Virus record (IMG/VR): IMGVR_UViG_3300027963_002263
Location: 1-47,191 of that record
Reading direction: 5' to 3' (one strand)
Origin: a virus
DNA: 47,191 nucleotides
Part shown: positions 1 through 47,191 of the stretch, in pieces
Numbering within the stretch: position 1 is the first letter of the stretch
Layout: each line of letters begins with the position of its first letter
The notes under the pieces: model-generated
Told to the model about the DNA's origin: nothing
Database searches by the model: none
What the model saw: the letters and a program-made list of their open reading frames with translations, nothing else
Made by a program: the position numbers and the translations under genes

Positions 1-672
1 AAATTTGTTTATTACATTCCGGACAAACTTAATGACATACGCTATTACATTAATAATCGCTGGGTTTCTAACAGTCATGCTCTTACCGCACATCCTCGAG
101 ACATCAAACCTGGTGCTTGGAGTGATGTTGGCAATCGCTTTCTTCCTTGCATGTTCAATGAGCTTGTTGATTTTGTTGAAATAGAACAAGCGTGGCATCA
201 CTGCATGTGGAGTGACGAAGCCAAGACTGAATTTGAAACTCCTTGGTGGCGCAAAGGTTGGCTACGTTGGAGAACATGGCGCTGTCCAGAAGCAGGTATG
301 CAATACCTCAAATGGGCCAGTGAACTTGTTGTTGGTGAAGATATGGGTGCTGAACCAGGTAGCAAAGGTTTTGGCGAACCTACATATCAAGCCAAAAGCG
401 CCAAAGAAATTATTGAGCTTTACACTTGGTGGACTGTTACCTATCGTAATCGCCCTGATCCATATGATGCAAGTGGCTGGACTGCGGCCTGTGAAGCAAG
501 TCGCATTGCTAACGGTGGTAAACTAAGTTTCAGTGGAGATAAAGATCCTGTACTTAAAAAAGCCAGCGACAAAGCTCACAAGCTACTACAAAAGATTGAA
601 GCGGCTTATGAAGCAGAAGATGAAGCTATGATGATTCGTCTTATCAAAATTAGACAAAGTCTTTGGACATGA
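1..672 (+). CDS. Conserved phage protein of unknown function, 5' truncated
   Basis: The frame is open from the first base, so the true start lies upstream of the window; at least 223 residues are present. An internal ATG at 151 is not taken as the start because the 50 codons before it read through as normal protein (Trp, Tyr, Arg and Asn rich, including an HPRDIKPGAW stretch). The middle holds QYLKWASEL and later ELYTWWTVTYRNRPDPYD, a Trp-rich pattern I associate with conserved, unassigned proteins of T4-like aquatic phages (from memory). The end is charged and probably helical. The TGA stop overlaps the ATG of the next gene, so the two are likely translationally coupled. Function unknown. 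Confidence 0.8.
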   Translation, partial: KFVYYIPDKLNDIRYYINNRWVSNSHALTAHPRDIKPGAWSDVGNRFLPCMFNELVDFVEIEQAWHHCMWSDEAKTEFETPWWRKGWLRWRTWRCPEAGMQYLKWASELVVGEDMGAEPGSKGFGEPTYQAKSAKEIIELYTWWTVTYRNRPDPYDASGWTAACEASRIANGGKLSFSGDKDPVLKKASDKAHKLLQKIEAAYEAEDEAMMIRLIKIRQSLWT

Positions 673-854
673 AATCTTTTAGACTTTGGGTAGAGGAAAT
701 TTGGAGAGAAAATTGCGAAGAGCGATTGACTTATCACGAAAACCCTGCTACAATTAATCAATACTGGAACATACACAAATACTGGCTTAAAAAAGAATAT
801 AAAGAATTAAGGAAAATAGATGATAACGGACACAAAACTCCAGAGACTGTATAG
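669..854 (+). CDS. Small hypothetical protein (61 aa)
   Basis: The ATG at 669 overlaps the preceding stop (ATGA), the coupling seen throughout this window; an in-frame TTG at 663 is a weaker alternative. The product is rich in Trp, Tyr, Glu and Lys and mostly helical in character (WVEEIW, WLKKEYKELRK). No signal peptide, membrane segment or known motif is seen. Its 3' end overlaps the next gene by 35 bases in another frame. I do not recognise the family. Confidence 0.6.
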   Translation: MKSFRLWVEEIWRENCEERLTYHENPATINQYWNIHKYWLKKEYKELRKIDDNGHKTPETV

Positions 855-1044
855 TCAGTATCTAGAATTTACCGACCATATGGCTATCGAATACGGTGCT
901 ATGGAGGTTGCTGCCATTATGATGACACAGGCACTTAGTCTTTATCGTTCTTCTTTGGATGAAGAAGAGTACAACAAGATGGTTGACATGATTTCAGCAA
1001 GTCGTACACAGGTTAAAACTTTTGACAAGCCGGTGATCCAATGA
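820..1044 (+). CDS. Small hypothetical protein (74 aa)
   Basis: It starts at an ATG with AAGGAAAA just upstream, and its TGA overlaps the ATG of the next gene by ATGA. The sequence is helical and Met rich (EYGAMEVAAIMMTQALSLY), without a membrane-length hydrophobic run. Its place in a chain of overlapping genes supports it being real. It overlaps the preceding gene by 35 bases. Function unknown. Confidence 0.7.
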   Translation: MITDTKLQRLYSQYLEFTDHMAIEYGAMEVAAIMMTQALSLYRSSLDEEEYNKMVDMISASRTQVKTFDKPVIQ

Positions 1045-1424
1045 AACCACAAATTCCCGCAGAAGGTATCCTCAAGAAAAACGATTGGGGTGATGCTAAA
1101 ATGTATCAGGTCGTCTGTGATTGTGGGCAACCCGATCACGAACACAACCTGTGGGTCGAAGCTGACGATACTGGTATTTCAGTAACTATATACGCTACTG
1201 TTAAATCACCATGGTGGTCGATGAATCGGTTCAAACAAATTTGGTCCTTGCTGTCTAAAGGATATCTGCAACACGAAACAATTCTTACAATGAATGAACA
1301 GTCAGCAATTAATTATTCTGAAACTTTAAAATCCGCAGTAAAAGATGTTAAAGAATTTAAAGCAAAGACAGATCCGAAAAATCAGGCAACAACAAAACTA
1401 GCAAGAGAAGGAGATTGTGTATGA
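1041..1424 (+). CDS. Hypothetical protein (127 aa)
   Basis: It starts at ATGA overlapping the previous stop. The N-terminal half reads as beta strands with two cysteines and two histidines close together (VCDCGQPDHEHNLWVE, about residues 25-40), which could bind a metal. The C-terminal half is a Lys/Glu-rich helix. A Trp pair (SPWWSMNRFK) suggests a small compact fold. The frame runs 4 bases into the next gene. The family is not recognised and metal binding is inference. Confidence 0.75.
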   Translation: MKPQIPAEGILKKNDWGDAKMYQVVCDCGQPDHEHNLWVEADDTGISVTIYATVKSPWWSMNRFKQIWSLLSKGYLQHETILTMNEQSAINYSETLKSAVKDVKEFKAKTDPKNQATTKLAREGDCV

Positions 1425-2692
1425 CAACTGCTAACCCTAAAGGCTCATGGCCGTTTGCACCAAGTGATGCTCCGGAACCAACTGCTGAAGAATTAGCTGC
1501 ACAGCATCTAGCAGAACAACAAAAACTTATCGAAGTTCTTAAGTTCACACCACGTACCTATAAAATTAGTATGTGGGGCTACGGTGGTGAGAAAGTTATG
1601 GGAACTGTTGACAAAGCAATTTGGGACTACTGTAACGATAATCAAGTTGACTTATCAGAGATTGCGTGGGGCGATGAAGATACTGTTGAAGAGATGGGTC
1701 TCGATGTAGATATGATGCCTTTTCCGCCGGGATCTTGGTACGAGTGTGATGACATGGCGCATACTAACGGTGTTAGTCGTAACGCTGGCACACTACAAAT
1801 TGAAGATGAAAACGGCAATGTAATATTTGAAAAGTCCTTAGAAGATTGCGATGGTGCCAGTGAAGACAGCCCAGTATGGAGTTGTAATGATGAAGCATGG
1901 GTTGGTAGTAAGCCTGCCGGCACTGTGGTGTTCATTGGCACTAGCAATGAAAAGGGCACATTCTTCGAAGGTGAGATCGAACTTACACAACCATTTGACA
2001 TTGAAAAATTAGAACTGCATTACGATGAAATTGACGGTGAAGAACTAGTTAACGGTGTTGTATATGATGGCGAAGACATTGATAACTTTGGTGGTAGCAC
2101 AGATGGTAAGAGTTCGGACTTTGGAATGTATCTTGTAAAAGACAGCAATTCATGGGAAACTTATAGTCCAGAAGAAAAAGATTGGGGCCATCCTCCAATT
2201 GGTACTAGTCCAAGTACTTGGGAGTCAACCCCTAAATTTAAGTTTGCAAAAGTTAAACCTACAATAGAAGGTTGGTATAGTGCGGTATGGCGCAGTTTTG
2301 GTACTACCTATGGTACACTATATTGGAACGGTACAGAGTTTGGGGAATGGGAACACGGACAGTTTAAACCACAATCAGGTGTTGACACTTGGAGCGGTTA
2401 TAATTGGGATACAAGCTCGTGGGTTAACCAACCGCCAGAACCTGTAGATGTAATCTGCGATAATAAAGAGTGTGGTTGGATTGGCAAAGGAAGTGATCGC
2501 ATCACAGACGATGACTATAACGATCACTGTCCAGAATGCGAAGGTACAGAGTTTTCATGGATTGATTATGATCCGGATTCTAAAGAAGGTCGTGCCAATC
2601 GTAAAAAGTATTGCAAAGAGTGGGATCCGGTTGAATCCTTAGATCGAATTATTAAAGCGTTTCCTATAACAGAATCAGATAAAGAAGTATGA
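1421..2692 (+). CDS. Large acidic hypothetical protein with C-terminal zinc ribbon (423 aa)
   Basis: The chosen ATG has a good ribosome binding site (AGAAGGAGA, 1404-1412); an in-frame TTG six bases earlier is less likely. The protein is acidic and Trp/Tyr rich with a central WGYGGE motif and long beta-like stretches. Near the C terminus two CxxxC/CxxC-type pairs (CDNKECGW, then HCPECEG) form a probable zinc ribbon at about residues 345-375. It is coupled to the next gene by an ATGA overlap. It resembles conserved, unassigned proteins of aquatic T4-like phages, but I cannot give a function. Confidence 0.8.
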   Translation: MTTANPKGSWPFAPSDAPEPTAEELAAQHLAEQQKLIEVLKFTPRTYKISMWGYGGEKVMGTVDKAIWDYCNDNQVDLSEIAWGDEDTVEEMGLDVDMMPFPPGSWYECDDMAHTNGVSRNAGTLQIEDENGNVIFEKSLEDCDGASEDSPVWSCNDEAWVGSKPAGTVVFIGTSNEKGTFFEGEIELTQPFDIEKLELHYDEIDGEELVNGVVYDGEDIDNFGGSTDGKSSDFGMYLVKDSNSWETYSPEEKDWGHPPIGTSPSTWESTPKFKFAKVKPTIEGWYSAVWRSFGTTYGTLYWNGTEFGEWEHGQFKPQSGVDTWSGYNWDTSSWVNQPPEPVDVICDNKECGWIGKGSDRITDDDYNDHCPECEGTEFSWIDYDPDSKEGRANRKKYCKEWDPVESLDRIIKAFPITESDKEV

Positions 2693-3219
2693 CCAAAGCA
2701 TCAAGCAGTCCTCAACGACATTCCTTTCAGCTGGAAATGGCAAAGGAACGTGCCATCGAAGACGGAAAAGAAATTCCAGAATACTATGAAAACTTTTGGA
2801 AATCAGCCAAAGAACAGGATGCAGAAAATCTTTTAAATACAGATTGGCAGAAAGATAATATGGAGTACGACCTACGTAGTTGTGAATGGATTTGCACCAA
2901 AGCTCGAAACTCCGAGACTTATGCACAAAATCTATATGCAGCCATGTGCAATATGCAGTTTATCAAACTGGATGTCTTACCTATTCTAAAGAATCAACGT
3001 TGGAGTGCCAGCTGGAGACATGCTGGTGGCATTGTGGCAGACATGTTGGAAAAGGGCGACTACATCGATTGGTACTGCTCCGGCATGGGCGAAGGCTTAG
3101 GCAACGGCGATGCAGATGGTACTAAAGGTTATGTTCCAGAAGGTACTGTTACAGAAGAAATTTCCAACGACCTTAAAGCACTGGGCTGGCTAGCCGTGGA
3201 GTGGGACGACGAAGAATGA
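2689..3219 (+). CDS. Conserved phage protein of unknown function (176 aa)
   Basis: The ATG overlaps the previous stop. The N-terminal part is charged and helical; the middle carries WRHAGGIVADM followed by an acidic, Gly-rich loop (GMGEGLGNGDADG) and a C-terminal ALGWLAVEWDDEE. The Trp/Gly pattern looks like a folded enzyme-like or binding domain, but no catalytic signature is recognisable. It is part of the same + strand series of coupled genes, and its stop overlaps the next ATG. Confidence 0.75.
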   Translation: MTKASSSPQRHSFQLEMAKERAIEDGKEIPEYYENFWKSAKEQDAENLLNTDWQKDNMEYDLRSCEWICTKARNSETYAQNLYAAMCNMQFIKLDVLPILKNQRWSASWRHAGGIVADMLEKGDYIDWYCSGMGEGLGNGDADGTKGYVPEGTVTEEISNDLKALGWLAVEWDDEE

Positions 3220-3416
3220 GCTACATGCTATACGAGGTTTGGGTAGAGGATGAAGTTGGACATCAAGAATTAATAGATACAACCGCTAGCCAAAAAGAAG
3301 CTTTTGAATTAGCCAAAAAAAGCCTAGAAGAAGGTTGGCCTGCAGCCGTTGTTTATCAAGAAAACGACGACGGCGACAGTGTTGTTATCAAACGATTCCA
3401 AAATACTCCCACTTGA
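3216..3416 (+). CDS. Small acidic hypothetical protein (66 aa)
   Basis: It starts at the ATG overlapping the previous stop (ATGA). The product is a small alpha/beta-type protein (YMLYEVWVEDEVG, then KEAFELAKKSLEEGWPAAVVY) without cysteines or membrane segments. It is the last gene of this first chain: a strong promoter for the next unit begins inside its final codons. Function unknown. Confidence 0.7.
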   Translation: MSYMLYEVWVEDEVGHQELIDTTASQKEAFELAKKSLEEGWPAAVVYQENDDGDSVVIKRFQNTPT

Positions 3417-3441
3417 CAATGATCGAAATTGGTGTTATAAT
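3413..3441 (+). promoter_or_regulatory. Sigma70-type promoter
   Basis: A perfect TTGACA (3413-3418) is followed after 17 bases by a perfect TATAAT (3436-3441), with TATA continuing downstream. Transcription would begin near 3448 and give a leader of about 28 bases carrying CAGGAGC before the ATG at 3476. It overlaps the end of the preceding gene. This is a host-type early promoter unlike the TAAATA late elements elsewhere in the window. Confidence 0.9.
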
Positions 3442-3475
3442 ATAAGTATTGTTTAACACTATTCAGGAGCATACA

Positions 3476-4657
3476 ATGGCAGCAGTAAAAAGCAAAGCAA
3501 AACATTTGGCAGAAGCACGTTCAGCTAAAGGACGTGATCATTCTCCTAATTGGGCTGGCTGCGAATCTTGGGATACAAATAAATTTCTGCGTCATTTCCA
3601 TACATCAATGACTTGGTATCGTTTGGAAAGTTCGAATAAAGAATTAAAACCAAAAGTTATCAACTGGATGAGCTCCGTTGGTTGCTCCAAAGAAGATATT
3701 GCAGCTTTTAAGAAAACCAAAGACAATCGTTGTGGAACCACAATGGGTGCTATTGCTGCCTGTTTGCTTAAAGGCATGCCGGCAAAGCGAGATGATTTTA
3801 ATGACGGCCGTGATAGTGCAGAATGGTTACGTAAACGTATTGTTGAAGTTATCAATGATGGTAAAAATGACGTTGATGATGATGCTGTTGAAGTAGATGC
3901 AGATAAACCCGCAGTATATGTTCCTAGCATTCAAGAACGTGTCCGCGAAGCTAGTTATAAAATGACTGAGGAAATTGAAGATGCACTTGAAGCATTTTCT
4001 GCAGATCCAGAAGCATTTGATCCAAAAGCATTTAAAGTTATGAATCTTTTACGTGGCAGGGAAGCCAAAGCTGCTCATGCCCGTATTATCAAAGAATTGT
4101 ACATTCGTCAATACAATGAATATCTTGAAGTTGCTGAAGGCAAAGATGAGCAACTTAAAGAAGGGTACAGTCATTTGTCTAAAGCGCAGATTAAAAAAAT
4201 CACAGCGTTTTATCAAGAAATAGTCAGTGCCTGTGATATGTTAGCACAAGAAGCTAAAGTTAATCGTGCACCACGTGCTAAAAAATCTCAACCAAAAGAA
4301 AAGATTGTTGCCAAGCTCAAATATGCTAAAACTAACGAGCCACTTAAATTGGTATCAATTAACCCTACTGATATTATCGGTGCTCAAGAGCTTTGGGTGT
4401 ACAACACAAAGTCACGTAAACTTGGAAAATATGTTGCTGACGAGTTCAAAGAACTCAGCGTAAAAGGTACAAGTATTACTGGTTACAACGAATTTAAGAG
4501 CGTACAAAAGACTCTGCGTAAGCCCGAAGAACAACTTAAAGAGTTTAAATCGGCCGGTAAAGTAGCATTACGCAAGTTCTTAGACGACATCAAGGCTGTG
4601 GATATCAAGCTCAACGGACGTATTAACGAAGAGATTGTTATTCTTAAAGTACAGTAA
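3476..4657 (+). CDS. Conserved phage hypothetical protein (393 aa), early-type promoter
   Basis: ATG 3476 is chosen over an in-frame start at 3449 because CAGGAGC sits 6 bases before it and the promoter start point is near 3448. The product is Lys/Ala rich and mainly helical, with no membrane segment. An acidic linker (DGKNDVDDDAVEVDADKP, about 123-140) separates an N-terminal region with several Cys/Trp from a long helical middle; the C terminus (about 300-393) mixes strands and helices. It stands alone between a sigma70 promoter and a strong terminator, so it is an independent, probably early and highly expressed unit. The fold and role are unknown; nucleic-acid binding is possible given the basic helices, but that is a guess. 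Confidence 0.85.
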   Translation: MAAVKSKAKHLAEARSAKGRDHSPNWAGCESWDTNKFLRHFHTSMTWYRLESSNKELKPKVINWMSSVGCSKEDIAAFKKTKDNRCGTTMGAIAACLLKGMPAKRDDFNDGRDSAEWLRKRIVEVINDGKNDVDDDAVEVDADKPAVYVPSIQERVREASYKMTEEIEDALEAFSADPEAFDPKAFKVMNLLRGREAKAAHARIIKELYIRQYNEYLEVAEGKDEQLKEGYSHLSKAQIKKITAFYQEIVSACDMLAQEAKVNRAPRAKKSQPKEKIVAKLKYAKTNEPLKLVSINPTDIIGAQELWVYNTKSRKLGKYVADEFKELSVKGTSITGYNEFKSVQKTLRKPEEQLKEFKSAGKVALRKFLDDIKAVDIKLNGRINEEIVILKVQ

Positions 4658-4674
4658 ATAGTAATGTAGACCCT

Positions 4675-4700
4675 AAAAAGCGGGCTCCGGCTCGCTTTTT
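4675..4700 (+). terminator. Rho-independent terminator with UNCG tetraloop
   Basis: A GCGGGC/GCTCGC stem (one G-U pair) closes on a TCCG loop, which belongs to the very stable UNCG class. It is flanked by AAAAA before and TTTTT after, so the stem extends by A-U pairs and the element can work on both strands. It lies 18 bases after the stop of the preceding gene and just before a late-type promoter. Confidence 0.9.
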
Positions 4701-4708
4701 ATTTGGCG

Positions 4709-4716
4709 GATAAATA
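4709..4716 (+). promoter_or_regulatory. T4-like late promoter element GATAAATA
   Basis: GATAAATA differs from the T4 late consensus TATAAATA at one position and lies 7 bases before the ATG of a fibre-like gene. By T4 spacing the transcript would begin near 4722, leaving almost no leader. It directly follows a terminator, which supports a new transcript starting here. Confidence 0.6.
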
Positions 4717-4723
4717 CATTACT

Positions 4724-5830
4724 ATGAACAAACAAAATATTGATCAAGCACTAGCGGCACTATCAGACGCACTTTACAGCGACGATTTTGCCACATCTAA
4801 CCCATTATCTATAATTGAAAGTTTGCCCAAGCACTCTATTAGCGGTGACTTAGTTAGCGGCGGAACTATCAATCAGTTCAGCAGTCGCGGAATTACAGAT
4901 CATGCAACATCAGAGCAGATGGTAGTAAACAATGAATCTGTATCAATAAAAGCTCTAAGGGCAGATATTGTAAAAGGAAATTTAACTGTTGAAGATACTG
5001 TTGTTGCGAAAACCATTATAGTAGATACTATCAATGTAAAAGAAATTATATCAGACATTAAAGTTGAAAAAAGTTCTTCTATTACATTCACTGGTGATAT
5101 TTCCAGCAAAGGCTTAGTTTGGACTGGTAAGGATTATAACAAACAGTTTGTATTCAATCCAGGTCCTGATAGATTCTTTTCATCAGAATCTATAGATATC
5201 AACCAAGGAAGATTTTTAAGCATCAACGGAGTTAAAGTTTTAGGCGACGACGAACTAGGCCCAACCGTTGTTAAAAGTAATCTTCGCGAAGTAGGTCGTT
5301 TAAACGGACTCATAGTCGACGGCGATATTAGAATTAATCAATATCTATGCTACAATTCTACAATTGATCGCTTAGGTTTAGGTATTGAAGATCCGCATGC
5401 CGCTTTCAGTGTAGCTGAAATGGGCATTGAAGTTATGATGGGTACTGACGACGACATGAGCGGTCTTGTTGGTACATACGGTGCCGTTGATTTTAATATT
5501 GTTACTGACAATACTACACGTATCAGTATTGGCGCATCAGGCAATATACTAATAGGCAACGCAGGAAAATCAGTTTCTATATTAGGAAAATTAGGAATTG
5601 GGGTAAAGAACATTGATCCAAATGTAGACCTGCACGTTACTGGTCCTGTTCGACTAAACAATCAATTACAGATGTATGCTTCGGAAGTGCCAACAGAAGG
5701 CATATACAAAGCTGGAGACATCTGCTGGAATTCACATCCTACTGTAGGAAAGTTTGTAGGTTGGGTTTGCGTGGGTGCCGGAAGTCCAGGCAATTGGTTT
5801 GCTTTTGGTGAAATAAAAGACAGGCAATAA
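4724..5830 (+). CDS. Fibre-like virion protein (368 aa)
   Basis: It starts at ATG 4724, just after a late promoter element and without a clear Shine-Dalgarno. The N terminus is helical; the rest is a long series of short beta strands rich in Gly, Asn, Asp, Ile and Val with recurring xVxGDIxxx and LGIGxxxP units (GLGIEDPHAAF, LGIGVKNIDPNVDLHVTG). These are typical of beta-helical phage fibres and resemble the segments before chaperone-of-endosialidase tails. The C terminus (GDICWNSHPTVGKFVGWVCV) looks like a small receptor-binding or capping domain. Late promoter, size and composition support a structural role; the receptor is unknown. It is followed at 2 bases by a gene for a possible sugar-modifying enzyme. 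Confidence 0.75.
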   Translation: MNKQNIDQALAALSDALYSDDFATSNPLSIIESLPKHSISGDLVSGGTINQFSSRGITDHATSEQMVVNNESVSIKALRADIVKGNLTVEDTVVAKTIIVDTINVKEIISDIKVEKSSSITFTGDISSKGLVWTGKDYNKQFVFNPGPDRFFSSESIDINQGRFLSINGVKVLGDDELGPTVVKSNLREVGRLNGLIVDGDIRINQYLCYNSTIDRLGLGIEDPHAAFSVAEMGIEVMMGTDDDMSGLVGTYGAVDFNIVTDNTTRISIGASGNILIGNAGKSVSILGKLGIGVKNIDPNVDLHVTGPVRLNNQLQMYASEVPTEGIYKAGDICWNSHPTVGKFVGWVCVGAGSPGNWFAFGEIKDRQ

Positions 5831-5832
5831 AA

Positions 5833-6453
5833 ATGGGCATGTCTGCCCTTGTTCTCGGAAACGGTGAAAGCCGTTCTTCTCTAAATCTTAATTCATTTAC
5901 TCACGACATTATAATAGGGTGCAATGCTGTCCACAGAGACATCGCTGTTGATTACCTTGTCTGTGCAGACAAAAGAACTGTTAAAGAAGCAGTTGAAAAA
6001 AAGATAAAAAATATCTACACCAGAAAAGATTGGGCGGAGGAATTTAATCTCTGCCTACTACCAGAACTGCCGTATCATGGAACTGATCGTGTAGACGATC
6101 CAAAGCATTGGGGTAGTGGTCCTTACGCTGTATTGCTCGCTGCTCAGATGGCAACGGACATTACATTATTGGGATTTGACTTATACGGTATTACAACCTA
6201 TCGCAACGACAATAGCATGACTGTAAGAACATTGCCGATACCACAGGTTAACAATGTTTACAAAGACACTAAAAATTATGCATCTAGAGATTCACATGCT
6301 ATAGATTATTCTTATTGGGTGTATCAACTTGGTAAATTATTTGAATGCTTCCCAGATATTAATTTTACAATCGTGAATAAAGCAGATTGGAAAATTCCAG
6401 ATGAGTGGTATTACAAAAATATAAAATTTGAGCCGATACCGGTTGACTTATAA
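5833..6453 (+). CDS. GNGxS-motif protein, sialyltransferase/DUF115-like
   Basis: A 206-aa protein whose start ALVLGNGESR resembles the nucleotide-sugar binding GNGPS motif of GT42 sialyltransferases and MptE/DUF115 Rossmann proteins. GCNAVHRDI, DYLVCADKR and later LLGFDLYG follow in the order expected of that fold. No signal peptide or membrane segment is seen. A second ATG two codons later (5839) could also serve. It lies between a fibre gene and pterin and glycosyltransferase genes, so a role in glycan or cell-surface modification is plausible. The fold assignment is by motif only; a metal-independent glycosyltransferase is an inference. Confidence 0.6.
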   Translation: MGMSALVLGNGESRSSLNLNSFTHDIIIGCNAVHRDIAVDYLVCADKRTVKEAVEKKIKNIYTRKDWAEEFNLCLLPELPYHGTDRVDDPKHWGSGPYAVLLAAQMATDITLLGFDLYGITTYRNDNSMTVRTLPIPQVNNVYKDTKNYASRDSHAIDYSYWVYQLGKLFECFPDINFTIVNKADWKIPDEWYYKNIKFEPIPVDL

Positions 6454-6476
6454 ATAGAACGCTGTATACTTATACT
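6443..6476 (+). promoter_or_regulatory. Composite promoter: TATAAATA late element and possible sigma70 promoter
   Basis: TATAAATA at 6449-6456 is an exact match to the T4 late promoter consensus. Overlapping it, TTGACT (6443-6448) and TATACT (6465-6470) with 16 bases between them form a moderate sigma70 promoter. Either would transcribe the leader and queD-like gene that follow, possibly at different infection stages. It overlaps the last codons of the preceding gene. Confidence 0.65.
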
Positions 6477-6477
6477 A

Positions 6478-6520
6478 TGCGGACTTAGACGCTCATCCCG
6501 CAATATAAACTCTGCGTGTC
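6478..6520 (+). promoter_or_regulatory. Structured 5' leader upstream of the queD-like gene
   Basis: TGCGG (6478-6482) can pair with CCGCA (6498-6502) around a 15-base loop, followed by an A/U-rich tail. GACGC inside the loop (6488-6492) can instead pair with GCGTGTC (6514-6520, one bulge), so two exclusive structures are possible. The arrangement of small hairpin plus A-rich tail is loosely like a preQ1-I riboswitch, but the conserved AAAAACUA tail is missing. The ribosome binding site AGGAG lies further downstream near 6531. Confidence 0.35.
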
Positions 6521-6543
6521 ATTGTTAACAGGAGAACATAACA

Positions 6544-7068
6544 ATGGCAAAATATCTATCAACAAAAACATACGGTAACGACCGCGGACTTTCATGCTGT
6601 TTTAGACAGTGGAGAAGTACTCATTCACATTGCTCGTTACTACACGGATACTCAATCGGTATCAAACTAATCTTCGAATCAGAAACACTAGATGATCGCA
6701 ATTGGGTCATGGACTTCGGCGGACTCAAGGCATTTAAAGAGTGGAGTGAATATATGTTCGATCACACTTTGGTAATTGCACATGATGACCCACATTTAGA
6801 AAAGTTCCAAGCACTTGCGTCTTTAGGGCTCAACGATGTTGGCGGAGTGTGTGACATCCGTATCGTAGAAGCTGTAGGTTGTGAAAAGTTCAGTGAAGCG
6901 GCTTTTATGAAAATGAAAGACATTCTAGAAACTTTCCAACGTGGCGAATCTTACACAATAGAAAATGGTAAAACATTTGAGTGCCGGTATCCGGTGGGCA
7001 CTGGCGTTAAATTGCGTTCAGTAGAAGTGTTTGAACACAATGCTAATTCGGCAGTTTATGAGGGCTAA
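6544..7068 (+). CDS. queD: 6-pyruvoyl/6-carboxy-tetrahydropterin synthase-like protein
   Basis: A 174-aa member of the PTPS/QueD fold, which converts dihydroneopterin triphosphate in pterin or 7-deazaguanine (queuosine, archaeosine) synthesis. Visible motifs are HSHCSLLHGYS (27-37, zinc ligands and Cys30 as candidate nucleophile), NWVMDFGGLK (53-62) and FDHTLVI (72-78); a late VEVFEH supplies the usual acidic/His end. The canonical HGH is HGY here, so one zinc His must be replaced or supplied elsewhere. A good ribosome site (AGGAGAAC) precedes the ATG. Phages use such genes for DNA-base modification or to redirect host folate/queuosine pathways; no queC, queE or folE is present in this window, so the pathway is undecided. 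The stop overlaps the next ATG (TAATG). Confidence 0.85.
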   Translation: MAKYLSTKTYGNDRGLSCCFRQWRSTHSHCSLLHGYSIGIKLIFESETLDDRNWVMDFGGLKAFKEWSEYMFDHTLVIAHDDPHLEKFQALASLGLNDVGGVCDIRIVEAVGCEKFSEAAFMKMKDILETFQRGESYTIENGKTFECRYPVGTGVKLRSVEVFEHNANSAVYEG

Positions 7069-7226
7069 TGAAACGGGTATGGCGACTCTGGGCTAAAGCC
7101 CTAGGAGAAAAAGCAGGTGCTACAGACAGCGAAGCTGATACTGTAGCACTTGTTCGTACCTTCATTGTTCTAACCTACATCATTACAAATCTTTTTATAG
7201 TTGCAGGAGTAATACGACATTGGTAA
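7068..7226 (+). CDS. Small single-pass membrane protein (52 aa)
   Basis: It begins at the ATG within TAATG at the end of the queD-like gene. The N-terminal half is basic and amphipathic (MKRVWRLWAKALGEKAG); the C-terminal half is one hydrophobic helix (TFIVLTYIITNLFIVAGVI) ending in RHW. This architecture, cytoplasmic basic head plus one membrane segment, recurs in aquatic T4-like phages as an unassigned conserved protein (from memory). The end overlaps the next gene by 7 bases. A role in membrane takeover is only a guess. Confidence 0.75.
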   Translation: MKRVWRLWAKALGEKAGATDSEADTVALVRTFIVLTYIITNLFIVAGVIRHW

Positions 7227-7915
7227 CAGTTTTATGTGTCCGTTTTGGCACCAAGTATGGCAAGGATTATGTCGAACGACTAAGAAATATGGTCAGTCGA
7301 CATATGACATTACCTTACGAATTTGTTTGCCTTACCGACGATCCTAGTCCTATCGATGGAGTTAGACTTGTTGTTCAGCCCAATGAAGGTTATGCAAAAG
7401 GTTGGTGGCATAAGGTTCATATGTTTGATCCGAACCTTCCGTTAACTGGAAGAATATTATACCTCGACTTAGATGTTATAGTCTGTAACAGTCTCGACAA
7501 GTTAGTTCAAAATTGTACAACTTTTGATTTTTACGGCATTAAAGATTTTAATAGAAAATTTCATGCCAATTGGAATATGCTCAACAGTTCTGTACTAAGT
7601 TGGGAGAAAGGATATCATCCTGACATTTGGACTGTATTTCAAACTGATCCGCGGAAAGCTCAAAAACTACACGGTGATCAAGATTGGATATGGAACGTGG
7701 CAAGGACTAGAATTAAATTCTGGCCAGAAGAATACATCATGAGCTACAAATGGGAACTACGTGATAGGAATGAACTTGATCGAGGCAACGGAAAGATAAA
7801 ATTCAAATCCATACGCAATCCTATTATTCCAAAAGAATGTTGTATTGCTGTGTTCCACGGAGACCCAAATCCGCATGAAGTTCAAGACCCTTTTGTTATT
7901 GACAACTGGCGATAA
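7220..7915 (+). CDS. GT8-like glycosyltransferase (TTG start)
   Basis: A 231-aa protein with the GT-A layout: an N-terminal strand-helix unit, CLTDD near 37-41, and the metal/nucleotide-sugar DxD motif as YLDLDV (81-86). Later HGDQDW and KFWPEE match the acceptor-side motifs of the GT8/LPS-glycosyltransferase type, and a closing VFHGDPNPHE resembles the conserved FHG(x)KPW end. The likely start is TTG 7220, ten bases after AGGAG; the first ATG is far inside the fold. It probably transfers a hexose from a UDP-sugar to a surface glycan or to phage DNA or protein. The acceptor cannot be read from the sequence. Confidence 0.8.
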   Translation: MVTVLCVRFGTKYGKDYVERLRNMVSRHMTLPYEFVCLTDDPSPIDGVRLVVQPNEGYAKGWWHKVHMFDPNLPLTGRILYLDLDVIVCNSLDKLVQNCTTFDFYGIKDFNRKFHANWNMLNSSVLSWEKGYHPDIWTVFQTDPRKAQKLHGDQDWIWNVARTRIKFWPEEYIMSYKWELRDRNELDRGNGKIKFKSIRNPIIPKECCIAVFHGDPNPHEVQDPFVIDNWR

Positions 7916-7927
7916 AGATGTTATACT
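7899..7927 (+). promoter_or_regulatory. Sigma70-type promoter
   Basis: TTGACA (7899-7904), a 17-base spacer and TATACT (7922-7927). It begins in the last codons of the glycosyltransferase gene and would start transcripts near 7934, exactly at the ATG of the next small gene, so that message may be leaderless or the true target may be uvsE. Confidence 0.75.
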
Positions 7928-7933
7928 AGTAGT

Positions 7934-8164
7934 ATGCAAATTACTACTCATCACAGTCAGATCCGTACAATCAAACAAGACGATTCACGATTTCGTATCG
8001 TTGACAAATTTACAACCTGTGGTAGAGCAGGGTTTGAAATTTCAAAACAATGCCCACGTGAGTACGGATTGATATTATCCGAATGTATTGATCGTGGTTG
8101 GATCCAACCTGTGGCCTATATGACAGAACGTGAACTTCTTATTTCGGGATTATCTAATGGTTAA
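7934..8164 (+). CDS. Small hypothetical protein (76 aa)
   Basis: It starts at ATG 7934, directly at the expected start point of the sigma70 promoter and without a Shine-Dalgarno. The product is a soluble mixed alpha/beta protein with two cysteines (FTTCGRAGFEISKQCPREYG) and a C-terminal helix. It overlaps uvsE by 8 bases, implying coupled translation with the repair enzyme. The family is not recognised. Confidence 0.65.
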   Translation: MQITTHHSQIRTIKQDDSRFRIVDKFTTCGRAGFEISKQCPREYGLILSECIDRGWIQPVAYMTERELLISGLSNG

Positions 8165-9182
8165 ACGTATCGGCTTTGCTTGTAAATGGATCGACGGCCC
8201 CAGCCAAATTAACGGGGTTAAACAAAAAGATGACTGTAAACAGTATAATACTGGCAGTACTACCGTTGCCTGGTTAAATAGACAAACGAAAGAAGTTGCA
8301 GAACAAAAGCTCTGGGACCTAATGGTAGGTAACATTGAAAGTGTTCGTAAACTTGTTGAAAAGGTAGGGACACTCGATGAAAATCTTAGAATGGTACGAC
8401 TTGGTAGCGATATCCTTCCTGTCTACACTCAGTCAGTTTGGGGCAGGTATTGGCGGGATCCCGTGGTACGGGCATATTGTGAAAGAGAGTTTAAACGAGT
8501 CGGAGATGTGGCTCGTGAGAATAATGTTCGCCTCAGTTTCCATCCTGGTCAGTTTACTGTTCTGGCATCTGAGTCAGACGATATTGTAAATCGTTCAATA
8601 GAGGAATTTGAATATCATGCGGACATGGCTAGATGGATGGGATTTGGTAGAACGTTTCAAGACTTTAAAATCAACGTTCATATCGCAGGTAGACGAGGCC
8701 CCGATGGAATACGTGCTGTTTTACCTCGCCTGAGTCCCGAGGCACGTAACTGTATTACAATCGAAAACGAAGAAAATGCCTGGGGATTGGATGACTGCCT
8801 CTCTATATCAGATATTGTTCCTATTGTGCTCGACATACATCATCATTGGGTACGTGAGGGAGAGTACATTACACCTAGAGATGACCGTGTCAAACGAGTT
8901 TTAGACAGTTGGCGCGGTGTTCGCCCTACTATGCATTACAGTGTATCTCGCGAAGACATCCTAGTTAATCATCCAGAAACTGTATTTCCTGATATGCCTC
9001 AATTGTTACTTGACGGCTACAAAAAACAAAAACTCAGAGCACACTCAAACTTCTACTGGAATACAGCAGTGAATGAATGGGCTTTGAGTTTTCGAAACAA
9101 CTTTGATATTATGTGCGAAAGCAAGGCTAAAAACTTAGCCAGCTTCGCACTATATCAACAGGCATTAAGCCTTGGGCTTTGA
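8157..9182 (+). CDS. uvsE: UV damage endonuclease (UVDE)
   Basis: A 341-aa TIM-barrel metalloenzyme that nicks DNA 5' of cyclobutane dimers, 6-4 photoproducts and other lesions. The family signatures appear in order: SFHPGQF (127-133), NVHIAG (173-178), ENE (203-205), DIHHH (226-230), MHYS (259-262) and AHSNFYW (295-301), which supply the His/Glu/Asp cluster for the three metal ions. Length is typical of bacterial UVDE and the C-terminal barrel end is present. ATG 8157 gives the conserved N terminus (VKRIGFACKW) and overlaps the upstream small gene. A light-exposed aquatic habitat would explain the gene. Its 3' end overlaps a convergent gene by 18 bases. Confidence 0.95.
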   Translation: MVKRIGFACKWIDGPSQINGVKQKDDCKQYNTGSTTVAWLNRQTKEVAEQKLWDLMVGNIESVRKLVEKVGTLDENLRMVRLGSDILPVYTQSVWGRYWRDPVVRAYCEREFKRVGDVARENNVRLSFHPGQFTVLASESDDIVNRSIEEFEYHADMARWMGFGRTFQDFKINVHIAGRRGPDGIRAVLPRLSPEARNCITIENEENAWGLDDCLSISDIVPIVLDIHHHWVREGEYITPRDDRVKRVLDSWRGVRPTMHYSVSREDILVNHPETVFPDMPQLLLDGYKKQKLRAHSNFYWNTAVNEWALSFRNNFDIMCESKAKNLASFALYQQALSLGL

Positions 9183-9401
9183 TTTCTTAGCTGGGGCAGG
9201 TTGTTTTTTAGGAGCAGCTTTTTTTGGTGCTGTCTTTTTTGCAGGGGCTTTTGGAGCAATGCTTTTAACAACTGCTTCAGAGGCTGCTTGCGCCGTTGGA
9301 GTAGGTGCTGCTTCTACTACCGGTGCTTCTACCTTGTACGGCACCTCTGCTACAACTTCCGCTGGCTTAGAGCCAAATAGTTTTTTAATAAATCCGATCA
9401 T
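9165..9401 (-). CDS. Lys/Ala/Pro-rich protein with amphipathic N terminus (78 aa)
   Basis: The - strand reads a strong ribosome site (AAGGAGA) 8 bases before its ATG, which supports a real gene despite the biased composition. Residues 1-11 (MIGFIKKLFGS) form a hydrophobic/basic helix that could sit on a membrane. The rest is low complexity: an Ala/Val/Pro/Glu segment, then AKK/PKK repeats (about 50-78) like the tail of histone H1 or other DNA-compacting proteins. It overlaps the end of uvsE tail to tail. DNA binding or membrane tethering is inference from composition. Confidence 0.75.
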   Translation of the reverse strand: MIGFIKKLFGSKPAEVVAEVPYKVEAPVVEAAPTPTAQAASEAVVKSIAPKAPAKKTAPKKAAPKKQPAPAKKSKPKA

Positions 9402-9423
9402 ATCGAAATCTCCTTATGAGTTT

Positions 9424-9431
9424 TATTTACA
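9424..9431 (-). promoter_or_regulatory. Possible late promoter element on the - strand (TGTAAATA)
   Basis: Read on the - strand this is TGTAAATA, sharing the TAAATA core, 22 bases before the ATG of the Lys/Ala-rich gene. It touches the + strand element at 9431-9438, so the 42-base gap between these divergent genes holds two back-to-back TAAATA cores. Match to consensus is partial. Confidence 0.4.
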
Positions 9432-9438
9432 CTAAATA
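9431..9438 (+). promoter_or_regulatory. Late promoter-like element ACTAAATA
   Basis: The TAAATA core lies 5 bases before the superoxide dismutase ATG. With T4 spacing the start point would be 9444, the A of the ATG itself, giving a leaderless message; no Shine-Dalgarno is visible. Confidence 0.45.
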
Positions 9439-9443
9439 TTGCC

Positions 9444-10004
9444 ATGACACTACATTTTATTAAATCTTTGACTGAATCTGCAGATAAACGTGAAATTAAG
9501 CAGGATAAACTTACGTTTGGAAAAGACGAGCTAGATCCGGTAATGAGTGAAGCAACTGTAAAGTATCATTTTGACGGACTTGCTTCTAAATATTTTGAAC
9601 GTTACAATACAGGCGAAGGTGACGCTGATTTTAATTATGGCGGCGCAATGTTACATAATATATTCTTTGCCAATTTAATCCCGCCGCAAGCAGCCAACAG
9701 ACCCGAGGGGCTCAGTAAATCTGTAATAGATTCTGCTCACGGATCCTTTGACAAATTTAAAGAAGCATTTGAAAAAGAGTTTATGGCAGCACAGGGTTCA
9801 AATTGGATCTATATGGATTATGACGGTAAACTGCACACAATCCATAATCATGAATACCGTAAAGGTATGAAAATTGCCCTATTGGTAGATGCTTGGGAAC
9901 ATGCTTGGTCTCTCGATTACCAACAGGACAAAGCCAAATACTTAAACAATATTTGGCGCATCATCAACTGGCGAACAGTTGACATTAGACTACAAGGAGC
10001 GTAA
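9444..10004 (+). CDS. Fe/Mn superoxide dismutase with N-terminal LxE leader
   Basis: A 186-aa SodB/SodA-family enzyme that converts superoxide to O2 and H2O2. All four metal ligands are in place: His42, His71, Asp149 and His153 (the last two in DAWEH), plus the active-site Tyr50 and the C-terminal NIWRIINWRTV strand. The usual HHxxHH after the first ligand has become YHFDGLA, and the second-sphere site that is Gln in FeSOD is Gly here; with TIHNHE where MnSOD has its Gln, metal choice is unclear. Compared with cellular enzymes, about 25 extra residues precede the fold; they begin MTLHFIKSLTES, ending in LTE like T4 prohead-protease sites. The next small membrane gene follows at 3 bases. Confidence 0.9.
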   Translation: MTLHFIKSLTESADKREIKQDKLTFGKDELDPVMSEATVKYHFDGLASKYFERYNTGEGDADFNYGGAMLHNIFFANLIPPQAANRPEGLSKSVIDSAHGSFDKFKEAFEKEFMAAQGSNWIYMDYDGKLHTIHNHEYRKGMKIALLVDAWEHAWSLDYQQDKAKYLNNIWRIINWRTVDIRLQGA

Positions 10005-10007
10005 TAT

Positions 10008-10124
10008 ATGTTAGATACACTATTTTGGGTAGCAATTGGAGCATTCATAGGTTGGAATTTTCCTCAGCCGTTTTGGGCTAAGATTATTCAAGAAAAGATT
10101 CAATCAATGATTGCAAAGAAGTAA
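10008..10124 (+). CDS. Tiny membrane protein (38 aa)
   Basis: A strong AAGGAGCG precedes the ATG, 3 bases after the dismutase stop. The product has one hydrophobic segment (LFWVAIGAFIGWNFP) and a basic amphipathic end (AKIIQEKIQSMIAKK). The stop is separated from the iscU ATG by a single base, so it belongs to the sod-iscU operon. Similar tiny proteins recur in aquatic T4-like phages (from memory); the function is unknown. Confidence 0.7.
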   Translation: MLDTLFWVAIGAFIGWNFPQPFWAKIIQEKIQSMIAKK

Positions 10125-10125
10125 T

Positions 10126-10515
10126 ATGGCATATTCAGATAAAGTAATCGATCATTACGAGAACCCTCGCAATGTCGGTAGTTTTGATAAGTCTGATACT
10201 AATGTAGGCACGGGCATGGTGGGAGCACCTGCCTGTGGCGATGTAATGAAACTGCAAATTAAAGTCAACGACGATGGGATAATCGAGGATGCTAAATTCA
10301 AAACTTACGGATGCGGGTCGGCAATTGCGTCTAGCTCTCTTGTTACAGAATGGCTCAAAGGTAAGACTCTTGACGAAGCAGGAAGCATTAAGAATTCTGC
10401 GATTGCAGAAGAACTCGCCCTACCTCCGGTCAAAATACATTGTAGCATACTGGCAGAAGATGCGATTAAAGCAGCAGTAAAGGATTATAAACAAAAGCAT
10501 GATCTCGTTAACTGA
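10126..10515 (+). CDS. iscU: Fe-S cluster scaffold protein IscU
   Basis: A 129-aa full-length IscU, the scaffold on which [2Fe-2S] clusters are built from IscS sulfur. The three cluster cysteines are Cys37 (GAPACGD), Cys63 (YGCGSA) and Cys106 (KIHCS), with the companion Asp39 and His105. LPPVK (99-103), the peptide recognised by the HscA chaperone, is intact, so the protein should dock to the host ISC machinery. ATG 10126 gives the family N terminus ([16 protein letters not shown]); a farther in-frame start at 10111 would overlap the upstream gene. It overlaps the A-type carrier gene by 17 bases. Confidence 0.95.
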
Positions 10516-10819
10516 AAAAGCGGCAAACAAAGTTAAAGCTCAGTTAGAAAATCGTGGGACTGGGTTGGGTATCCGTGCTGGTGTTAGAACTACAGGGTGC
10601 AGCGGATTAGCATATACAATAGAATTTGTAGATGCTCCAAACAGTGAAGATCTAAGTTTTGTCAGCTACGGGGTTCATGTATTTGTAGATCCAAAAAGCC
10701 TAGTATATTTAGAAGGTGTAGAAATGGATTGGGTTCGCAACGGACTCAATGAAGGGTTTGATTTTAAAAACCCTAACGAACGCGATCGCTGCGGCTGCGG
10801 CGAATCCTTTAGAGTCTAA
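10499..10819 (+). CDS. iscA: A-type Fe-S carrier (IscA/ErpA family), copy 1
   Basis: A 106-aa HesB-like protein that accepts clusters from IscU and passes them to target enzymes. It has the three invariant cysteines: Cys34 (TTGCSG), Cys98 and Cys100 (CGCGESF), and full family length. It lies directly after and overlapping iscU, so the two are made together. A second, divergent A-type carrier is encoded 35 kb downstream (45454-45777). The 3' end overlaps a convergent gene by 4 bases. Confidence 0.93.
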
Positions 10820-11103
10820 AACTTACCAACTGGCAACTCTGTACTAGCCGGTAAATCCCAAATTTTCTTCTGTTCAATGCCCTTGCGTTGAGCAAATCTT
10901 TTAGAGTCGCAATCTGAACAACAATGAAAGTAATTGTTGCTTAATCTCTTTCTTTCCATCTTTCTAACATCTCGCTGGAATTCACTTCCACAGTTGTCAC
11001 AACGAAATAGAGCCACGGTTTTAGTTCGCTTGTAGCTGTGGCTATGCCCTAGTTTGCTGACTCTCACATACTCAGTATGTTGTCTTTTTGTTTTTAAAAA
11101 CAT
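10816..11103 (-). CDS. Zinc-ribbon protein on the - strand (95 aa)
   Basis: The product is basic, with CDNCGSEF (about 35-42) and CCSDCDSKR (about 61-69) forming a four-cysteine zinc ribbon. A long Arg/Lys helix lies between the two pairs. Such ribbons often occur in free-standing phage HNH-associated or RNA/DNA-binding proteins, but no nuclease motif is seen. ATG 11103 is preferred over an adjacent TTG. It lies between the iscU-iscA operon and the fibre block, facing left, and may be a late insertion into the layout. Confidence 0.7.
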
Positions 11104-11107
11104 CAAG

Positions 11108-11115
11108 TATTTACA
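11108..11115 (-). promoter_or_regulatory. Possible late promoter element on the - strand (TGTAAATA)
   Basis: On the - strand this reads TGTAAATA, 4 bases before the ATG of the zinc-ribbon gene, the same short spacing as several + strand genes. A partial match to the T4 late consensus. Confidence 0.35.
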
Positions 11116-11135
11116 TTAGGCTTTTAAAACATTGG

Positions 11136-11143
11136 GCTAAATA
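11136..11143 (+). promoter_or_regulatory. Late promoter-like element GCTAAATA
   Basis: The TAAATA core lies 30 bases before the ATG of the 2556-aa fibre gene and can give a leader of about 25 bases that includes TTAGGATA. It is the only promoter candidate for the start of the 18-kb structural block. Confidence 0.5.
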
Positions 11144-11173
11144 TTAGAGAAAGCATTAATCTTAGGATAAGCC

Positions 11174-14100
11174 ATGGCAAGAAAAATTATAGATACAGGT
11201 GTTGTTGGTAATGACGGCACCGGTGATAGTATACGCGACTCGTTCCGCAAGGTAAACGATAACTTCAGAGAACTATACAGTTCGTTAGGTTTAGGTGACA
11301 AACTAACCTTTTTAGGATTAGATGATGCGCCCGATTCGTATGTTGGTCAAAACGATCCAGTCAGTGGTGCTACTCCTCTGGTTACTGTTAACAATGACGA
11401 ATCTGGTTTAACATTTAAAACTTTAAAAGCTGGTTCTGGTATATCCTTAGACTATACTACAAATCCTAGCGAAATTGCAGTTAACTCAGAATTTGCCAGT
11501 ATTTCAGCTGATAGAGATCCATCACTCGGTGGAACTTTAAAAGTTAGCCCAGGTATTAAAACCAACAGAATTAATAAATTAATTGACCCTGAAGGACTCA
11601 CTACTGGTGCTGGACAACCGCTTTTGCCTATCAGTCAAGATGAAGTTATCAATAAACGATATGCAGACACTAAAATTTCTCGTGCTGGTGTAAACTCTAT
11701 AGATCCAGAAACAGGATTGGTAAATGCTGCTATGGGTCGCATGAGCGGCCCGTTGATTTTATCACGAGATCCAGAAGCAGACGATGACCTAATTTACAAC
11801 GGTTTAGTTGCTGCTACCAAAAGATATGTTGACAATTCAGCGTTTGGATCTGTAGCTAATTTATATGTTGCTACTTCGGGACAGGATGATAGGGTCGGTG
11901 TTGCACTAGAATTACAAGGTAGAGCATTGGCTTATGCTTATAGAACTATCGAAGCTGCTTGTAAGAGAGCAGAAGAATTAGTACTTGAAGCTAGAGAAGA
12001 AATTGGTCCTTACAGAAAAGTATTGACCTACAACAGCGGCGAGTACGAGTGTTATCTAACTGCAATTGAAACTTCTCCAACCTCCGGAACTGCATTTGCT
12101 GCTGAAGCTATTATGAGCGTTGATACTATCTCACTTGTTACTGGCGGAAGCAACTATAACATTGGCGATCGAATAACTCTTGTTGGTGGTGATATTGGTG
12201 TTGGCGGACAACGTGCTATTATTGAAGTGTTAACAACAGTAACGACCCCAGGTGCAATTTTAACCTATAGAGTAGTTACTACTGGTTCTTATGTTGACCT
12301 CCCAGGAGCTACAGCAGTAGAAACAGATTCAGACAGCACATTTGGTGCAGGTGCTACATTTGATGTTACCTATAAAGTAAACAACGTCAAAATAACAAAT
12401 CAAGGTTCTGGATACAGTTTAGTATCTGTTAGAATTTCAGGCGGTGGTGGTGCAGGTGCATTTGGTACTGCGGATGTTGTCAGCGGACAAATCGTAAGTA
12501 TTACTGTTACAGACCAAGGATCTGGTTTTACCTCATTACCTGTAGTGGTTTGTGATTTACCAAGATTCAAAATTTTTACAAATGGTCTAAGAACCGACTA
12601 CACTGGAGACGTATTAAACGATACTGCGCAGGCTATTCGAACACGTGACGTTCGAGAAGGACTATTCCTTAGAGGTGTTGATTCGGGAGCGATTGCTCAG
12701 ATTCTAGCACATGACGGATCTCTCGACGGAGACGACGAAATATTTGACGTTGATATCAAATACGGTACTTTCCAAATTGGAGAAACTATTGCCTATGGTG
12801 ATGTTTCTAAAAGCATTCAAATTACAATTTTAGTTGAAAGTGGTATCTACGAAGAAAACTTACCGATCAAAGTTCCTCAAAACTGTTCTATTGTTGGTGA
12901 TGAATTTAGACGTTGTATTGTAAGACCAAAACCTGGAACTAGTTCTAGTCCTTGGGCATTTAAGAAATTTAGAAGAGACTTAATTAACGATGGGTTAGTA
13001 ACTGCTGATGGAGATCCTTTTGGTTATCATTACCTTCAAGATTCATCGATACCTGTTTATCCTAAAATTTCAAACAAAGGATATTATAGAGCCGCAGCAT
13101 CTTTACTAAGCCTTAATAGAGTATTTGTTCAAGAAGAAATCATTGCATGGATTGCTTATCAGGTCAGCAATGGCATTAGTCCGTTTACATCTACATTCAC
13201 CTATAACGATAATCTTTGCAAACGTGATGTTGGCTTAATTATCGATTCTATGGTGTTCGATTTAAAATGGGGCGGTTATAACAGAACTGTTTCTGCTGCT
13301 TTAAAATATTACCAAGTGGCTAGCAATCTAGGAGATCCTGCTATTGCTATTGGTCCTCAACTAGCCGAAACCCTAGCATCTATTGACTACGTTAATGTAC
13401 TACTACAACAGATTATTGATAACGTTGAAATTCCAGTAGTCTATCAAGATTTGTTTACACAGGTAATTGATAATGCATTTGTGGCTGAATCTGGCACTGA
13501 CGTAGTTATTAATGATTTATTTGTATTATTTAAAGACGTAATCGATGGTTCAGGAAGTGTTAACTATCCTAAAGAAAACGATCAAATGGATATGTTCCTT
13601 GCTAATGATGCAGTTCGTTGGCAGGCTATTACTGGCCAAGGACACGGAGGATTTATGTGTGTCTTGGATCCAGAAGGACAGATCCTTGCCAAATCACCGT
13701 ATGCTCAAGAGTGCGCAAGTTTTTCTAAATCTATAAACGCACAGACATTTGCTGGTGGTATGTTCATTGACGGTTTTGCAGGTAACTTACAGTTTCAAGT
13801 TACTGAAGTGATTTCTACAACAAGATTAAAGGTTGGCGGTTTAGACCGTATGCCTAACTTACCGTGTTCATTTATTAATCAGGACGTGGTATATCGAGTT
13901 AACTATGTTCGTGACTTTGTCTATAACAAAAACGGATCTACTGCAACTTTAGTATTAGACGAAACAACTCCGTGGCCTTTTGAATTATTCACTTATGACT
14001 CAAATACTTGTAGCAGAGACGTTGGTTTAATTATCGACGGGCTTGGTTACGATATAGTACTTGGCACTAACTTTAACTCTAGAAAATCTGGTTTAACTTA

Positions 14101-17100
14101 TCGCGGTGCTAATGCCGATATTGTTATTTTAAAACAAAAAGAAATCACTATCGCATCGTTAGAATATACTCACACATTAGCCAAGAACGATCTAACTGGA
14201 TACCCTACACAGCAAGGAGTAGTTGATACTAGTAAATCGGTTATCACAGACATTGTAGAAAGGGGTCCGTTATATGCTCCATCGTTGTCATTTACAAATC
14301 CCCCAGGATTAAGCACTCCACTGGCCAATGCCAAAACATTATTGTTAGCCAATATTGATTTTATTAAAGATGAAATAATCGGTTATCTTGCATCTGCCTA
14401 CCCGACTCTAAGTTACGACACAACCAAATGTGCTCGTGACATTGGATACATTATCGAAGCTGTGGTATATGATTTAATCTACAGTGGCAACAGTCAAACT
14501 CGAGATGCCGGATTAAAATATTACAGCAACTTTTTATCTGGCGGACCGTTATTAATACCAACTGCACAAAAAGCTGAAACGGCGGCTGCAATCACCTGGG
14601 CGAAATATATTGCAAAACAGGTAATTTTAAACACAGCCCCTACACCGTTATATTCATCAACTCCAAGACAAACCGGTTCTGCAAGCAATTCAACAGTACA
14701 GGCTACCATCGACACATTAATGGGCAACATCGCTACTATTATAACTTCTGGAATTGGTGCAGCACCTGCATTAGTATTGCCAGATTTAACTATAGGTTAT
14801 AACGCATCGGCACTAACTGCAAGAACATTATTACAAACAAACAAAGTTGACATCCAGGCAGCAGTAATTGCCTATGTTAACCTTAACGGCAATTTACACG
14901 AACTGTTGATGCCTGGCAATCGATCTATTTTATGTAACGACTACACACAGGTTAACGACTTAGGTTACGGTATTTTTGCCACTAACGGCGGTTTAGTTGA
15001 AGCAGTTAGTATGTTTACATACTACTGTCATATTTCATACTACTCACTGAATGGTGCGCAAATTCGAAGCGTTGGCGGATCGTCAGCGCATGGTAATTAT
15101 GCGTTAGTTGCTGAAGGATCAGACCCGTTAGAAGTTCCAACTCCGACCGGACTGTATTATGACCTTGCACAAAGAGTTGTATGTTATGCTCCAACAGCAG
15201 GTTATTACAATTCCGCAGGAGGTCTATATGTCTATGTTAATGGCTGTGACTATACTCCGGTTGGCGGTTCTGAGCTTGAAGTAGACCACGGCGGATTAAT
15301 TTATAGATACCCAGTGACCTCAGTTGTGATAGAAGGGTTACCTACAGGTGTATTCCGTCTAAACTTAACCAGTGATTCAACTGGTAACTTTGACGGTATA
15401 TATGATCAAATCCTTGACGGTGTAAAAATGTCGTTGAGAATGAACTCGTTGGTTTATCTAACTGGTGATTTAGTCGAAGTTTCAGTTCGTCCATCGACTG
15501 GTTTAAAATTAAGAGAAAATACAGACATCTATCGTGTGCTACAATTTGATGGTGTTTCAGATCCAAACGGACCATTTGCTGTAAGCATTTCTACATCAAG
15601 TCCTGGTAACTTTGAATTAAGAAAAACAGTAACCACTATTACCAGTGCATCAATTATTACAACTTCAACTGCACACGGATTGAAGAAAGGTAATAAAGTT
15701 ATTGGCAGAGCAACCAGCAACAACTTAATCACTGGTGCTACCTATTATGTTAAAGACATTATCAGTAATACACAATTTACAGTATCTCAAACAATAACAG
15801 GTACTGCATTTGCATTGTCTAACGGCACTGGATTGAGCATTGCTATCGCTGTTCAACATAACTATCTAGAAAATTATTATGTACAGTTTGCCAGCACAGG
15901 AACATTACCTACTCCACTATTAGCAAGTACTAGATATTACGTTTCAGCAGAAGGGTTAACTGAAACTACATTTAGAATAGCAACTCAAAAGAATGGAATT
16001 GCTATTAACATTACCGCAGGTGGCACTGGAACATATACTGTAATACCGGACGGTATTACACGAACCACACTACGTGAAAACTATAATTACATCGACTTTA
16101 CATTATATCAACCGGGAGAGTTTGTAACCTCAGGAGCAGCTTGTACATTTACCACAGGTGTTACCACAACTGTTAACAGAAACAGTCACGGATTTACAGC
16201 AGGTAACGTTATTAAATTTGAAACTACTGGAACATTGCCTGTTGGTTTATCTGTTGCTCAAAACTACTTTGTATTGTCTACGGGGTTAGGCGCTAATAGT
16301 TTTAGAATTAGTGAAACTCCTGGTGGGTTAGATATTACATCATCGGGCGGCAGTGGAACCCATACTGTCGGATTAGTAACTGGTCGTGCTGGCGATTCAT
16401 CATTTATTGTTGTTGCTGTAAGCCCAAGTGACACTGCTCGTGCTAACGGAACAAAATTCGTATTTAAAGGTGAAGAATACACTATTGCCAATTATGAAAG
16501 CGAATCTGTTACTAACAAACCATATGCAAGGATTAACCTTAATAGACCGTTAGTAGATAGTATTATTAACTATCCATCAACCTACACAATTCGTGCCGGT
16601 GTTCCGGCAAGAACTATTCAAGGTACTGGTTCGTTAACAATTCGTATTTCATTAACTCGTGTCACATCACATGATATTTTAGAAGTTGGTACTGGTTCGT
16701 ATGCCGACACTAACTATCCAAACGAAATTTACGGTCCAGCTGTTAATGCGTTGGCTCCGGAAAACGAAACTGCTGAAAGAGACGTTGGACGTGTGTTCTA
16801 TGTAACCACTGACCAATTTGGTAATTTCCGTGTTGGACCATACTTTGCAGTTGACCAAGGTACAGGACGAGTAACATTCTCTGCAGCGATTGCATTGAGT
16901 AACTTGGATGGTATTGGATTTAAACGTGGTGTTCCTATTGCTGAATTCTCCGTTGACAGTTCATTCTCAGACAATGCCACTGACACAGTACCTACAGAAA
17001 ACGCCACACGTATCTACATTGAAAGACGTTTAGGTATTACTCATGCAGGTACCGTGGTTGCAAGCGATCAATTAATTCCATCGTTTACCGGTGGCTTCAT

Positions 17101-18844
17101 GTCATTAGATGGTCAGCTAGGTATGAAAAATTCTATGGATCTAAATCAAAATAGAATTAGAAACGTAGGCGATCCTGTTAATCCTCAAGATGCTGTTAAC
17201 TTAAGAAGTTTAACATTTGATAATTTTCAAAGTTTTAGCTTCGGAGGGCCTGTTGATGCTGGCGATCTTATGGTGTTTACCGGTTCCAGTGGAAACGCCG
17301 TTAATGCTACAGTTGTTGGAGATTTAACTTTTGATCTAATAACTGGCGTTGATTCATCACTGACTCAAGTTACTGCTCAAATTAATCCGGAAGTGATTGT
17401 TTCAGCAGACATCAACACTGCTGCGGCAATTGATCAATTCAAATTGGCGTTGGACAATAGCTATGCCACAAACACAGCAAGTATAACAGGTGCTACAGGA
17501 ACAAGAGTAACTACCACAGTAACTTTATCATATGCTTTTGCTGGTCTGGCTTCCGCTCCATTTACAGCTGGACAAAAAATTACAGTTAGTGGTTTTAGTT
17601 CAACATTATACAATGGTACATTTGCAGTAGTAACTTGTAGCACAACTACACTAACTTACAATATTGCAACCGGAACAAATGCTTATGCTGCAACACGCTC
17701 AACATGGACTGCGGCATTGGCCTCAACTCCTGCAACTGCTGTCGGTACTGCTACAATTGCTCCACAGAAAGGTATAGCATCATTTGACACTGCACAGTTT
17801 ACAGTAACCAACGGGTTTGTTACAGTTAAGAACAACGGGTTACCATTAGGAAAACTTGCGCAGATTACATCTAATACTGTTTTAGGTAACTCCAATATAA
17901 CTACCAGTGATGTAACGACCATTGGATTTAGCACGGTAGTTGATACTGGCGGTGCTATTAAAAAGAGTCAGTACAGTACATCAGGCATTTTAAGAAGAAC
18001 TAGTGGAAGTAGTTTTAGTTCCGACGGCGATTATACTGTTATCGAAGCATCTGCTGCTGCCGCTGGTTATGTATTATCAGATGCTGGCAAATTGATGCAA
18101 AGAGATTCGAACGGAGACTTTGGTGCCAACGTTGCTAACATTCAACAATTAAAAGTAGATAGCCAACTTGCTATCGATACTGGCGCAACCAGTACCGGTG
18201 GGTATATTAAATTATATGGTTACAGTGGCGCTGGTGGTATTTTAGTAAGTAGTGGATCGTTAGCAGCTGACAAGACCACCTACTACGATAACGATGCACA
18301 TGTGTTTAGACCACAAAGCGGTCTTGGGTATGCTCCAATAACTGTATCGCAATTACAAACAACTGCAATTACTACAGGAGGTAATACCACTGGTGGTACT
18401 ATCACTGGACGTTGGACATTAACTGGTACATCACCAAACGAGTCAAGACTACAAGCAACTTACTCAGCTGACTTGGCAGAGTATTATGAAGGCGACAAAG
18501 ATTATGAAGTCGGAACAGTTCTTGTATTTGGTGGTGAAAAAGAAGTAACTATATCAAATACAGATCGAGACACAAGAGTTGCAGGTGTTGTATCTAACAC
18601 AGCAGCATTTGTAATGTATGATGCATGTCCAGGATTAAAAAATCTTGTAGCACTACAAGGTCGTGTTCCATGCAGAGTAGTAGGAAAAATTAAAAAAGGA
18701 GATCTATTAGTGACTTCTAGAATTGCAGGAGTAGCTGTCAGTGCAGGCAGTGTTACTGCAACTGGTACAGTGATAGGTAAAGCCTTGAAAGAGTACGATA
18801 ACGATCACATAGGTACCATTGAAATAGCCGTAGGGAGAACATAA
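11174..18844 (+). CDS. Giant virion fibre protein (2556 aa)
   Basis: The largest gene of the window; length, beta-rich Gly/Thr/Asn/Ser composition and setting mark a tail or baseplate fibre. Residues 1-36 hold a module (DGTGDSIRDSFRKVNDNFRELY) shared with three later structural genes. A motif of the type YDxxxCxRDVGxIIDxxxYDL occurs three times (about residues 675, 940 and 1080). Three related ~55-aa units with TGTLPxxL ... YYV ... TxFRI ... GTxTV lie about 1495-1735. The C terminus (about 2420-2556) holds SADLAEYYEGDKDYEVG followed by AGVVS, GRVPCRVVG and KGDLLVTS, typical of the Peptidase_G2-like or self-cleaving end domain of phage fibres. The stop overlaps the next ATG by one base. Receptor specificity is unknown. 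Confidence 0.9.
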   Translation: MARKIIDTGVVGNDGTGDSIRDSFRKVNDNFRELYSSLGLGDKLTFLGLDDAPDSYVGQNDPVSGATPLVTVNNDESGLTFKTLKAGSGISLDYTTNPSEIAVNSEFASISADRDPSLGGTLKVSPGIKTNRINKLIDPEGLTTGAGQPLLPISQDEVINKRYADTKISRAGVNSIDPETGLVNAAMGRMSGPLILSRDPEADDDLIYNGLVAATKRYVDNSAFGSVANLYVATSGQDDRVGVALELQGRALAYAYRTIEAACKRAEELVLEAREEIGPYRKVLTYNSGEYECYLTAIETSPTSGTAFAAEAIMSVDTISLVTGGSNYNIGDRITLVGGDIGVGGQRAIIEVLTTVTTPGAILTYRVVTTGSYVDLPGATAVETDSDSTFGAGATFDVTYKVNNVKITNQGSGYSLVSVRISGGGGAGAFGTADVVSGQIVSITVTDQGSGFTSLPVVVCDLPRFKIFTNGLRTDYTGDVLNDTAQAIRTRDVREGLFLRGVDSGAIAQILAHDGSLDGDDEIFDVDIKYGTFQIGETIAYGDVSKSIQITILVESGIYEENLPIKVPQNCSIVGDEFRRCIVRPKPGTSSSPWAFKKFRRDLINDGLVTADGDPFGYHYLQDSSIPVYPKISNKGYYRAAASLLSLNRVFVQEEIIAWIAYQVSNGISPFTSTFTYNDNLCKRDVGLIIDSMVFDLKWGGYNRTVSAALKYYQVASNLGDPAIAIGPQLAETLASIDYVNVLLQQIIDNVEIPVVYQDLFTQVIDNAFVAESGTDVVINDLFVLFKDVIDGSGSVNYPKENDQMDMFLANDAVRWQAITGQGHGGFMCVLDPEGQILAKSPYAQECASFSKSINAQTFAGGMFIDGFAGNLQFQVTEVISTTRLKVGGLDRMPNLPCSFINQDVVYRVNYVRDFVYNKNGSTATLVLDETTPWPFELFTYDSNTCSRDVGLIIDGLGYDIVLGTNFNSRKSGLTYRGANADIVILKQKEITIASLEYTHTLAKNDLTGYPTQQGVVDTSKSVITDIVERGPLYAPSLSFTNPPGLSTPLANAKTLLLANIDFIKDEIIGYLASAYPTLSYDTTKCARDIGYIIEAVVYDLIYSGNSQTRDAGLKYYSNFLSGGPLLIPTAQKAETAAAITWAKYIAKQVILNTAPTPLYSSTPRQTGSASNSTVQATIDTLMGNIATIITSGIGAAPALVLPDLTIGYNASALTARTLLQTNKVDIQAAVIAYVNLNGNLHELLMPGNRSILCNDYTQVNDLGYGIFATNGGLVEAVSMFTYYCHISYYSLNGAQIRSVGGSSAHGNYALVAEGSDPLEVPTPTGLYYDLAQRVVCYAPTAGYYNSAGGLYVYVNGCDYTPVGGSELEVDHGGLIYRYPVTSVVIEGLPTGVFRLNLTSDSTGNFDGIYDQILDGVKMSLRMNSLVYLTGDLVEVSVRPSTGLKLRENTDIYRVLQFDGVSDPNGPFAVSISTSSPGNFELRKTVTTITSASIITTSTAHGLKKGNKVIGRATSNNLITGATYYVKDIISNTQFTVSQTITGTAFALSNGTGLSIAIAVQHNYLENYYVQFASTGTLPTPLLASTRYYVSAEGLTETTFRIATQKNGIAINITAGGTGTYTVIPDGITRTTLRENYNYIDFTLYQPGEFVTSGAACTFTTGVTTTVNRNSHGFTAGNVIKFETTGTLPVGLSVAQNYFVLSTGLGANSFRISETPGGLDITSSGGSGTHTVGLVTGRAGDSSFIVVAVSPSDTARANGTKFVFKGEEYTIANYESESVTNKPYARINLNRPLVDSIINYPSTYTIRAGVPARTIQGTGSLTIRISLTRVTSHDILEVGTGSYADTNYPNEIYGPAVNALAPENETAERDVGRVFYVTTDQFGNFRVGPYFAVDQGTGRVTFSAAIALSNLDGIGFKRGVPIAEFSVDSSFSDNATDTVPTENATRIYIERRLGITHAGTVVASDQLIPSFTGGFMSLDGQLGMKNSMDLNQNRIRNVGDPVNPQDAVNLRSLTFDNFQSFSFGGPVDAGDLMVFTGSSGNAVNATVVGDLTFDLITGVDSSLTQVTAQINPEVIVSADINTAAAIDQFKLALDNSYATNTASITGATGTRVTTTVTLSYAFAGLASAPFTAGQKITVSGFSSTLYNGTFAVVTCSTTTLTYNIATGTNAYAATRSTWTAALASTPATAVGTATIAPQKGIASFDTAQFTVTNGFVTVKNNGLPLGKLAQITSNTVLGNSNITTSDVTTIGFSTVVDTGGAIKKSQYSTSGILRRTSGSSFSSDGDYTVIEASAAAAGYVLSDAGKLMQRDSNGDFGANVANIQQLKVDSQLAIDTGATSTGGYIKLYGYSGAGGILVSSGSLAADKTTYYDNDAHVFRPQSGLGYAPITVSQLQTTAITTGGNTTGGTITGRWTLTGTSPNESRLQATYSADLAEYYEGDKDYEVGTVLVFGGEKEVTISNTDRDTRVAGVVSNTAAFVMYDACPGLKNLVALQGRVPCRVVGKIKKGDLLVTSRIAGVAVSAGSVTATGTVIGKALKEYDNDHIGTIEIAVGRT

Positions 18845-21237
18845 TGGCATTGCCAAATAATAATATATCAGCCGGAGCACCTCCAATCCTTTGGAGTACC
18901 TTAAAAGATGCCCTTGACAAGATTAATGATAATTTTGTTGCGTTGGATCTTGCCACTGGGGGGACTGCTGTTGATCTATCAGATTTAAACACAGACGTTT
19001 CACCTAACACCACTGGCTTATATACTTTAGGTACTGATTCCCATAGATGGAAAAGTGTATATACAAGTGCTTGGGAAGATGCTCCAAGCCAAGTTAATAA
19101 TGGTGTTTGGATCGGTGATGCTCAAATCAAAGGTGTGCCAGATCCTGCACCCGGTTCTCCAAATACTGTAATTGATCTCCCTTTAAATTCTACAGTCGGT
19201 GGTGCATTAATAATTGACCCGGACAAATATTTCTTTAAAGAAATCGAAGTTGACGATGGGAAGCGCCTAGTACCAACTGCATACGGAAGTCTACTTACCT
19301 TTACTTCTGGAATTGGTATGGATTTAGTAGTAAGCTCAGCTGCTGATGAAATTACATTTAACCTTGATCCAAATTTTAATTTAATCGGAAATGTTCTTGC
19401 TGCCAATGGGGTTACAATTTTAGTCAACAGCGCAACTGGAAAAATTACAGGCGATGTTGGAACAGCATCTGATTGGAAAGTTACTGTTAACAGCAACGAA
19501 TGGAAATTTGGCACTGATGGAAAATTAACATTCCCGGGAGCAGTAGGAACTCGTGCAACATTTGGATATACTAGTCCCAACGATGTACTATCAACTGTTA
19601 ACAATTTAGTAATAGCATCTAATGAATCTGTAAAGATTAAAGCAGACAATGATGTATCAGCTCCAACATGGATATTTGGTGCTGACGCATCACTAACCGC
19701 CCCGGGAGCAATTAGTTTAGGTTATCTTGGAACTGCGACATACTCGTTGGCTGCTTCAGGAACTGGCGGCAGACTTGACGGTCAACCAAACAAAACTTTT
19801 AAAATTATTTTAGATAATTCTGTAACAAAACCAGAATGGACTTATAATACAGACGGTAGTTTAACATTGCCAACATTGGGCAAACTGATCAACAGCGGTA
19901 ATGAGTGGTCATTCGGATCAACAGGTATTTTAACACTGCCGGGTCAGGCAAGATTCCCAGACACACAAGCAGCACCAGCATCTGATGGTAGCACTGCGCA
20001 GATTAGATTATACAAGGGTGCTGCAACCTACAGTTATAGCATTGGCTCTGAAGCCAACTACATGTGGTTCAACGTTGATAACAATGCCCAAGGATTTAAA
20101 TTTTACAAAGGCGGTAGTGAAATTCTTCGAATCGGCAGTACTGGTATTACTGGCAGCATCAACGGAAGCCTTACTGGTGATATCAAGGGTTCAGTATTTG
20201 GAGATGACTCAACAATACTAGTTGATGGTACTGGTAGTAGGATCGTTGGACCGGTTTACACATCGACCCTACGAACCAGTGAAACTAGAATAACATTAGG
20301 TAATAATGCAGGTGCAACATCACAAGGTGTGTATGCTATAGCTGTTGGTTCTAGTGCTGGTCAAACTTCACAAGGTGCGAATTCAGTAGCAGTTGGTCAA
20401 GTTGCTGGAAATACTAATCAAGGTATACAAGCAGTAGCAATTGGTCTAGAAGCTGGTCGAATAACACAGGGCGACTTTGCAGTATCTCTCGGTAATTCCG
20501 CTGGAAAAACTACTCAAGGCTCCAATGCAGTGGCCGTTGGTGTAGCTGCTGGTCAAACTTCACAAGGTACTAGCGCAGTGGCAGTGGGTAATGGTGCTGG
20601 CTATACGAGTCAAGGCGCCTACTCAGTGGCCATCGGTACGTCGGCTGGCGATAATGCTCAAGCGGCCAACACAATTATTCTCAATGCTACTGGCAGTGCA
20701 GTTAACGGTGTTAGTGCTCAAACAAGTAGATTCTATGTAGCACCAATTAGAAATGCTGCAGGTGCTAGTGGTATCCTTCAATATGATTCAACAACAAAAG
20801 AAGTTTCATACAGCACAGCATTGGGATCAGTAAGTGGAACATTTAGCGGGCCGTTAACAGGCAACGTAACTGGTACTGTCACTGGTAATATCTTTACAAC
20901 ATTGATCGACAGTGCTGACAGTTCAGCAATCACGGTAACTCCGGCTGTAATATTCAGTGCAGACGTTACAGTCGAAAACGATCTAACTGTAACAAATAAA
21001 GTCACTGCTAAAGAATTTGTATCAACTGGAACTGGCGATCCAACTATTGAATCGACTGGTAATATCAATCTTACTGCGGCAACGGCTGTGATTGTAAATT
21101 CAAGTCCGTTCCGTATGGCTAGTTTCACAACTGCGCAACGTGATGCATTAACTCCTACAAACGGCGATGTTATATATAATACTACTACAGGTAAATTCCA
21201 AGGACGTGCAGCAGGTGCTTGGGTTGATCTAAACTAA
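18844..21237 (+). CDS. Fibre protein with YadA-like repeats (797 aa)
   Basis: It starts in the TAATG junction with the giant fibre gene. The N terminus repeats the shared module (LKDALDKINDNFVALDL). The middle is beta-rich with recurring WKFGxDGKLTFPG-like units (xWxFGxxGxLTLPG) about every 35-50 residues. Residues about 486-613 are eight copies of a 16-aa unit (xxAGxTxQGxxxVAVG), the collagen-like/YadA-head type found in trimeric adhesins. The C terminus ends RMASFTTAQRDALTPTNG ... GAWVDLN, a small capping domain common in phage fibres. A trimeric side or tail fibre is the best reading. Confidence 0.88.
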   Translation: MALPNNNISAGAPPILWSTLKDALDKINDNFVALDLATGGTAVDLSDLNTDVSPNTTGLYTLGTDSHRWKSVYTSAWEDAPSQVNNGVWIGDAQIKGVPDPAPGSPNTVIDLPLNSTVGGALIIDPDKYFFKEIEVDDGKRLVPTAYGSLLTFTSGIGMDLVVSSAADEITFNLDPNFNLIGNVLAANGVTILVNSATGKITGDVGTASDWKVTVNSNEWKFGTDGKLTFPGAVGTRATFGYTSPNDVLSTVNNLVIASNESVKIKADNDVSAPTWIFGADASLTAPGAISLGYLGTATYSLAASGTGGRLDGQPNKTFKIILDNSVTKPEWTYNTDGSLTLPTLGKLINSGNEWSFGSTGILTLPGQARFPDTQAAPASDGSTAQIRLYKGAATYSYSIGSEANYMWFNVDNNAQGFKFYKGGSEILRIGSTGITGSINGSLTGDIKGSVFGDDSTILVDGTGSRIVGPVYTSTLRTSETRITLGNNAGATSQGVYAIAVGSSAGQTSQGANSVAVGQVAGNTNQGIQAVAIGLEAGRITQGDFAVSLGNSAGKTTQGSNAVAVGVAAGQTSQGTSAVAVGNGAGYTSQGAYSVAIGTSAGDNAQAANTIILNATGSAVNGVSAQTSRFYVAPIRNAAGASGILQYDSTTKEVSYSTALGSVSGTFSGPLTGNVTGTVTGNIFTTLIDSADSSAITVTPAVIFSADVTVENDLTVTNKVTAKEFVSTGTGDPTIESTGNINLTAATAVIVNSSPFRMASFTTAQRDALTPTNGDVIYNTTTGKFQGRAAGAWVDLN
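20299..20682 (+). repeat. Tandem 48-bp coding repeat (eight 16-aa units)
   Basis: Eight in-frame copies, the last degenerate, of a 48-base unit encoding AGxTxQGxxxVAVG. DNA identity between copies is moderate while the protein pattern is kept, so the array is old and under protein-level selection. It can change length by slippage, a known way to vary fibre length. Confidence 0.8.
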
Positions 21238-21248
21238 ATGAGACTCTA

Positions 21249-23783
21249 ATGTCAGATAAAAAATTATATCAAATAGCAACATATACCGAAGAAGACTGGA
21301 AATATGTTCATGACATTTTAACTGCTGATGGCAGCATTGATGATAATATCCCTGCAGCAAAAATTGAATGTACTGACACTATCGACCATAGTCCTACAAG
21401 AGCTGTATATTTGTTGACTGAGGAAGAAGCACAACAATTAAGTCAATGTCCCAAGGTGCGAGCACTGTCTTTTGATTTTGCCAGCTATCCCGATCAATTC
21501 AAAGTTCCGCCGGAAGAATTATACAGTACACCAAGATACAGCAGTACAGTTAAAAACTATAGAAACTTTGCAGATACTAATACGCTGCCGGGATCTCCAG
21601 GTGTGGCAGATCTTAATCGAGCCGGTTATCAATTATTACGTTCTGCTCAAAAAAATGATCCGTGGTATGGAATCAGTGACACTACAGTTATCAATGATCA
21701 AATTAACTATGTCGGTGATGGAACTGACGTAGATGTAATTGTTGGTGATGACGGATGTTGGTTTGGTCATGTTGAATTTCAAAACAATGCTACAGGCAAA
21801 GGTCCGACAAACTATGTTGGTGGTAATAAATTACCTGGCAATGGCACATGTGATTTGTTAGATTTAGTTTTAGAAGGCCCATACTATATTGACCCTGCAT
21901 GGTTTAATGCAGATGCTGCCAATCGATTGACCACAAGATGGGATGGTACAATTGTCCCAGTAGAATCAGTAGCAAGAGCATGGTGGGGCAATGCTGCACA
22001 GAGATCATCAGCATTTGCAGGCATCGGTACAGTTACCATTACTTCTGCATACACAAGAGCATACAACAACGGTGATAATATAAATATCTCTTCTGTTGGA
22101 CAACATGGCACCTGTTGTGCTTCGATAACCTATGGTCGCACACAAGGTTGGGCGTTTAATGCCAACAAATGGTTTATACAGGTTTACAATACCAACGGTA
22201 GTGATATCCAACAATATTTTGATATCATGAAGATATTCCATCGTAACAAGCCTATTAATCCCACATACGGTACTAGAAATCCCACAATCAGCAGCAACAG
22301 CTGGGGATATCGAGCAGTACCTCCAAGTTCTGGATATTATTATTTTAGAGGTAATACCGCTGGGGTTTCTTATACTTCAGGAACCAAACCCGAGTTTATG
22401 AAATATGTAGGACTGTACGGCGACGGTGGACGTATGAAAGGACAGATGCTCGACAATGCCTACACCATTGCTGGCGAAGAAATGATCAATGCCGGAGTTA
22501 TCTTTGTCTGTGCTGCTGGCAACAGCAACCAAAAACAAGTAGGGCCTGCACATCCAGATTTTAATAATTTTTATAATAGCGGTCCCAATCAAACAGTCAC
22601 TACCAATGCTTGGTATGAATTTGGCATTCAAGTATATCCGTATACTAACAGACGAGGGTTTCCTCAACATCTAGGTAAGACTGCCGGTTATGTGTATCCA
22701 ACGATTAACATCGGAGCACTCGACGACAGCTATCAACCAAGCGGCAAGGAGCGTAAAGTAAACTACAGCGACATGGGTCCTGAGATAGATTGTTTTGCAC
22801 CAGCGGACGGAACATTAGGTGCGAACCATAGTTATAGTATTGCAGGCTATAGGGCTGATACCTATGCATTAGCTTCTGCAGGTTTTAGCGGGATATATTC
22901 AGCATCTGCGGCATTAACCAGCACTGGAACATTTGTTGTTGCTGCCAATAATGGAAATAGATTAACTACAAGTAGCGGAACTGTAACCGTTACCAGCATT
23001 TCAAATACATTAGTTGGTGGTAGCGGACTAAGCAATATTTCTGTTACTCCTACAACAGGAGATAATGACGACGGATATTGGACTGTAACATTACCATTTA
23101 ATATCACGTTTAATGGCACTACATACACCACCATTGGCATTGGAACTAATTCATATATCACATTTGGTGCTGGTTCATCTGCGTATACTGCCCTTACTCC
23201 TGCTAATCCGCCTTTGCCAAAAATTATGATATCGTCTGCAGATATTTCATGTCAGCGGATCTATCATGGTGTCCAAGCTGGAATATCGCCAAATAGAACT
23301 TATCGGATTCGATGGGAAGGAACTAATGCTACCACCGGAACCTTAGGTTCCCCTAACATGGTCTGGGAAGCTGTATTTTACGAAGCAACTCCTGCACAAA
23401 TTGATATTCAAATTGGTGCAAATGCCAACGGAACCCGAACATTTACTGATGCAAAATTTAGTGGAACCAGTGCAGCCTGTCCCGCAGCCACTGGACTTAT
23501 TGCCACTGTATTACAATACAACAGATCGTGGACTTGGTCCGATGTTCGCAACTGGTTACAGAACAGTGTTGAAGTTCAAGACTCTGCCAAGTTCTATGTT
23601 GGAACAGAATCTACCACTGCTAATGCAGCAACATGGAGTGATGTAAACGGATTAGAAGGTGCTTCACCGAGAGTTTTATACAATGCGTTTTCAATACCAA
23701 TCAGCAATCCAGTTACTAAATCTGTACAAATGCGCGGCAATTTTAGATTAAAGGGCAATATCAGCATTAAGTTTAAAAACTAA
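21249..23783 (+). CDS. Subtilisin-like serine protease (S8) of the virion, with inserted domain
   Basis: An 844-aa protein with a complete S8 catalytic set in order: Asp167 (VIVGDDG), His286 (GQHGTCCAS), oxyanion Asn425 (CAAGNSN) and Ser741 (FSGTSAACP). Residues 1-110 could be a propeptide or virion-anchoring part; no signal peptide is seen. Between the DCFAPAD segment (514-520) and the catalytic Ser, where subtilases normally need 20-30 residues, about 210 residues are inserted; they are Thr/Gly/Asn-rich beta strands with LPFNITFNGTTYTTIGIG, a bacterial beta-sandwich pattern. It lies between two fibre genes and is likely a structural or maturation protease, or acts on host surface proteins. 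The Asp is followed by Asp-Gly rather than Ser/Thr-Gly. Confidence 0.88.
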   Translation: MSDKKLYQIATYTEEDWKYVHDILTADGSIDDNIPAAKIECTDTIDHSPTRAVYLLTEEEAQQLSQCPKVRALSFDFASYPDQFKVPPEELYSTPRYSSTVKNYRNFADTNTLPGSPGVADLNRAGYQLLRSAQKNDPWYGISDTTVINDQINYVGDGTDVDVIVGDDGCWFGHVEFQNNATGKGPTNYVGGNKLPGNGTCDLLDLVLEGPYYIDPAWFNADAANRLTTRWDGTIVPVESVARAWWGNAAQRSSAFAGIGTVTITSAYTRAYNNGDNINISSVGQHGTCCASITYGRTQGWAFNANKWFIQVYNTNGSDIQQYFDIMKIFHRNKPINPTYGTRNPTISSNSWGYRAVPPSSGYYYFRGNTAGVSYTSGTKPEFMKYVGLYGDGGRMKGQMLDNAYTIAGEEMINAGVIFVCAAGNSNQKQVGPAHPDFNNFYNSGPNQTVTTNAWYEFGIQVYPYTNRRGFPQHLGKTAGYVYPTINIGALDDSYQPSGKERKVNYSDMGPEIDCFAPADGTLGANHSYSIAGYRADTYALASAGFSGIYSASAALTSTGTFVVAANNGNRLTTSSGTVTVTSISNTLVGGSGLSNISVTPTTGDNDDGYWTVTLPFNITFNGTTYTTIGIGTNSYITFGAGSSAYTALTPANPPLPKIMISSADISCQRIYHGVQAGISPNRTYRIRWEGTNATTGTLGSPNMVWEAVFYEATPAQIDIQIGANANGTRTFTDAKFSGTSAACPAATGLIATVLQYNRSWTWSDVRNWLQNSVEVQDSAKFYVGTESTTANAATWSDVNGLEGASPRVLYNAFSIPISNPVTKSVQMRGNFRLKGNISIKFKN

Positions 23784-23787
23784 ACGC

Positions 23788-23795
23788 AATAAATA
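23788..23795 (+). promoter_or_regulatory. Late promoter-like element AATAAATA
   Basis: AATAAATA, 20 bases before the ATG at 23816, differs at one base from TATAAATA. It leaves room for a short leader with AAAGAGAG. It probably restarts transcription inside the structural block after the subtilase. Confidence 0.55.
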
Positions 23796-23815
23796 CAACA
23801 AAGAGAGCGTAGATT

Positions 23816-24394
23816 ATGACAGCACAAACAATAAACATAGGTAATATCGTCAACGACGGACTAGGCGATGACCTGCGCACGGCCTTTCAGAAAGTAAATG
23901 CTAACTTTTCTGCATTAGATGTAGAGCTTGCTGTGTCCGCAGCAAATATGGGATCAGCAGGTGACGGCATTGGATTATTCAGCAGTAGGGCTGGATCTGT
24001 TTTAGAATTCAAAAGAATCAAAGAAGGTTACAATATTCAAATAGATGAATATGCTAACCATGTAGAAATTAAAAATACCGCAGCGGCAGCATTTACAAGT
24101 TTCGATACAGATGCTGGAACTGTTTCAGCAGCATCGTATCCAGCATTAACACTCGAAGGGTATCCAGCACCGGGTTCTGTTTCGGGTACACAAGACATCG
24201 AAGTTACAACTCTTGGCAGTTCTGTAAGATTTAAAACTGTCGTTCCAGTTACTGATATTTTAACAACTTACGATTTTGGGTTTATCGAGGGCGTATTTAA
24301 TAACGCTGTACAATTTGCCTTTCTATGGGCAAATGTAGATTTTGGTGAAATACTTACTCCAGGGGCTGCTGGTCTAGATTGCGGCAGTATCTAA
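23816..24394 (+). CDS. Virion structural protein (192 aa)
   Basis: The N terminus (NDGLGDDLRTAFQKVNANFSALD) is the same module that opens the giant fibre, here followed by only about 150 residues of beta-rich sequence (SVLEFKRIKEGYNIQID, VEIKNTAAAAF) and a C-terminal domain with FGFIEGVFNNAVQFAFLW. A late promoter lies directly upstream, and the gene is 9 bases ahead of the peroxidase-bearing tail gene. Probably a small tail or baseplate component that shares an attachment partner with the fibres. Confidence 0.75.
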   Translation: MTAQTINIGNIVNDGLGDDLRTAFQKVNANFSALDVELAVSAANMGSAGDGIGLFSSRAGSVLEFKRIKEGYNIQIDEYANHVEIKNTAAAAFTSFDTDAGTVSAASYPALTLEGYPAPGSVSGTQDIEVTTLGSSVRFKTVVPVTDILTTYDFGFIEGVFNNAVQFAFLWANVDFGEILTPGAAGLDCGSI

Positions 24395-24403
24395 GGGGAC
24401 AAC

Positions 24404-27400
24404 ATGATAACCTGGAACACACCCCAAGGTAACCTAGGAACAAAAAAAGAGCGTGAGACGACGACTATTCCATTGTCAGCAACTTCTGACGTCGGCGACA
24501 TTACCTATTCAGTAATTGCAGGATCCTTGCCGAGGGGATTGAGATTAATCGGAAATCTTATTAAAGGAAGTCCTTCCGAAGTTAAATCATACACTACTAG
24601 CCGATTCGTTATACGAGCACAAGACAGCAACGACTTAGAAGATAGAACTTTTAGTCTATCAGTCGATGGCGCTGATGCTCCGGAATGGATTACCAAAGAA
24701 GGATATCTGCAGGTTGGCAGCGGTGAAGCTTACTTTGTTCTTGATAATAGCCGGGTAAATTTCCAATTAGAAGCATACGACACCGATGTTATTATTGGCG
24801 ACAAACTAGAATATTATCTTGTACCAATGGGTGGTCAGCTTCCTCCGGGATTAAGTCTTTCTAGAACTGGGGTCATTTCTGGATTTACTGATCCTATATT
24901 TGCTGTTGATTATAACGCTTCTTTAAACGGTGGGTATGACACTGGTGCATTTGACGTAACTCCTATTGATTTTGTTGAAGCAAAGTCTAATGGTTTTGAT
25001 GATTATTTTTATGATAACGTAACTTACGATTATAGTGAGCCTAGTCGCAGTCCTAAAAGGTTAAGCAGAAGTTATTCCTTTGTCATTGCCGTAACAGACG
25101 GCGCAAACGTTATAAGACAAAGTTTTAAAATTTACGTTGTTACAGAAGAATTTTTAAAAGCAGATAACAGTATTGTCCAGATTAGTACAAATGTGTTTAC
25201 TGCCGATGCTTCATCAGATCGAGTACCGTTATGGATAACCGACAGCAATCTTGGTCGCTACAGATCTAATAATTATGTAACATTAATTTTAGATGTGTAT
25301 GATCCTCCTAGCTTGCCAGGAACAATAACGTATTTTGTGTTACCAACAAACAACGATGGATCTCCAAGCGTTACGCCTCCGGGTTTAGAATTAGATAGTG
25401 TTACTGGAGAACTAGCAGGAACAGTACCTTATCAATCTAAGATTAGCAAAACATATTCGTTTACCGTAGAAGCAGTTAATTTTCCTTCTACATTATACAA
25501 TTCTGGATACACACTTGTTGGGAACTGGAATACCTCTATTAATTATTTGCCAGACCAAGCTGTTAGGTATCTCAATTACATATACATCTGCACAAAAGAA
25601 AATAGATCAGTTATTCCGACCAATATTACCTATTGGACTAAAGGCGTGTCTAGTGCGGCAAAAACATTTAATGTTGAGATTGTTGGCGAGATTGAAAGTG
25701 CAGTTTCATGGGTAACTGGCAACGACTTAGGAACTATTAGACCAAATCAAGCAAGCCAGCTATTTGTTCAAGCTGAAACTTTATTATACGGTGGTAGAGC
25801 CAACTATAAAAAAATATCCGGCGACCTTCCTGTTGGAATAGAATTATTATCTGATGGAAAAATTCAAGGTAAGATAAAACAATTTGCCGACGCAGTCGGC
25901 CCCGGGCTAACTAGATTATTCGACGGCGCTGGCGCTCCACCTCCACCCCCAAATGCCGATGGTAGAGCTCATAACCCATTGCGACCTTTGGTTAATTCTG
26001 TTGCACAACCATTTGGAAGATATGGAACCGCAAGATATCTAGACGGCATTTATACTATGGTACCTGGAGTGAATCCTAGAACTATCAGTAACATTGTTGT
26101 AGCAGGACACGGAGAAGATCCAGACCCAACAGGATTTAGCGGATGGTTGTATGCTTGGGGGCAATTTTTAACACACGATTTAGAATTTGCTCGAGAAGGT
26201 ACAATTAACATAGATGTTATTGTTCCTGCAGGTGATACCGAACTTACTCCGGGTAGTCACATTCCTGTTAGAAGAAATGCAGTAGCATTAGGTACCGGGC
26301 CCGGAACAACTGTACCTGCAACGCCAATCAACGAAACAACCGGTTGGTTAGATGCTAGTGTAGTTTATGGTATAGCATATCCGCCCGGTGTACCACAAGG
26401 ACCTACAGCGTTTGCCAATCCTGTAGATCTAAGAGAAGGCGGACAACAGGCAACAACAGGAAAGTTATTAACAAGTTTAAATGGACTATATCCTCCGAAA
26501 AACATCAGTGGAAGATATTTTGTAGGCGATCCTCGAGGCAATGAAAATCCAGACTTATTATCCTGCCACGTGTTAATGATCAGAGATCATAATTGGCACG
26601 TAGATAGAATTTCTGCAGTACATCCAGATGTAGATGGAGAACGATTATATCAACGAGCTAAGTCTCTAGTAATTGCAGAAATGCAAAAAATAACCTACGA
26701 CGAATGGCTACCTAAGATTGTTGGTCCTATTCCAGCGTGGACTTCTTTCAATCCTAATATAGATGCTACAACAAAAATAGAGTTTTCTGCAGCAGCTCTG
26801 CGGTTTGGTCATAGCATAGTATCTAATGCACTTGATCGTATAGACGAAACTGGGAATGTTACAGAAGAATTAGCGTTAGCCGATGCGTTTTTCTTAACCC
26901 CTGCTGAGTTTGAAAGAAACGGTGGGGCAGATGGATTTATGAGAAAGCTGGCAGCAGATGTTTCAAATAAATTAGATGTGCATATTGTTGATGATTTAAG
27001 AAACTTACTAGATGATCCTCCTGCTGCATTAGACCTAGCTGCAACAAACATCCAACGTGGCCGTGATTTAGGTCTTGGTACCTTAAACCAAACAAGAATA
27101 GCCCTTGGGTTAGTACCTTACGAACAGTGGAATCAAATAACATCCGATCCTGCACTTCAAGCTGCATTATCAACTGCTTACGGTGATATTCAGAATGTGG
27201 ATCTATGGATTGGCGGATTGGCTGAAGATAGAGTTACTGGAGCAATGGTTGGGCAAACGTTCCGCACAATTCTCGTCGATCAATTTACAAGACTACGAGA
27301 TGGTGATCAATACTGGTGGGAGAATAGACCGTGGGCTCCTGAAGACCGCGCCTTGCTAGATAATACTACATTGGCAGGACTGATTTTAAGAAATACCAAT

Positions 27401-28615
27401 ACGGTTAGAATGCAGCCTGATGCATTTGTTGCTGTTGAAAGAACAGATTTATATAACGGTGCTTCATTATTAGCCTCACCGATCATAGTACCAGATCCTC
27501 CACTACCGTCGTTTAATATTACATTCGACGGTAGCACAACTACCTTTGATAGAAAATTTACATTTGTAGTAGAAGCCAGTGATGCTTCTGGGTTTTCAAA
27601 GATACAAAGAGAATTTTATTTCACAGTCACTACAGACTCCGATAAAACATTTTCTAACCTATATCTTAAAGCATTTCAATCAAAAGAAAAAAGGTTAGCA
27701 TGGAGTAACTTTATTACCGATGCAAACATTTTCAAACCATCAGATTTGTATAGACCAGGTGATGTAAATTTTGGAGTTCAAACAGAACTTAAAATGTTGT
27801 TATTTGCTGGCATAGAAAGTGCTGCTGCTGAAAAATATATATCAGCCATGGGGCACAATCATTACCGCAAACAAATTTTGTTTGGGGATATTAAAACTGC
27901 AAAAGCGAGAGATCCAGATACACAAGAAACGATTTACGAAGTTGTTTATGTTGACATTAAGGACGACCTAGAAAAAGAATACTATGTTCCTATCGTTCTT
28001 GATCCTGCATTATATATTCTAGGCGCACGACTAGTGGGTCGTCAGAGTATATCTGAAGTAGTTGATTTACCGAATAATATCAACAGTCCGGTATTGGTCA
28101 GCACTTCGGAAATTAAAATAGATAGCGATGTGCCTCTTGTTAGCGATCGAGATCATCAACGAATCTTTCCAAACAGTATCTATAACATGAGAAATAGATT
28201 ATCAGAAATAGGCGAAAGAGATCGTACATACTTGCCGTTATGGATGCGTAGTATTCAAGACGACGCATCATACGAAACTGGGTACGTTAAAGGGTTAATA
28301 CTGTGTTACACTCTTCCAGGCAAATCTCAAGATATTGTTGCCAGGATACAGGCAAAAACCAATTATGCATCAAGAGGCGAGTGGTCTAACACAATCGCCT
28401 ATCAAATTAACGATTCTGTAATATATGCAGGAAATTACTGGACGTGTATTAAAGAAAATCTTAATACCGTACCATCTGCCGGGATTTACTGGATTGAAAA
28501 TTTCAATTTTAGCAATATTAATTTTACAGCAGATCGCTATCTAATTGATATATTAGACGGGGAAATAGAGGATAAATACCTTGCATTTCCGCAACGTGGA
28601 GAAAAACTACCGTGA
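24404..28615 (+). CDS. Tail protein with Ig-like repeats and an inserted animal-type haem peroxidase domain (1403 aa)
   Basis: Residues 1-494 and 1034-1403 are a phage tail protein: at least four putative-Ig units with LPxGLxLxxxGxIxG (SLPRGLRLIG, QLPPGLSLSRTG, PPGLELDSVTG, LPVGIELLSDG) and two CBM5/12-like Trp/Tyr units (about 374-410 and 1326-1365). Residues about 495-1033 are a full animal haem peroxidase (peroxidasin/MPO family). It has WGQFLTHD (distal Gln587, His591, calcium Asp592), TGWLDAS (calcium loop Thr646, Asp650, Ser652), GDPRGNE (catalytic Arg711, Glu714), DGERLYQRAK, RFGHS (proximal His803) and TNIQRGRD (Asn882). MPO Asp94, which esterifies haem, is Thr590. The frame is open across both junctions. 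Expected activity is oxidation of halides or phenols with H2O2, at the virion surface. It overlaps the next gene by 4 bases. Confidence 0.92.
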   Translation: MITWNTPQGNLGTKKERETTTIPLSATSDVGDITYSVIAGSLPRGLRLIGNLIKGSPSEVKSYTTSRFVIRAQDSNDLEDRTFSLSVDGADAPEWITKEGYLQVGSGEAYFVLDNSRVNFQLEAYDTDVIIGDKLEYYLVPMGGQLPPGLSLSRTGVISGFTDPIFAVDYNASLNGGYDTGAFDVTPIDFVEAKSNGFDDYFYDNVTYDYSEPSRSPKRLSRSYSFVIAVTDGANVIRQSFKIYVVTEEFLKADNSIVQISTNVFTADASSDRVPLWITDSNLGRYRSNNYVTLILDVYDPPSLPGTITYFVLPTNNDGSPSVTPPGLELDSVTGELAGTVPYQSKISKTYSFTVEAVNFPSTLYNSGYTLVGNWNTSINYLPDQAVRYLNYIYICTKENRSVIPTNITYWTKGVSSAAKTFNVEIVGEIESAVSWVTGNDLGTIRPNQASQLFVQAETLLYGGRANYKKISGDLPVGIELLSDGKIQGKIKQFADAVGPGLTRLFDGAGAPPPPPNADGRAHNPLRPLVNSVAQPFGRYGTARYLDGIYTMVPGVNPRTISNIVVAGHGEDPDPTGFSGWLYAWGQFLTHDLEFAREGTINIDVIVPAGDTELTPGSHIPVRRNAVALGTGPGTTVPATPINETTGWLDASVVYGIAYPPGVPQGPTAFANPVDLREGGQQATTGKLLTSLNGLYPPKNISGRYFVGDPRGNENPDLLSCHVLMIRDHNWHVDRISAVHPDVDGERLYQRAKSLVIAEMQKITYDEWLPKIVGPIPAWTSFNPNIDATTKIEFSAAALRFGHSIVSNALDRIDETGNVTEELALADAFFLTPAEFERNGGADGFMRKLAADVSNKLDVHIVDDLRNLLDDPPAALDLAATNIQRGRDLGLGTLNQTRIALGLVPYEQWNQITSDPALQAALSTAYGDIQNVDLWIGGLAEDRVTGAMVGQTFRTILVDQFTRLRDGDQYWWENRPWAPEDRALLDNTTLAGLILRNTNTVRMQPDAFVAVERTDLYNGASLLASPIIVPDPPLPSFNITFDGSTTTFDRKFTFVVEASDASGFSKIQREFYFTVTTDSDKTFSNLYLKAFQSKEKRLAWSNFITDANIFKPSDLYRPGDVNFGVQTELKMLLFAGIESAAAEKYISAMGHNHYRKQILFGDIKTAKARDPDTQETIYEVVYVDIKDDLEKEYYVPIVLDPALYILGARLVGRQSISEVVDLPNNINSPVLVSTSEIKIDSDVPLVSDRDHQRIFPNSIYNMRNRLSEIGERDRTYLPLWMRSIQDDASYETGYVKGLILCYTLPGKSQDIVARIQAKTNYASRGEWSNTIAYQINDSVIYAGNYWTCIKENLNTVPSAGIYWIENFNFSNINFTADRYLIDILDGEIEDKYLAFPQRGEKLP
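28571..28578 (+). promoter_or_regulatory. Late promoter-like element GATAAATA
   Basis: GATAAATA inside the last codons of the tail gene, 33 bases before the GTG start of the next structural gene. It is the same octamer as at 4709, 34264, 42625 and 43015. Confidence 0.45.
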
Positions 28616-29364
28616 CTAGCAATATAAACTATACATCAATTGATGAAAACTTTCCTTATCCAGGCCAGGATAACGATACCCAAACCTTTAGAGATAATTT
28701 TGATACGATCAAACAGAGTCTTAGCACAGCCAAAGACGAAATCACTGACTTACAAGATAATACTGCTAAAGTAAATAACGACAACGATTTTGGATTAAAC
28801 ATAATTCAAAATGCAGTGTTACAAAATAATCGAGAACAAAAATGGGATTCTGGACTATCAACTGAAAGTCCAACTACTGTAGATTATGAAAATGGATCTT
28901 ACCAAATTTACAATCTTGGTGCAGACATTACTATGGATTTTTTAAATTTCCCAGGCGATCCAGTTTTTACAGCTGAAACTACTCCAATTGGTGCAGGAAA
29001 AGTCACACTAGAAATTTACGGAAATGGTGGGGCATCGACTCTAGCAACTGCAATCGAAATGGGCAACTCCTACAAAATTACCAGTCTCGGTACTAGCGAT
29101 TTTACAACTTTGGGTGCAGGTACAAATACCATCGGTACCATATTCACTGCCGATGCAGATGGCGGTGTATCCAGCGGTACTGGAACTGCTACATTGATTC
29201 GTAAATTAAATTTCCAAGTATCTGGCACAACTGTAATCAAGAAAGATCCAAACTTTCCAGCAGTTATTGCCATCGAACAACAAGATGACCCTATCTTCAT
29301 TGAGGTTTGGAGACATGATGTAGGTACCATTTTTATGCGTTACCTAGGACTATTTTCAGAATAA
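28612..29364 (+). CDS. Virion structural protein (250 aa, GTG start)
   Basis: It begins at GTG overlapping the stop of the peroxidase tail gene (GTGA). The N terminus (TQTFRDNFDTIKQSL) is a variant of the module that opens three other structural proteins here. A Gly/Thr-rich unit (KITSLGTSDFTTLGAG ... GTIFTADADG) at about 150-185 is a beta element common in phage fibres. The C terminus (DDPIFIEVWRHDVGTIFMRYLG) is compact. It overlaps the next gene by one base. It is the last obvious structural gene of the block; likely baseplate or tail-fibre associated. Confidence 0.75.
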   Translation: MTSNINYTSIDENFPYPGQDNDTQTFRDNFDTIKQSLSTAKDEITDLQDNTAKVNNDNDFGLNIIQNAVLQNNREQKWDSGLSTESPTTVDYENGSYQIYNLGADITMDFLNFPGDPVFTAETTPIGAGKVTLEIYGNGGASTLATAIEMGNSYKITSLGTSDFTTLGAGTNTIGTIFTADADGGVSSGTGTATLIRKLNFQVSGTTVIKKDPNFPAVIAIEQQDDPIFIEVWRHDVGTIFMRYLGLFSE

Positions 29365-29597
29365 TGTTCCATCCATTTGAAGGCGATCTCAGTCAATTAA
29401 AAGACAACGAAGTTGAGGACAAATTGAATGAGCTTAATCGCAAATACTTTCTAGCTGCTCGTTTGGGCAACAGAGAGTTGTTGACACAAATCGCAACTTT
29501 TGTTACAATATATAAACAAGAGATGTCTAAGAGATACCTTTCTAAATCTCAAGGACAATTAGATAACGATTTGGATCAATTAATTAATGTGGACTGA
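29364..29597 (+). CDS. Small conserved phage protein (77 aa)
   Basis: It starts at the TAATG junction. The N terminus MFHPFEGDLSQLKDNEVEDKL and an all-helical, charged remainder match a small family I recall from aquatic T4-like phages without known role. It contains no cysteines or membrane segment. A sigma70 promoter for the next gene lies inside its second half, and the two genes overlap by 11 bases. Confidence 0.7.
   Translation: MFHPFEGDLSQLKDNEVEDKLNELNRKYFLAARLGNRELLTQIATFVTIYKQEMSKRYLSKSQGQLDNDLDQLINVD
29481..29509 (+). promoter_or_regulatory. Sigma70-type promoter inside a gene
   Basis: TTGACA (29481-29486), 17-base spacer, TACAAT (29504-29509). It would transcribe the DnaE-like fragment and the genes after it independently of the late structural block. 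Confidence 0.65.
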
Positions 29598-30063
29598 AAA
29601 TAATACTGAAGCTGAACTAATAGAAGGTGTAATGTTACATGGTCCGGATATTCTGGATCATTGTATAACTTCTGATAGCATAGAAAAATATTTTGATCAA
29701 CTGTCTGTTGAACATCTGTTATACCCAACTCCCAAAAAACAAATTGACAGCACACGCTGGTTCATTCCTCGCGAATATCAAGAAATGGATATAGAGGCGT
29801 ATGTAGTTCAAAACAGTCCTAAAGAAAATTATGAACGTGTAATGCAGGAATTGCAACTGTTTCAACAGAATAATATGATTCCTGTATTAAAAACTATGAA
29901 GTATGTTGTTGATACTCTTAGAAAAAATAATGTAATATGGGGTGTTGGTCGTGGATCCAGTGTAGCAAGTTATGTGCTTCACATTATAGGGGTCCACAAA
30001 ATAGACAGTATTAAATACAATATACCGATAGAAGAATTCTTCAAAGGAGAAAATAATGGGTAA
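29587..30063 (+). CDS. DnaE-like fragment: DNA polymerase III alpha homologue (158 aa)
   Basis: The C-terminal part reads VIWGVGRGSSVASYVLHIIG followed by DSIKYNIPIEEFF, which matches the GRGSGAGSLVAYxLGIT ... PLxYxLLFERFL segment at the start of the bacterial PolIII alpha polymerase core. The N-terminal half has the Tyr/Asp/Lys pattern that precedes it. The PHP domain, the catalytic aspartates and the whole fingers/thumb are absent, so it cannot polymerise. It may be a decoy or a binding module for the host replisome. A sigma70 promoter lies upstream; the stop overlaps the next ATG region by 8 bases. Confidence 0.7.
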   Translation: MWTENNTEAELIEGVMLHGPDILDHCITSDSIEKYFDQLSVEHLLYPTPKKQIDSTRWFIPREYQEMDIEAYVVQNSPKENYERVMQELQLFQQNNMIPVLKTMKYVVDTLRKNNVIWGVGRGSSVASYVLHIIGVHKIDSIKYNIPIEEFFKGENNG

Positions 30064-30283
30064 AGTATACACAAGTGTAAGAGGCAAGGAAATTGACATG
30101 GAAAAGATGGCATTAAAAAATGAAACATTGCCTGCTGTTGGCAATGCTAAGGTTAATGCACGTGGTGACGAATTGGGTGCTGGTGGAAAGATTGTTCGTA
30201 CACGCGAACAAGTTTTACAAGATTATTACAAGAGTAATCCAGCTGCTATGTCAGAAGAAGTGCTAAGTCGCAGAAAGAACTAA
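30056..30283 (+). CDS. Conserved small phage protein (75 aa)
   Basis: A strong AAAGGAGA precedes the ATG. The sequence (GKVYTSVRGKEIDMEKMALKN, NAKVNARGDELGAGGKIV, REQVLQDYY) is one I recognise as a conserved but unassigned family in T4-like cyanophages and relatives. It is basic, soluble and without cysteines. It overlaps the DnaE-like gene by 8 bases and sits one base before the co-chaperonin gene. Confidence 0.8.
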   Translation: MGKVYTSVRGKEIDMEKMALKNETLPAVGNAKVNARGDELGAGGKIVRTREQVLQDYYKSNPAAMSEEVLSRRKN

Positions 30284-30284
30284 T

Positions 30285-30680
30285 ATGTCTCTAGATCCGT
30301 TAAAGTGTCAAATACGTGCTATTAAAAAAGATGTCATAGCTTATAACATGGACTTAGGTGAGCAGGTAACTACCACTGGCATTGTTATTCAAAGTGATGA
30401 CGGCAAAGTCCACGGCATTAAACCACGTTGGTGCCAAGTTTATAAAATCGGGCCAGAACAAACCAGTGTTAAAGTTGGTGACTGGATCCTTGTTGAACAC
30501 GGACGATGGACTCGTAAAATCAAAATTGACGACGGCGAAAGTGTTAAAGAAATCCAAAAAATAGAAGTAAAATCTATTATAGCATCGGCAGATGAAAAAC
30601 CCAACGACTTATATATTGGGACAGAGTTTGCACACGGTGCTAGTACAACAATTCGCCCAGAAGACTTCGGCGCAAGATAA
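30285..30680 (+). CDS. GroES-like co-chaperonin (gp31 type)
   Basis: A 131-aa protein with the GroES beta-barrel pattern: IRAIKKDVIAYN at the start, TTTGIVIQ in place of the GGIVLP strand, KVGDWILVEHGRW in the VKVGDxVLF position, and a C-terminal extension of about 45 residues beyond normal GroES length. The mobile loop (about residues 32-42) would contact GroEL. T4 gp31 plays this role in folding its capsid protein, and large capsid phages often bring their own version. Weak identity keeps the call moderate. The stop overlaps the next ATG. Confidence 0.65.
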   Translation: MSLDPLKCQIRAIKKDVIAYNMDLGEQVTTTGIVIQSDDGKVHGIKPRWCQVYKIGPEQTSVKVGDWILVEHGRWTRKIKIDDGESVKEIQKIEVKSIIASADEKPNDLYIGTEFAHGASTTIRPEDFGAR

Positions 30681-30922
30681 TGCACCTCACAAAGAAAGAT
30701 TGGGATGTCGGCAATATCGCATCCCAAATTCATTCTTTATCAAGACAGTGTTCCAACATCCACAATGATGGCTTCACTGCATTTGAACTCAAAAAAGAAC
30801 TATATCTCTTAAAAGAAATCATCGAACAATCGTTACACGATGCTCCAAACTTTGGCGAATTGGAGACAAGGTGGTTGACAGAACAGGAACAAAAGCGTAT
30901 CATTAAGATATTAAAGTCTTAA
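30680..30922 (+). CDS. Small helical hypothetical protein (80 aa)
   Basis: The ATG overlaps the preceding stop (TAATG). It is all helical in character (FELKKELYLLKEIIEQSL; LTEQEQKRIIKILKS) with one cysteine. A good AAGGAG for the next gene begins at its stop. Unknown function; supported by packing and coding pattern only. Confidence 0.65.
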   Translation: MHLTKKDWDVGNIASQIHSLSRQCSNIHNDGFTAFELKKELYLLKEIIEQSLHDAPNFGELETRWLTEQEQKRIIKILKS

Positions 30923-30931
30923 GGAGAAGCT

Positions 30932-31309
30932 GTGACTAACCCATTTCGCGATCAAGAAAAATTCATGCGGGCCTGCGACCAATCGGTCGAAGGTTTCAAT
31001 CAAGAACAATTTAAATTATATCTCAGTTTAATAGAAGAAGAATTTAAAGAGTTACAAGTTGCAATTAATAATACTGATCAATTAGAAACATTAGATGCAT
31101 TAATCGACATCTTGGTAGTTACTATTGGCTCTATACATAGTATGGGTGCAGATGCTGAAGGTGCATGGAAAGAAGTTATGAGTACCAACTTTGCTAAAAT
31201 TGACAAAGATACCGGCAAAGTTCGTAAACGTGAAGATGGCAAAGTATTAAAGCCTGTGGGTTGGGAACCTCCCAATCTTAAACCATTTGTTAAAGGAGAA
31301 CCACAATGA
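30932..31309 (+). CDS. MazG-like NTP pyrophosphohydrolase (GTG start)
   Basis: A 125-aa all-alpha protein of the MazG/HisE superfamily, which hydrolyses nucleoside triphosphates to monophosphates. The metal-binding ExxE and ExxD signatures are visible as LIEEEFKEL (about 34-42) and ETLDALIDILVV (about 50-61). GTG 30932 follows AAGGAG by 6 bases. Phages use such enzymes to clear dNTPs or to lower host (p)ppGpp. It lies ahead of the replication and nucleotide genes and overlaps the next ORF by 4 bases. Confidence 0.75.
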   Translation: MTNPFRDQEKFMRACDQSVEGFNQEQFKLYLSLIEEEFKELQVAINNTDQLETLDALIDILVVTIGSIHSMGADAEGAWKEVMSTNFAKIDKDTGKVRKREDGKVLKPVGWEPPNLKPFVKGEPQ

Positions 31310-31542
31310 ACGATCATGAACAAAATATAGAAATTATGAAGGACCTTAGAGGTAAACTCGATGCTGTGATTAACAAAGAAAATGTCAAACACCCAGATCC
31401 AATCAAGCACAAGTATATTAGTTTTATCAAAAGTGCATTTAGAATTGCGGCAGGGTTAGCATTGGGCTTTGGATATCTGCAGGCTGCAGGCGGTCTGTTG
31501 GTGTTAGCAGAAGTATTAGGTGTTGCTGAGGAGATGGTGTGA
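31306..31542 (+). CDS. Small membrane protein (78 aa)
   Basis: ATGA overlap with the MazG-like gene. A charged N-terminal helix is followed by one hydrophobic stretch (AFRIAAGLALGFGYLQAAGGLLVLAEVLG, about 47-74, two short or one long segment). No signal peptidase site is seen. It overlaps another small membrane protein gene downstream. Function unknown. Confidence 0.65.
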   Translation: MNDHEQNIEIMKDLRGKLDAVINKENVKHPDPIKHKYISFIKSAFRIAAGLALGFGYLQAAGGLLVLAEVLGVAEEMV

Positions 31543-31772
31543 ATATAGATGTTGAAAATGCCGCTAGTTTTTTAGCAGGCAGTATTTTATTCAGTATTGC
31601 GTTAGTTGTGTTTATCATTGGGTGTGTTGTTGTTAACAACATCATACACAAATATTGGAAACCTGTTAACCTGTTTACCCCAGACAGTTGGAAAGGATTC
31701 TTTCCGCCGCCTGAGATAAGATACATTGAACCAGAAATGAACAAGCCAACTTCTCCAAAGGAAACTAAATGA
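31539..31772 (+). CDS. Small single-pass membrane protein (77 aa, GTG start)
   Basis: It begins at GTG overlapping the preceding stop (GTGA). A strong membrane segment (ILFSIALVVFIIGCVVV, about 16-33) is followed by a cytoplasm-side tail rich in Pro and charge. It overlaps the clamp-loader gene by 4 bases. Function unknown; the pair of tiny membrane proteins just upstream of replication genes may be membrane-takeover factors. Confidence 0.65.
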   Translation: MNIDVENAASFLAGSILFSIALVVFIIGCVVVNNIIHKYWKPVNLFTPDSWKGFFPPPEIRYIEPEMNKPTSPKETK

Positions 31773-32686
31773 AAGAATTATGGGTAGAGAAATATCGTCC
31801 TAAGACCATAGAAGGCTATGTGTTTCGAGATGATCACCAACGTAAACAAATTCAAACTTGGATTAAAGATCAATCTATTCCGCATTTGATTTTCAGTGGT
31901 ACTGCTGGTATTGGCAAAACTACTATGGCAAAGATTTTAATTTCCGAGCTTGGAATTGAAGATTATGATGTGCTTGAGATTAATGCAAGTCGCACAAACT
32001 CGGTAGATGATGTCCGAGACAAAATTGTAAACTTTGTACAGATGATTCCGTTTGGTCCTTTTAAGGTAGTACTATTAGATGAAGCAGATTACTTGTCTCC
32101 AAATGCTCAAGCGGCACTTCGCGGTGTTATGGAAGAATATCACACCACAGCACGATTTATTCTTACTTGCAACTATCCTAACAGAATCATTCCTGCTTTG
32201 CATAGTCGATGCCAAGGCTTTCACATTGAGCGAGTCGATCTTACTGAGTTTACCGCTCGTGTTGCTACTATACTCGTTGAAGAAAACATTGACTTCAATC
32301 TTGACACATTAGACAATTATGTTAGAGTTGCCTATCCTGATTTGCGTAAATGTATTAATCTTGTACAACAAAATTGTCAAGAAGGTAAATTAGTTGAAGC
32401 TCACGCAGGCGATGCCGGAGAACAAGAATGGAAGTTCTCTATGGTTGAACTGTTCAAGGCTGGAAAAATTACAGAAGCTCGTAAGATGTTATGTGGTAAA
32501 CTTCGTGCAGAAGAAATGGAAGAAGTATATCGTTGGTTGTATGATAACTTAGAAATCTTTGGTGATGACAAAAATCAAGATAGTGCTATTATCATTATCA
32601 AACAAGGAATGGTAGATCATACTGTTTGTGTTGATTCTGAAGTTAATCTTGCAGCCACTTTGGTAAAACTAGCACGATTGTCATGA
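31769..32686 (+). CDS. 44: Sliding-clamp loader ATPase (T4 gp44 type)
   Basis: A 305-aa AAA+ protein that loads the sliding clamp at primer-template junctions. It shows Walker A GTAGIGKT (44-51), Walker B LLDEAD (102-107), sensor 1 TCN (133-135) and the SRC arginine-finger box (146-148), followed by the lid and a C-terminal collar domain with a DLRKCIN sensor-2 helix. The N terminus WVEKYRPK is diagnostic for RFC/gp44 small subunits. The partner gp62 and clamp gp45 are not in this window. It is coupled to the dCMP deaminase gene by an ATGA overlap. Confidence 0.95.
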   Translation: MKELWVEKYRPKTIEGYVFRDDHQRKQIQTWIKDQSIPHLIFSGTAGIGKTTMAKILISELGIEDYDVLEINASRTNSVDDVRDKIVNFVQMIPFGPFKVVLLDEADYLSPNAQAALRGVMEEYHTTARFILTCNYPNRIIPALHSRCQGFHIERVDLTEFTARVATILVEENIDFNLDTLDNYVRVAYPDLRKCINLVQQNCQEGKLVEAHAGDAGEQEWKFSMVELFKAGKITEARKMLCGKLRAEEMEEVYRWLYDNLEIFGDDKNQDSAIIIIKQGMVDHTVCVDSEVNLAATLVKLARLS

Positions 32687-33195
32687 AAGAAAAGTTAAAA
32701 CAAGCATATATGAAAACTGCGGAGACATTCGCAGAGCTTAGTCATGCTCGTAGATTACACGTTGGTGCTATTGTAGTTAAGGATGATAGAATTATTAGTA
32801 TTGGCTACAATGGTATGCCTGCAGGCTGGGACAACGATTGTGAAGAGAAAGTTTGGGATACAGGAGCAGGTGGATGGCTAGGCCCAGAAGAGTTTGATGA
32901 GAACTATCCGTTCGAAGCTTGGCACGAAGATGCTCAAAGGAATGTACGTTATAGATTAAAAACTAAACCAGAGGTGCTCCATGCTGAAACTAACGCAATT
33001 GCCAAGCTGGCTAAATCTAACGAATCTGGTATGGGTGCTACTATGTTTATTACCCATGCTCCATGTTTGGACTGTGCCAAACTTATCTACCAAAGTGGTA
33101 TTAGCAGTGTTCTATATAGGGACGCTTATAGGGATACCAGTGGTGTTGAGTTTTTGGAGAAATCAAAAATAAATGTGGAGAAATTAGATGACTGA
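32683..33195 (+). CDS. dCMP deaminase
   Basis: A 170-aa zinc enzyme that deaminates dCMP to dUMP for dTMP synthesis. HAE (100-102) supplies the zinc ligand and the proton-shuttling Glu; PCLDC (127-131) supplies the other two ligands. The N-terminal HARRLHVGAIVVKDDRIIS and GYNGMPAGWDN match the T4-type family, including the loop involved in dCTP/dTTP control. Length is complete. It sits between gp44 and a small conserved gene, overlapping each by a few bases. Confidence 0.93.
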   Translation: MKEKLKQAYMKTAETFAELSHARRLHVGAIVVKDDRIISIGYNGMPAGWDNDCEEKVWDTGAGGWLGPEEFDENYPFEAWHEDAQRNVRYRLKTKPEVLHAETNAIAKLAKSNESGMGATMFITHAPCLDCAKLIYQSGISSVLYRDAYRDTSGVEFLEKSKINVEKLDD

Positions 33196-33436
33196 AAGAT
33201 ATATGATTGTAACATACATTCGAAAGCCCAACGGTCTATGGGACGAAGTTACCGAGTTTAAAAATCATATTAAAACAAAACACATTCAAACCGCTAAAGT
33301 TATCCTAGACTTCAGAGATAAGAAGGTTGTCAAAAACGGCCTCAATCCAGAAGCCGGTTTTGATGACATGCTAGAGTTTTATAAAAGAATGTTAGGGGAG
33401 AAACTTACTCCCCATCTTCCTCAAGAATCTCCGTAG
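33188..33436 (+). CDS. Small conserved phage protein (82 aa)
   Basis: It overlaps the deaminase gene by 8 bases. The protein is a small alpha/beta unit (MIVTYIRKPNGLWDEVTEF; TAKVILDFRDKKVVKN) with an Asp-rich middle and a helical end; similar small proteins next to dCMP deaminase or PhoH occur in aquatic T4-like phages (from memory). Its 3' end overlaps phoH, which is read from the other strand, by 16 bases. Function unknown. Confidence 0.7.
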   Translation: MTERYMIVTYIRKPNGLWDEVTEFKNHIKTKHIQTAKVILDFRDKKVVKNGLNPEAGFDDMLEFYKRMLGEKLTPHLPQESP

Positions 33437-34140
33437 ATCGCTAATACCTCCTTGACAGCATCATGTCTTTCGATGTCGCCGACAGTAAAGTGACAAACAT
33501 CTACATAACGGTGATCTTCAAAACCGTTAAAAAGTTTTAGAAATTCTAGTAGTCCATTGTTGCTTGGACGATCGGCCTGTTGTAAGTCTCCAGTTACAAC
33601 CATCTTAGAGCCAATACCTAATCTTGTTAGCAACATTTTCATTTGACTAGGTGTTGCATTTTGCATTTCATCTGCAATGATTACCGCATTTTTAAATGTA
33701 CGCCCTCTCATATATGCTAACGGACTAGTTTCTATCACCCCCTCGGCTATCATATTGGTAATTTCTTTAGCATTATAGTTTTCTGCGAATACATCCATTA
33801 TCGGCTTAGTCCAGGGTTCCATTTTTTGATTTAGATCACCTGGTAAAAACCCGTGTTCCTCGTCAACTGAAACTGCTGGTCTCGTAATAATAATCTTATC
33901 AGCGGAGCCGTACTTGAGTTGATCAATAGCCCATTGAACCGCCAGCATGGTTTTGCCAGTGCCCGCAGGCCCTATGGCAAAAATTATCATTTTTTTGGGA
34001 TCGTTAAGTTTAAGTAAGTAGTTTTCTTGACTTAGATTTTTGGGATATATTTGAACTCTTCGGCGTTTTTCGTCTAAACGTTGATTGATATTTATTACAT
34101 TTTCCTGCAAATATGCTGCTTGCGCTCTTTTTCGCTTCAT
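33421..34140 (-). CDS. phoH: PhoH-like ATPase
   Basis: A 239-aa P-loop NTPase of the PhoH family: Walker A GPAGTGKT (57-64), Walker B VIIADEMQNA (153-162) with the family's DEMQN, and VVTGDLQQAD (181-190) as sensor region. An N-terminal basic helix (about 1-30) is longer than the catalytic core needs. PhoH is a frequent aquatic-phage gene, often linked to phosphate stress, but its biochemical role is unsettled (RNA helicase or RNase-linked activity is reported for some homologues). It is one of only three - strand genes; a hairpin lies in its probable 5' leader (34173-34200). Confidence 0.93.
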   Translation of the reverse strand: MKRKRAQAAYLQENVININQRLDEKRRRVQIYPKNLSQENYLLKLNDPKKMIIFAIGPAGTGKTMLAVQWAIDQLKYGSADKIIITRPAVSVDEEHGFLPGDLNQKMEPWTKPIMDVFAENYNAKEITNMIAEGVIETSPLAYMRGRTFKNAVIIADEMQNATPSQMKMLLTRLGIGSKMVVTGDLQQADRPSNNGLLEFLKLFNGFEDHRYVDVCHFTVGDIERHDAVKEVLAIYGDS

Positions 34141-34172
34141 ATAAGGTTAGCCCCCCTTTGTAATGTGTTAGG

Positions 34173-34200
34173 CACGGACCTTTTAACCGTAGTGTCCGTG
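34173..34200. repeat. Inverted repeat between divergent genes
   Basis: CACGGAC (34173-34179) and GTCCGTG (34194-34200) are perfect inverted arms around 14 bases; the adjoining GTGT-ACGA-ACAC can form a second small hairpin. There is no T-run on either side, so it is not a terminator. It lies in the 146-base gap between phoH (-) and the next + strand gene, inside the likely phoH leader. Confidence 0.6.
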
Positions 34201-34263
34201 TACGAACACAAAAGTATTTAACGATCTGCGGAGAATATTATAAGTTACGTTTAAGTTTTGACT

Positions 34264-34271
34264 GATAAATA
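34264..34271 (+). promoter_or_regulatory. Late promoter-like element GATAAATA
   Basis: GATAAATA, 15 bases before the ATG at 34287, with the Shine-Dalgarno AGGAGA (34277-34282) exactly at the predicted start of the message. It opens the rightward unit that runs through lysis. Confidence 0.6.
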
Positions 34272-34286
34272 CAATTAGGAGACATC

Positions 34287-34820
34287 ATGGCCAACGTAAA
34301 AGACATTATAAACAATATAGAACAACTGTATGGTTCTAACAGCAGTCTTAAAATGCTCAAAGACTTCGAGCGTGTTATAGACGAGTTAGATACCTATGTT
34401 TACGACAACTGGATTGATGGCGAATTAGTCGAAGGTCCAAAAGAAACACGATATTTCATAGAGTGTACATTTATGTGGCCCAAGGATAAGATGCCAGAAC
34501 CTGTTGGCGGAAAAAGACTTTTAGAGTACGGCTGCGAAGTAAAATTTGCAGAAACTAGCATTTCTGAAGTAAGAAAAATTAAAAAACCAGAAGACATTCG
34601 TCCAGGTACCAAAAAAGGCAAAATTGATCACAAAGATGTATGGATGGTTAAAATTGCAATGCCTAAAAAATTAATGTCAGATATTAATCGTGGTTATACA
34701 GAATTAGACAAAAACAAGATAGAAGATATTGTTTCTTTAAATGGTGGGGTTAGCGCACACGTTGATCCTGCGGATCAACAAGTACAGGATATGGCAAATG
34801 CAGAACAACCAGCAGCTTAA
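34287..34820 (+). CDS. Conserved phage protein, probable virion-related (177 aa)
   Basis: It has a late promoter and a good Shine-Dalgarno. The sequence starts with a helix, then TRYFIECTFMWPKDKMPEPVG and a basic beta region (KKPEDIRPGTKKGKIDHKD) before an acidic, Gln/Ala-rich tail. I recall similar unassigned proteins in aquatic T4-like phages, next to virion genes. The late promoter suggests a structural or assembly role, but no domain is recognisable. It overlaps the next gene by 23 bases. Confidence 0.75.
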   Translation: MANVKDIINNIEQLYGSNSSLKMLKDFERVIDELDTYVYDNWIDGELVEGPKETRYFIECTFMWPKDKMPEPVGGKRLLEYGCEVKFAETSISEVRKIKKPEDIRPGTKKGKIDHKDVWMVKIAMPKKLMSDINRGYTELDKNKIEDIVSLNGGVSAHVDPADQQVQDMANAEQPAA

Positions 34821-35544
34821 CGAAGGACTTCGTCCAGAGGACCTAGAACTAATGGTTCATCCAATCTTTGAAGTAGATACTTTTAGATCAAAGATGGGCG
34901 AGGACCAAGATGTATGTGTTATCAGTTTTCAGGTTAAAGATAGAGAACCTGCTAGAGACTTGATGGAATTTATTGAGAAAGGATATTCTTTCGTGTTAGA
35001 TTCAGATGTGTCATCTGGTGAAAATAATAAAGGCGAATACAGTGTGTTTGTTGAAATTGAAAGAAGTCCTAAACTTGCCGAAAACATTAAAGAAATAATG
35101 TACGGTGTAAAAAAACTTACAGGCATTGACGATTGGAAATTCAAGTATCATAAAAACAAGGCAGTTCATGAAGTGTCTGAAGATACATTGCGTGATGTTA
35201 TTCCGTCTTCAGCAAGAGATTATGACGGACTAATGAACAAGTTTAAAACAGAAGGAATCAAAAGATTCTTTAATAAAACTCTAATGGATGATTTAACATT
35301 AGACGGAGATATTATTACCATACACAAACCATTTGATAAAAAAATTCAATTGCGTATGGTAAAAGAATCAGATGCAGATTCAATCCTTGAAGGTAGTACA
35401 GATACAGTTACATTGGATCAAGAAGCTATGAGTGAAATTTTCTGGCTTACAAAAGTCCTAGGCAACTACAATATCAATAAAATAGGTGAGAATTTTATGT
35501 TTGACAACAACGGTCAAGCTATGTTACTACAAAGGATACAATAA
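34798..35544 (+). CDS. Conserved phage protein (248 aa)
   Basis: ATG 34798 is chosen because it gives a plausible N terminus (MQNNQQLNEGLRPEDLEL) and only a short overlap; in-frame starts up to 34741 would lie deep inside the preceding gene. The fold appears alpha/beta with two similar halves rich in Asp, Lys and Phe; no catalytic motif is seen. Its late transcription and position before the endolysin suggest a virion or assembly role. It shares a one-base overlap with the endolysin gene (TAATG). Confidence 0.7.
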   Translation: MQNNQQLNEGLRPEDLELMVHPIFEVDTFRSKMGEDQDVCVISFQVKDREPARDLMEFIEKGYSFVLDSDVSSGENNKGEYSVFVEIERSPKLAENIKEIMYGVKKLTGIDDWKFKYHKNKAVHEVSEDTLRDVIPSSARDYDGLMNKFKTEGIKRFFNKTLMDDLTLDGDIITIHKPFDKKIQLRMVKESDADSILEGSTDTVTLDQEAMSEIFWLTKVLGNYNINKIGENFMFDNNGQAMLLQRIQ

Positions 35545-36161
35545 TGTCATTGATAACAAAAGATCAATTAGCTCAGATTATTCCAGGTAATCAATATTTG
35601 GATCATTGGTGTGATGCAATAAATGAAATTTTACCAGAGTATGAAATCAACACACCGCAACGTGTAGCTGCTTTCCTAGCACAGTGCGCACACGAGAGTG
35701 GCGGATTCAAAGCATTGAAAGAAAACTTAAATTACAAGGCAGAAAGCCTAACAAAAGTATTTCCTAAATACTTTCCTAGCATCGACATAGCGAATCAATA
35801 TGCACACAATCAAGAAAAAATCGCTAATAGAGTATATGGCAACCGTATGGGTAACGGTCCTGAGGAAAGCGGAGATGGATTCCGCTATTGTGGTAGAGGG
35901 CTTATCCAACTTACAGGAAAAAACAACTACACACTATTTGCAGGAAGTCTCGAAATGCCAGTTGAAGATGTTCCAGAATATCTAGCAACATTTGAAGGCG
36001 CATTGCAATCAGCTTGCTGGTTTTGGGAAAGCAATAATTTAAATCAGTTTGCCGACAAAGACGATATCCTAACAATGACCAAACGTATTAACGGTGGAAC
36101 TATCGGGCTTGAAGATCGTAAAAAACACTACGAACATGCCAAGCATGTACTAGGGGCTTAA
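35544..36161 (+). CDS. Endolysin, glycoside hydrolase family 19 (chitinase-like)
   Basis: A 205-aa muralytic enzyme of the GH19 fold, which cuts the GlcNAc-MurNAc backbone of peptidoglycan at the end of infection. CAHESGGF (48-55) carries the catalytic Glu51, then GFRYCGRGLIQLTGKNNY and RINGGTIGLEDR form the substrate cleft. No signal peptide is seen, so export needs the holin. It is followed within 2 bases by spanin and then holin genes, which is a clear lysis cassette. Confidence 0.93.
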   Translation: MSLITKDQLAQIIPGNQYLDHWCDAINEILPEYEINTPQRVAAFLAQCAHESGGFKALKENLNYKAESLTKVFPKYFPSIDIANQYAHNQEKIANRVYGNRMGNGPEESGDGFRYCGRGLIQLTGKNNYTLFAGSLEMPVEDVPEYLATFEGALQSACWFWESNNLNQFADKDDILTMTKRINGGTIGLEDRKKHYEHAKHVLGA

Positions 36162-36162
36162 T

Positions 36163-36630
36163 ATGTGGCAGATGGGGTGGATGATTAGTTTAATCCCAGA
36201 CAGTATTATTGTTTGGGTCATCAATACTGTTCTTTTAACAGGACTAATTGCAACTCTTGTTAGTTTCTTTATTAAATTTATTCCATTTGTAAATTCTTAC
36301 AAATTACCTATACAAATCTTAGGTATTGTATTATTAGGAGTTGGATTGTTTTTTAAAGGTGGATATGCTACAGAAATGATGTGGCGTGAAAGAGTCGCTG
36401 CTATGGAAGAAAAAATTGCAGAAGCAGAAGTTAAATCTGCTAAAACCAATACTGTCATACAAAAAGTATATGTAGACAAAGTTAAAGTCGTTAAAGATAC
36501 ACAGTATGTAATACAAGAAAGAATTAAAGAAGTTGAAAAATTAATTGATAAAGAATGCAAAGTTGCTCCAGAAGCAGTGGATATTCACAACGATGCAGCT
36601 AAAAATAGAAGACCTGGGGATAACAAATGA
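36163..36630 (+). CDS. Inner-membrane spanin-like protein (Rz type)
   Basis: A 155-aa protein with two N-terminal hydrophobic segments (about 8-40 and 49-68) and then a long charged coiled coil with KVYVDKVKVVKDTQYVIQ. This matches i-spanins: an inner-membrane anchor plus periplasmic coiled coil that bridges to the outer-membrane partner. Two membrane segments instead of one are unusual and resemble the two-segment spanins of some T4-like phages. The o-spanin gene follows with a 4-base overlap. Confidence 0.75.
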   Translation: MWQMGWMISLIPDSIIVWVINTVLLTGLIATLVSFFIKFIPFVNSYKLPIQILGIVLLGVGLFFKGGYATEMMWRERVAAMEEKIAEAEVKSAKTNTVIQKVYVDKVKVVKDTQYVIQERIKEVEKLIDKECKVAPEAVDIHNDAAKNRRPGDNK

Positions 36631-36896
36631 AATCATTATTATTGTTAATTCCAGCAGTGTTATTAACTGGTTGTTTGGAAACTGTCCCGGTAAAACGCAC
36701 ATTTCCAGAAGTTCCTCCTGAAATTGCAAAAGCCTGTCCTGAATTACAGGAAGCTGCTAAGGAAACAAAAGAATTAAGCAAACTACTTGATGTAGTAGTT
36801 GTGAATTATTCAACCTATTACGAATGCCGTGTTAAAGTTGATGCATGGATACAATGGCACAAAGAACAAAAAGAGATTTTCGATAGTGTAAAATAA
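36627..36896 (+). CDS. Outer-membrane spanin-like lipoprotein (Rz1 type)
   Basis: An 89-aa protein with a short signal peptide and a lipobox (LLTGC, about 12-16), so the mature N-terminal Cys would be lipidated and sent to the outer membrane. The mature part starts Pro-rich (VKRTFPEVPPEIAKACPEL) and continues with helices, as in Rz1-type o-spanins. It overlaps the i-spanin gene, as is usual. Two further cysteines may make a disulfide. Confidence 0.82.
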   Translation: MKSLLLLIPAVLLTGCLETVPVKRTFPEVPPEIAKACPELQEAAKETKELSKLLDVVVVNYSTYYECRVKVDAWIQWHKEQKEIFDSVK

Positions 36897-36913
36897 TCAA
36901 AGGAGCGGAGTAA

Positions 36914-37477
36914 ATGGCACTAATAGATTCAGTATTAAATTTAATAAACAAACAACCAAAAGACCCAGACGCACCTAAGCCACCAGTTGGCTCACGTAGC
37001 GAACGTGAAGCAAAATTAAAAGACAAAGCAGGTATGGTCATTTCCGTATTTGCTCTGTTACTAGCAGTCAATGCTTGGTACGGTGGCAAACTGTCCAGCA
37101 CAGTATTAAACAATACACTAGGTGCTAACAACAAGTGGGCACAATATCAAGCAAAGAACAGTCGTGGTGTTAGTTACGAAATCGCATCATTAACAACTGC
37201 TGATCCAAAACTAAAAGAAAAATTTGCGGCTGAAAAAGCACGTATGGAAGATGACAAGAAGGCCATTGCAGAAGAAGCACGAGCAATGGAACACGAGCGT
37301 GAAATTGCCAAGAAGTCTAGCCCATGGATTGGTTATGCGTCAACCGCATACCAATTAGCGATTGTTGTACTATCGGCAAGTATTCTTGCTGTTAGCATGG
37401 CAATGTTCTGGGGCAGCTTTGCTGTTGCAGGACTAGGTATACTACTAAGTCTACAAGGAGTATTGTTATGGTTCTAA
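36914..37477 (+). CDS. DUF4337-like membrane protein (187 aa)
   Basis: AAAGGAGCGGAG precedes the ATG. The N terminus is charged, followed by a membrane segment (VISVFALLLAVNAWYGG), a KWAQYQAKNSRG motif typical of DUF4337, a charged coiled coil (about 95-135) and two more hydrophobic segments at the end. It sits between the spanins and the holin, so a role in lysis timing or the envelope is likely. Its last bases overlap a tiny ORF encoding a CxxC peptide. Confidence 0.65.
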   Translation: MALIDSVLNLINKQPKDPDAPKPPVGSRSEREAKLKDKAGMVISVFALLLAVNAWYGGKLSSTVLNNTLGANNKWAQYQAKNSRGVSYEIASLTTADPKLKEKFAAEKARMEDDKKAIAEEARAMEHEREIAKKSSPWIGYASTAYQLAIVVLSASILAVSMAMFWGSFAVAGLGILLSLQGVLLWF

Positions 37478-37530
37478 ATAACATAGATGAAGGTTGTCCT
37501 GTATGTGGTGGCAAACACCCAAAGAAATAA
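37468..37530 (+). CDS. 20-residue CPVCGG microprotein
   Basis: A 21-codon reading frame with a strong AAGGAG 7 bases before ATG 37468; it overlaps the preceding stop by 10 bases. It encodes MVLNNIDEGCPVCGGKHPKK, a single CxxC knuckle in a basic tail. The holin gene follows with its own AAGGAGCGG. It may be a real metal-binding or redox microprotein; the strong ribosome site and clean CPVCGG are the reasons for listing it. Confidence 0.5.
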   Translation: MVLNNIDEGCPVCGGKHPKK

Positions 37531-37548
37531 TTAAACAAGGAGCGGAGC

Positions 37549-38004
37549 ATGTCAGAAGAAGTTAAAAGCGCAAGCGAACAAAAGAAAGAAGATTGGATGA
37601 ACAGTAAATGGCGTCCAATGATGGGTTGGATGTATATGTTAGTATGTATGTTCGATATGATTTTATTTCCAATCCTGTGGAGTTTATTACAGACTGTAAC
37701 ACATACTCCTATTACCCAATGGAACCCACTAACATTGCAAGGTGCTGGATTATTCCACATCGCAATGGGTGCAGTTTTAGGTATTGCGGCATTCGGTCGT
37801 ACACAAGAAAAAATGGCGGGTGCAAACAATGGTGGTGCAAATACACCAGCTGCTGTTCCAGCATACACACCACCAGCACCAAGTTATACACCGCCGGCAT
37901 ATACACCGCCAACACCAATAGCGGTACCTGCGGCAAAACCAGCAGTGGCTGTTTCATCTAGCGGTAAGCCAATGCCTGCACCACAGATTGACGAACCATT
38001 ATAA
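37549..38004 (+). CDS. Holin, three-transmembrane (GTA-holin-like)
   Basis: A 151-aa protein with SKWRPMMGWMYMLVCMFDMIL, a second segment (FPILWSLLQ) and GAGLFHIAMGAVLGIAAFGRTQEK, which follow the WRP...G...FH..MGAxLG...QEK pattern of three-helix holins from gene-transfer agents and phages. The last ~55 residues are a Pro/Ala/Thr-rich tail with YTPP repeats, extra to the family. It forms the pore that lets the GH19 endolysin reach the wall. AGGAGCGG precedes the ATG. Confidence 0.85.
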   Translation: MSEEVKSASEQKKEDWMNSKWRPMMGWMYMLVCMFDMILFPILWSLLQTVTHTPITQWNPLTLQGAGLFHIAMGAVLGIAAFGRTQEKMAGANNGGANTPAAVPAYTPPAPSYTPPAYTPPTPIAVPAAKPAVAVSSSGKPMPAPQIDEPL

Positions 38005-38014
38005 GGAAACGATT

Positions 38015-38233
38015 ATGAAAAAATTATTAGCACTAGTGATTGCGGCTGCATTTGCTGTTCCAGCATTTGCTGCCGACGAGGCACCAAAAACTAAACAAGT
38101 ATGTATTGACGTTCAAGGCAAAGACGGTAAACCAGTTGTTGATCCAAAAACTAAAAAACCAAAACAAGATTGCAAAACTGTAAAAGTACACAAAAAACAC
38201 GAAGGCACAGCAGTACCTGAAAAGAAAAAATAA
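38015..38233 (+). CDS. Secreted small Lys-rich protein (72 aa)
   Basis: ATG 38015 follows AAGGAAACG and gives a perfect signal peptide: KK, a hydrophobic core LALVIAAAFAVPAFA, and cleavage at AFA-ADE (about 19/20). The mature ~53 residues are Lys/Pro rich with two cysteines (QVCIDVQ, QDCKTV) able to form a disulfide, and end KHEGTAVPEKKK. It is exported to the periplasm during late infection, at the end of the lysis operon and just before a terminator. Function unknown. Confidence 0.75.
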   Translation: MKKLLALVIAAAFAVPAFAADEAPKTKQVCIDVQGKDGKPVVDPKTKKPKQDCKTVKVHKKHEGTAVPEKKK

Positions 38234-38257
38234 TCACTCGGTAAATCTGCATTAAAT

Positions 38258-38287
38258 AAAAGGACTGCTTGACACAGTCCTTTTTTT
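38258..38287 (+). terminator. Rho-independent terminator whose loop is the next promoter's -35 box
   Basis: AAAAGGACTG (38258-38267) and CAGTCCTTTT (38275-38284) make a perfect 10-bp stem and the T-run continues to 38287. The 7-base loop CTTGACA holds the exact TTGACA of the downstream promoter. It ends the lysis/envelope operon. Confidence 0.9.
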
Positions 38288-38297
38288 ATTATATAAT
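38269..38297 (+). promoter_or_regulatory. Sigma70-type promoter for dnaJ-def-clpA
   Basis: Perfect TTGACA (38269-38274) in the terminator loop, 17-base spacer made of the terminator arm and T-run, perfect TATAAT (38292-38297). The start point near 38304 coincides with the dnaJ ATG, so the message may be leaderless. Confidence 0.85.
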
Positions 38298-38303
38298 ATA
38301 ACT

Positions 38304-39140
38304 ATGGATTATTACTCTACATTAGGTTTACAACGAGGCGCATCAGACGCCGAAATTAAAAAGGCTTATCGCTCAGCTGCGATGAAGCATCATCCTGATC
38401 GCGGTGGTGATGAAAAGAAATTTAAGGAAATATCACAAGCCTACGAGTTCCTTACCGATCCCCAGAAAAAACAAATGATTGATATGGGCATGGATCCAAA
38501 TGGACAACCTGGAAGACAACAGGGCGGTGGAAATCCATTTGAGTTTCATTTTAATCAAGGCAACTTCAATGACATTTTTAGCAATTTTGGGTTTGGCTTT
38601 AATCAACGAACTATGAGAAGAAACAAAAGCCTTAACATCAATGTTGAAATAACTCTTGAAGATGTGTTACAAGGAAAAGACATTGATGCCGAAGTAGGCA
38701 TACCCGGTGGCAGGAATAAAATGATAACCATTAGGGTTCCGCCTGGAATCGAAAGTGGGCAACAAATCCGCTACGAAGGAATGGGTGACGATTCAATTCC
38801 TGGTATCCCGCCTGGCGATCTTCATGTTAATATATTTGTTAAACTTCATCCGTTTTTTAAACGAGAAGGCGAATCTCTCATTTACGAAAAAACTATTTCA
38901 GTATGGGAAGCACTATTAGGCAGCTCAATATCAATTCAAACACTCGGTGGAAAAGATATTGACATTACTGTTCCTCCAGGTACGCAACCCGAAACAGTAT
39001 TAAGCTGTCGAGGAGAAGGCTTGCCCAACATGAGAAATAGAATGAGAGGCAATCTTCTTATAAAAATTAAAGTTGCTGTGCCTAGGAATCTTACTTCGGA
39101 TCAACAAAAACGAATTGCTCAACTAAAAAATGAATTTTAA
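38304..39140 (+). CDS. dnaJ: DnaJ/CbpA-type co-chaperone
   Basis: A 278-aa class B J-protein: J domain (1 to about 62) with HPD (30-32), a Gly/Phe-rich linker with GNPFEFHFNQGNF (about 75-100), then two C-terminal substrate-binding domains (NINVEITLEDVLQGKD; VPPGIESGQQIRYEGMG; DIDITVPPGTQ). The zinc-finger domain of DnaJ itself is absent, so it resembles CbpA. It should deliver clients to host DnaK. No Shine-Dalgarno is visible and the promoter start coincides with the ATG. It overlaps the deformylase gene by 11 bases. Confidence 0.95.
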   Translation: MDYYSTLGLQRGASDAEIKKAYRSAAMKHHPDRGGDEKKFKEISQAYEFLTDPQKKQMIDMGMDPNGQPGRQQGGGNPFEFHFNQGNFNDIFSNFGFGFNQRTMRRNKSLNINVEITLEDVLQGKDIDAEVGIPGGRNKMITIRVPPGIESGQQIRYEGMGDDSIPGIPPGDLHVNIFVKLHPFFKREGESLIYEKTISVWEALLGSSISIQTLGGKDIDITVPPGTQPETVLSCRGEGLPNMRNRMRGNLLIKIKVAVPRNLTSDQQKRIAQLKNEF

Positions 39141-39624
39141 GCTAGGTCCACATCAAACCCTGATTGAAAAAAGCACACCGTGGAACTTTGCATCCGACGG
39201 TGATGCTGCTCAATTAGAAAACGACATGATCGAATTCATGTTGGCTAATAACGGCATTGGGTTGGCAGCAAATCAAATTGGTATTGCTAAACGTGTGTTT
39301 GTTATGGGCAGTCATAACATCGACGGGTTTCCGTTACCGTTTGCTGTGTTTAATCCAGTAATCAGAGAAACCAGTGAAGAACAAGTGTTAGACAAAGAAG
39401 GCTGTTTAAGTTATCCTGGATTATTTTTAAATGTAAAACGTCCAGCATGGGCTATTGCAGAATACCAAGACAAAGATGGAAATGTAAAAGAAATTAAAGT
39501 TGACGGATATCTTGCAAAATGTTTTCAACACGAATACGATCACTTAGATGGTATATGTTTTGTTGACAAGGTATCACAAATGAAGTTAAACTTAGCTATG
39601 AAGAAAATAAGGAAAATGAAGTAA
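39130..39624 (+). CDS. def: Peptide deformylase
   Basis: A 164-aa metalloenzyme that removes the N-formyl group from nascent proteins. The three signatures are GIGLAANQIG (42-51), EGCLSYPG (90-97, metal Cys92) and QHEYDHLDG (133-141; His134, His138 and catalytic Glu135). The C-terminal helix is short but carries no organellar extension. Phage deformylases are common in aquatic T4-like phages; here the gene is locked between dnaJ and clpA, so it belongs to a protein-quality operon. Confidence 0.95.
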   Translation: MNFKLGPHQTLIEKSTPWNFASDGDAAQLENDMIEFMLANNGIGLAANQIGIAKRVFVMGSHNIDGFPLPFAVFNPVIRETSEEQVLDKEGCLSYPGLFLNVKRPAWAIAEYQDKDGNVKEIKVDGYLAKCFQHEYDHLDGICFVDKVSQMKLNLAMKKIRKMK

Positions 39625-41981
39625 TGATCGAACCTAGTCAAAATTTACAAAAAATATTTGAACAATCTGTTGCTGTTGCCAAAGAACTTGGACACGAGTA
39701 TATTACCATCGAACACATTGTTTTTGGTATTATGAGTGACCAAGAGTCTTACGAATTAATCGAAGGCTTTGGTGGAGATGCTGCATTTATAAAAACAAAT
39801 TTAGAACATTATCTAAAAAATAACATGCAGGATATCAAAACTTCAGATACCACTATTAGACCTAAAAAGACTAACAGCGTAGAGCGTGTACTCAATCGTT
39901 GTTTCACACAGGTGTTGTTTAGTGGTCGTCAGCGTATGGAAGTTGCCGATGTTATTATCAGTGTGCTTTCAGAAAAGAATAGTTTTGGTTTTTACTTTCT
40001 GCAAAAGGGCGGAGTAACTAAAGAAAAATTTGTTAAGTACTTTCAAGAAAATGTTGTTCTTATTGAGGAGGAAGAAGAGTCAACGGAGCATCGCGTGGTT
40101 AACACTAATCAAATAGATAAGATTTTAAATCAATATTGTACTAATCTAAGCCTACAGGCTAAACAACGCAAAATTGATCCTGTTATCGGTCGTGATGAAG
40201 AGATTGAAAAAATTCAGTTAGTGTTGGCACGTCGAAACAAATGTAACGTGCTTATGGTAGGCGATCCTGGTGTTGGTAAAACTGCTATTGCAGAAGGTAT
40301 TGCTCGTAAGATATTTGAAAAGAAAGTTCCTAAATTTATTCAGGATCATCAAGTTTATACACTAGATATTAGTTCTATTTTAGCAGGAAGCAAATATCGA
40401 GGCGACTTTGAAGAACGTGTAAAAGCAGTACTAATGGCATTAGAGCGCAAAGGAAAGATTATTCTTTTCATTGACGAAGCACACATGATGAGTGGTGCAG
40501 GTGCTGCCAATCAAAGCAGTAACGATATGGCCAATATGTTAAAACCTATTCTTACCAAAGGAATTATCAAACTTATTGCTTCGACTACTTGGGAAGAATA
40601 TCGTAAGCACTTTGAAAAGGATCGTGCGTTGATGCGTCGATTCCAACGTGTTACTATTGATGAACCTAGTCCAGAAATGGCAGTTAAAGTTCTTAAAGGT
40701 ATTAAGAAGTATTACGAAAAACATCATAATGTTAAAATCAGCGATGCTGCTATCGAACAGGCAGTTAAACTGTCAGTCAAATATATGAGTGATAAAAAAT
40801 TGCCAGATAAAGCAATTGATATTTTAGACTGTGCGGCAGCTCGTTATAAACTCAAAGACGAAGATGGCATGGAAGGTGTTGAACAGATCGTTGATATTGA
40901 ACAGGTTACGTATGAACTGTCTAAGATGATCAACATGCCGTTAGAAACAGTTGCTCAGAAAGAAAGTAAAAATCTAGCAGATTTAGAAAAAGGCATGAAG
41001 GGTTCTGTATACGGACAAGATAATGCTATTGGAAATTTACTAGATAAGATTTTTGTAGCACAAGCAGGTATGAAATCTCCAAACAAGCCAATTGGATCTT
41101 TCCTGTTCCTCGGTCCTACTGGTTGTGGTAAAACTGAAACTGCTAAACAGCTATCGGACAAAATGTCAATGCCGTTGATACGATTTGACATGAGTGAATA
41201 TCAAGAGAAGCATAGTGTTGCACGATTGATCGGTGCTCCTCCTGGATATGTTGGCTATGAGGATAACGCAGGGCAGTTGATTACAAAATTGCAAGAAACA
41301 CCTAACTGTATCCTGTTGCTAGATGAAATTGAAAAAGCTCATCCAGATGTTTCAAATATCTTGTTAGGTTTTATGGACAATGGTTTCGTAACAGGATCAA
41401 ACGGTAAACAAGCAGATGGCCGTAATTGTATTTTGATTATGACATCAAACTTAGGTGCTGCTGATAACGAAAACAACACTATTGGCTTTGCTACTTTAGA
41501 CAAAGACGGTGAGGACGACAAAGCAGCTAAAAAGTTCTTTGCTCCGGAGTTCCGTAATCGTTTAGACGGCATTATCAAGTTTAATAAACTAGGCGATGAA
41601 GTAGTTGTTCAGATTGTTAAGAAATTTATCAACGAACTTAACGATCAACTCAAAGACAAGGGTATTGAAATCGTAGCAAATTCGGAAGCTGTTAAATGGT
41701 TATGCGAACGAGGATACGATAAGAAGATGGGTGCCCGTCCGTTAGCACGTTTAATTGATAACAATGTTAAATCTCCACTAAGTCGTAGAGTATTGTTTGG
41801 AGATCTAGTTAATGGTGGGCGAGTTACCATTGGCATTGAAAATGACGAACTAACTTTTTCAATTACTGAACTTCCTAAAGTATTGTCTAAAGAAGAAAAG
41901 AAAGCACTCAAACGTGCAAATGCTGAAAAGGCAGCGGAAGAATTAGTAGATGAACTCTCAGAAAACCAAGATAACCAGTAA
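39624..41981 (+). CDS. clpA: ClpA-type AAA+ unfoldase
   Basis: A 785-aa class I Clp ATPase: N domain (1 to about 145, with the two repeats of the Clp N fold), D1 with Walker A GDPGVGKT (213-220) and B FIDEAH (282-287), and D2 with Walker A GPTGCGKT (497-504), B LLLDEIE (564-570) and FRNRLD (643-648). There is no ClpB middle coiled coil. IGF (620-622), in the position of the ClpP-docking IGL/IGF loop, is kept, so the protein can bind host ClpP. A Lys/Glu-rich tail follows. No clpP or clpS is seen. It overlaps the next gene by 32 bases. Confidence 0.95.
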   Translation: MIEPSQNLQKIFEQSVAVAKELGHEYITIEHIVFGIMSDQESYELIEGFGGDAAFIKTNLEHYLKNNMQDIKTSDTTIRPKKTNSVERVLNRCFTQVLFSGRQRMEVADVIISVLSEKNSFGFYFLQKGGVTKEKFVKYFQENVVLIEEEEESTEHRVVNTNQIDKILNQYCTNLSLQAKQRKIDPVIGRDEEIEKIQLVLARRNKCNVLMVGDPGVGKTAIAEGIARKIFEKKVPKFIQDHQVYTLDISSILAGSKYRGDFEERVKAVLMALERKGKIILFIDEAHMMSGAGAANQSSNDMANMLKPILTKGIIKLIASTTWEEYRKHFEKDRALMRRFQRVTIDEPSPEMAVKVLKGIKKYYEKHHNVKISDAAIEQAVKLSVKYMSDKKLPDKAIDILDCAAARYKLKDEDGMEGVEQIVDIEQVTYELSKMINMPLETVAQKESKNLADLEKGMKGSVYGQDNAIGNLLDKIFVAQAGMKSPNKPIGSFLFLGPTGCGKTETAKQLSDKMSMPLIRFDMSEYQEKHSVARLIGAPPGYVGYEDNAGQLITKLQETPNCILLLDEIEKAHPDVSNILLGFMDNGFVTGSNGKQADGRNCILIMTSNLGAADNENNTIGFATLDKDGEDDKAAKKFFAPEFRNRLDGIIKFNKLGDEVVVQIVKKFINELNDQLKDKGIEIVANSEAVKWLCERGYDKKMGARPLARLIDNNVKSPLSRRVLFGDLVNGGRVTIGIENDELTFSITELPKVLSKEEKKALKRANAEKAAEELVDELSENQDNQ

Positions 41982-42633
41982 AAAATTTTACGGCAAATGG
42001 TTATATAAAATCTCACTGAAAGTGAACGGAGCTCCTATGCTCCGTTCAGGTTCTCTCGAATACATAAAAGAATTTTGCACAGGACCAGAGCCATCGTTGG
42101 GTATTAGGAGTCATTCATATGCGGCTCGAAACTATAAGCACAAAGACGAGTTGCTAAGGCTTGCTGATTTCCTAATGCCTAGAAGTAATACACCTTGGGC
42201 TAAACGTGTTGAATCTAGTATTGTTGATCTATACACCAATGAAAAACAATTCTACGAAGATGTTTCAAAAGAGTTCGACGATGTACTAATACATCGATTT
42301 GAACCAAGTGGCGATACATCTGATTTATTAGAACAGTCTTCATCTATTGTTGTTAGCGCACTGCCACATAACAAGTATAGATATCGTGTATATCTGTTAC
42401 CTCACAAGTTTAAGGGCGACAAAGACGAAAAAACAAGGTACATAGGCTGGCTTAAATCTCAAAATCCTAAAATAACCTGTACTACTGCTATAGAAAGATG
42501 GATATTAAAAACTGACTGGAATTGGGATCGAAGGTATGTGCTTGTGGAAGATGAAGCAACTCTGCTGATGCTAAAGTTAAGAAATGCAGAGGTTATGGGC
42601 CGTGTCTACAACTTTGTTATTTCCGATAAATAA
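41950..42633 (+). CDS. Unassigned phage protein (227 aa)
   Basis: ATG 41950 lies inside the clpA end. The protein alternates strands and helices with many Trp, Tyr and Arg residues (FYGKWLYKISLKVNG; YRYRVYLLPHKF; TRYIGWLKSQ; WNWDRRYVLVEDEATLLMLKLR). The basic beta-rich part and the C-terminal unit (AEVMGRVYNFVISDK) look like a nucleic-acid binding fold, but no domain is recognisable to me. A late promoter for the next gene lies over its stop codon. Confidence 0.7.
   Translation: MNSQKTKITSKKFYGKWLYKISLKVNGAPMLRSGSLEYIKEFCTGPEPSLGIRSHSYAARNYKHKDELLRLADFLMPRSNTPWAKRVESSIVDLYTNEKQFYEDVSKEFDDVLIHRFEPSGDTSDLLEQSSSIVVSALPHNKYRYRVYLLPHKFKGDKDEKTRYIGWLKSQNPKITCTTAIERWILKTDWNWDRRYVLVEDEATLLMLKLRNAEVMGRVYNFVISDK
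42625..42632 (+). promoter_or_regulatory. Late promoter-like element GATAAATA
   Basis: GATAAATA overlapping the stop of the preceding gene and only 4 bases before the ATG at 42637. By T4 spacing the message would begin inside the start codon, so it is leaderless or uses a different start point. Confidence 0.5.
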
Positions 42634-42636
42634 GAG

Positions 42637-43002
42637 ATGTCCACTCAAAGCACACTTTTAATTTCTAACTATTCTAATAGTAATAGTCCAACTTCTTGGT
42701 ATTTTACCGAAAAGAAACAGGGATCCGGATATCATAACCGATCTAACTGTCTGCACACAGCAGCATTTCTATTTGACAATTTTAAAGGCAGCGTTAAATT
42801 GCAAGCTACTTTAGAATTGCAACCCGGTGATGCAGATTGGTTTGATGTTGTTTATGACAATTCTGCTGATCAATTGACAAGTCTAGACAGCACACCCATC
42901 GTAGCCTCTGCTACACGCAATTTTACTGGCAATTTTATATGGGTTCGTGCAGGAATTATGCTCGAAGAAGGCACAATTTCTGAAATCCGTTATAATTACT
43001 AA
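42637..43002 (+). CDS. Small beta-rich virion-type protein (121 aa)
   Basis: The gene is directly behind a late element, with no Shine-Dalgarno. It is all-beta, Ser/Thr/Asn rich (SSPTS-like WYFTEKK, SVKLQATLELQPGDADWFDVV, GNFIWVRAGIMLEEG) with a jelly-roll-like strand order. A decoration, fibre-tip or carbohydrate-binding role is plausible; the family is not recognised. Confidence 0.7.
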   Translation: MSTQSTLLISNYSNSNSPTSWYFTEKKQGSGYHNRSNCLHTAAFLFDNFKGSVKLQATLELQPGDADWFDVVYDNSADQLTSLDSTPIVASATRNFTGNFIWVRAGIMLEEGTISEIRYNY

Positions 43003-43014
43003 GTTTTCAAAAGC

Positions 43015-43022
43015 GATAAATA
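43015..43022 (+). promoter_or_regulatory. Late promoter-like element GATAAATA
   Basis: GATAAATA, 4 bases before the first candidate ATG (43027) and 25 before the second (43048), where T4 spacing would start the message near 43028. Confidence 0.5.
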
Positions 43023-43049
43023 TAGTATGACCTTACGGAATCATACTAT
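43022..43049 (+). promoter_or_regulatory. Hairpin spanning both candidate start codons
   Basis: ATAGTATGA (43022-43030) and TCATACTAT (43041-43049) are perfect 9-base inverted arms around a 10-base loop. The left arm holds ATG 43027 and the right arm ends in the first two bases of ATG 43048. A message beginning near 43022 would open in this hairpin; starting at 43028 it would lose part of the left arm. Confidence 0.6.
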
Positions 43050-43461
43050 GAGAGACCTTATCTATAAAATCGAACTAGCTATGTTCGAAACCGCCCTTAA
43101 TCCTAGCGATCCAATGGCTGATTATCAGGCAAAACGCAAAGCCTTATACGATCTCGAAACAGATCCAGTCTTGTTAAAAGAACCAGAGCTTGTTAAAGCT
43201 GTGCAACAACGTAAACTAGATCTAGAAAAAGAAGCAAAATCAAAGGGTGTTAAAGCTGAAGGGTTCGATGCAGAATACGATGACGAAGCTGGCATGGCCG
43301 ATAACAACCTTGAAACCATGCGCCGTGCTGTAGATGGACTAGATAGTCTAATTCACGCAGGCGATAACTTGCCCGAATGGTGCCAAGAAAAGATTGCTGT
43401 AGCCAAAGAAATGTTAGTCACTGTATGGGACTATATGCAAAGTGAAGAAGGCAGACAATAA
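43048..43461 (+). CDS. Conserved helical phage protein (137 aa)
   Basis: ATG 43048 (RDLIYKIELAMFE) is preferred because ATG 43027 lies at the expected start of the message; the longer form adds only 7 residues. The protein is all helical, Lys/Glu/Ala rich, with a middle coiled coil (PELVKAVQQRKLDLEKEAKSK) and a C-terminal helical hairpin with ETMRRAVDGLDSLI and KIAVAKEMLVTVWDYM. A scaffold or head-assembly role is possible from the late promoter. It overlaps the next gene by one base. Confidence 0.7.
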   Translation: MRDLIYKIELAMFETALNPSDPMADYQAKRKALYDLETDPVLLKEPELVKAVQQRKLDLEKEAKSKGVKAEGFDAEYDDEAGMADNNLETMRRAVDGLDSLIHAGDNLPEWCQEKIAVAKEMLVTVWDYMQSEEGRQ

Positions 43462-43799
43462 TGTTATTAAGAGAAATGTTTTCAGCTATTGGTGCTCCAA
43501 AGGATGATCAACAAGACGTTGATTGGTTGGACGATCTTAAATTCTTTATTGACAATGACGACGACATGCTCAATAAGTACTTCTTTCCTGCTGTAAAAAA
43601 ACATAAAGAATACAAAGGCCACCCAGATGCCTATAAACTTTATGTAAAATCTATTGAGCGTTGTAAAGATCATTATTGTCAAAAATACGAAATTGATAAG
43701 CCAGAAGAAAAATTTACAAAAGAAAAAATTATTGATCTAGCAAAACATTTTGCTAGTGAGCAAGAAAAACATATTCAAAACGGCGACTATGATTCTTAA
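43461..43799 (+). CDS. Conserved phage hypothetical protein (112 aa)
   Basis: TAATG junction with the preceding gene. It begins MLLREMFSAIG, loosely like the short leaders of nearby proteins but without a clear LxE at position 8-11, then an acidic helical protein (WLDDLKFFIDNDDDMLNKYF; YVKSIERCKDHYCQKYEI). The two cysteines are seven residues apart. It overlaps the next gene by 11 bases. Function unknown. Confidence 0.7.
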   Translation: MLLREMFSAIGAPKDDQQDVDWLDDLKFFIDNDDDMLNKYFFPAVKKHKEYKGHPDAYKLYVKSIERCKDHYCQKYEIDKPEEKFTKEKIIDLAKHFASEQEKHIQNGDYDS

Positions 43800-45006
43800 T
43801 GAACTATTTGAAAGCAGCTCAAAGCACATAGCATTCTGTTTTGGCAGAATGAATCCTCCCACCATTGGACACGGGCAAGTATTATCTACTATATCCAGAG
43901 TTGGTGGTGATTATAAAATATTTCTAAGCCAAACCCAAGACAAAAAGAAAAATCCTCTAGACTATTCAACTAAAATCAAGTTTTTAAAATTAATGTTCCC
44001 TAAGTATGCAGGAGCAGTTGTTGAAGATACCAATTTAAATACTATCGGCAAGGTATGTAGTTATCTTTATGATCAAGGTTACAGACATGTAACTCTAGTA
44101 GCAGGAAGTGATAGATTAGAATCCATGTTGACCCTAATCAAAGACTATAATGGCGTCGAAGGAAAGGCTCACGGTTTTTATAAATTCGAAACAATGAACG
44201 GTAAGAGTAGTGGAGATAGAGATCCAGACGGCGAGGGAGTCTCCGGGGTTAGTGCTAGTAATGCTAGAGCTGCTGCCGCAAACGGAAATCTAGAAGATTT
44301 TGTTTCTGCCACGGGCGCAGGCACACATGCCAAAGCGTTGTTTAATGCTGTCCGGCAAGGTATGGGAATTAAAGACGAAATAGAAGAGGGTTGGAAGGAA
44401 AAATTAGCCGGAGCTGCATTGGCAGGGTCAATGGCTTTAGGGATGGGCGGAAATGCCCAGGCTCATAATCTTGATAATTTTAGCACAGCATATCTACAAA
44501 AAGTAGCCGCAGGTGAAGGCGGTAGGGCAATGGTTAGCATTGACGATGCAAAGGCAGAACTACAGAATAGAGCAAAACAACAGACTTCTCAACAATCTGC
44601 TCCTACCAAAACAGGATTTAGTAAAACTTATCTACAGAGTGTAGTTGACGGATCTCATCCCCGTCCATTAATCAGTAAAGAAAAAGCTCAGGAGTTATTA
44701 AATCAACTGAATAAAGATGTAACTGAGTCTCCAATTGAAATGGATCCTAGCGATCCAATGGATCCCATGATTTATAGCCACGCCAAAGCTAATCCTGCTA
44801 AATTAAAATATCGTATGCTACGTGCTTCGGGTCAATTAAAAGATCTAGCTGCTCGTGCAGAAAATGCAAGTCCACAAGAGTGGGAAATAATGGCTCGACA
44901 ATTCGAAGAATTAAAAATGAACATGGAACAAATTCGCCATGCTCTTGAAGAACTAGGTAAAGTAAAACGCAAAGGCGGCATTAGGTCTAGGGGTATCACA
45001 GTATGA
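43789..45006 (+). CDS. Nucleotidylyltransferase (NMNAT/cytidylyltransferase fold) fused to a hydrophobic and repeat region
   Basis: A 405-aa protein. After a short leader MILNELFE, residues 12-190 are an HxGH-type nucleotidyltransferase: FGRMNPPTIGH (18-28) and VSASNAR (154-160, in the place of the ISSTxxR box). These enzymes join a nucleotide to a phosphorylated metabolite, for example NMN. Residues 204-226 form a hydrophobic, signal-like segment (LAGAALAGSMALGMGGNAQA). Two related units of about 35 residues follow (229-265 and 276-311; FSxxYLQxVxxGxxxRxxIS), then a helical end. ATG 43789 gives the family start; it overlaps the upstream gene by 11 bases. Substrate is unknown; NMN is only the nearest family example. 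Confidence 0.82.
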   Translation: MILNELFESSSKHIAFCFGRMNPPTIGHGQVLSTISRVGGDYKIFLSQTQDKKKNPLDYSTKIKFLKLMFPKYAGAVVEDTNLNTIGKVCSYLYDQGYRHVTLVAGSDRLESMLTLIKDYNGVEGKAHGFYKFETMNGKSSGDRDPDGEGVSGVSASNARAAAANGNLEDFVSATGAGTHAKALFNAVRQGMGIKDEIEEGWKEKLAGAALAGSMALGMGGNAQAHNLDNFSTAYLQKVAAGEGGRAMVSIDDAKAELQNRAKQQTSQQSAPTKTGFSKTYLQSVVDGSHPRPLISKEKAQELLNQLNKDVTESPIEMDPSDPMDPMIYSHAKANPAKLKYRMLRASGQLKDLAARAENASPQEWEIMARQFEELKMNMEQIRHALEELGKVKRKGGIRSRGITV

Positions 45007-45461
45007 AAATCCTAGAGTTGTTTGAATTAAAAAAAACAGAACCTGCCAAACCTAGAAATTTTGTTGCTAAAAATGCCAAGATGGGCGGTGCTGGCGCACA
45101 TAAAGACAAAAAGAAAGCTGCCAAGCAAGGCGATGTTAAACATAAAAACAAAATAGATGAATTTAAACTTGCCAATGTAATTAATTTAAATCCATTTGTT
45201 CACATACCAAGCGCAACTGAGGCTAAGTTAATGGCCGCAATAATGGGTATGATTCCGGCAACTAGAAAATTTGCACCAATATTATCTACAATAGCAACAA
45301 AACATCCAGACAAACTTGCAGATCCGTCTTGGTTACAAAAAGTTACTGGATTAGATAGTGCTTTAAATAAAGCATTAGCCTGGGCGGAAGAAAACCCGGA
45401 TCATCCAGCAGTTATAAAATTAAAAAACACAATAGAAAAGAAGACCACACAAGATGATTGA
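45003..45461 (+). CDS. Basic phage protein with LxE leader (152 aa)
   Basis: ATGA overlap with the previous gene. It begins [11 protein letters not shown], a leader of the LxE type, then a very basic, Gly/Lys segment ([20 protein letters not shown], about 19-38) that I recognise from several aquatic T4-like phage proteins. The C-terminal two thirds are helical with [20 protein letters not shown]. The basic stretch suggests contact with DNA inside the head. It overlaps the Fe-S carrier gene by 8 bases. Confidence 0.75.
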
Positions 45462-45777
45462 AATTACCCCATCAGCAAAAATAAAAATACAAGATTTACT
45501 TTCTGAAGAAGGTAATCCCAAACTGGCATTGCGCACCTTTGTACAAGGTGGCGGATGCAGCGGATTCAGTTATGGCTTCACCTTTGACGATGTTCAAAAC
45601 GATGATGATTTTGAAATTGACTGCGGTGCTTGGAAGATTTTAGTTGATGCTATGAGTATGCAGTATCTAAACGGTGCAGAAATAGATTACAAAGAAGAAG
45701 TTATGGGCAGTCAGTTTGTAATTAAAAATCCCAATGCCCAAACAACATGTGGCTGCGGAAGCAGTTTTTCTGTATGA
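45454..45777 (+). CDS. A-type Fe-S carrier (ErpA-like), copy 2
   Basis: A 107-aa HesB-like protein with Cys35 (GGGCSG), Cys99 and Cys101 (CGCGSS), the full A-type set. It is distinct from the copy at 10499 in most variable positions, with [12 protein letters not shown] and an ErpA-like [16 protein letters not shown]. It lies between a basic LxE-leader protein and a small Cys-containing protein, so it is expressed with late genes rather than with iscU. It may serve a different client set. Confidence 0.93.
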
Positions 45778-45956
45778 TAGAGAAGAAGTATTACTATTCA
45801 CAAGAAGAATGGAGTCGATTAGGTTGCGGCCCGTTGCCTAGTGAGCGTGATATTACCAAATTAAATCCTCAGGATATCAACTGGGGTACATATCTAGTAT
45901 ATCCAGAACGTCAAGGAGAAGAGGATCGTCCCAACAATCCTTATAGCCAAGTATGA
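45774..45956 (+). CDS. Small hypothetical protein (60 aa)
   Basis: ATGA overlap with the Fe-S carrier. The product is Tyr/Pro rich ([39 protein letters not shown]), with one cysteine and no membrane segment. It ends in a 4-base overlap with the next gene. The family is not recognised. Confidence 0.6.
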
Positions 45957-46564
45957 GAATAACAGAAATTTTAACAGAAGCCAAGGCAGTCAAGCAAAGA
46001 CTTGATCCTAAGTGCTGGAAAGGCAAGCACAAGGAAGGTACTAAAATCAAAGGCGGGGTTCGTGTAAACAACTGTGTGCCTAACGAAGGTATTGAAGAAG
46101 CAGGTTCGCCGGCTCAACAGGCTGCTATTGCTATCAACATGAAGAAGCATCACAAGAAGCCTAAGAATGAAGATGTCTACACTGAAGAAGAATTGCATTT
46201 ATTGTTCGACAGCCTAGAAGAAATGTTTAGTGAAATGGGCATCCATGAAGATAATTACGATGCATTCACAGACGACGATATACTATCAGAAGCCGCAGCA
46301 TGGCAAAAGAAGTCTGGAAAAAATAAAAACGGTGGGTTGAATAAGAAAGGTGTTGCCAGCTATCGTAGAGAGCACCCCGGCAGTAAACTACAAACAGCAG
46401 TTACTACTAAGCCTAGTAAGTTGAAGAAAGGCAGCAAAGCTAGTAAAAGACGCAAATCATTCTGCGCTAGAATGAAAGGTATGAAAAAATCTCGTACAGG
46501 TGCAAAGACCAAGAGAGATCCTAACTCACGTATCAATAAATCATTGAGAAAGTGGAACTGCTAA
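45953..46564 (+). CDS. DUF6321-like basic phage protein with LxE leader (203 aa)
   Basis: It begins [13 protein letters not shown], very like T4 internal-protein leaders (MKTYQEFIxEA). KCWKGKHKEGTKIKGGVRVN (20-39) and the C-terminal block with NGGLNKKGVASYRREHPGS, FCARMKGMKKS and DPNSRINKSLRKWNC (about 125-203) match the phage DUF6321-type module. The protein is strongly basic in the last 70 residues and acidic in the middle (DVYTEEELHLLFDSLEE). Encapsidated DNA-binding is plausible but unproven. Confidence 0.85.
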   Translation: MRITEILTEAKAVKQRLDPKCWKGKHKEGTKIKGGVRVNNCVPNEGIEEAGSPAQQAAIAINMKKHHKKPKNEDVYTEEELHLLFDSLEEMFSEMGIHEDNYDAFTDDDILSEAAAWQKKSGKNKNGGLNKKGVASYRREHPGSKLQTAVTTKPSKLKKGSKASKRRKSFCARMKGMKKSRTGAKTKRDPNSRINKSLRKWNC

Positions 46565-47191
46565 GTGAAAGCCAGTGATTTAAACTTGCCAGAAGGTATG
46601 GAAGTCTATGTCGACATGGATGGTGTTGTTGCTGATTTTTTCACAGAGTACGCTAAACTAGCAGGTGTCAAAAGTGGCAGTTATAGAGATATACCTCCTG
46701 CCAAAGTAGATCCTACATTAGATAAAATGGTAGGAACTGATTTCTTTGCACGTCTACCAAAATTTCCTACAGCAGATAAACTATTACAGATAGTAGTAGA
46801 CGCTGCTGGTTCATATAATATCTGCTCTAGCCCACTTCGTGGAGATCACGAAGGATCAGCAAAATACAAAAACATCTGGATTAAAAAGCATCTTAATCCA
46901 CAACCTAAACATATCTATATCGTTGCTAATAAAGCCAAGTATGCTAAAAGCAGCAACGGAATGCCCAACGTATTAATCGACGATCGTGGCAGTAACATTT
47001 CAGCCTGGGAAGCAGCAGGTGGTATTGGTATCAAGTATCAAGCAGACGAAGACAGTCTTAAAGTTATACTTGAAGGTCTTAAACGTGCTCGACGTGTTGC
47101 TAAAGGTGAACAAGAACACGACCCACAAAAACTATCTAGTTTAGATAGAGGTAAAATGATTGCAGTACACTCTAGCGGTGATAAAGACGAA
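46565..47191 (+). CDS. HAD-family phosphatase, 3' truncated (possible 5'(3')-nucleotidase)
   Basis: It starts at GTG one base after the stop of the previous gene and is open to the window end (209 codons). VYVDMDGVVADFF (about 15-27) is the HAD motif 1 DxDxV, with nucleophile and acid Asp. ICSSPL (about 89-94) supplies motif 2, KAKYAK (about 123-128) the lysine of motif 3, and LIDDRGSN (about 138-145) motif 4. The layout matches the NT5C deoxyribonucleotidase type common in phages, which would dephosphorylate dNMPs. The last ~45 residues extend beyond the core; the true end is outside the window. Confidence 0.82.
   Translation, partial: MKASDLNLPEGMEVYVDMDGVVADFFTEYAKLAGVKSGSYRDIPPAKVDPTLDKMVGTDFFARLPKFPTADKLLQIVVDAAGSYNICSSPLRGDHEGSAKYKNIWIKKHLNPQPKHIYIVANKAKYAKSSNGMPNVLIDDRGSNISAWEAAGGIGIKYQADEDSLKVILEGLKRARRVAKGEQEHDPQKLSSLDRGKMIAVHSSGDKDE

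Follow-up and report, generated by a model that had tools for sequence, protein, structure and literature searches.

Why does a phage carry an Fe/Mn superoxide dismutase (SOD), and could the short N-terminal leader that precedes its fold send the enzyme into the capsid? The question is raised by an open reading frame in a viral DNA fragment of 47,191 nucleotides (the window, i.e., the whole stretch of DNA that we analyzed), a 47-kb fragment without head genes. An earlier note on this DNA described a complete dismutase with an altered active site and a leader ending in LTE, and proposed that the enzyme could be packaged and injected. SOD genes in phages are not new, and annotations already exist. 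In the literature searched, we found no paper that links a phage SOD to capsid targeting, and what is new here is the inferred packaging, which would make the SOD a catalytic antioxidant carried as internal head cargo of the T4 type. The features of the locus are collected in Table 1.

Table 1. Features of the dismutase locus, in positions of the window.
Feature	Position	Strand	Details	Basis
Fe/Mn superoxide dismutase gene	9444..10004	+	ATG start, 186 aa	Pfam, AlphaFold2, Foldseek
Predicted capsid-targeting propeptide, residues 1-11	9444..9476	+	MTLHFIKSLTE; predicted cut after Glu11	T4 gp21 [LI]xE rule, conservation, pLDDT <50
Predicted mature enzyme	9477..10001	+	175 aa, N-terminus SADKREIKQDKL; SOD fold from ~residue 20-22	
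TAAATA, T4/cyanophage late-promoter core	9433..9438	+	5 nt before SOD ATG	Sequence
Divergent TAAATA	9424..9429	-	Faces gene 9165-9401; with 9433..9438 forms TATTTA-CAC-TAAATA	
Metal ligand H42	9567..9569	+		Alignment
Metal ligand H71	9654..9656	+	Gly67, four residues earlier, at the FeSOD Gln69 position	
H136, C-terminal water-coordinating position	9849..9851	+	Gln in MnSOD; invariant in phage SODs	
D149-A-W-E-H153, metal ligands D149 and H153	9888..9902	+	Leu at D-2	Alignment
UvdE-type UV-damage endonuclease	8157..9182	+	Conserved upstream neighbor without leader	
IscU/NifU_N Fe-S scaffold	10126..10515	+	Conserved downstream neighbor without leader	
A-type Fe-S carrier (IscA-like)	10499..10819	+	Conserved downstream neighbor without leader	

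Identity and metal site of the dismutase

By domain profile and predicted structure, the gene product is an Fe/Mn-type SOD, for which dismutase activity is predicted. Pfam matched Sod_Fe_C (E=2e-21), with Sod_Fe_N (7e-5) slightly below the cut-off. The AlphaFold2 model of the window SOD has a mean pLDDT of 89.9, with residues 1-14 below 50 and order beginning at ~residue 20. A Foldseek search against the PDB returned exclusively Fe/Mn SODs as top matches, at TM scores of up to 0.84 (~0.8 to many), and the comparison with solved structures also places ORF 9444-10004 among Fe/Mn SODs. Together with the alignment of the ligands, these results uphold the claim of a complete Fe/Mn SOD in a phage. 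The stretch before the fold is somewhat shorter than first described, ~20-21 residues instead of ~25.

We aligned 18 phage SODs, including those of Pseudomonas phage MIJ3 and Vibrio phage 2.275.O, and found that H42, H71, D149, and H153 are invariant, as is Y50, the gateway residue equivalent to Tyr34. This alignment confirms that all metal ligands are intact. It also bears out the two alterations that had been reported around the metal: the HxxxHH of canonical SODs reads HxxxLA, with both last histidines gone, and Gly67 occupies the Gln position of SodFM2-type FeSODs. However, the earlier note had overlooked an invariant His136, which fills the C-terminal water-binding site in every phage SOD aligned. 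MnSODs and SodFM3/4 use this C-terminal position for the water-coordinating residue (PMC10172142). Because His136 holds it, the active site is not short of a second-sphere residue, and a "missing" one can be ruled out, as its role is taken by His136. The view that the metal site is atypical was therefore overstated, since the combination of a C-terminal His with Gly at the Fe-type position is already known from SodFM3/4.

Sendra et al. 2023 (PMC10172142) report a preference for Fe in 9 of 13 enzymes with a C-terminal His, an association of Gly or Ala at D-2 with Mn, and Leu at D-2 in the cambialistic SodM of S. aureus. From His136 and the Leu at D-2, our best guess is thus that the phage SOD would be Fe-preferring or cambialistic. 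SodFM3 and SodFM4 resemble the phage enzyme in using a C-terminal His as the water-coordinating residue, and SodFM4 has likewise lost the last His of HxxxHH, whereas the phage SOD has lost both (LA). The phage SOD differs from both in being viral and in its helical hairpin turn, from which ~20 residues of cellular SODs are absent; because of this shortened hairpin, its membership of SodFM4 is uncertain.

In addition, two linked sequence types were observed in the phage SODs at window residues 112-121 and 148-151, EFMAAQGSNW with DAWEH and TAMSIQGSGW with DWWEH. They adjoin the metal site and cut across otherwise close relatives, and may perhaps arise by recombination or by selection on metal use.

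The N-terminal leader and the prohead protease rule

The window SOD opens with a disordered leader of ~20 residues that starts with MTLHFIKSLTE. The T4 protease gp21 cleaves after L/I-x-E, and ten N-terminal residues of T4 IPIII suffice to direct cargo into heads (PMC9026906). Since [LI]xE is short and N-terminal LxE is common, our argument for packaging is built on conservation of the motif and not on its presence. Indeed, across all genes of one relative we counted 37 N-terminal LxE against 25 expected by chance, a moderate excess that is too weak alone to serve as proof of a tag.

Among 55 distinct close relatives, the leader follows the pattern xLHF[IL][KR][SYF][LIV]xE. Phe5, the P3 residue (L/I/V), and the P1 Glu (Glu11) are each present in all 55, and P2 is free (T, K, Q, N, S, H or F). 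E17 and Q20, which lie between the leader and the fold, are also invariant in these relatives, so that conservation extends beyond the cut site. Across 107 distinct SODs, [LIVM]xE with P1 at residues 8-14 was found in 105, and the strict form [LI]xE in 102; the two exceptions are Vibrio phage 2.275.O, whose SOD has no leader, and L195, which has FxE (FYE). When the sequences were clustered at 80% identity, the [LIVM]xE rule held in 30 of 32 clusters, as compared with 13.4 expected from shuffled leaders, and none of 200,000 simulations reached 30. At 70% identity, it held in 14 of 16 clusters (p about 7e-5).

The rule is kept even where the rest of the leader is not, its letters falling to about 7-12% identity. 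Leaders of SODs that are 45-65% identical share only about 7-9% outside the triplet, near background, and almost all of them still end in [LI]xE, as in (cut site marked by a slash) MKLNDFLIE/A, MKVNDFLTE/A, MRDLLSIIE/S, MKDIKTYINLIE/V, and, in MIJ3, MNDSIKKYISIAE/A. Further leaders of distant relatives with this ending are MKFNQFLNE, MRDLLTIIE, MDLKKYRDFIIE, and MTDIRQTLDLLE. Across relatives, P1' is mainly Ser or Ala.

A leader that is merely an ordinary divergent extension with no function, in which LxE is coincidental, would suit a motif that is short and common at N-termini and a segment that is disordered in the model. Such an extension is at odds with the retention of the triplet in nearly every relative and in more than twice the number of clusters expected, among letters that are otherwise random between lineages. 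This explanation is already strongly disfavored, and we consider it highly improbable. The match of LTE to the T4 prohead protease rule, pointed out in the earlier note, is therefore not due to chance, and the phage homologues with the same leader that were to be sought do exist.

The same phages also tend to encode a suitable protease. Of the eight SOD records that reach at least 199 kb, seven encode Peptidase_S77 (the gp21 family): the SOD contigs G001, G015, G016, G017, and G019, which span 199-340 kb, together with MIJ3 and Vibrio 2.275.O; the search gave no match in SOD contig G020 (217 kb) or in several SOD fragments below 199 kb. In G001 (269,730 bp), a Gp23-type capsid gene adjoins the protease gene. 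The same contig encodes a PHROG "virion structural / head" protein that is headed by MKTLKDYLAE/S and has the promoter layout seen for the SOD; for comparison, MKTYQEFIAE is the N-terminus of T4 IPII and IPIII, as read from the T4 record. Among the points that count against packaging, Vibrio phage 2.275.O has the protease together with a SOD that has no leader, and SOD is not among the proteins reported for the MIJ3 virion, which is weak counter-evidence, as only four proteins were identified there, from major gel bands, by LC-MS/MS.

More LxE-type leaders were observed in the window, in the proteins at 43789-45006, 45003-45461, and 45953-46564, as well as in G001, at 83017-83703, 224187-224528, 232221-232784, and 262210-262554. 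The proteins that bear them include nucleotidyltransferase-like enzymes and a PHROG head protein, and are possible further capsid cargo.

Expression, gene neighborhood, and viral origin

The late promoter reads TATAAATA in T4 and NATAAATA in cyanophages (PMC2984593). In the 70 nt before gene starts, TAAATA was counted 60 times in G001 (5.4 expected) and 11 times in the window (1.2 expected), with head and tail genes among those that it precedes. The core before the SOD gene sits as it does before head and tail genes, and in roughly half of the 32 representatives of the clusters TAAATA likewise lies 5 nt ahead of the SOD ATG. The longer CTAAATA was rejected as a window-wide motif, as it displays no total over-representation and the enrichment lies in the position before gene starts. 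We also observed two spacing classes of TAAATA before genes (window, G001 L086-L099), of about 4-6 nt and about 16-27 nt; the 4-6 nt spacing, which is common to many genes, would leave transcripts with hardly any 5' untranslated sequence.

In most of 177 loci, the usual gene order is glycosyltransferase, UvdE, SOD, IscU, and A-type carrier, followed by a zinc-ribbon-like small ORF on the opposite strand and a large tail fiber, and in some related phages the SOD gene lies directly 3' of an ErpA-type gene. The UvdE-SOD-IscU-IscA block looks like a unit for protection from UV and oxidative damage and for Fe-S repair. SOD alone in this block bears the leader: UvdE, IscU, and IscA begin at canonical positions, and the leader pattern is found in 0 to 7% of cases. 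A second A-type Fe-S carrier, which is ErpA-like, was observed at 45454-45777 of the window, 35 kb from the first.

The main rival to packaging is a SOD that is made late and remains cytosolic, outside the virion, where it would shield both the assembly of Fe-S clusters (through IscU and A-type carriers) and those virion or replication proteins that bear such clusters, with the leader serving as an uncut localization helix or a scaffold contact. The tight conserved gene order, the direct ErpA-type neighbor in some phages, and the late-type promoter all fit such an enzyme. However, it leaves unexplained the invariant P1 Glu and the P3 L/I next to a free P2, and it fails to explain why the rule survives leader turnover and why the functional partners have no leaders. 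A cytosolic enzyme thus accounts for the gene block and not for the leader rule, and we judge it unlikely; the two roles are compatible, and a cytosolic function and packaging could both hold.

With regard to distribution, eleven records of the MIJ3/PA5oct group, as well as Vibrio phage 2.275.O, were found by tblastn to encode SODs of this lineage, and scans of IMG/VR yielded 107 relatives with a single query and at least 588 viral contigs with an alignment query. The carriers include large uncultured phages from water as well as cultured Pseudomonas and Vibrio jumbo phages. The earlier note had asked about cells with the same N-terminal extension. Among 84,980 bacterial and archaeal species genomes, scanned with two short peptide patterns, no cellular dismutase bearing this leader turned up; a scan of this kind could miss distant cellular relatives. 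The lone bacterial-genome match, L101 (JAPLPS010000046.1), is a 3.9-kb contig of a Polaromonas MAG, in which bases 1 to about 480 encode a phage-like SOD plus the 5' end of a phage-like erpA and are followed by a GC-rich Polaromonas erpA and chromosome. L101 is apparently a phage-bacterium assembly chimera joined at the conserved erpA gene.

Several "phage" records with cellular-type SODs and no annotation have the look of host contamination, which could suggest that the SOD gene studied here is likewise a cellular gene in mis-binned or host DNA. For this lineage, that explanation is already refuted and its probability is negligible: the SOD gene lies beside tail-fiber genes in >130 phage loci and is present in the cultured Pseudomonas and Vibrio jumbo phages, SOD contigs bear gp21 and gp23 homologues, and the sole bacterial contig with this SOD is the chimera at erpA. 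The chimeric nature of L101 and the phage gene context rule out a cellular origin or contamination.

The window also encodes a complete animal-type heme peroxidase domain (Pfam An_peroxidase, E 3e-104), at 25952-27427 in gene 24404-28615 (+). The domain is a clean insert of ~530 aa in a protein of 1403 aa that is of virion type and has Ig-like repeats; the G001 homologue of this protein has no such insert. In five other viral contigs, the insert is 90-98% identical, as compared with about 55-72% for the whole protein, which suggests that it spread recently; a search of 50,697 phage records gave no match to the insert. We found no support for a functional link between SOD and peroxidase, as the insert is absent in G001 and four peroxidase contigs (two of 61-65 kb and two of 22-34 kb) gave no SOD match. 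In addition, an 844-aa protein with a subtilase-type (S8) protease domain is encoded at 21249-23783 (+), within the fiber/structural gene block.

Proposed packaging and comparison with known systems

We consider it probable, on the strength of sequence comparisons, that an active SOD is made late, packaged via its leader, cut by the S77 protease, and injected with the genome. The reading of the leader as a packaging signal, first put forward in the earlier note, is supported by the conserved P3 and P1 residues with a free P2, by a rule that outlives leader turnover, and by neighbors that have no leader, and further by the co-occurrence of S77, the late-promoter position, and the lack of a cellular homologue with the leader among the genomes scanned. 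Packaging, cleavage, ejection, catalysis, and benefit are all steps that we infer. In the proposed sequence of events, a T4-related large myovirus would express the Fe/Mn-type SOD late in infection, and the propeptide would bring it into the prohead by co-assembly with the core. At head maturation, the S77 (gp21-type) protease would cleave after Glu11, and the compact SOD would stay in the capsid alongside the DNA. Like T4 IPI-III and Alt, it would then enter the next host along with the genome, and it could clear superoxide ahead of phage gene expression. The superoxide met at entry may be produced by the host in response or result from the entry process itself, and the protection proposed earlier, against an oxidative burst as infection begins, is just one of several conceivable uses.

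More tentatively, we postulate that jumbo phages of a widespread lineage, both aquatic ones and those of Pseudomonas, may pre-load and inject SOD, such that superoxide would be removed before any phage gene expression, as an enzymatic first-minute counter-defense or protection delivered via a T4-type capsid tag. If this is true, the cost of superoxide at entry would be high enough to justify the capsid space that the enzyme takes up.

The internal proteins of T4 are the textbook case of injected proteins in tailed phages, and, as such cargo is not conserved, few of their counterparts in other phages have been recognized. In the present case, the putative tag is borne, across >100 distinct proteins, by an enzyme whose chemistry is known, so that both the tag rule and the benefit are directly testable, also in cultured Pseudomonas phages. 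The resemblance to T4 IPI, IPII, IPIII, and Alt, which carry a propeptide cut by gp21, lies in a short N-terminal L/I-x-E leader, a protease of the T4 type encoded by the phages concerned, predicted late expression, and plastic cargo with a kept rule, as proposed for the phage SOD. The letters of the SOD leader are unlike those of T4 MKTYQEFIAE, and the T4 cargo is a nuclease inhibitor or an ADP-ribosyltransferase, whereas the putative cargo here is a metalloenzyme of the SOD family.

Closer to the window SOD is SodB of the Pseudomonas jumbo phages MIJ3, PA5oct, Callisto, and Paride (Arenbergviridae), which belongs to the same lineage at 33-35% identity. It has the same active-site changes and the leader given above for MIJ3, and the S77 protease is present; it is known from annotation only, with its leader unremarked in the literature searched. 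Its gene sits among ClpX, ClpS, S21, and FtsH genes and not, as in the window, among Fe-S and UvdE genes.

Outside tailed phages, chlorovirus PBCV-1 expresses a Cu/Zn SOD late and packages it (PMC7019647), and SOD is carried in giant-virus particles (PMC9405923). These enzymes are virus-encoded, late, and in the virion, to which the predicted packaging of the phage SOD is the parallel; they belong to the unrelated Cu/Zn family, serve viruses of algal or amoebal hosts, and have no LxE leader system. If our reading is correct, the phage SOD would thus be a counterpart of the packaged chlorovirus SOD that was reached by an unrelated route.

Follow-up and report, generated by a model that had tools for sequence, protein, structure and literature searches.

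How can the end of one transcription unit and the start of the next occupy the same bases? The question is raised by a virus fragment of 47,191 nt (the window), in which a sequence-only reading had placed a terminator and a promoter in one 40-nt element between lysis genes and dnaJ-def-clpA, and had suggested that the two units might exclude each other. We examined this element, its counterparts upstream of dnaJ in other viral contigs, and the promoters and terminators of related genomes.

A −35 box in the loop of a predicted terminator

The 10-bp stem, the CTTGACA loop and the T-run stand in the sequence exactly as first described, and so do the genes on either side, lysis genes before and dnaJ-def-clpA after (Table 1). 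The stem is perfect over its 10 bp, encloses a loop of 7 nt and leads into T7. No longer T-tailed hairpin with at least four G-C pairs occurs on the plus strand between positions 28000 and 47191. The hairpin RNA folds at −12.5 kcal/mol (z = −3.1), a stability equalled in 2 of 200 shuffled sequences. How efficiently it terminates is uncertain because the stem has only four G-C pairs. An Rfam scan of the element returned nothing near a gathering score.

The promoter, TTGACA in the loop and TATAAT after a 17-nt spacer, also proved as perfect as claimed, matching the sigma-70 consensus at 12 of 12 positions. The pattern TTGACA-N16-18-TATAAT is found at two sites in the window compared to a mean of 0.03 in shuffled sequences, none of which had two.

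Table 1. Features of the fused element in the window, the flanking genes, and a second fusion in related genomes.
Feature	Position	Strand	Remarks
TTAAATA, putative T4-like late promoter core	38252..38258	+	TAAATA at 38253-38258; adjoins hairpin
Terminator 5' arm	38258..38267	+	AAAAGGACTG; compensatory changes in relatives
Hairpin loop CTTGACA	38268..38274	+	holds −35 box TTGACA at 38269-38274
Terminator 3' arm	38275..38284	+	CAGTCCTTTT; first 10 nt of promoter spacer
T-run (U-tract), T7	38281..38287	+	overlaps 3' arm; promoter spacer runs on to 38291
−10 box TATAAT	38292..38297	+	exactly 17 nt (38275-38291) past −35 box
Upstream unit, predicted to end at the hairpin	35544..38233	+	GH19 endolysin, Rz-like, Rz1-like, DUF4337, holin, 72-aa secreted protein; Rz1-like was assigned below the Pfam cut-off, and "Rz-like" and "secreted" by position and sequence character, with no database match above cut-off
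72-aa secreted protein	38015-38233	+	last gene of upstream unit
dnaJ	38304..39140	+	ATG 6 nt past −10 box
def (peptide deformylase)	39130..39624	+	in dnaJ unit
clpA-type AAA protease chaperone	39624..41981	+	in dnaJ unit
Second fusion sites	G001:171750, G003:201647, G008:40720, others	−, −, +	−35 partly in 3' arm

The window encodes a clamp-loader protein of phage type (phrog_168). A gp55-type late sigma factor (phrog_234) is encoded in 10 of 12 relative records and was not found in the 47-kb window fragment. Based on the clamp loader and the gp55 of the relatives, we take the window to belong to a T4-like phage. A DNA similarity search among annotated phages gave no informative neighbour, and every DnaJ protein match in named phages was below 60% identity. 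The evidence was therefore drawn from uncultured viral contigs.

The fusion is conserved upstream of dnaJ

Searching viral contigs with DnaJ retrieved 80 loci, and the start of dnaJ could be read in 79 of them. The terminator and promoter are fused in 66 of the 79, all of them related by common ancestry and representing 26 distinct forms, the window's included. Two loci have a rearranged fusion. In L075 the loop is longer, with the −35 box at its 3' side, and the leader is longer too, with an AGGA motif. In L080 (G010:48667) it is the −10 box, not the −35 box, that sits in the hairpin loop, 65 nt upstream of dnaJ; RNA from this promoter would again lack the 5' arm. Eight loci (L011, L049, L070-L074, and L081) have the terminator without the promoter and three (L010, L017, and L079) lack the hairpin, so some loci can do without the fusion.

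The sequence-only reading had proposed comparing homologous loci for a constant loop against a changing stem, and this is what was found. Among 24 distinct aligned elements, mean pairwise identity is 97% for TTGAC and 94% for the −10 box, compared to 76-78% for the stem arms. Fourfold-degenerate sites in dnaJ are saturated, at 34% mean pairwise identity. The spacer is 17 nt in all 42 distinct upstream regions scoring at least 9 as a promoter. Even L045, with a loop two bases shorter, retains the 17-nt spacing through a shifted −10 box. On a DnaJ tree, which was built by a quick method and has some long branches, about five origins of the terminator-only state are seen. The −35 and −10 boxes were lost jointly in at least four of these origins; in L070 a TATTAT remnant makes the loss of the −10 box ambiguous. 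Together, these comparisons indicate that evolution has conserved the fusion across a large family of aquatic T4-like phages.

The stem varies as an RNA structure would

Across the distinct forms 94.6% of stem cells are paired. Changes on both sides of a stem pair number 22, against 5.7 in shuffles (none of 500 reached 22) and at most four on sliding. Nine cells are G-U, for which pairing is possible in the plus strand RNA only. This pattern points to an intrinsic terminator with its structure conserved as plus strand RNA.

A classical operator layout is likewise a palindrome with a −35 box at its centre, and the inverted repeat could in principle be a protein-binding site or a DNA cruciform over the promoter rather than a terminator. 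We consider this very improbable. Nearly all forms have a T-run after the 3' arm, and hairpin and T-run persist in relatives without the promoter. The stem letters vary between forms (GGACTG, GGACTAC, GGCTGC, GGCCGC), a variation difficult to reconcile with a sequence-specific operator, and the compensatory changes pass through G-U states that pair only in plus strand RNA. The operator and cruciform readings were rejected on this covariation.

Fusions recur elsewhere in these genomes

We surveyed 609 promoters with at least 10 of 12 matches and a 17-nt spacer in the window and 10 relative genomes. The −35 box lies inside a T-tailed hairpin in 22 of them compared to 0.8 expected after flank shuffling, an overlap above what chance would give. 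A second conserved fusion, for example AAAAGCCAGTCA[TAGGT]TGACTGGCTTTT, precedes the gene for a small phrog_639 protein, a transcriptional regulator which we take to resemble T4 DsbA. It lies about 9-12 kb downstream of dnaJ in the genomes where both were located, and the window's copy would be just past its right end. Single fusions are found elsewhere in G010 (41875 and 5131), G005 (183502), and G006 (8123).

More generally, an early or late promoter lies in or closely after 42 of 70 distinct strong terminators, compared to about 2.4 at random positions. In most of these junctions the promoter lies past the terminator and the two are unmerged. At 4674-4725 of the window, a strong terminator is followed at once by GATAAATA with an ATG 7 nt on, forming a terminator-late promoter junction; many like it are found in the relatives.

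Early promoters with leaderless spacing

Two features of the element are absent from the sequence-only reading, the leaderless spacing of the promoter and the TAAATA at the 5' arm. The early promoters form a class with a strict spacer. At 11 or more matches of 12, there are 187 promoters with a 17-nt spacer and 15-35 with each other length from 13 to 21, counted in the window and relative genomes with G002 and the first 100 kb of G006 left out. As a control for the 17-nt scan, the same pattern with a 16-nt spacer gave three matches in 12 genomes.

Measured to start codons of ORFs with 40 codons or more, the distance from the −10 box has a bimodal distribution. It is 5-7 nt in 52 of 170 early promoters, few fall at 8-19 nt and the rest are mostly at 20 nt or more. 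A Shine-Dalgarno-like motif is present in 95 of the 114 leaders of at least 15 nt. At the dnaJ loci the gap is 6 nt in 26 of 42 distinct regions and 5-9 nt in 40. With a −10 box ending at −7, the 6-nt gap makes the A of the dnaJ ATG the +1 position. dnaJ has no Shine-Dalgarno motif, and its start codon is at the predicted 5' end. By this spacing the dnaJ mRNA should be leaderless and start at about 38304, and the same is predicted for the early mRNAs of a set of further genes that recur.

Leaderless mRNAs should be widespread in this T4-like clade, since in G001-G010 and the window an ATG lies 4-7 nt from about 30% of the strong early promoters and from many TAAATA motifs, as at 7899-7936 in the window. 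There (7899-9182) an early promoter with leaderless spacing precedes a 76-aa ORF (7934) and then an endonuclease gene (phrog_8420). Relatives of this endonuclease gene in other genomes have leaderless-type promoters before them.

A putative late promoter at the 5' arm

L080 apart, every locus with a hairpin has TAAATA adjoining the 5' arm. All distinct fused elements contain the motif, at an almost constant position, and it is also the upstream motif found enriched in a 281-kb relative. TAAATA followed by ATG at a gap of 4-5 nt is found 141 times, compared to 15-32 times for unrelated control hexamers (ATAAAT was excluded as it overlaps TAAATA). Relative to the T4 late box, TATAAATA, the TAAATA core is matched and the first two bases are AT instead of TA. 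The T4 box has 8 bp with its first two bases at −13/−12 (PMC2988020), so that it ends at −6 and a TAAATA-ATG gap of 5 nt would also be leaderless.

Since the motif adjoins the arm, the predicted late start (about 38264) is inside the 5' arm, as it is in every locus having both the hairpin and TAAATA. Shortened to this start, the RNA of the window folds at −1.1 kcal/mol compared to −11.7 in full. A substantial hairpin stays in some relatives; the shortened RNA of L071 still folds at −9.3 kcal/mol. In the window, late RNA from 38264 would be a poor template for dnaJ translation, since its leader of 40 nt would carry no Shine-Dalgarno motif.

Our reading is least secure on the late promoter. It is possible that only the terminator and early promoter function and that TAAATA extends the A-tract or stem of the terminator, a reading to which we give a little less than even weight. 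AT-rich flanks are usual for terminators, AAATA pairs with TATTT in two terminator-only variants (L072 and L081), and the first two bases differ from the TA of T4. Against it, all distinct fused elements have TAAATA at a near-fixed place, where it is missing from most other terminators in these genomes, and it is the family's enriched upstream motif. The motif also recurs before a different hairpin at another gene: at G002:41600 (−) and G006:158418 (−), TTAAATA adjoins a short T-tailed hairpin with an ATG right past the T-run. On balance we lean slightly toward a late promoter starting RNA at about 38264, within the 5' arm.

A model for the element

From the terminator, the −35 and −10 boxes, their spacing, conservation, and covariation, which can be read directly in the genomes, we infer RNA ends, leaderless translation, a late start, and any effect of a terminating polymerase on initiation. 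RNA of the lysis unit would contain both arms, fold the hairpin and stop at the U-run, at about 38283-38291. Host sigma-70 RNA polymerase would recognise the TTGACA of the loop and the TATAAT past the U-run. Transcription would then begin at about 38304, where the A of the dnaJ start codon lies, and yield a leaderless dnaJ-def-clpA mRNA. This RNA would not be terminated because the hairpin is absent from it. TAAATA (38253-38258) probably starts a late RNA at about 38264, which would not have the complete hairpin as it begins inside the 5' arm.

That one 40-nt element ends the lysis unit and starts dnaJ-def-clpA, as first proposed, is strongly supported by the comparison. The boxes and strict 17-nt spacer are conserved, the stem changes in a compensatory manner, the boxes are lost together, and the fusion recurs. 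The element is most probably a compact transcription-unit boundary of T4-like phages that combines a terminator, a predicted leaderless early start and a probable late start. More tentatively, it may be a three-in-one switch of about 53 nt, in which a T4-type late promoter, a terminator, and an early sigma-70 promoter are interleaved. Both promoters would escape the terminator while upstream RNA is stopped, allowing early leaderless expression and late re-expression of dnaJ-def-clpA insulated from the lysis unit.

The earlier proposal of mutual exclusion fares less well. On that reading selection favours the overlap because polymerase from the lysis unit would melt and cover the −35 and −10 boxes and silence dnaJ-def-clpA, and promoter-bound polymerase would block lysis transcripts. 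The geometry allows it, since a polymerase stopping at about 38288 would sit over both boxes. The overlap is also conserved and is seen again at other genes. Conserved overlap is expected from simple compaction as well, as the 3' arm and U-run fill most of one spacer. The prevalence of unmerged junctions, together with the loss of the promoter or hairpin in some relatives, suggests exclusion is not generally needed. Early use of sigma-70 and late lysis transcription may also differ in time, and strict exclusion would fail if the element held a late promoter. As a means of exclusion, melting of the −35 box is physically plausible, but the sequence can be explained without it, and we regard such a switch as unlikely.

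Implications

The element illustrates how highly compressible phage control DNA is, the same bases serving as terminator loop and −35 box and the terminator 3' arm plus U-run having about the length of one promoter spacer. Its conserved forms provide a natural experiment in which selection on RNA structure (the stem) can be separated from selection for DNA recognition (the loop). The genome-wide leaderless signal, early and late, predicts Shine-Dalgarno-independent translation for a sizeable share of genes in uncultured T4-like phages. Promoter annotation that drops overlaps with terminators would miss such fused elements. If the three-in-one reading is true, dnaJ-def-clpA would be expressed early from a leaderless mRNA and again late, insulated from the lysis unit.

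Comparison with known systems

In the E. coli frd-ampC region the end of an operon is shared with the regulatory DNA of the gene that follows, and the ampC promoter precedes the terminator/attenuator. The element described here similarly shares an operon end with the control region of the next gene, but its −35 box is the terminator loop and its start would lie past the U-run. In M13, gene III and the central terminator overlap. Searches of the available literature for that overlap and for a promoter inside a terminator loop found no usable account of either.

By the sequence comparisons, the terminator-promoter fusion is real, conserved, and recurrent, and it is made of known parts. Like intrinsic terminators, it has a GC-containing stem, a small loop, and a U-run after the last gene of a unit, with compensatory changes. 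It differs in that the loop is fixed as a −35 box and the 3' arm and U-run are a promoter spacer. The T4-like methylophage Melnitz has host sigma-70 early promoters, late promoters, and few terminators (PMC9004378). The early promoters here are likewise of the host sigma-70 type beside late promoters, but with the −35 box inside a terminator hairpin and the predicted start at the ATG. T4 late promoters consist of an 8-bp TATA box used with gp55 (PMC2988020). The TAAATA core, the gp55 of the relatives and a box ending about 6 nt before the start are shared with T4, whereas the first two bases differ and the start would fall inside a terminator arm. Lambda cI is a leaderless mRNA (PMC9031893) and phage transcripts have been called "often leaderless" (PMC5312081). 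The dnaJ mRNA would be similar, with its start codon at the predicted 5' end and no Shine-Dalgarno motif; the difference is one of extent, as leaderless mRNAs are expected here from about 30% of the strong early promoters in a T4-like clade, and from many of its late promoters.
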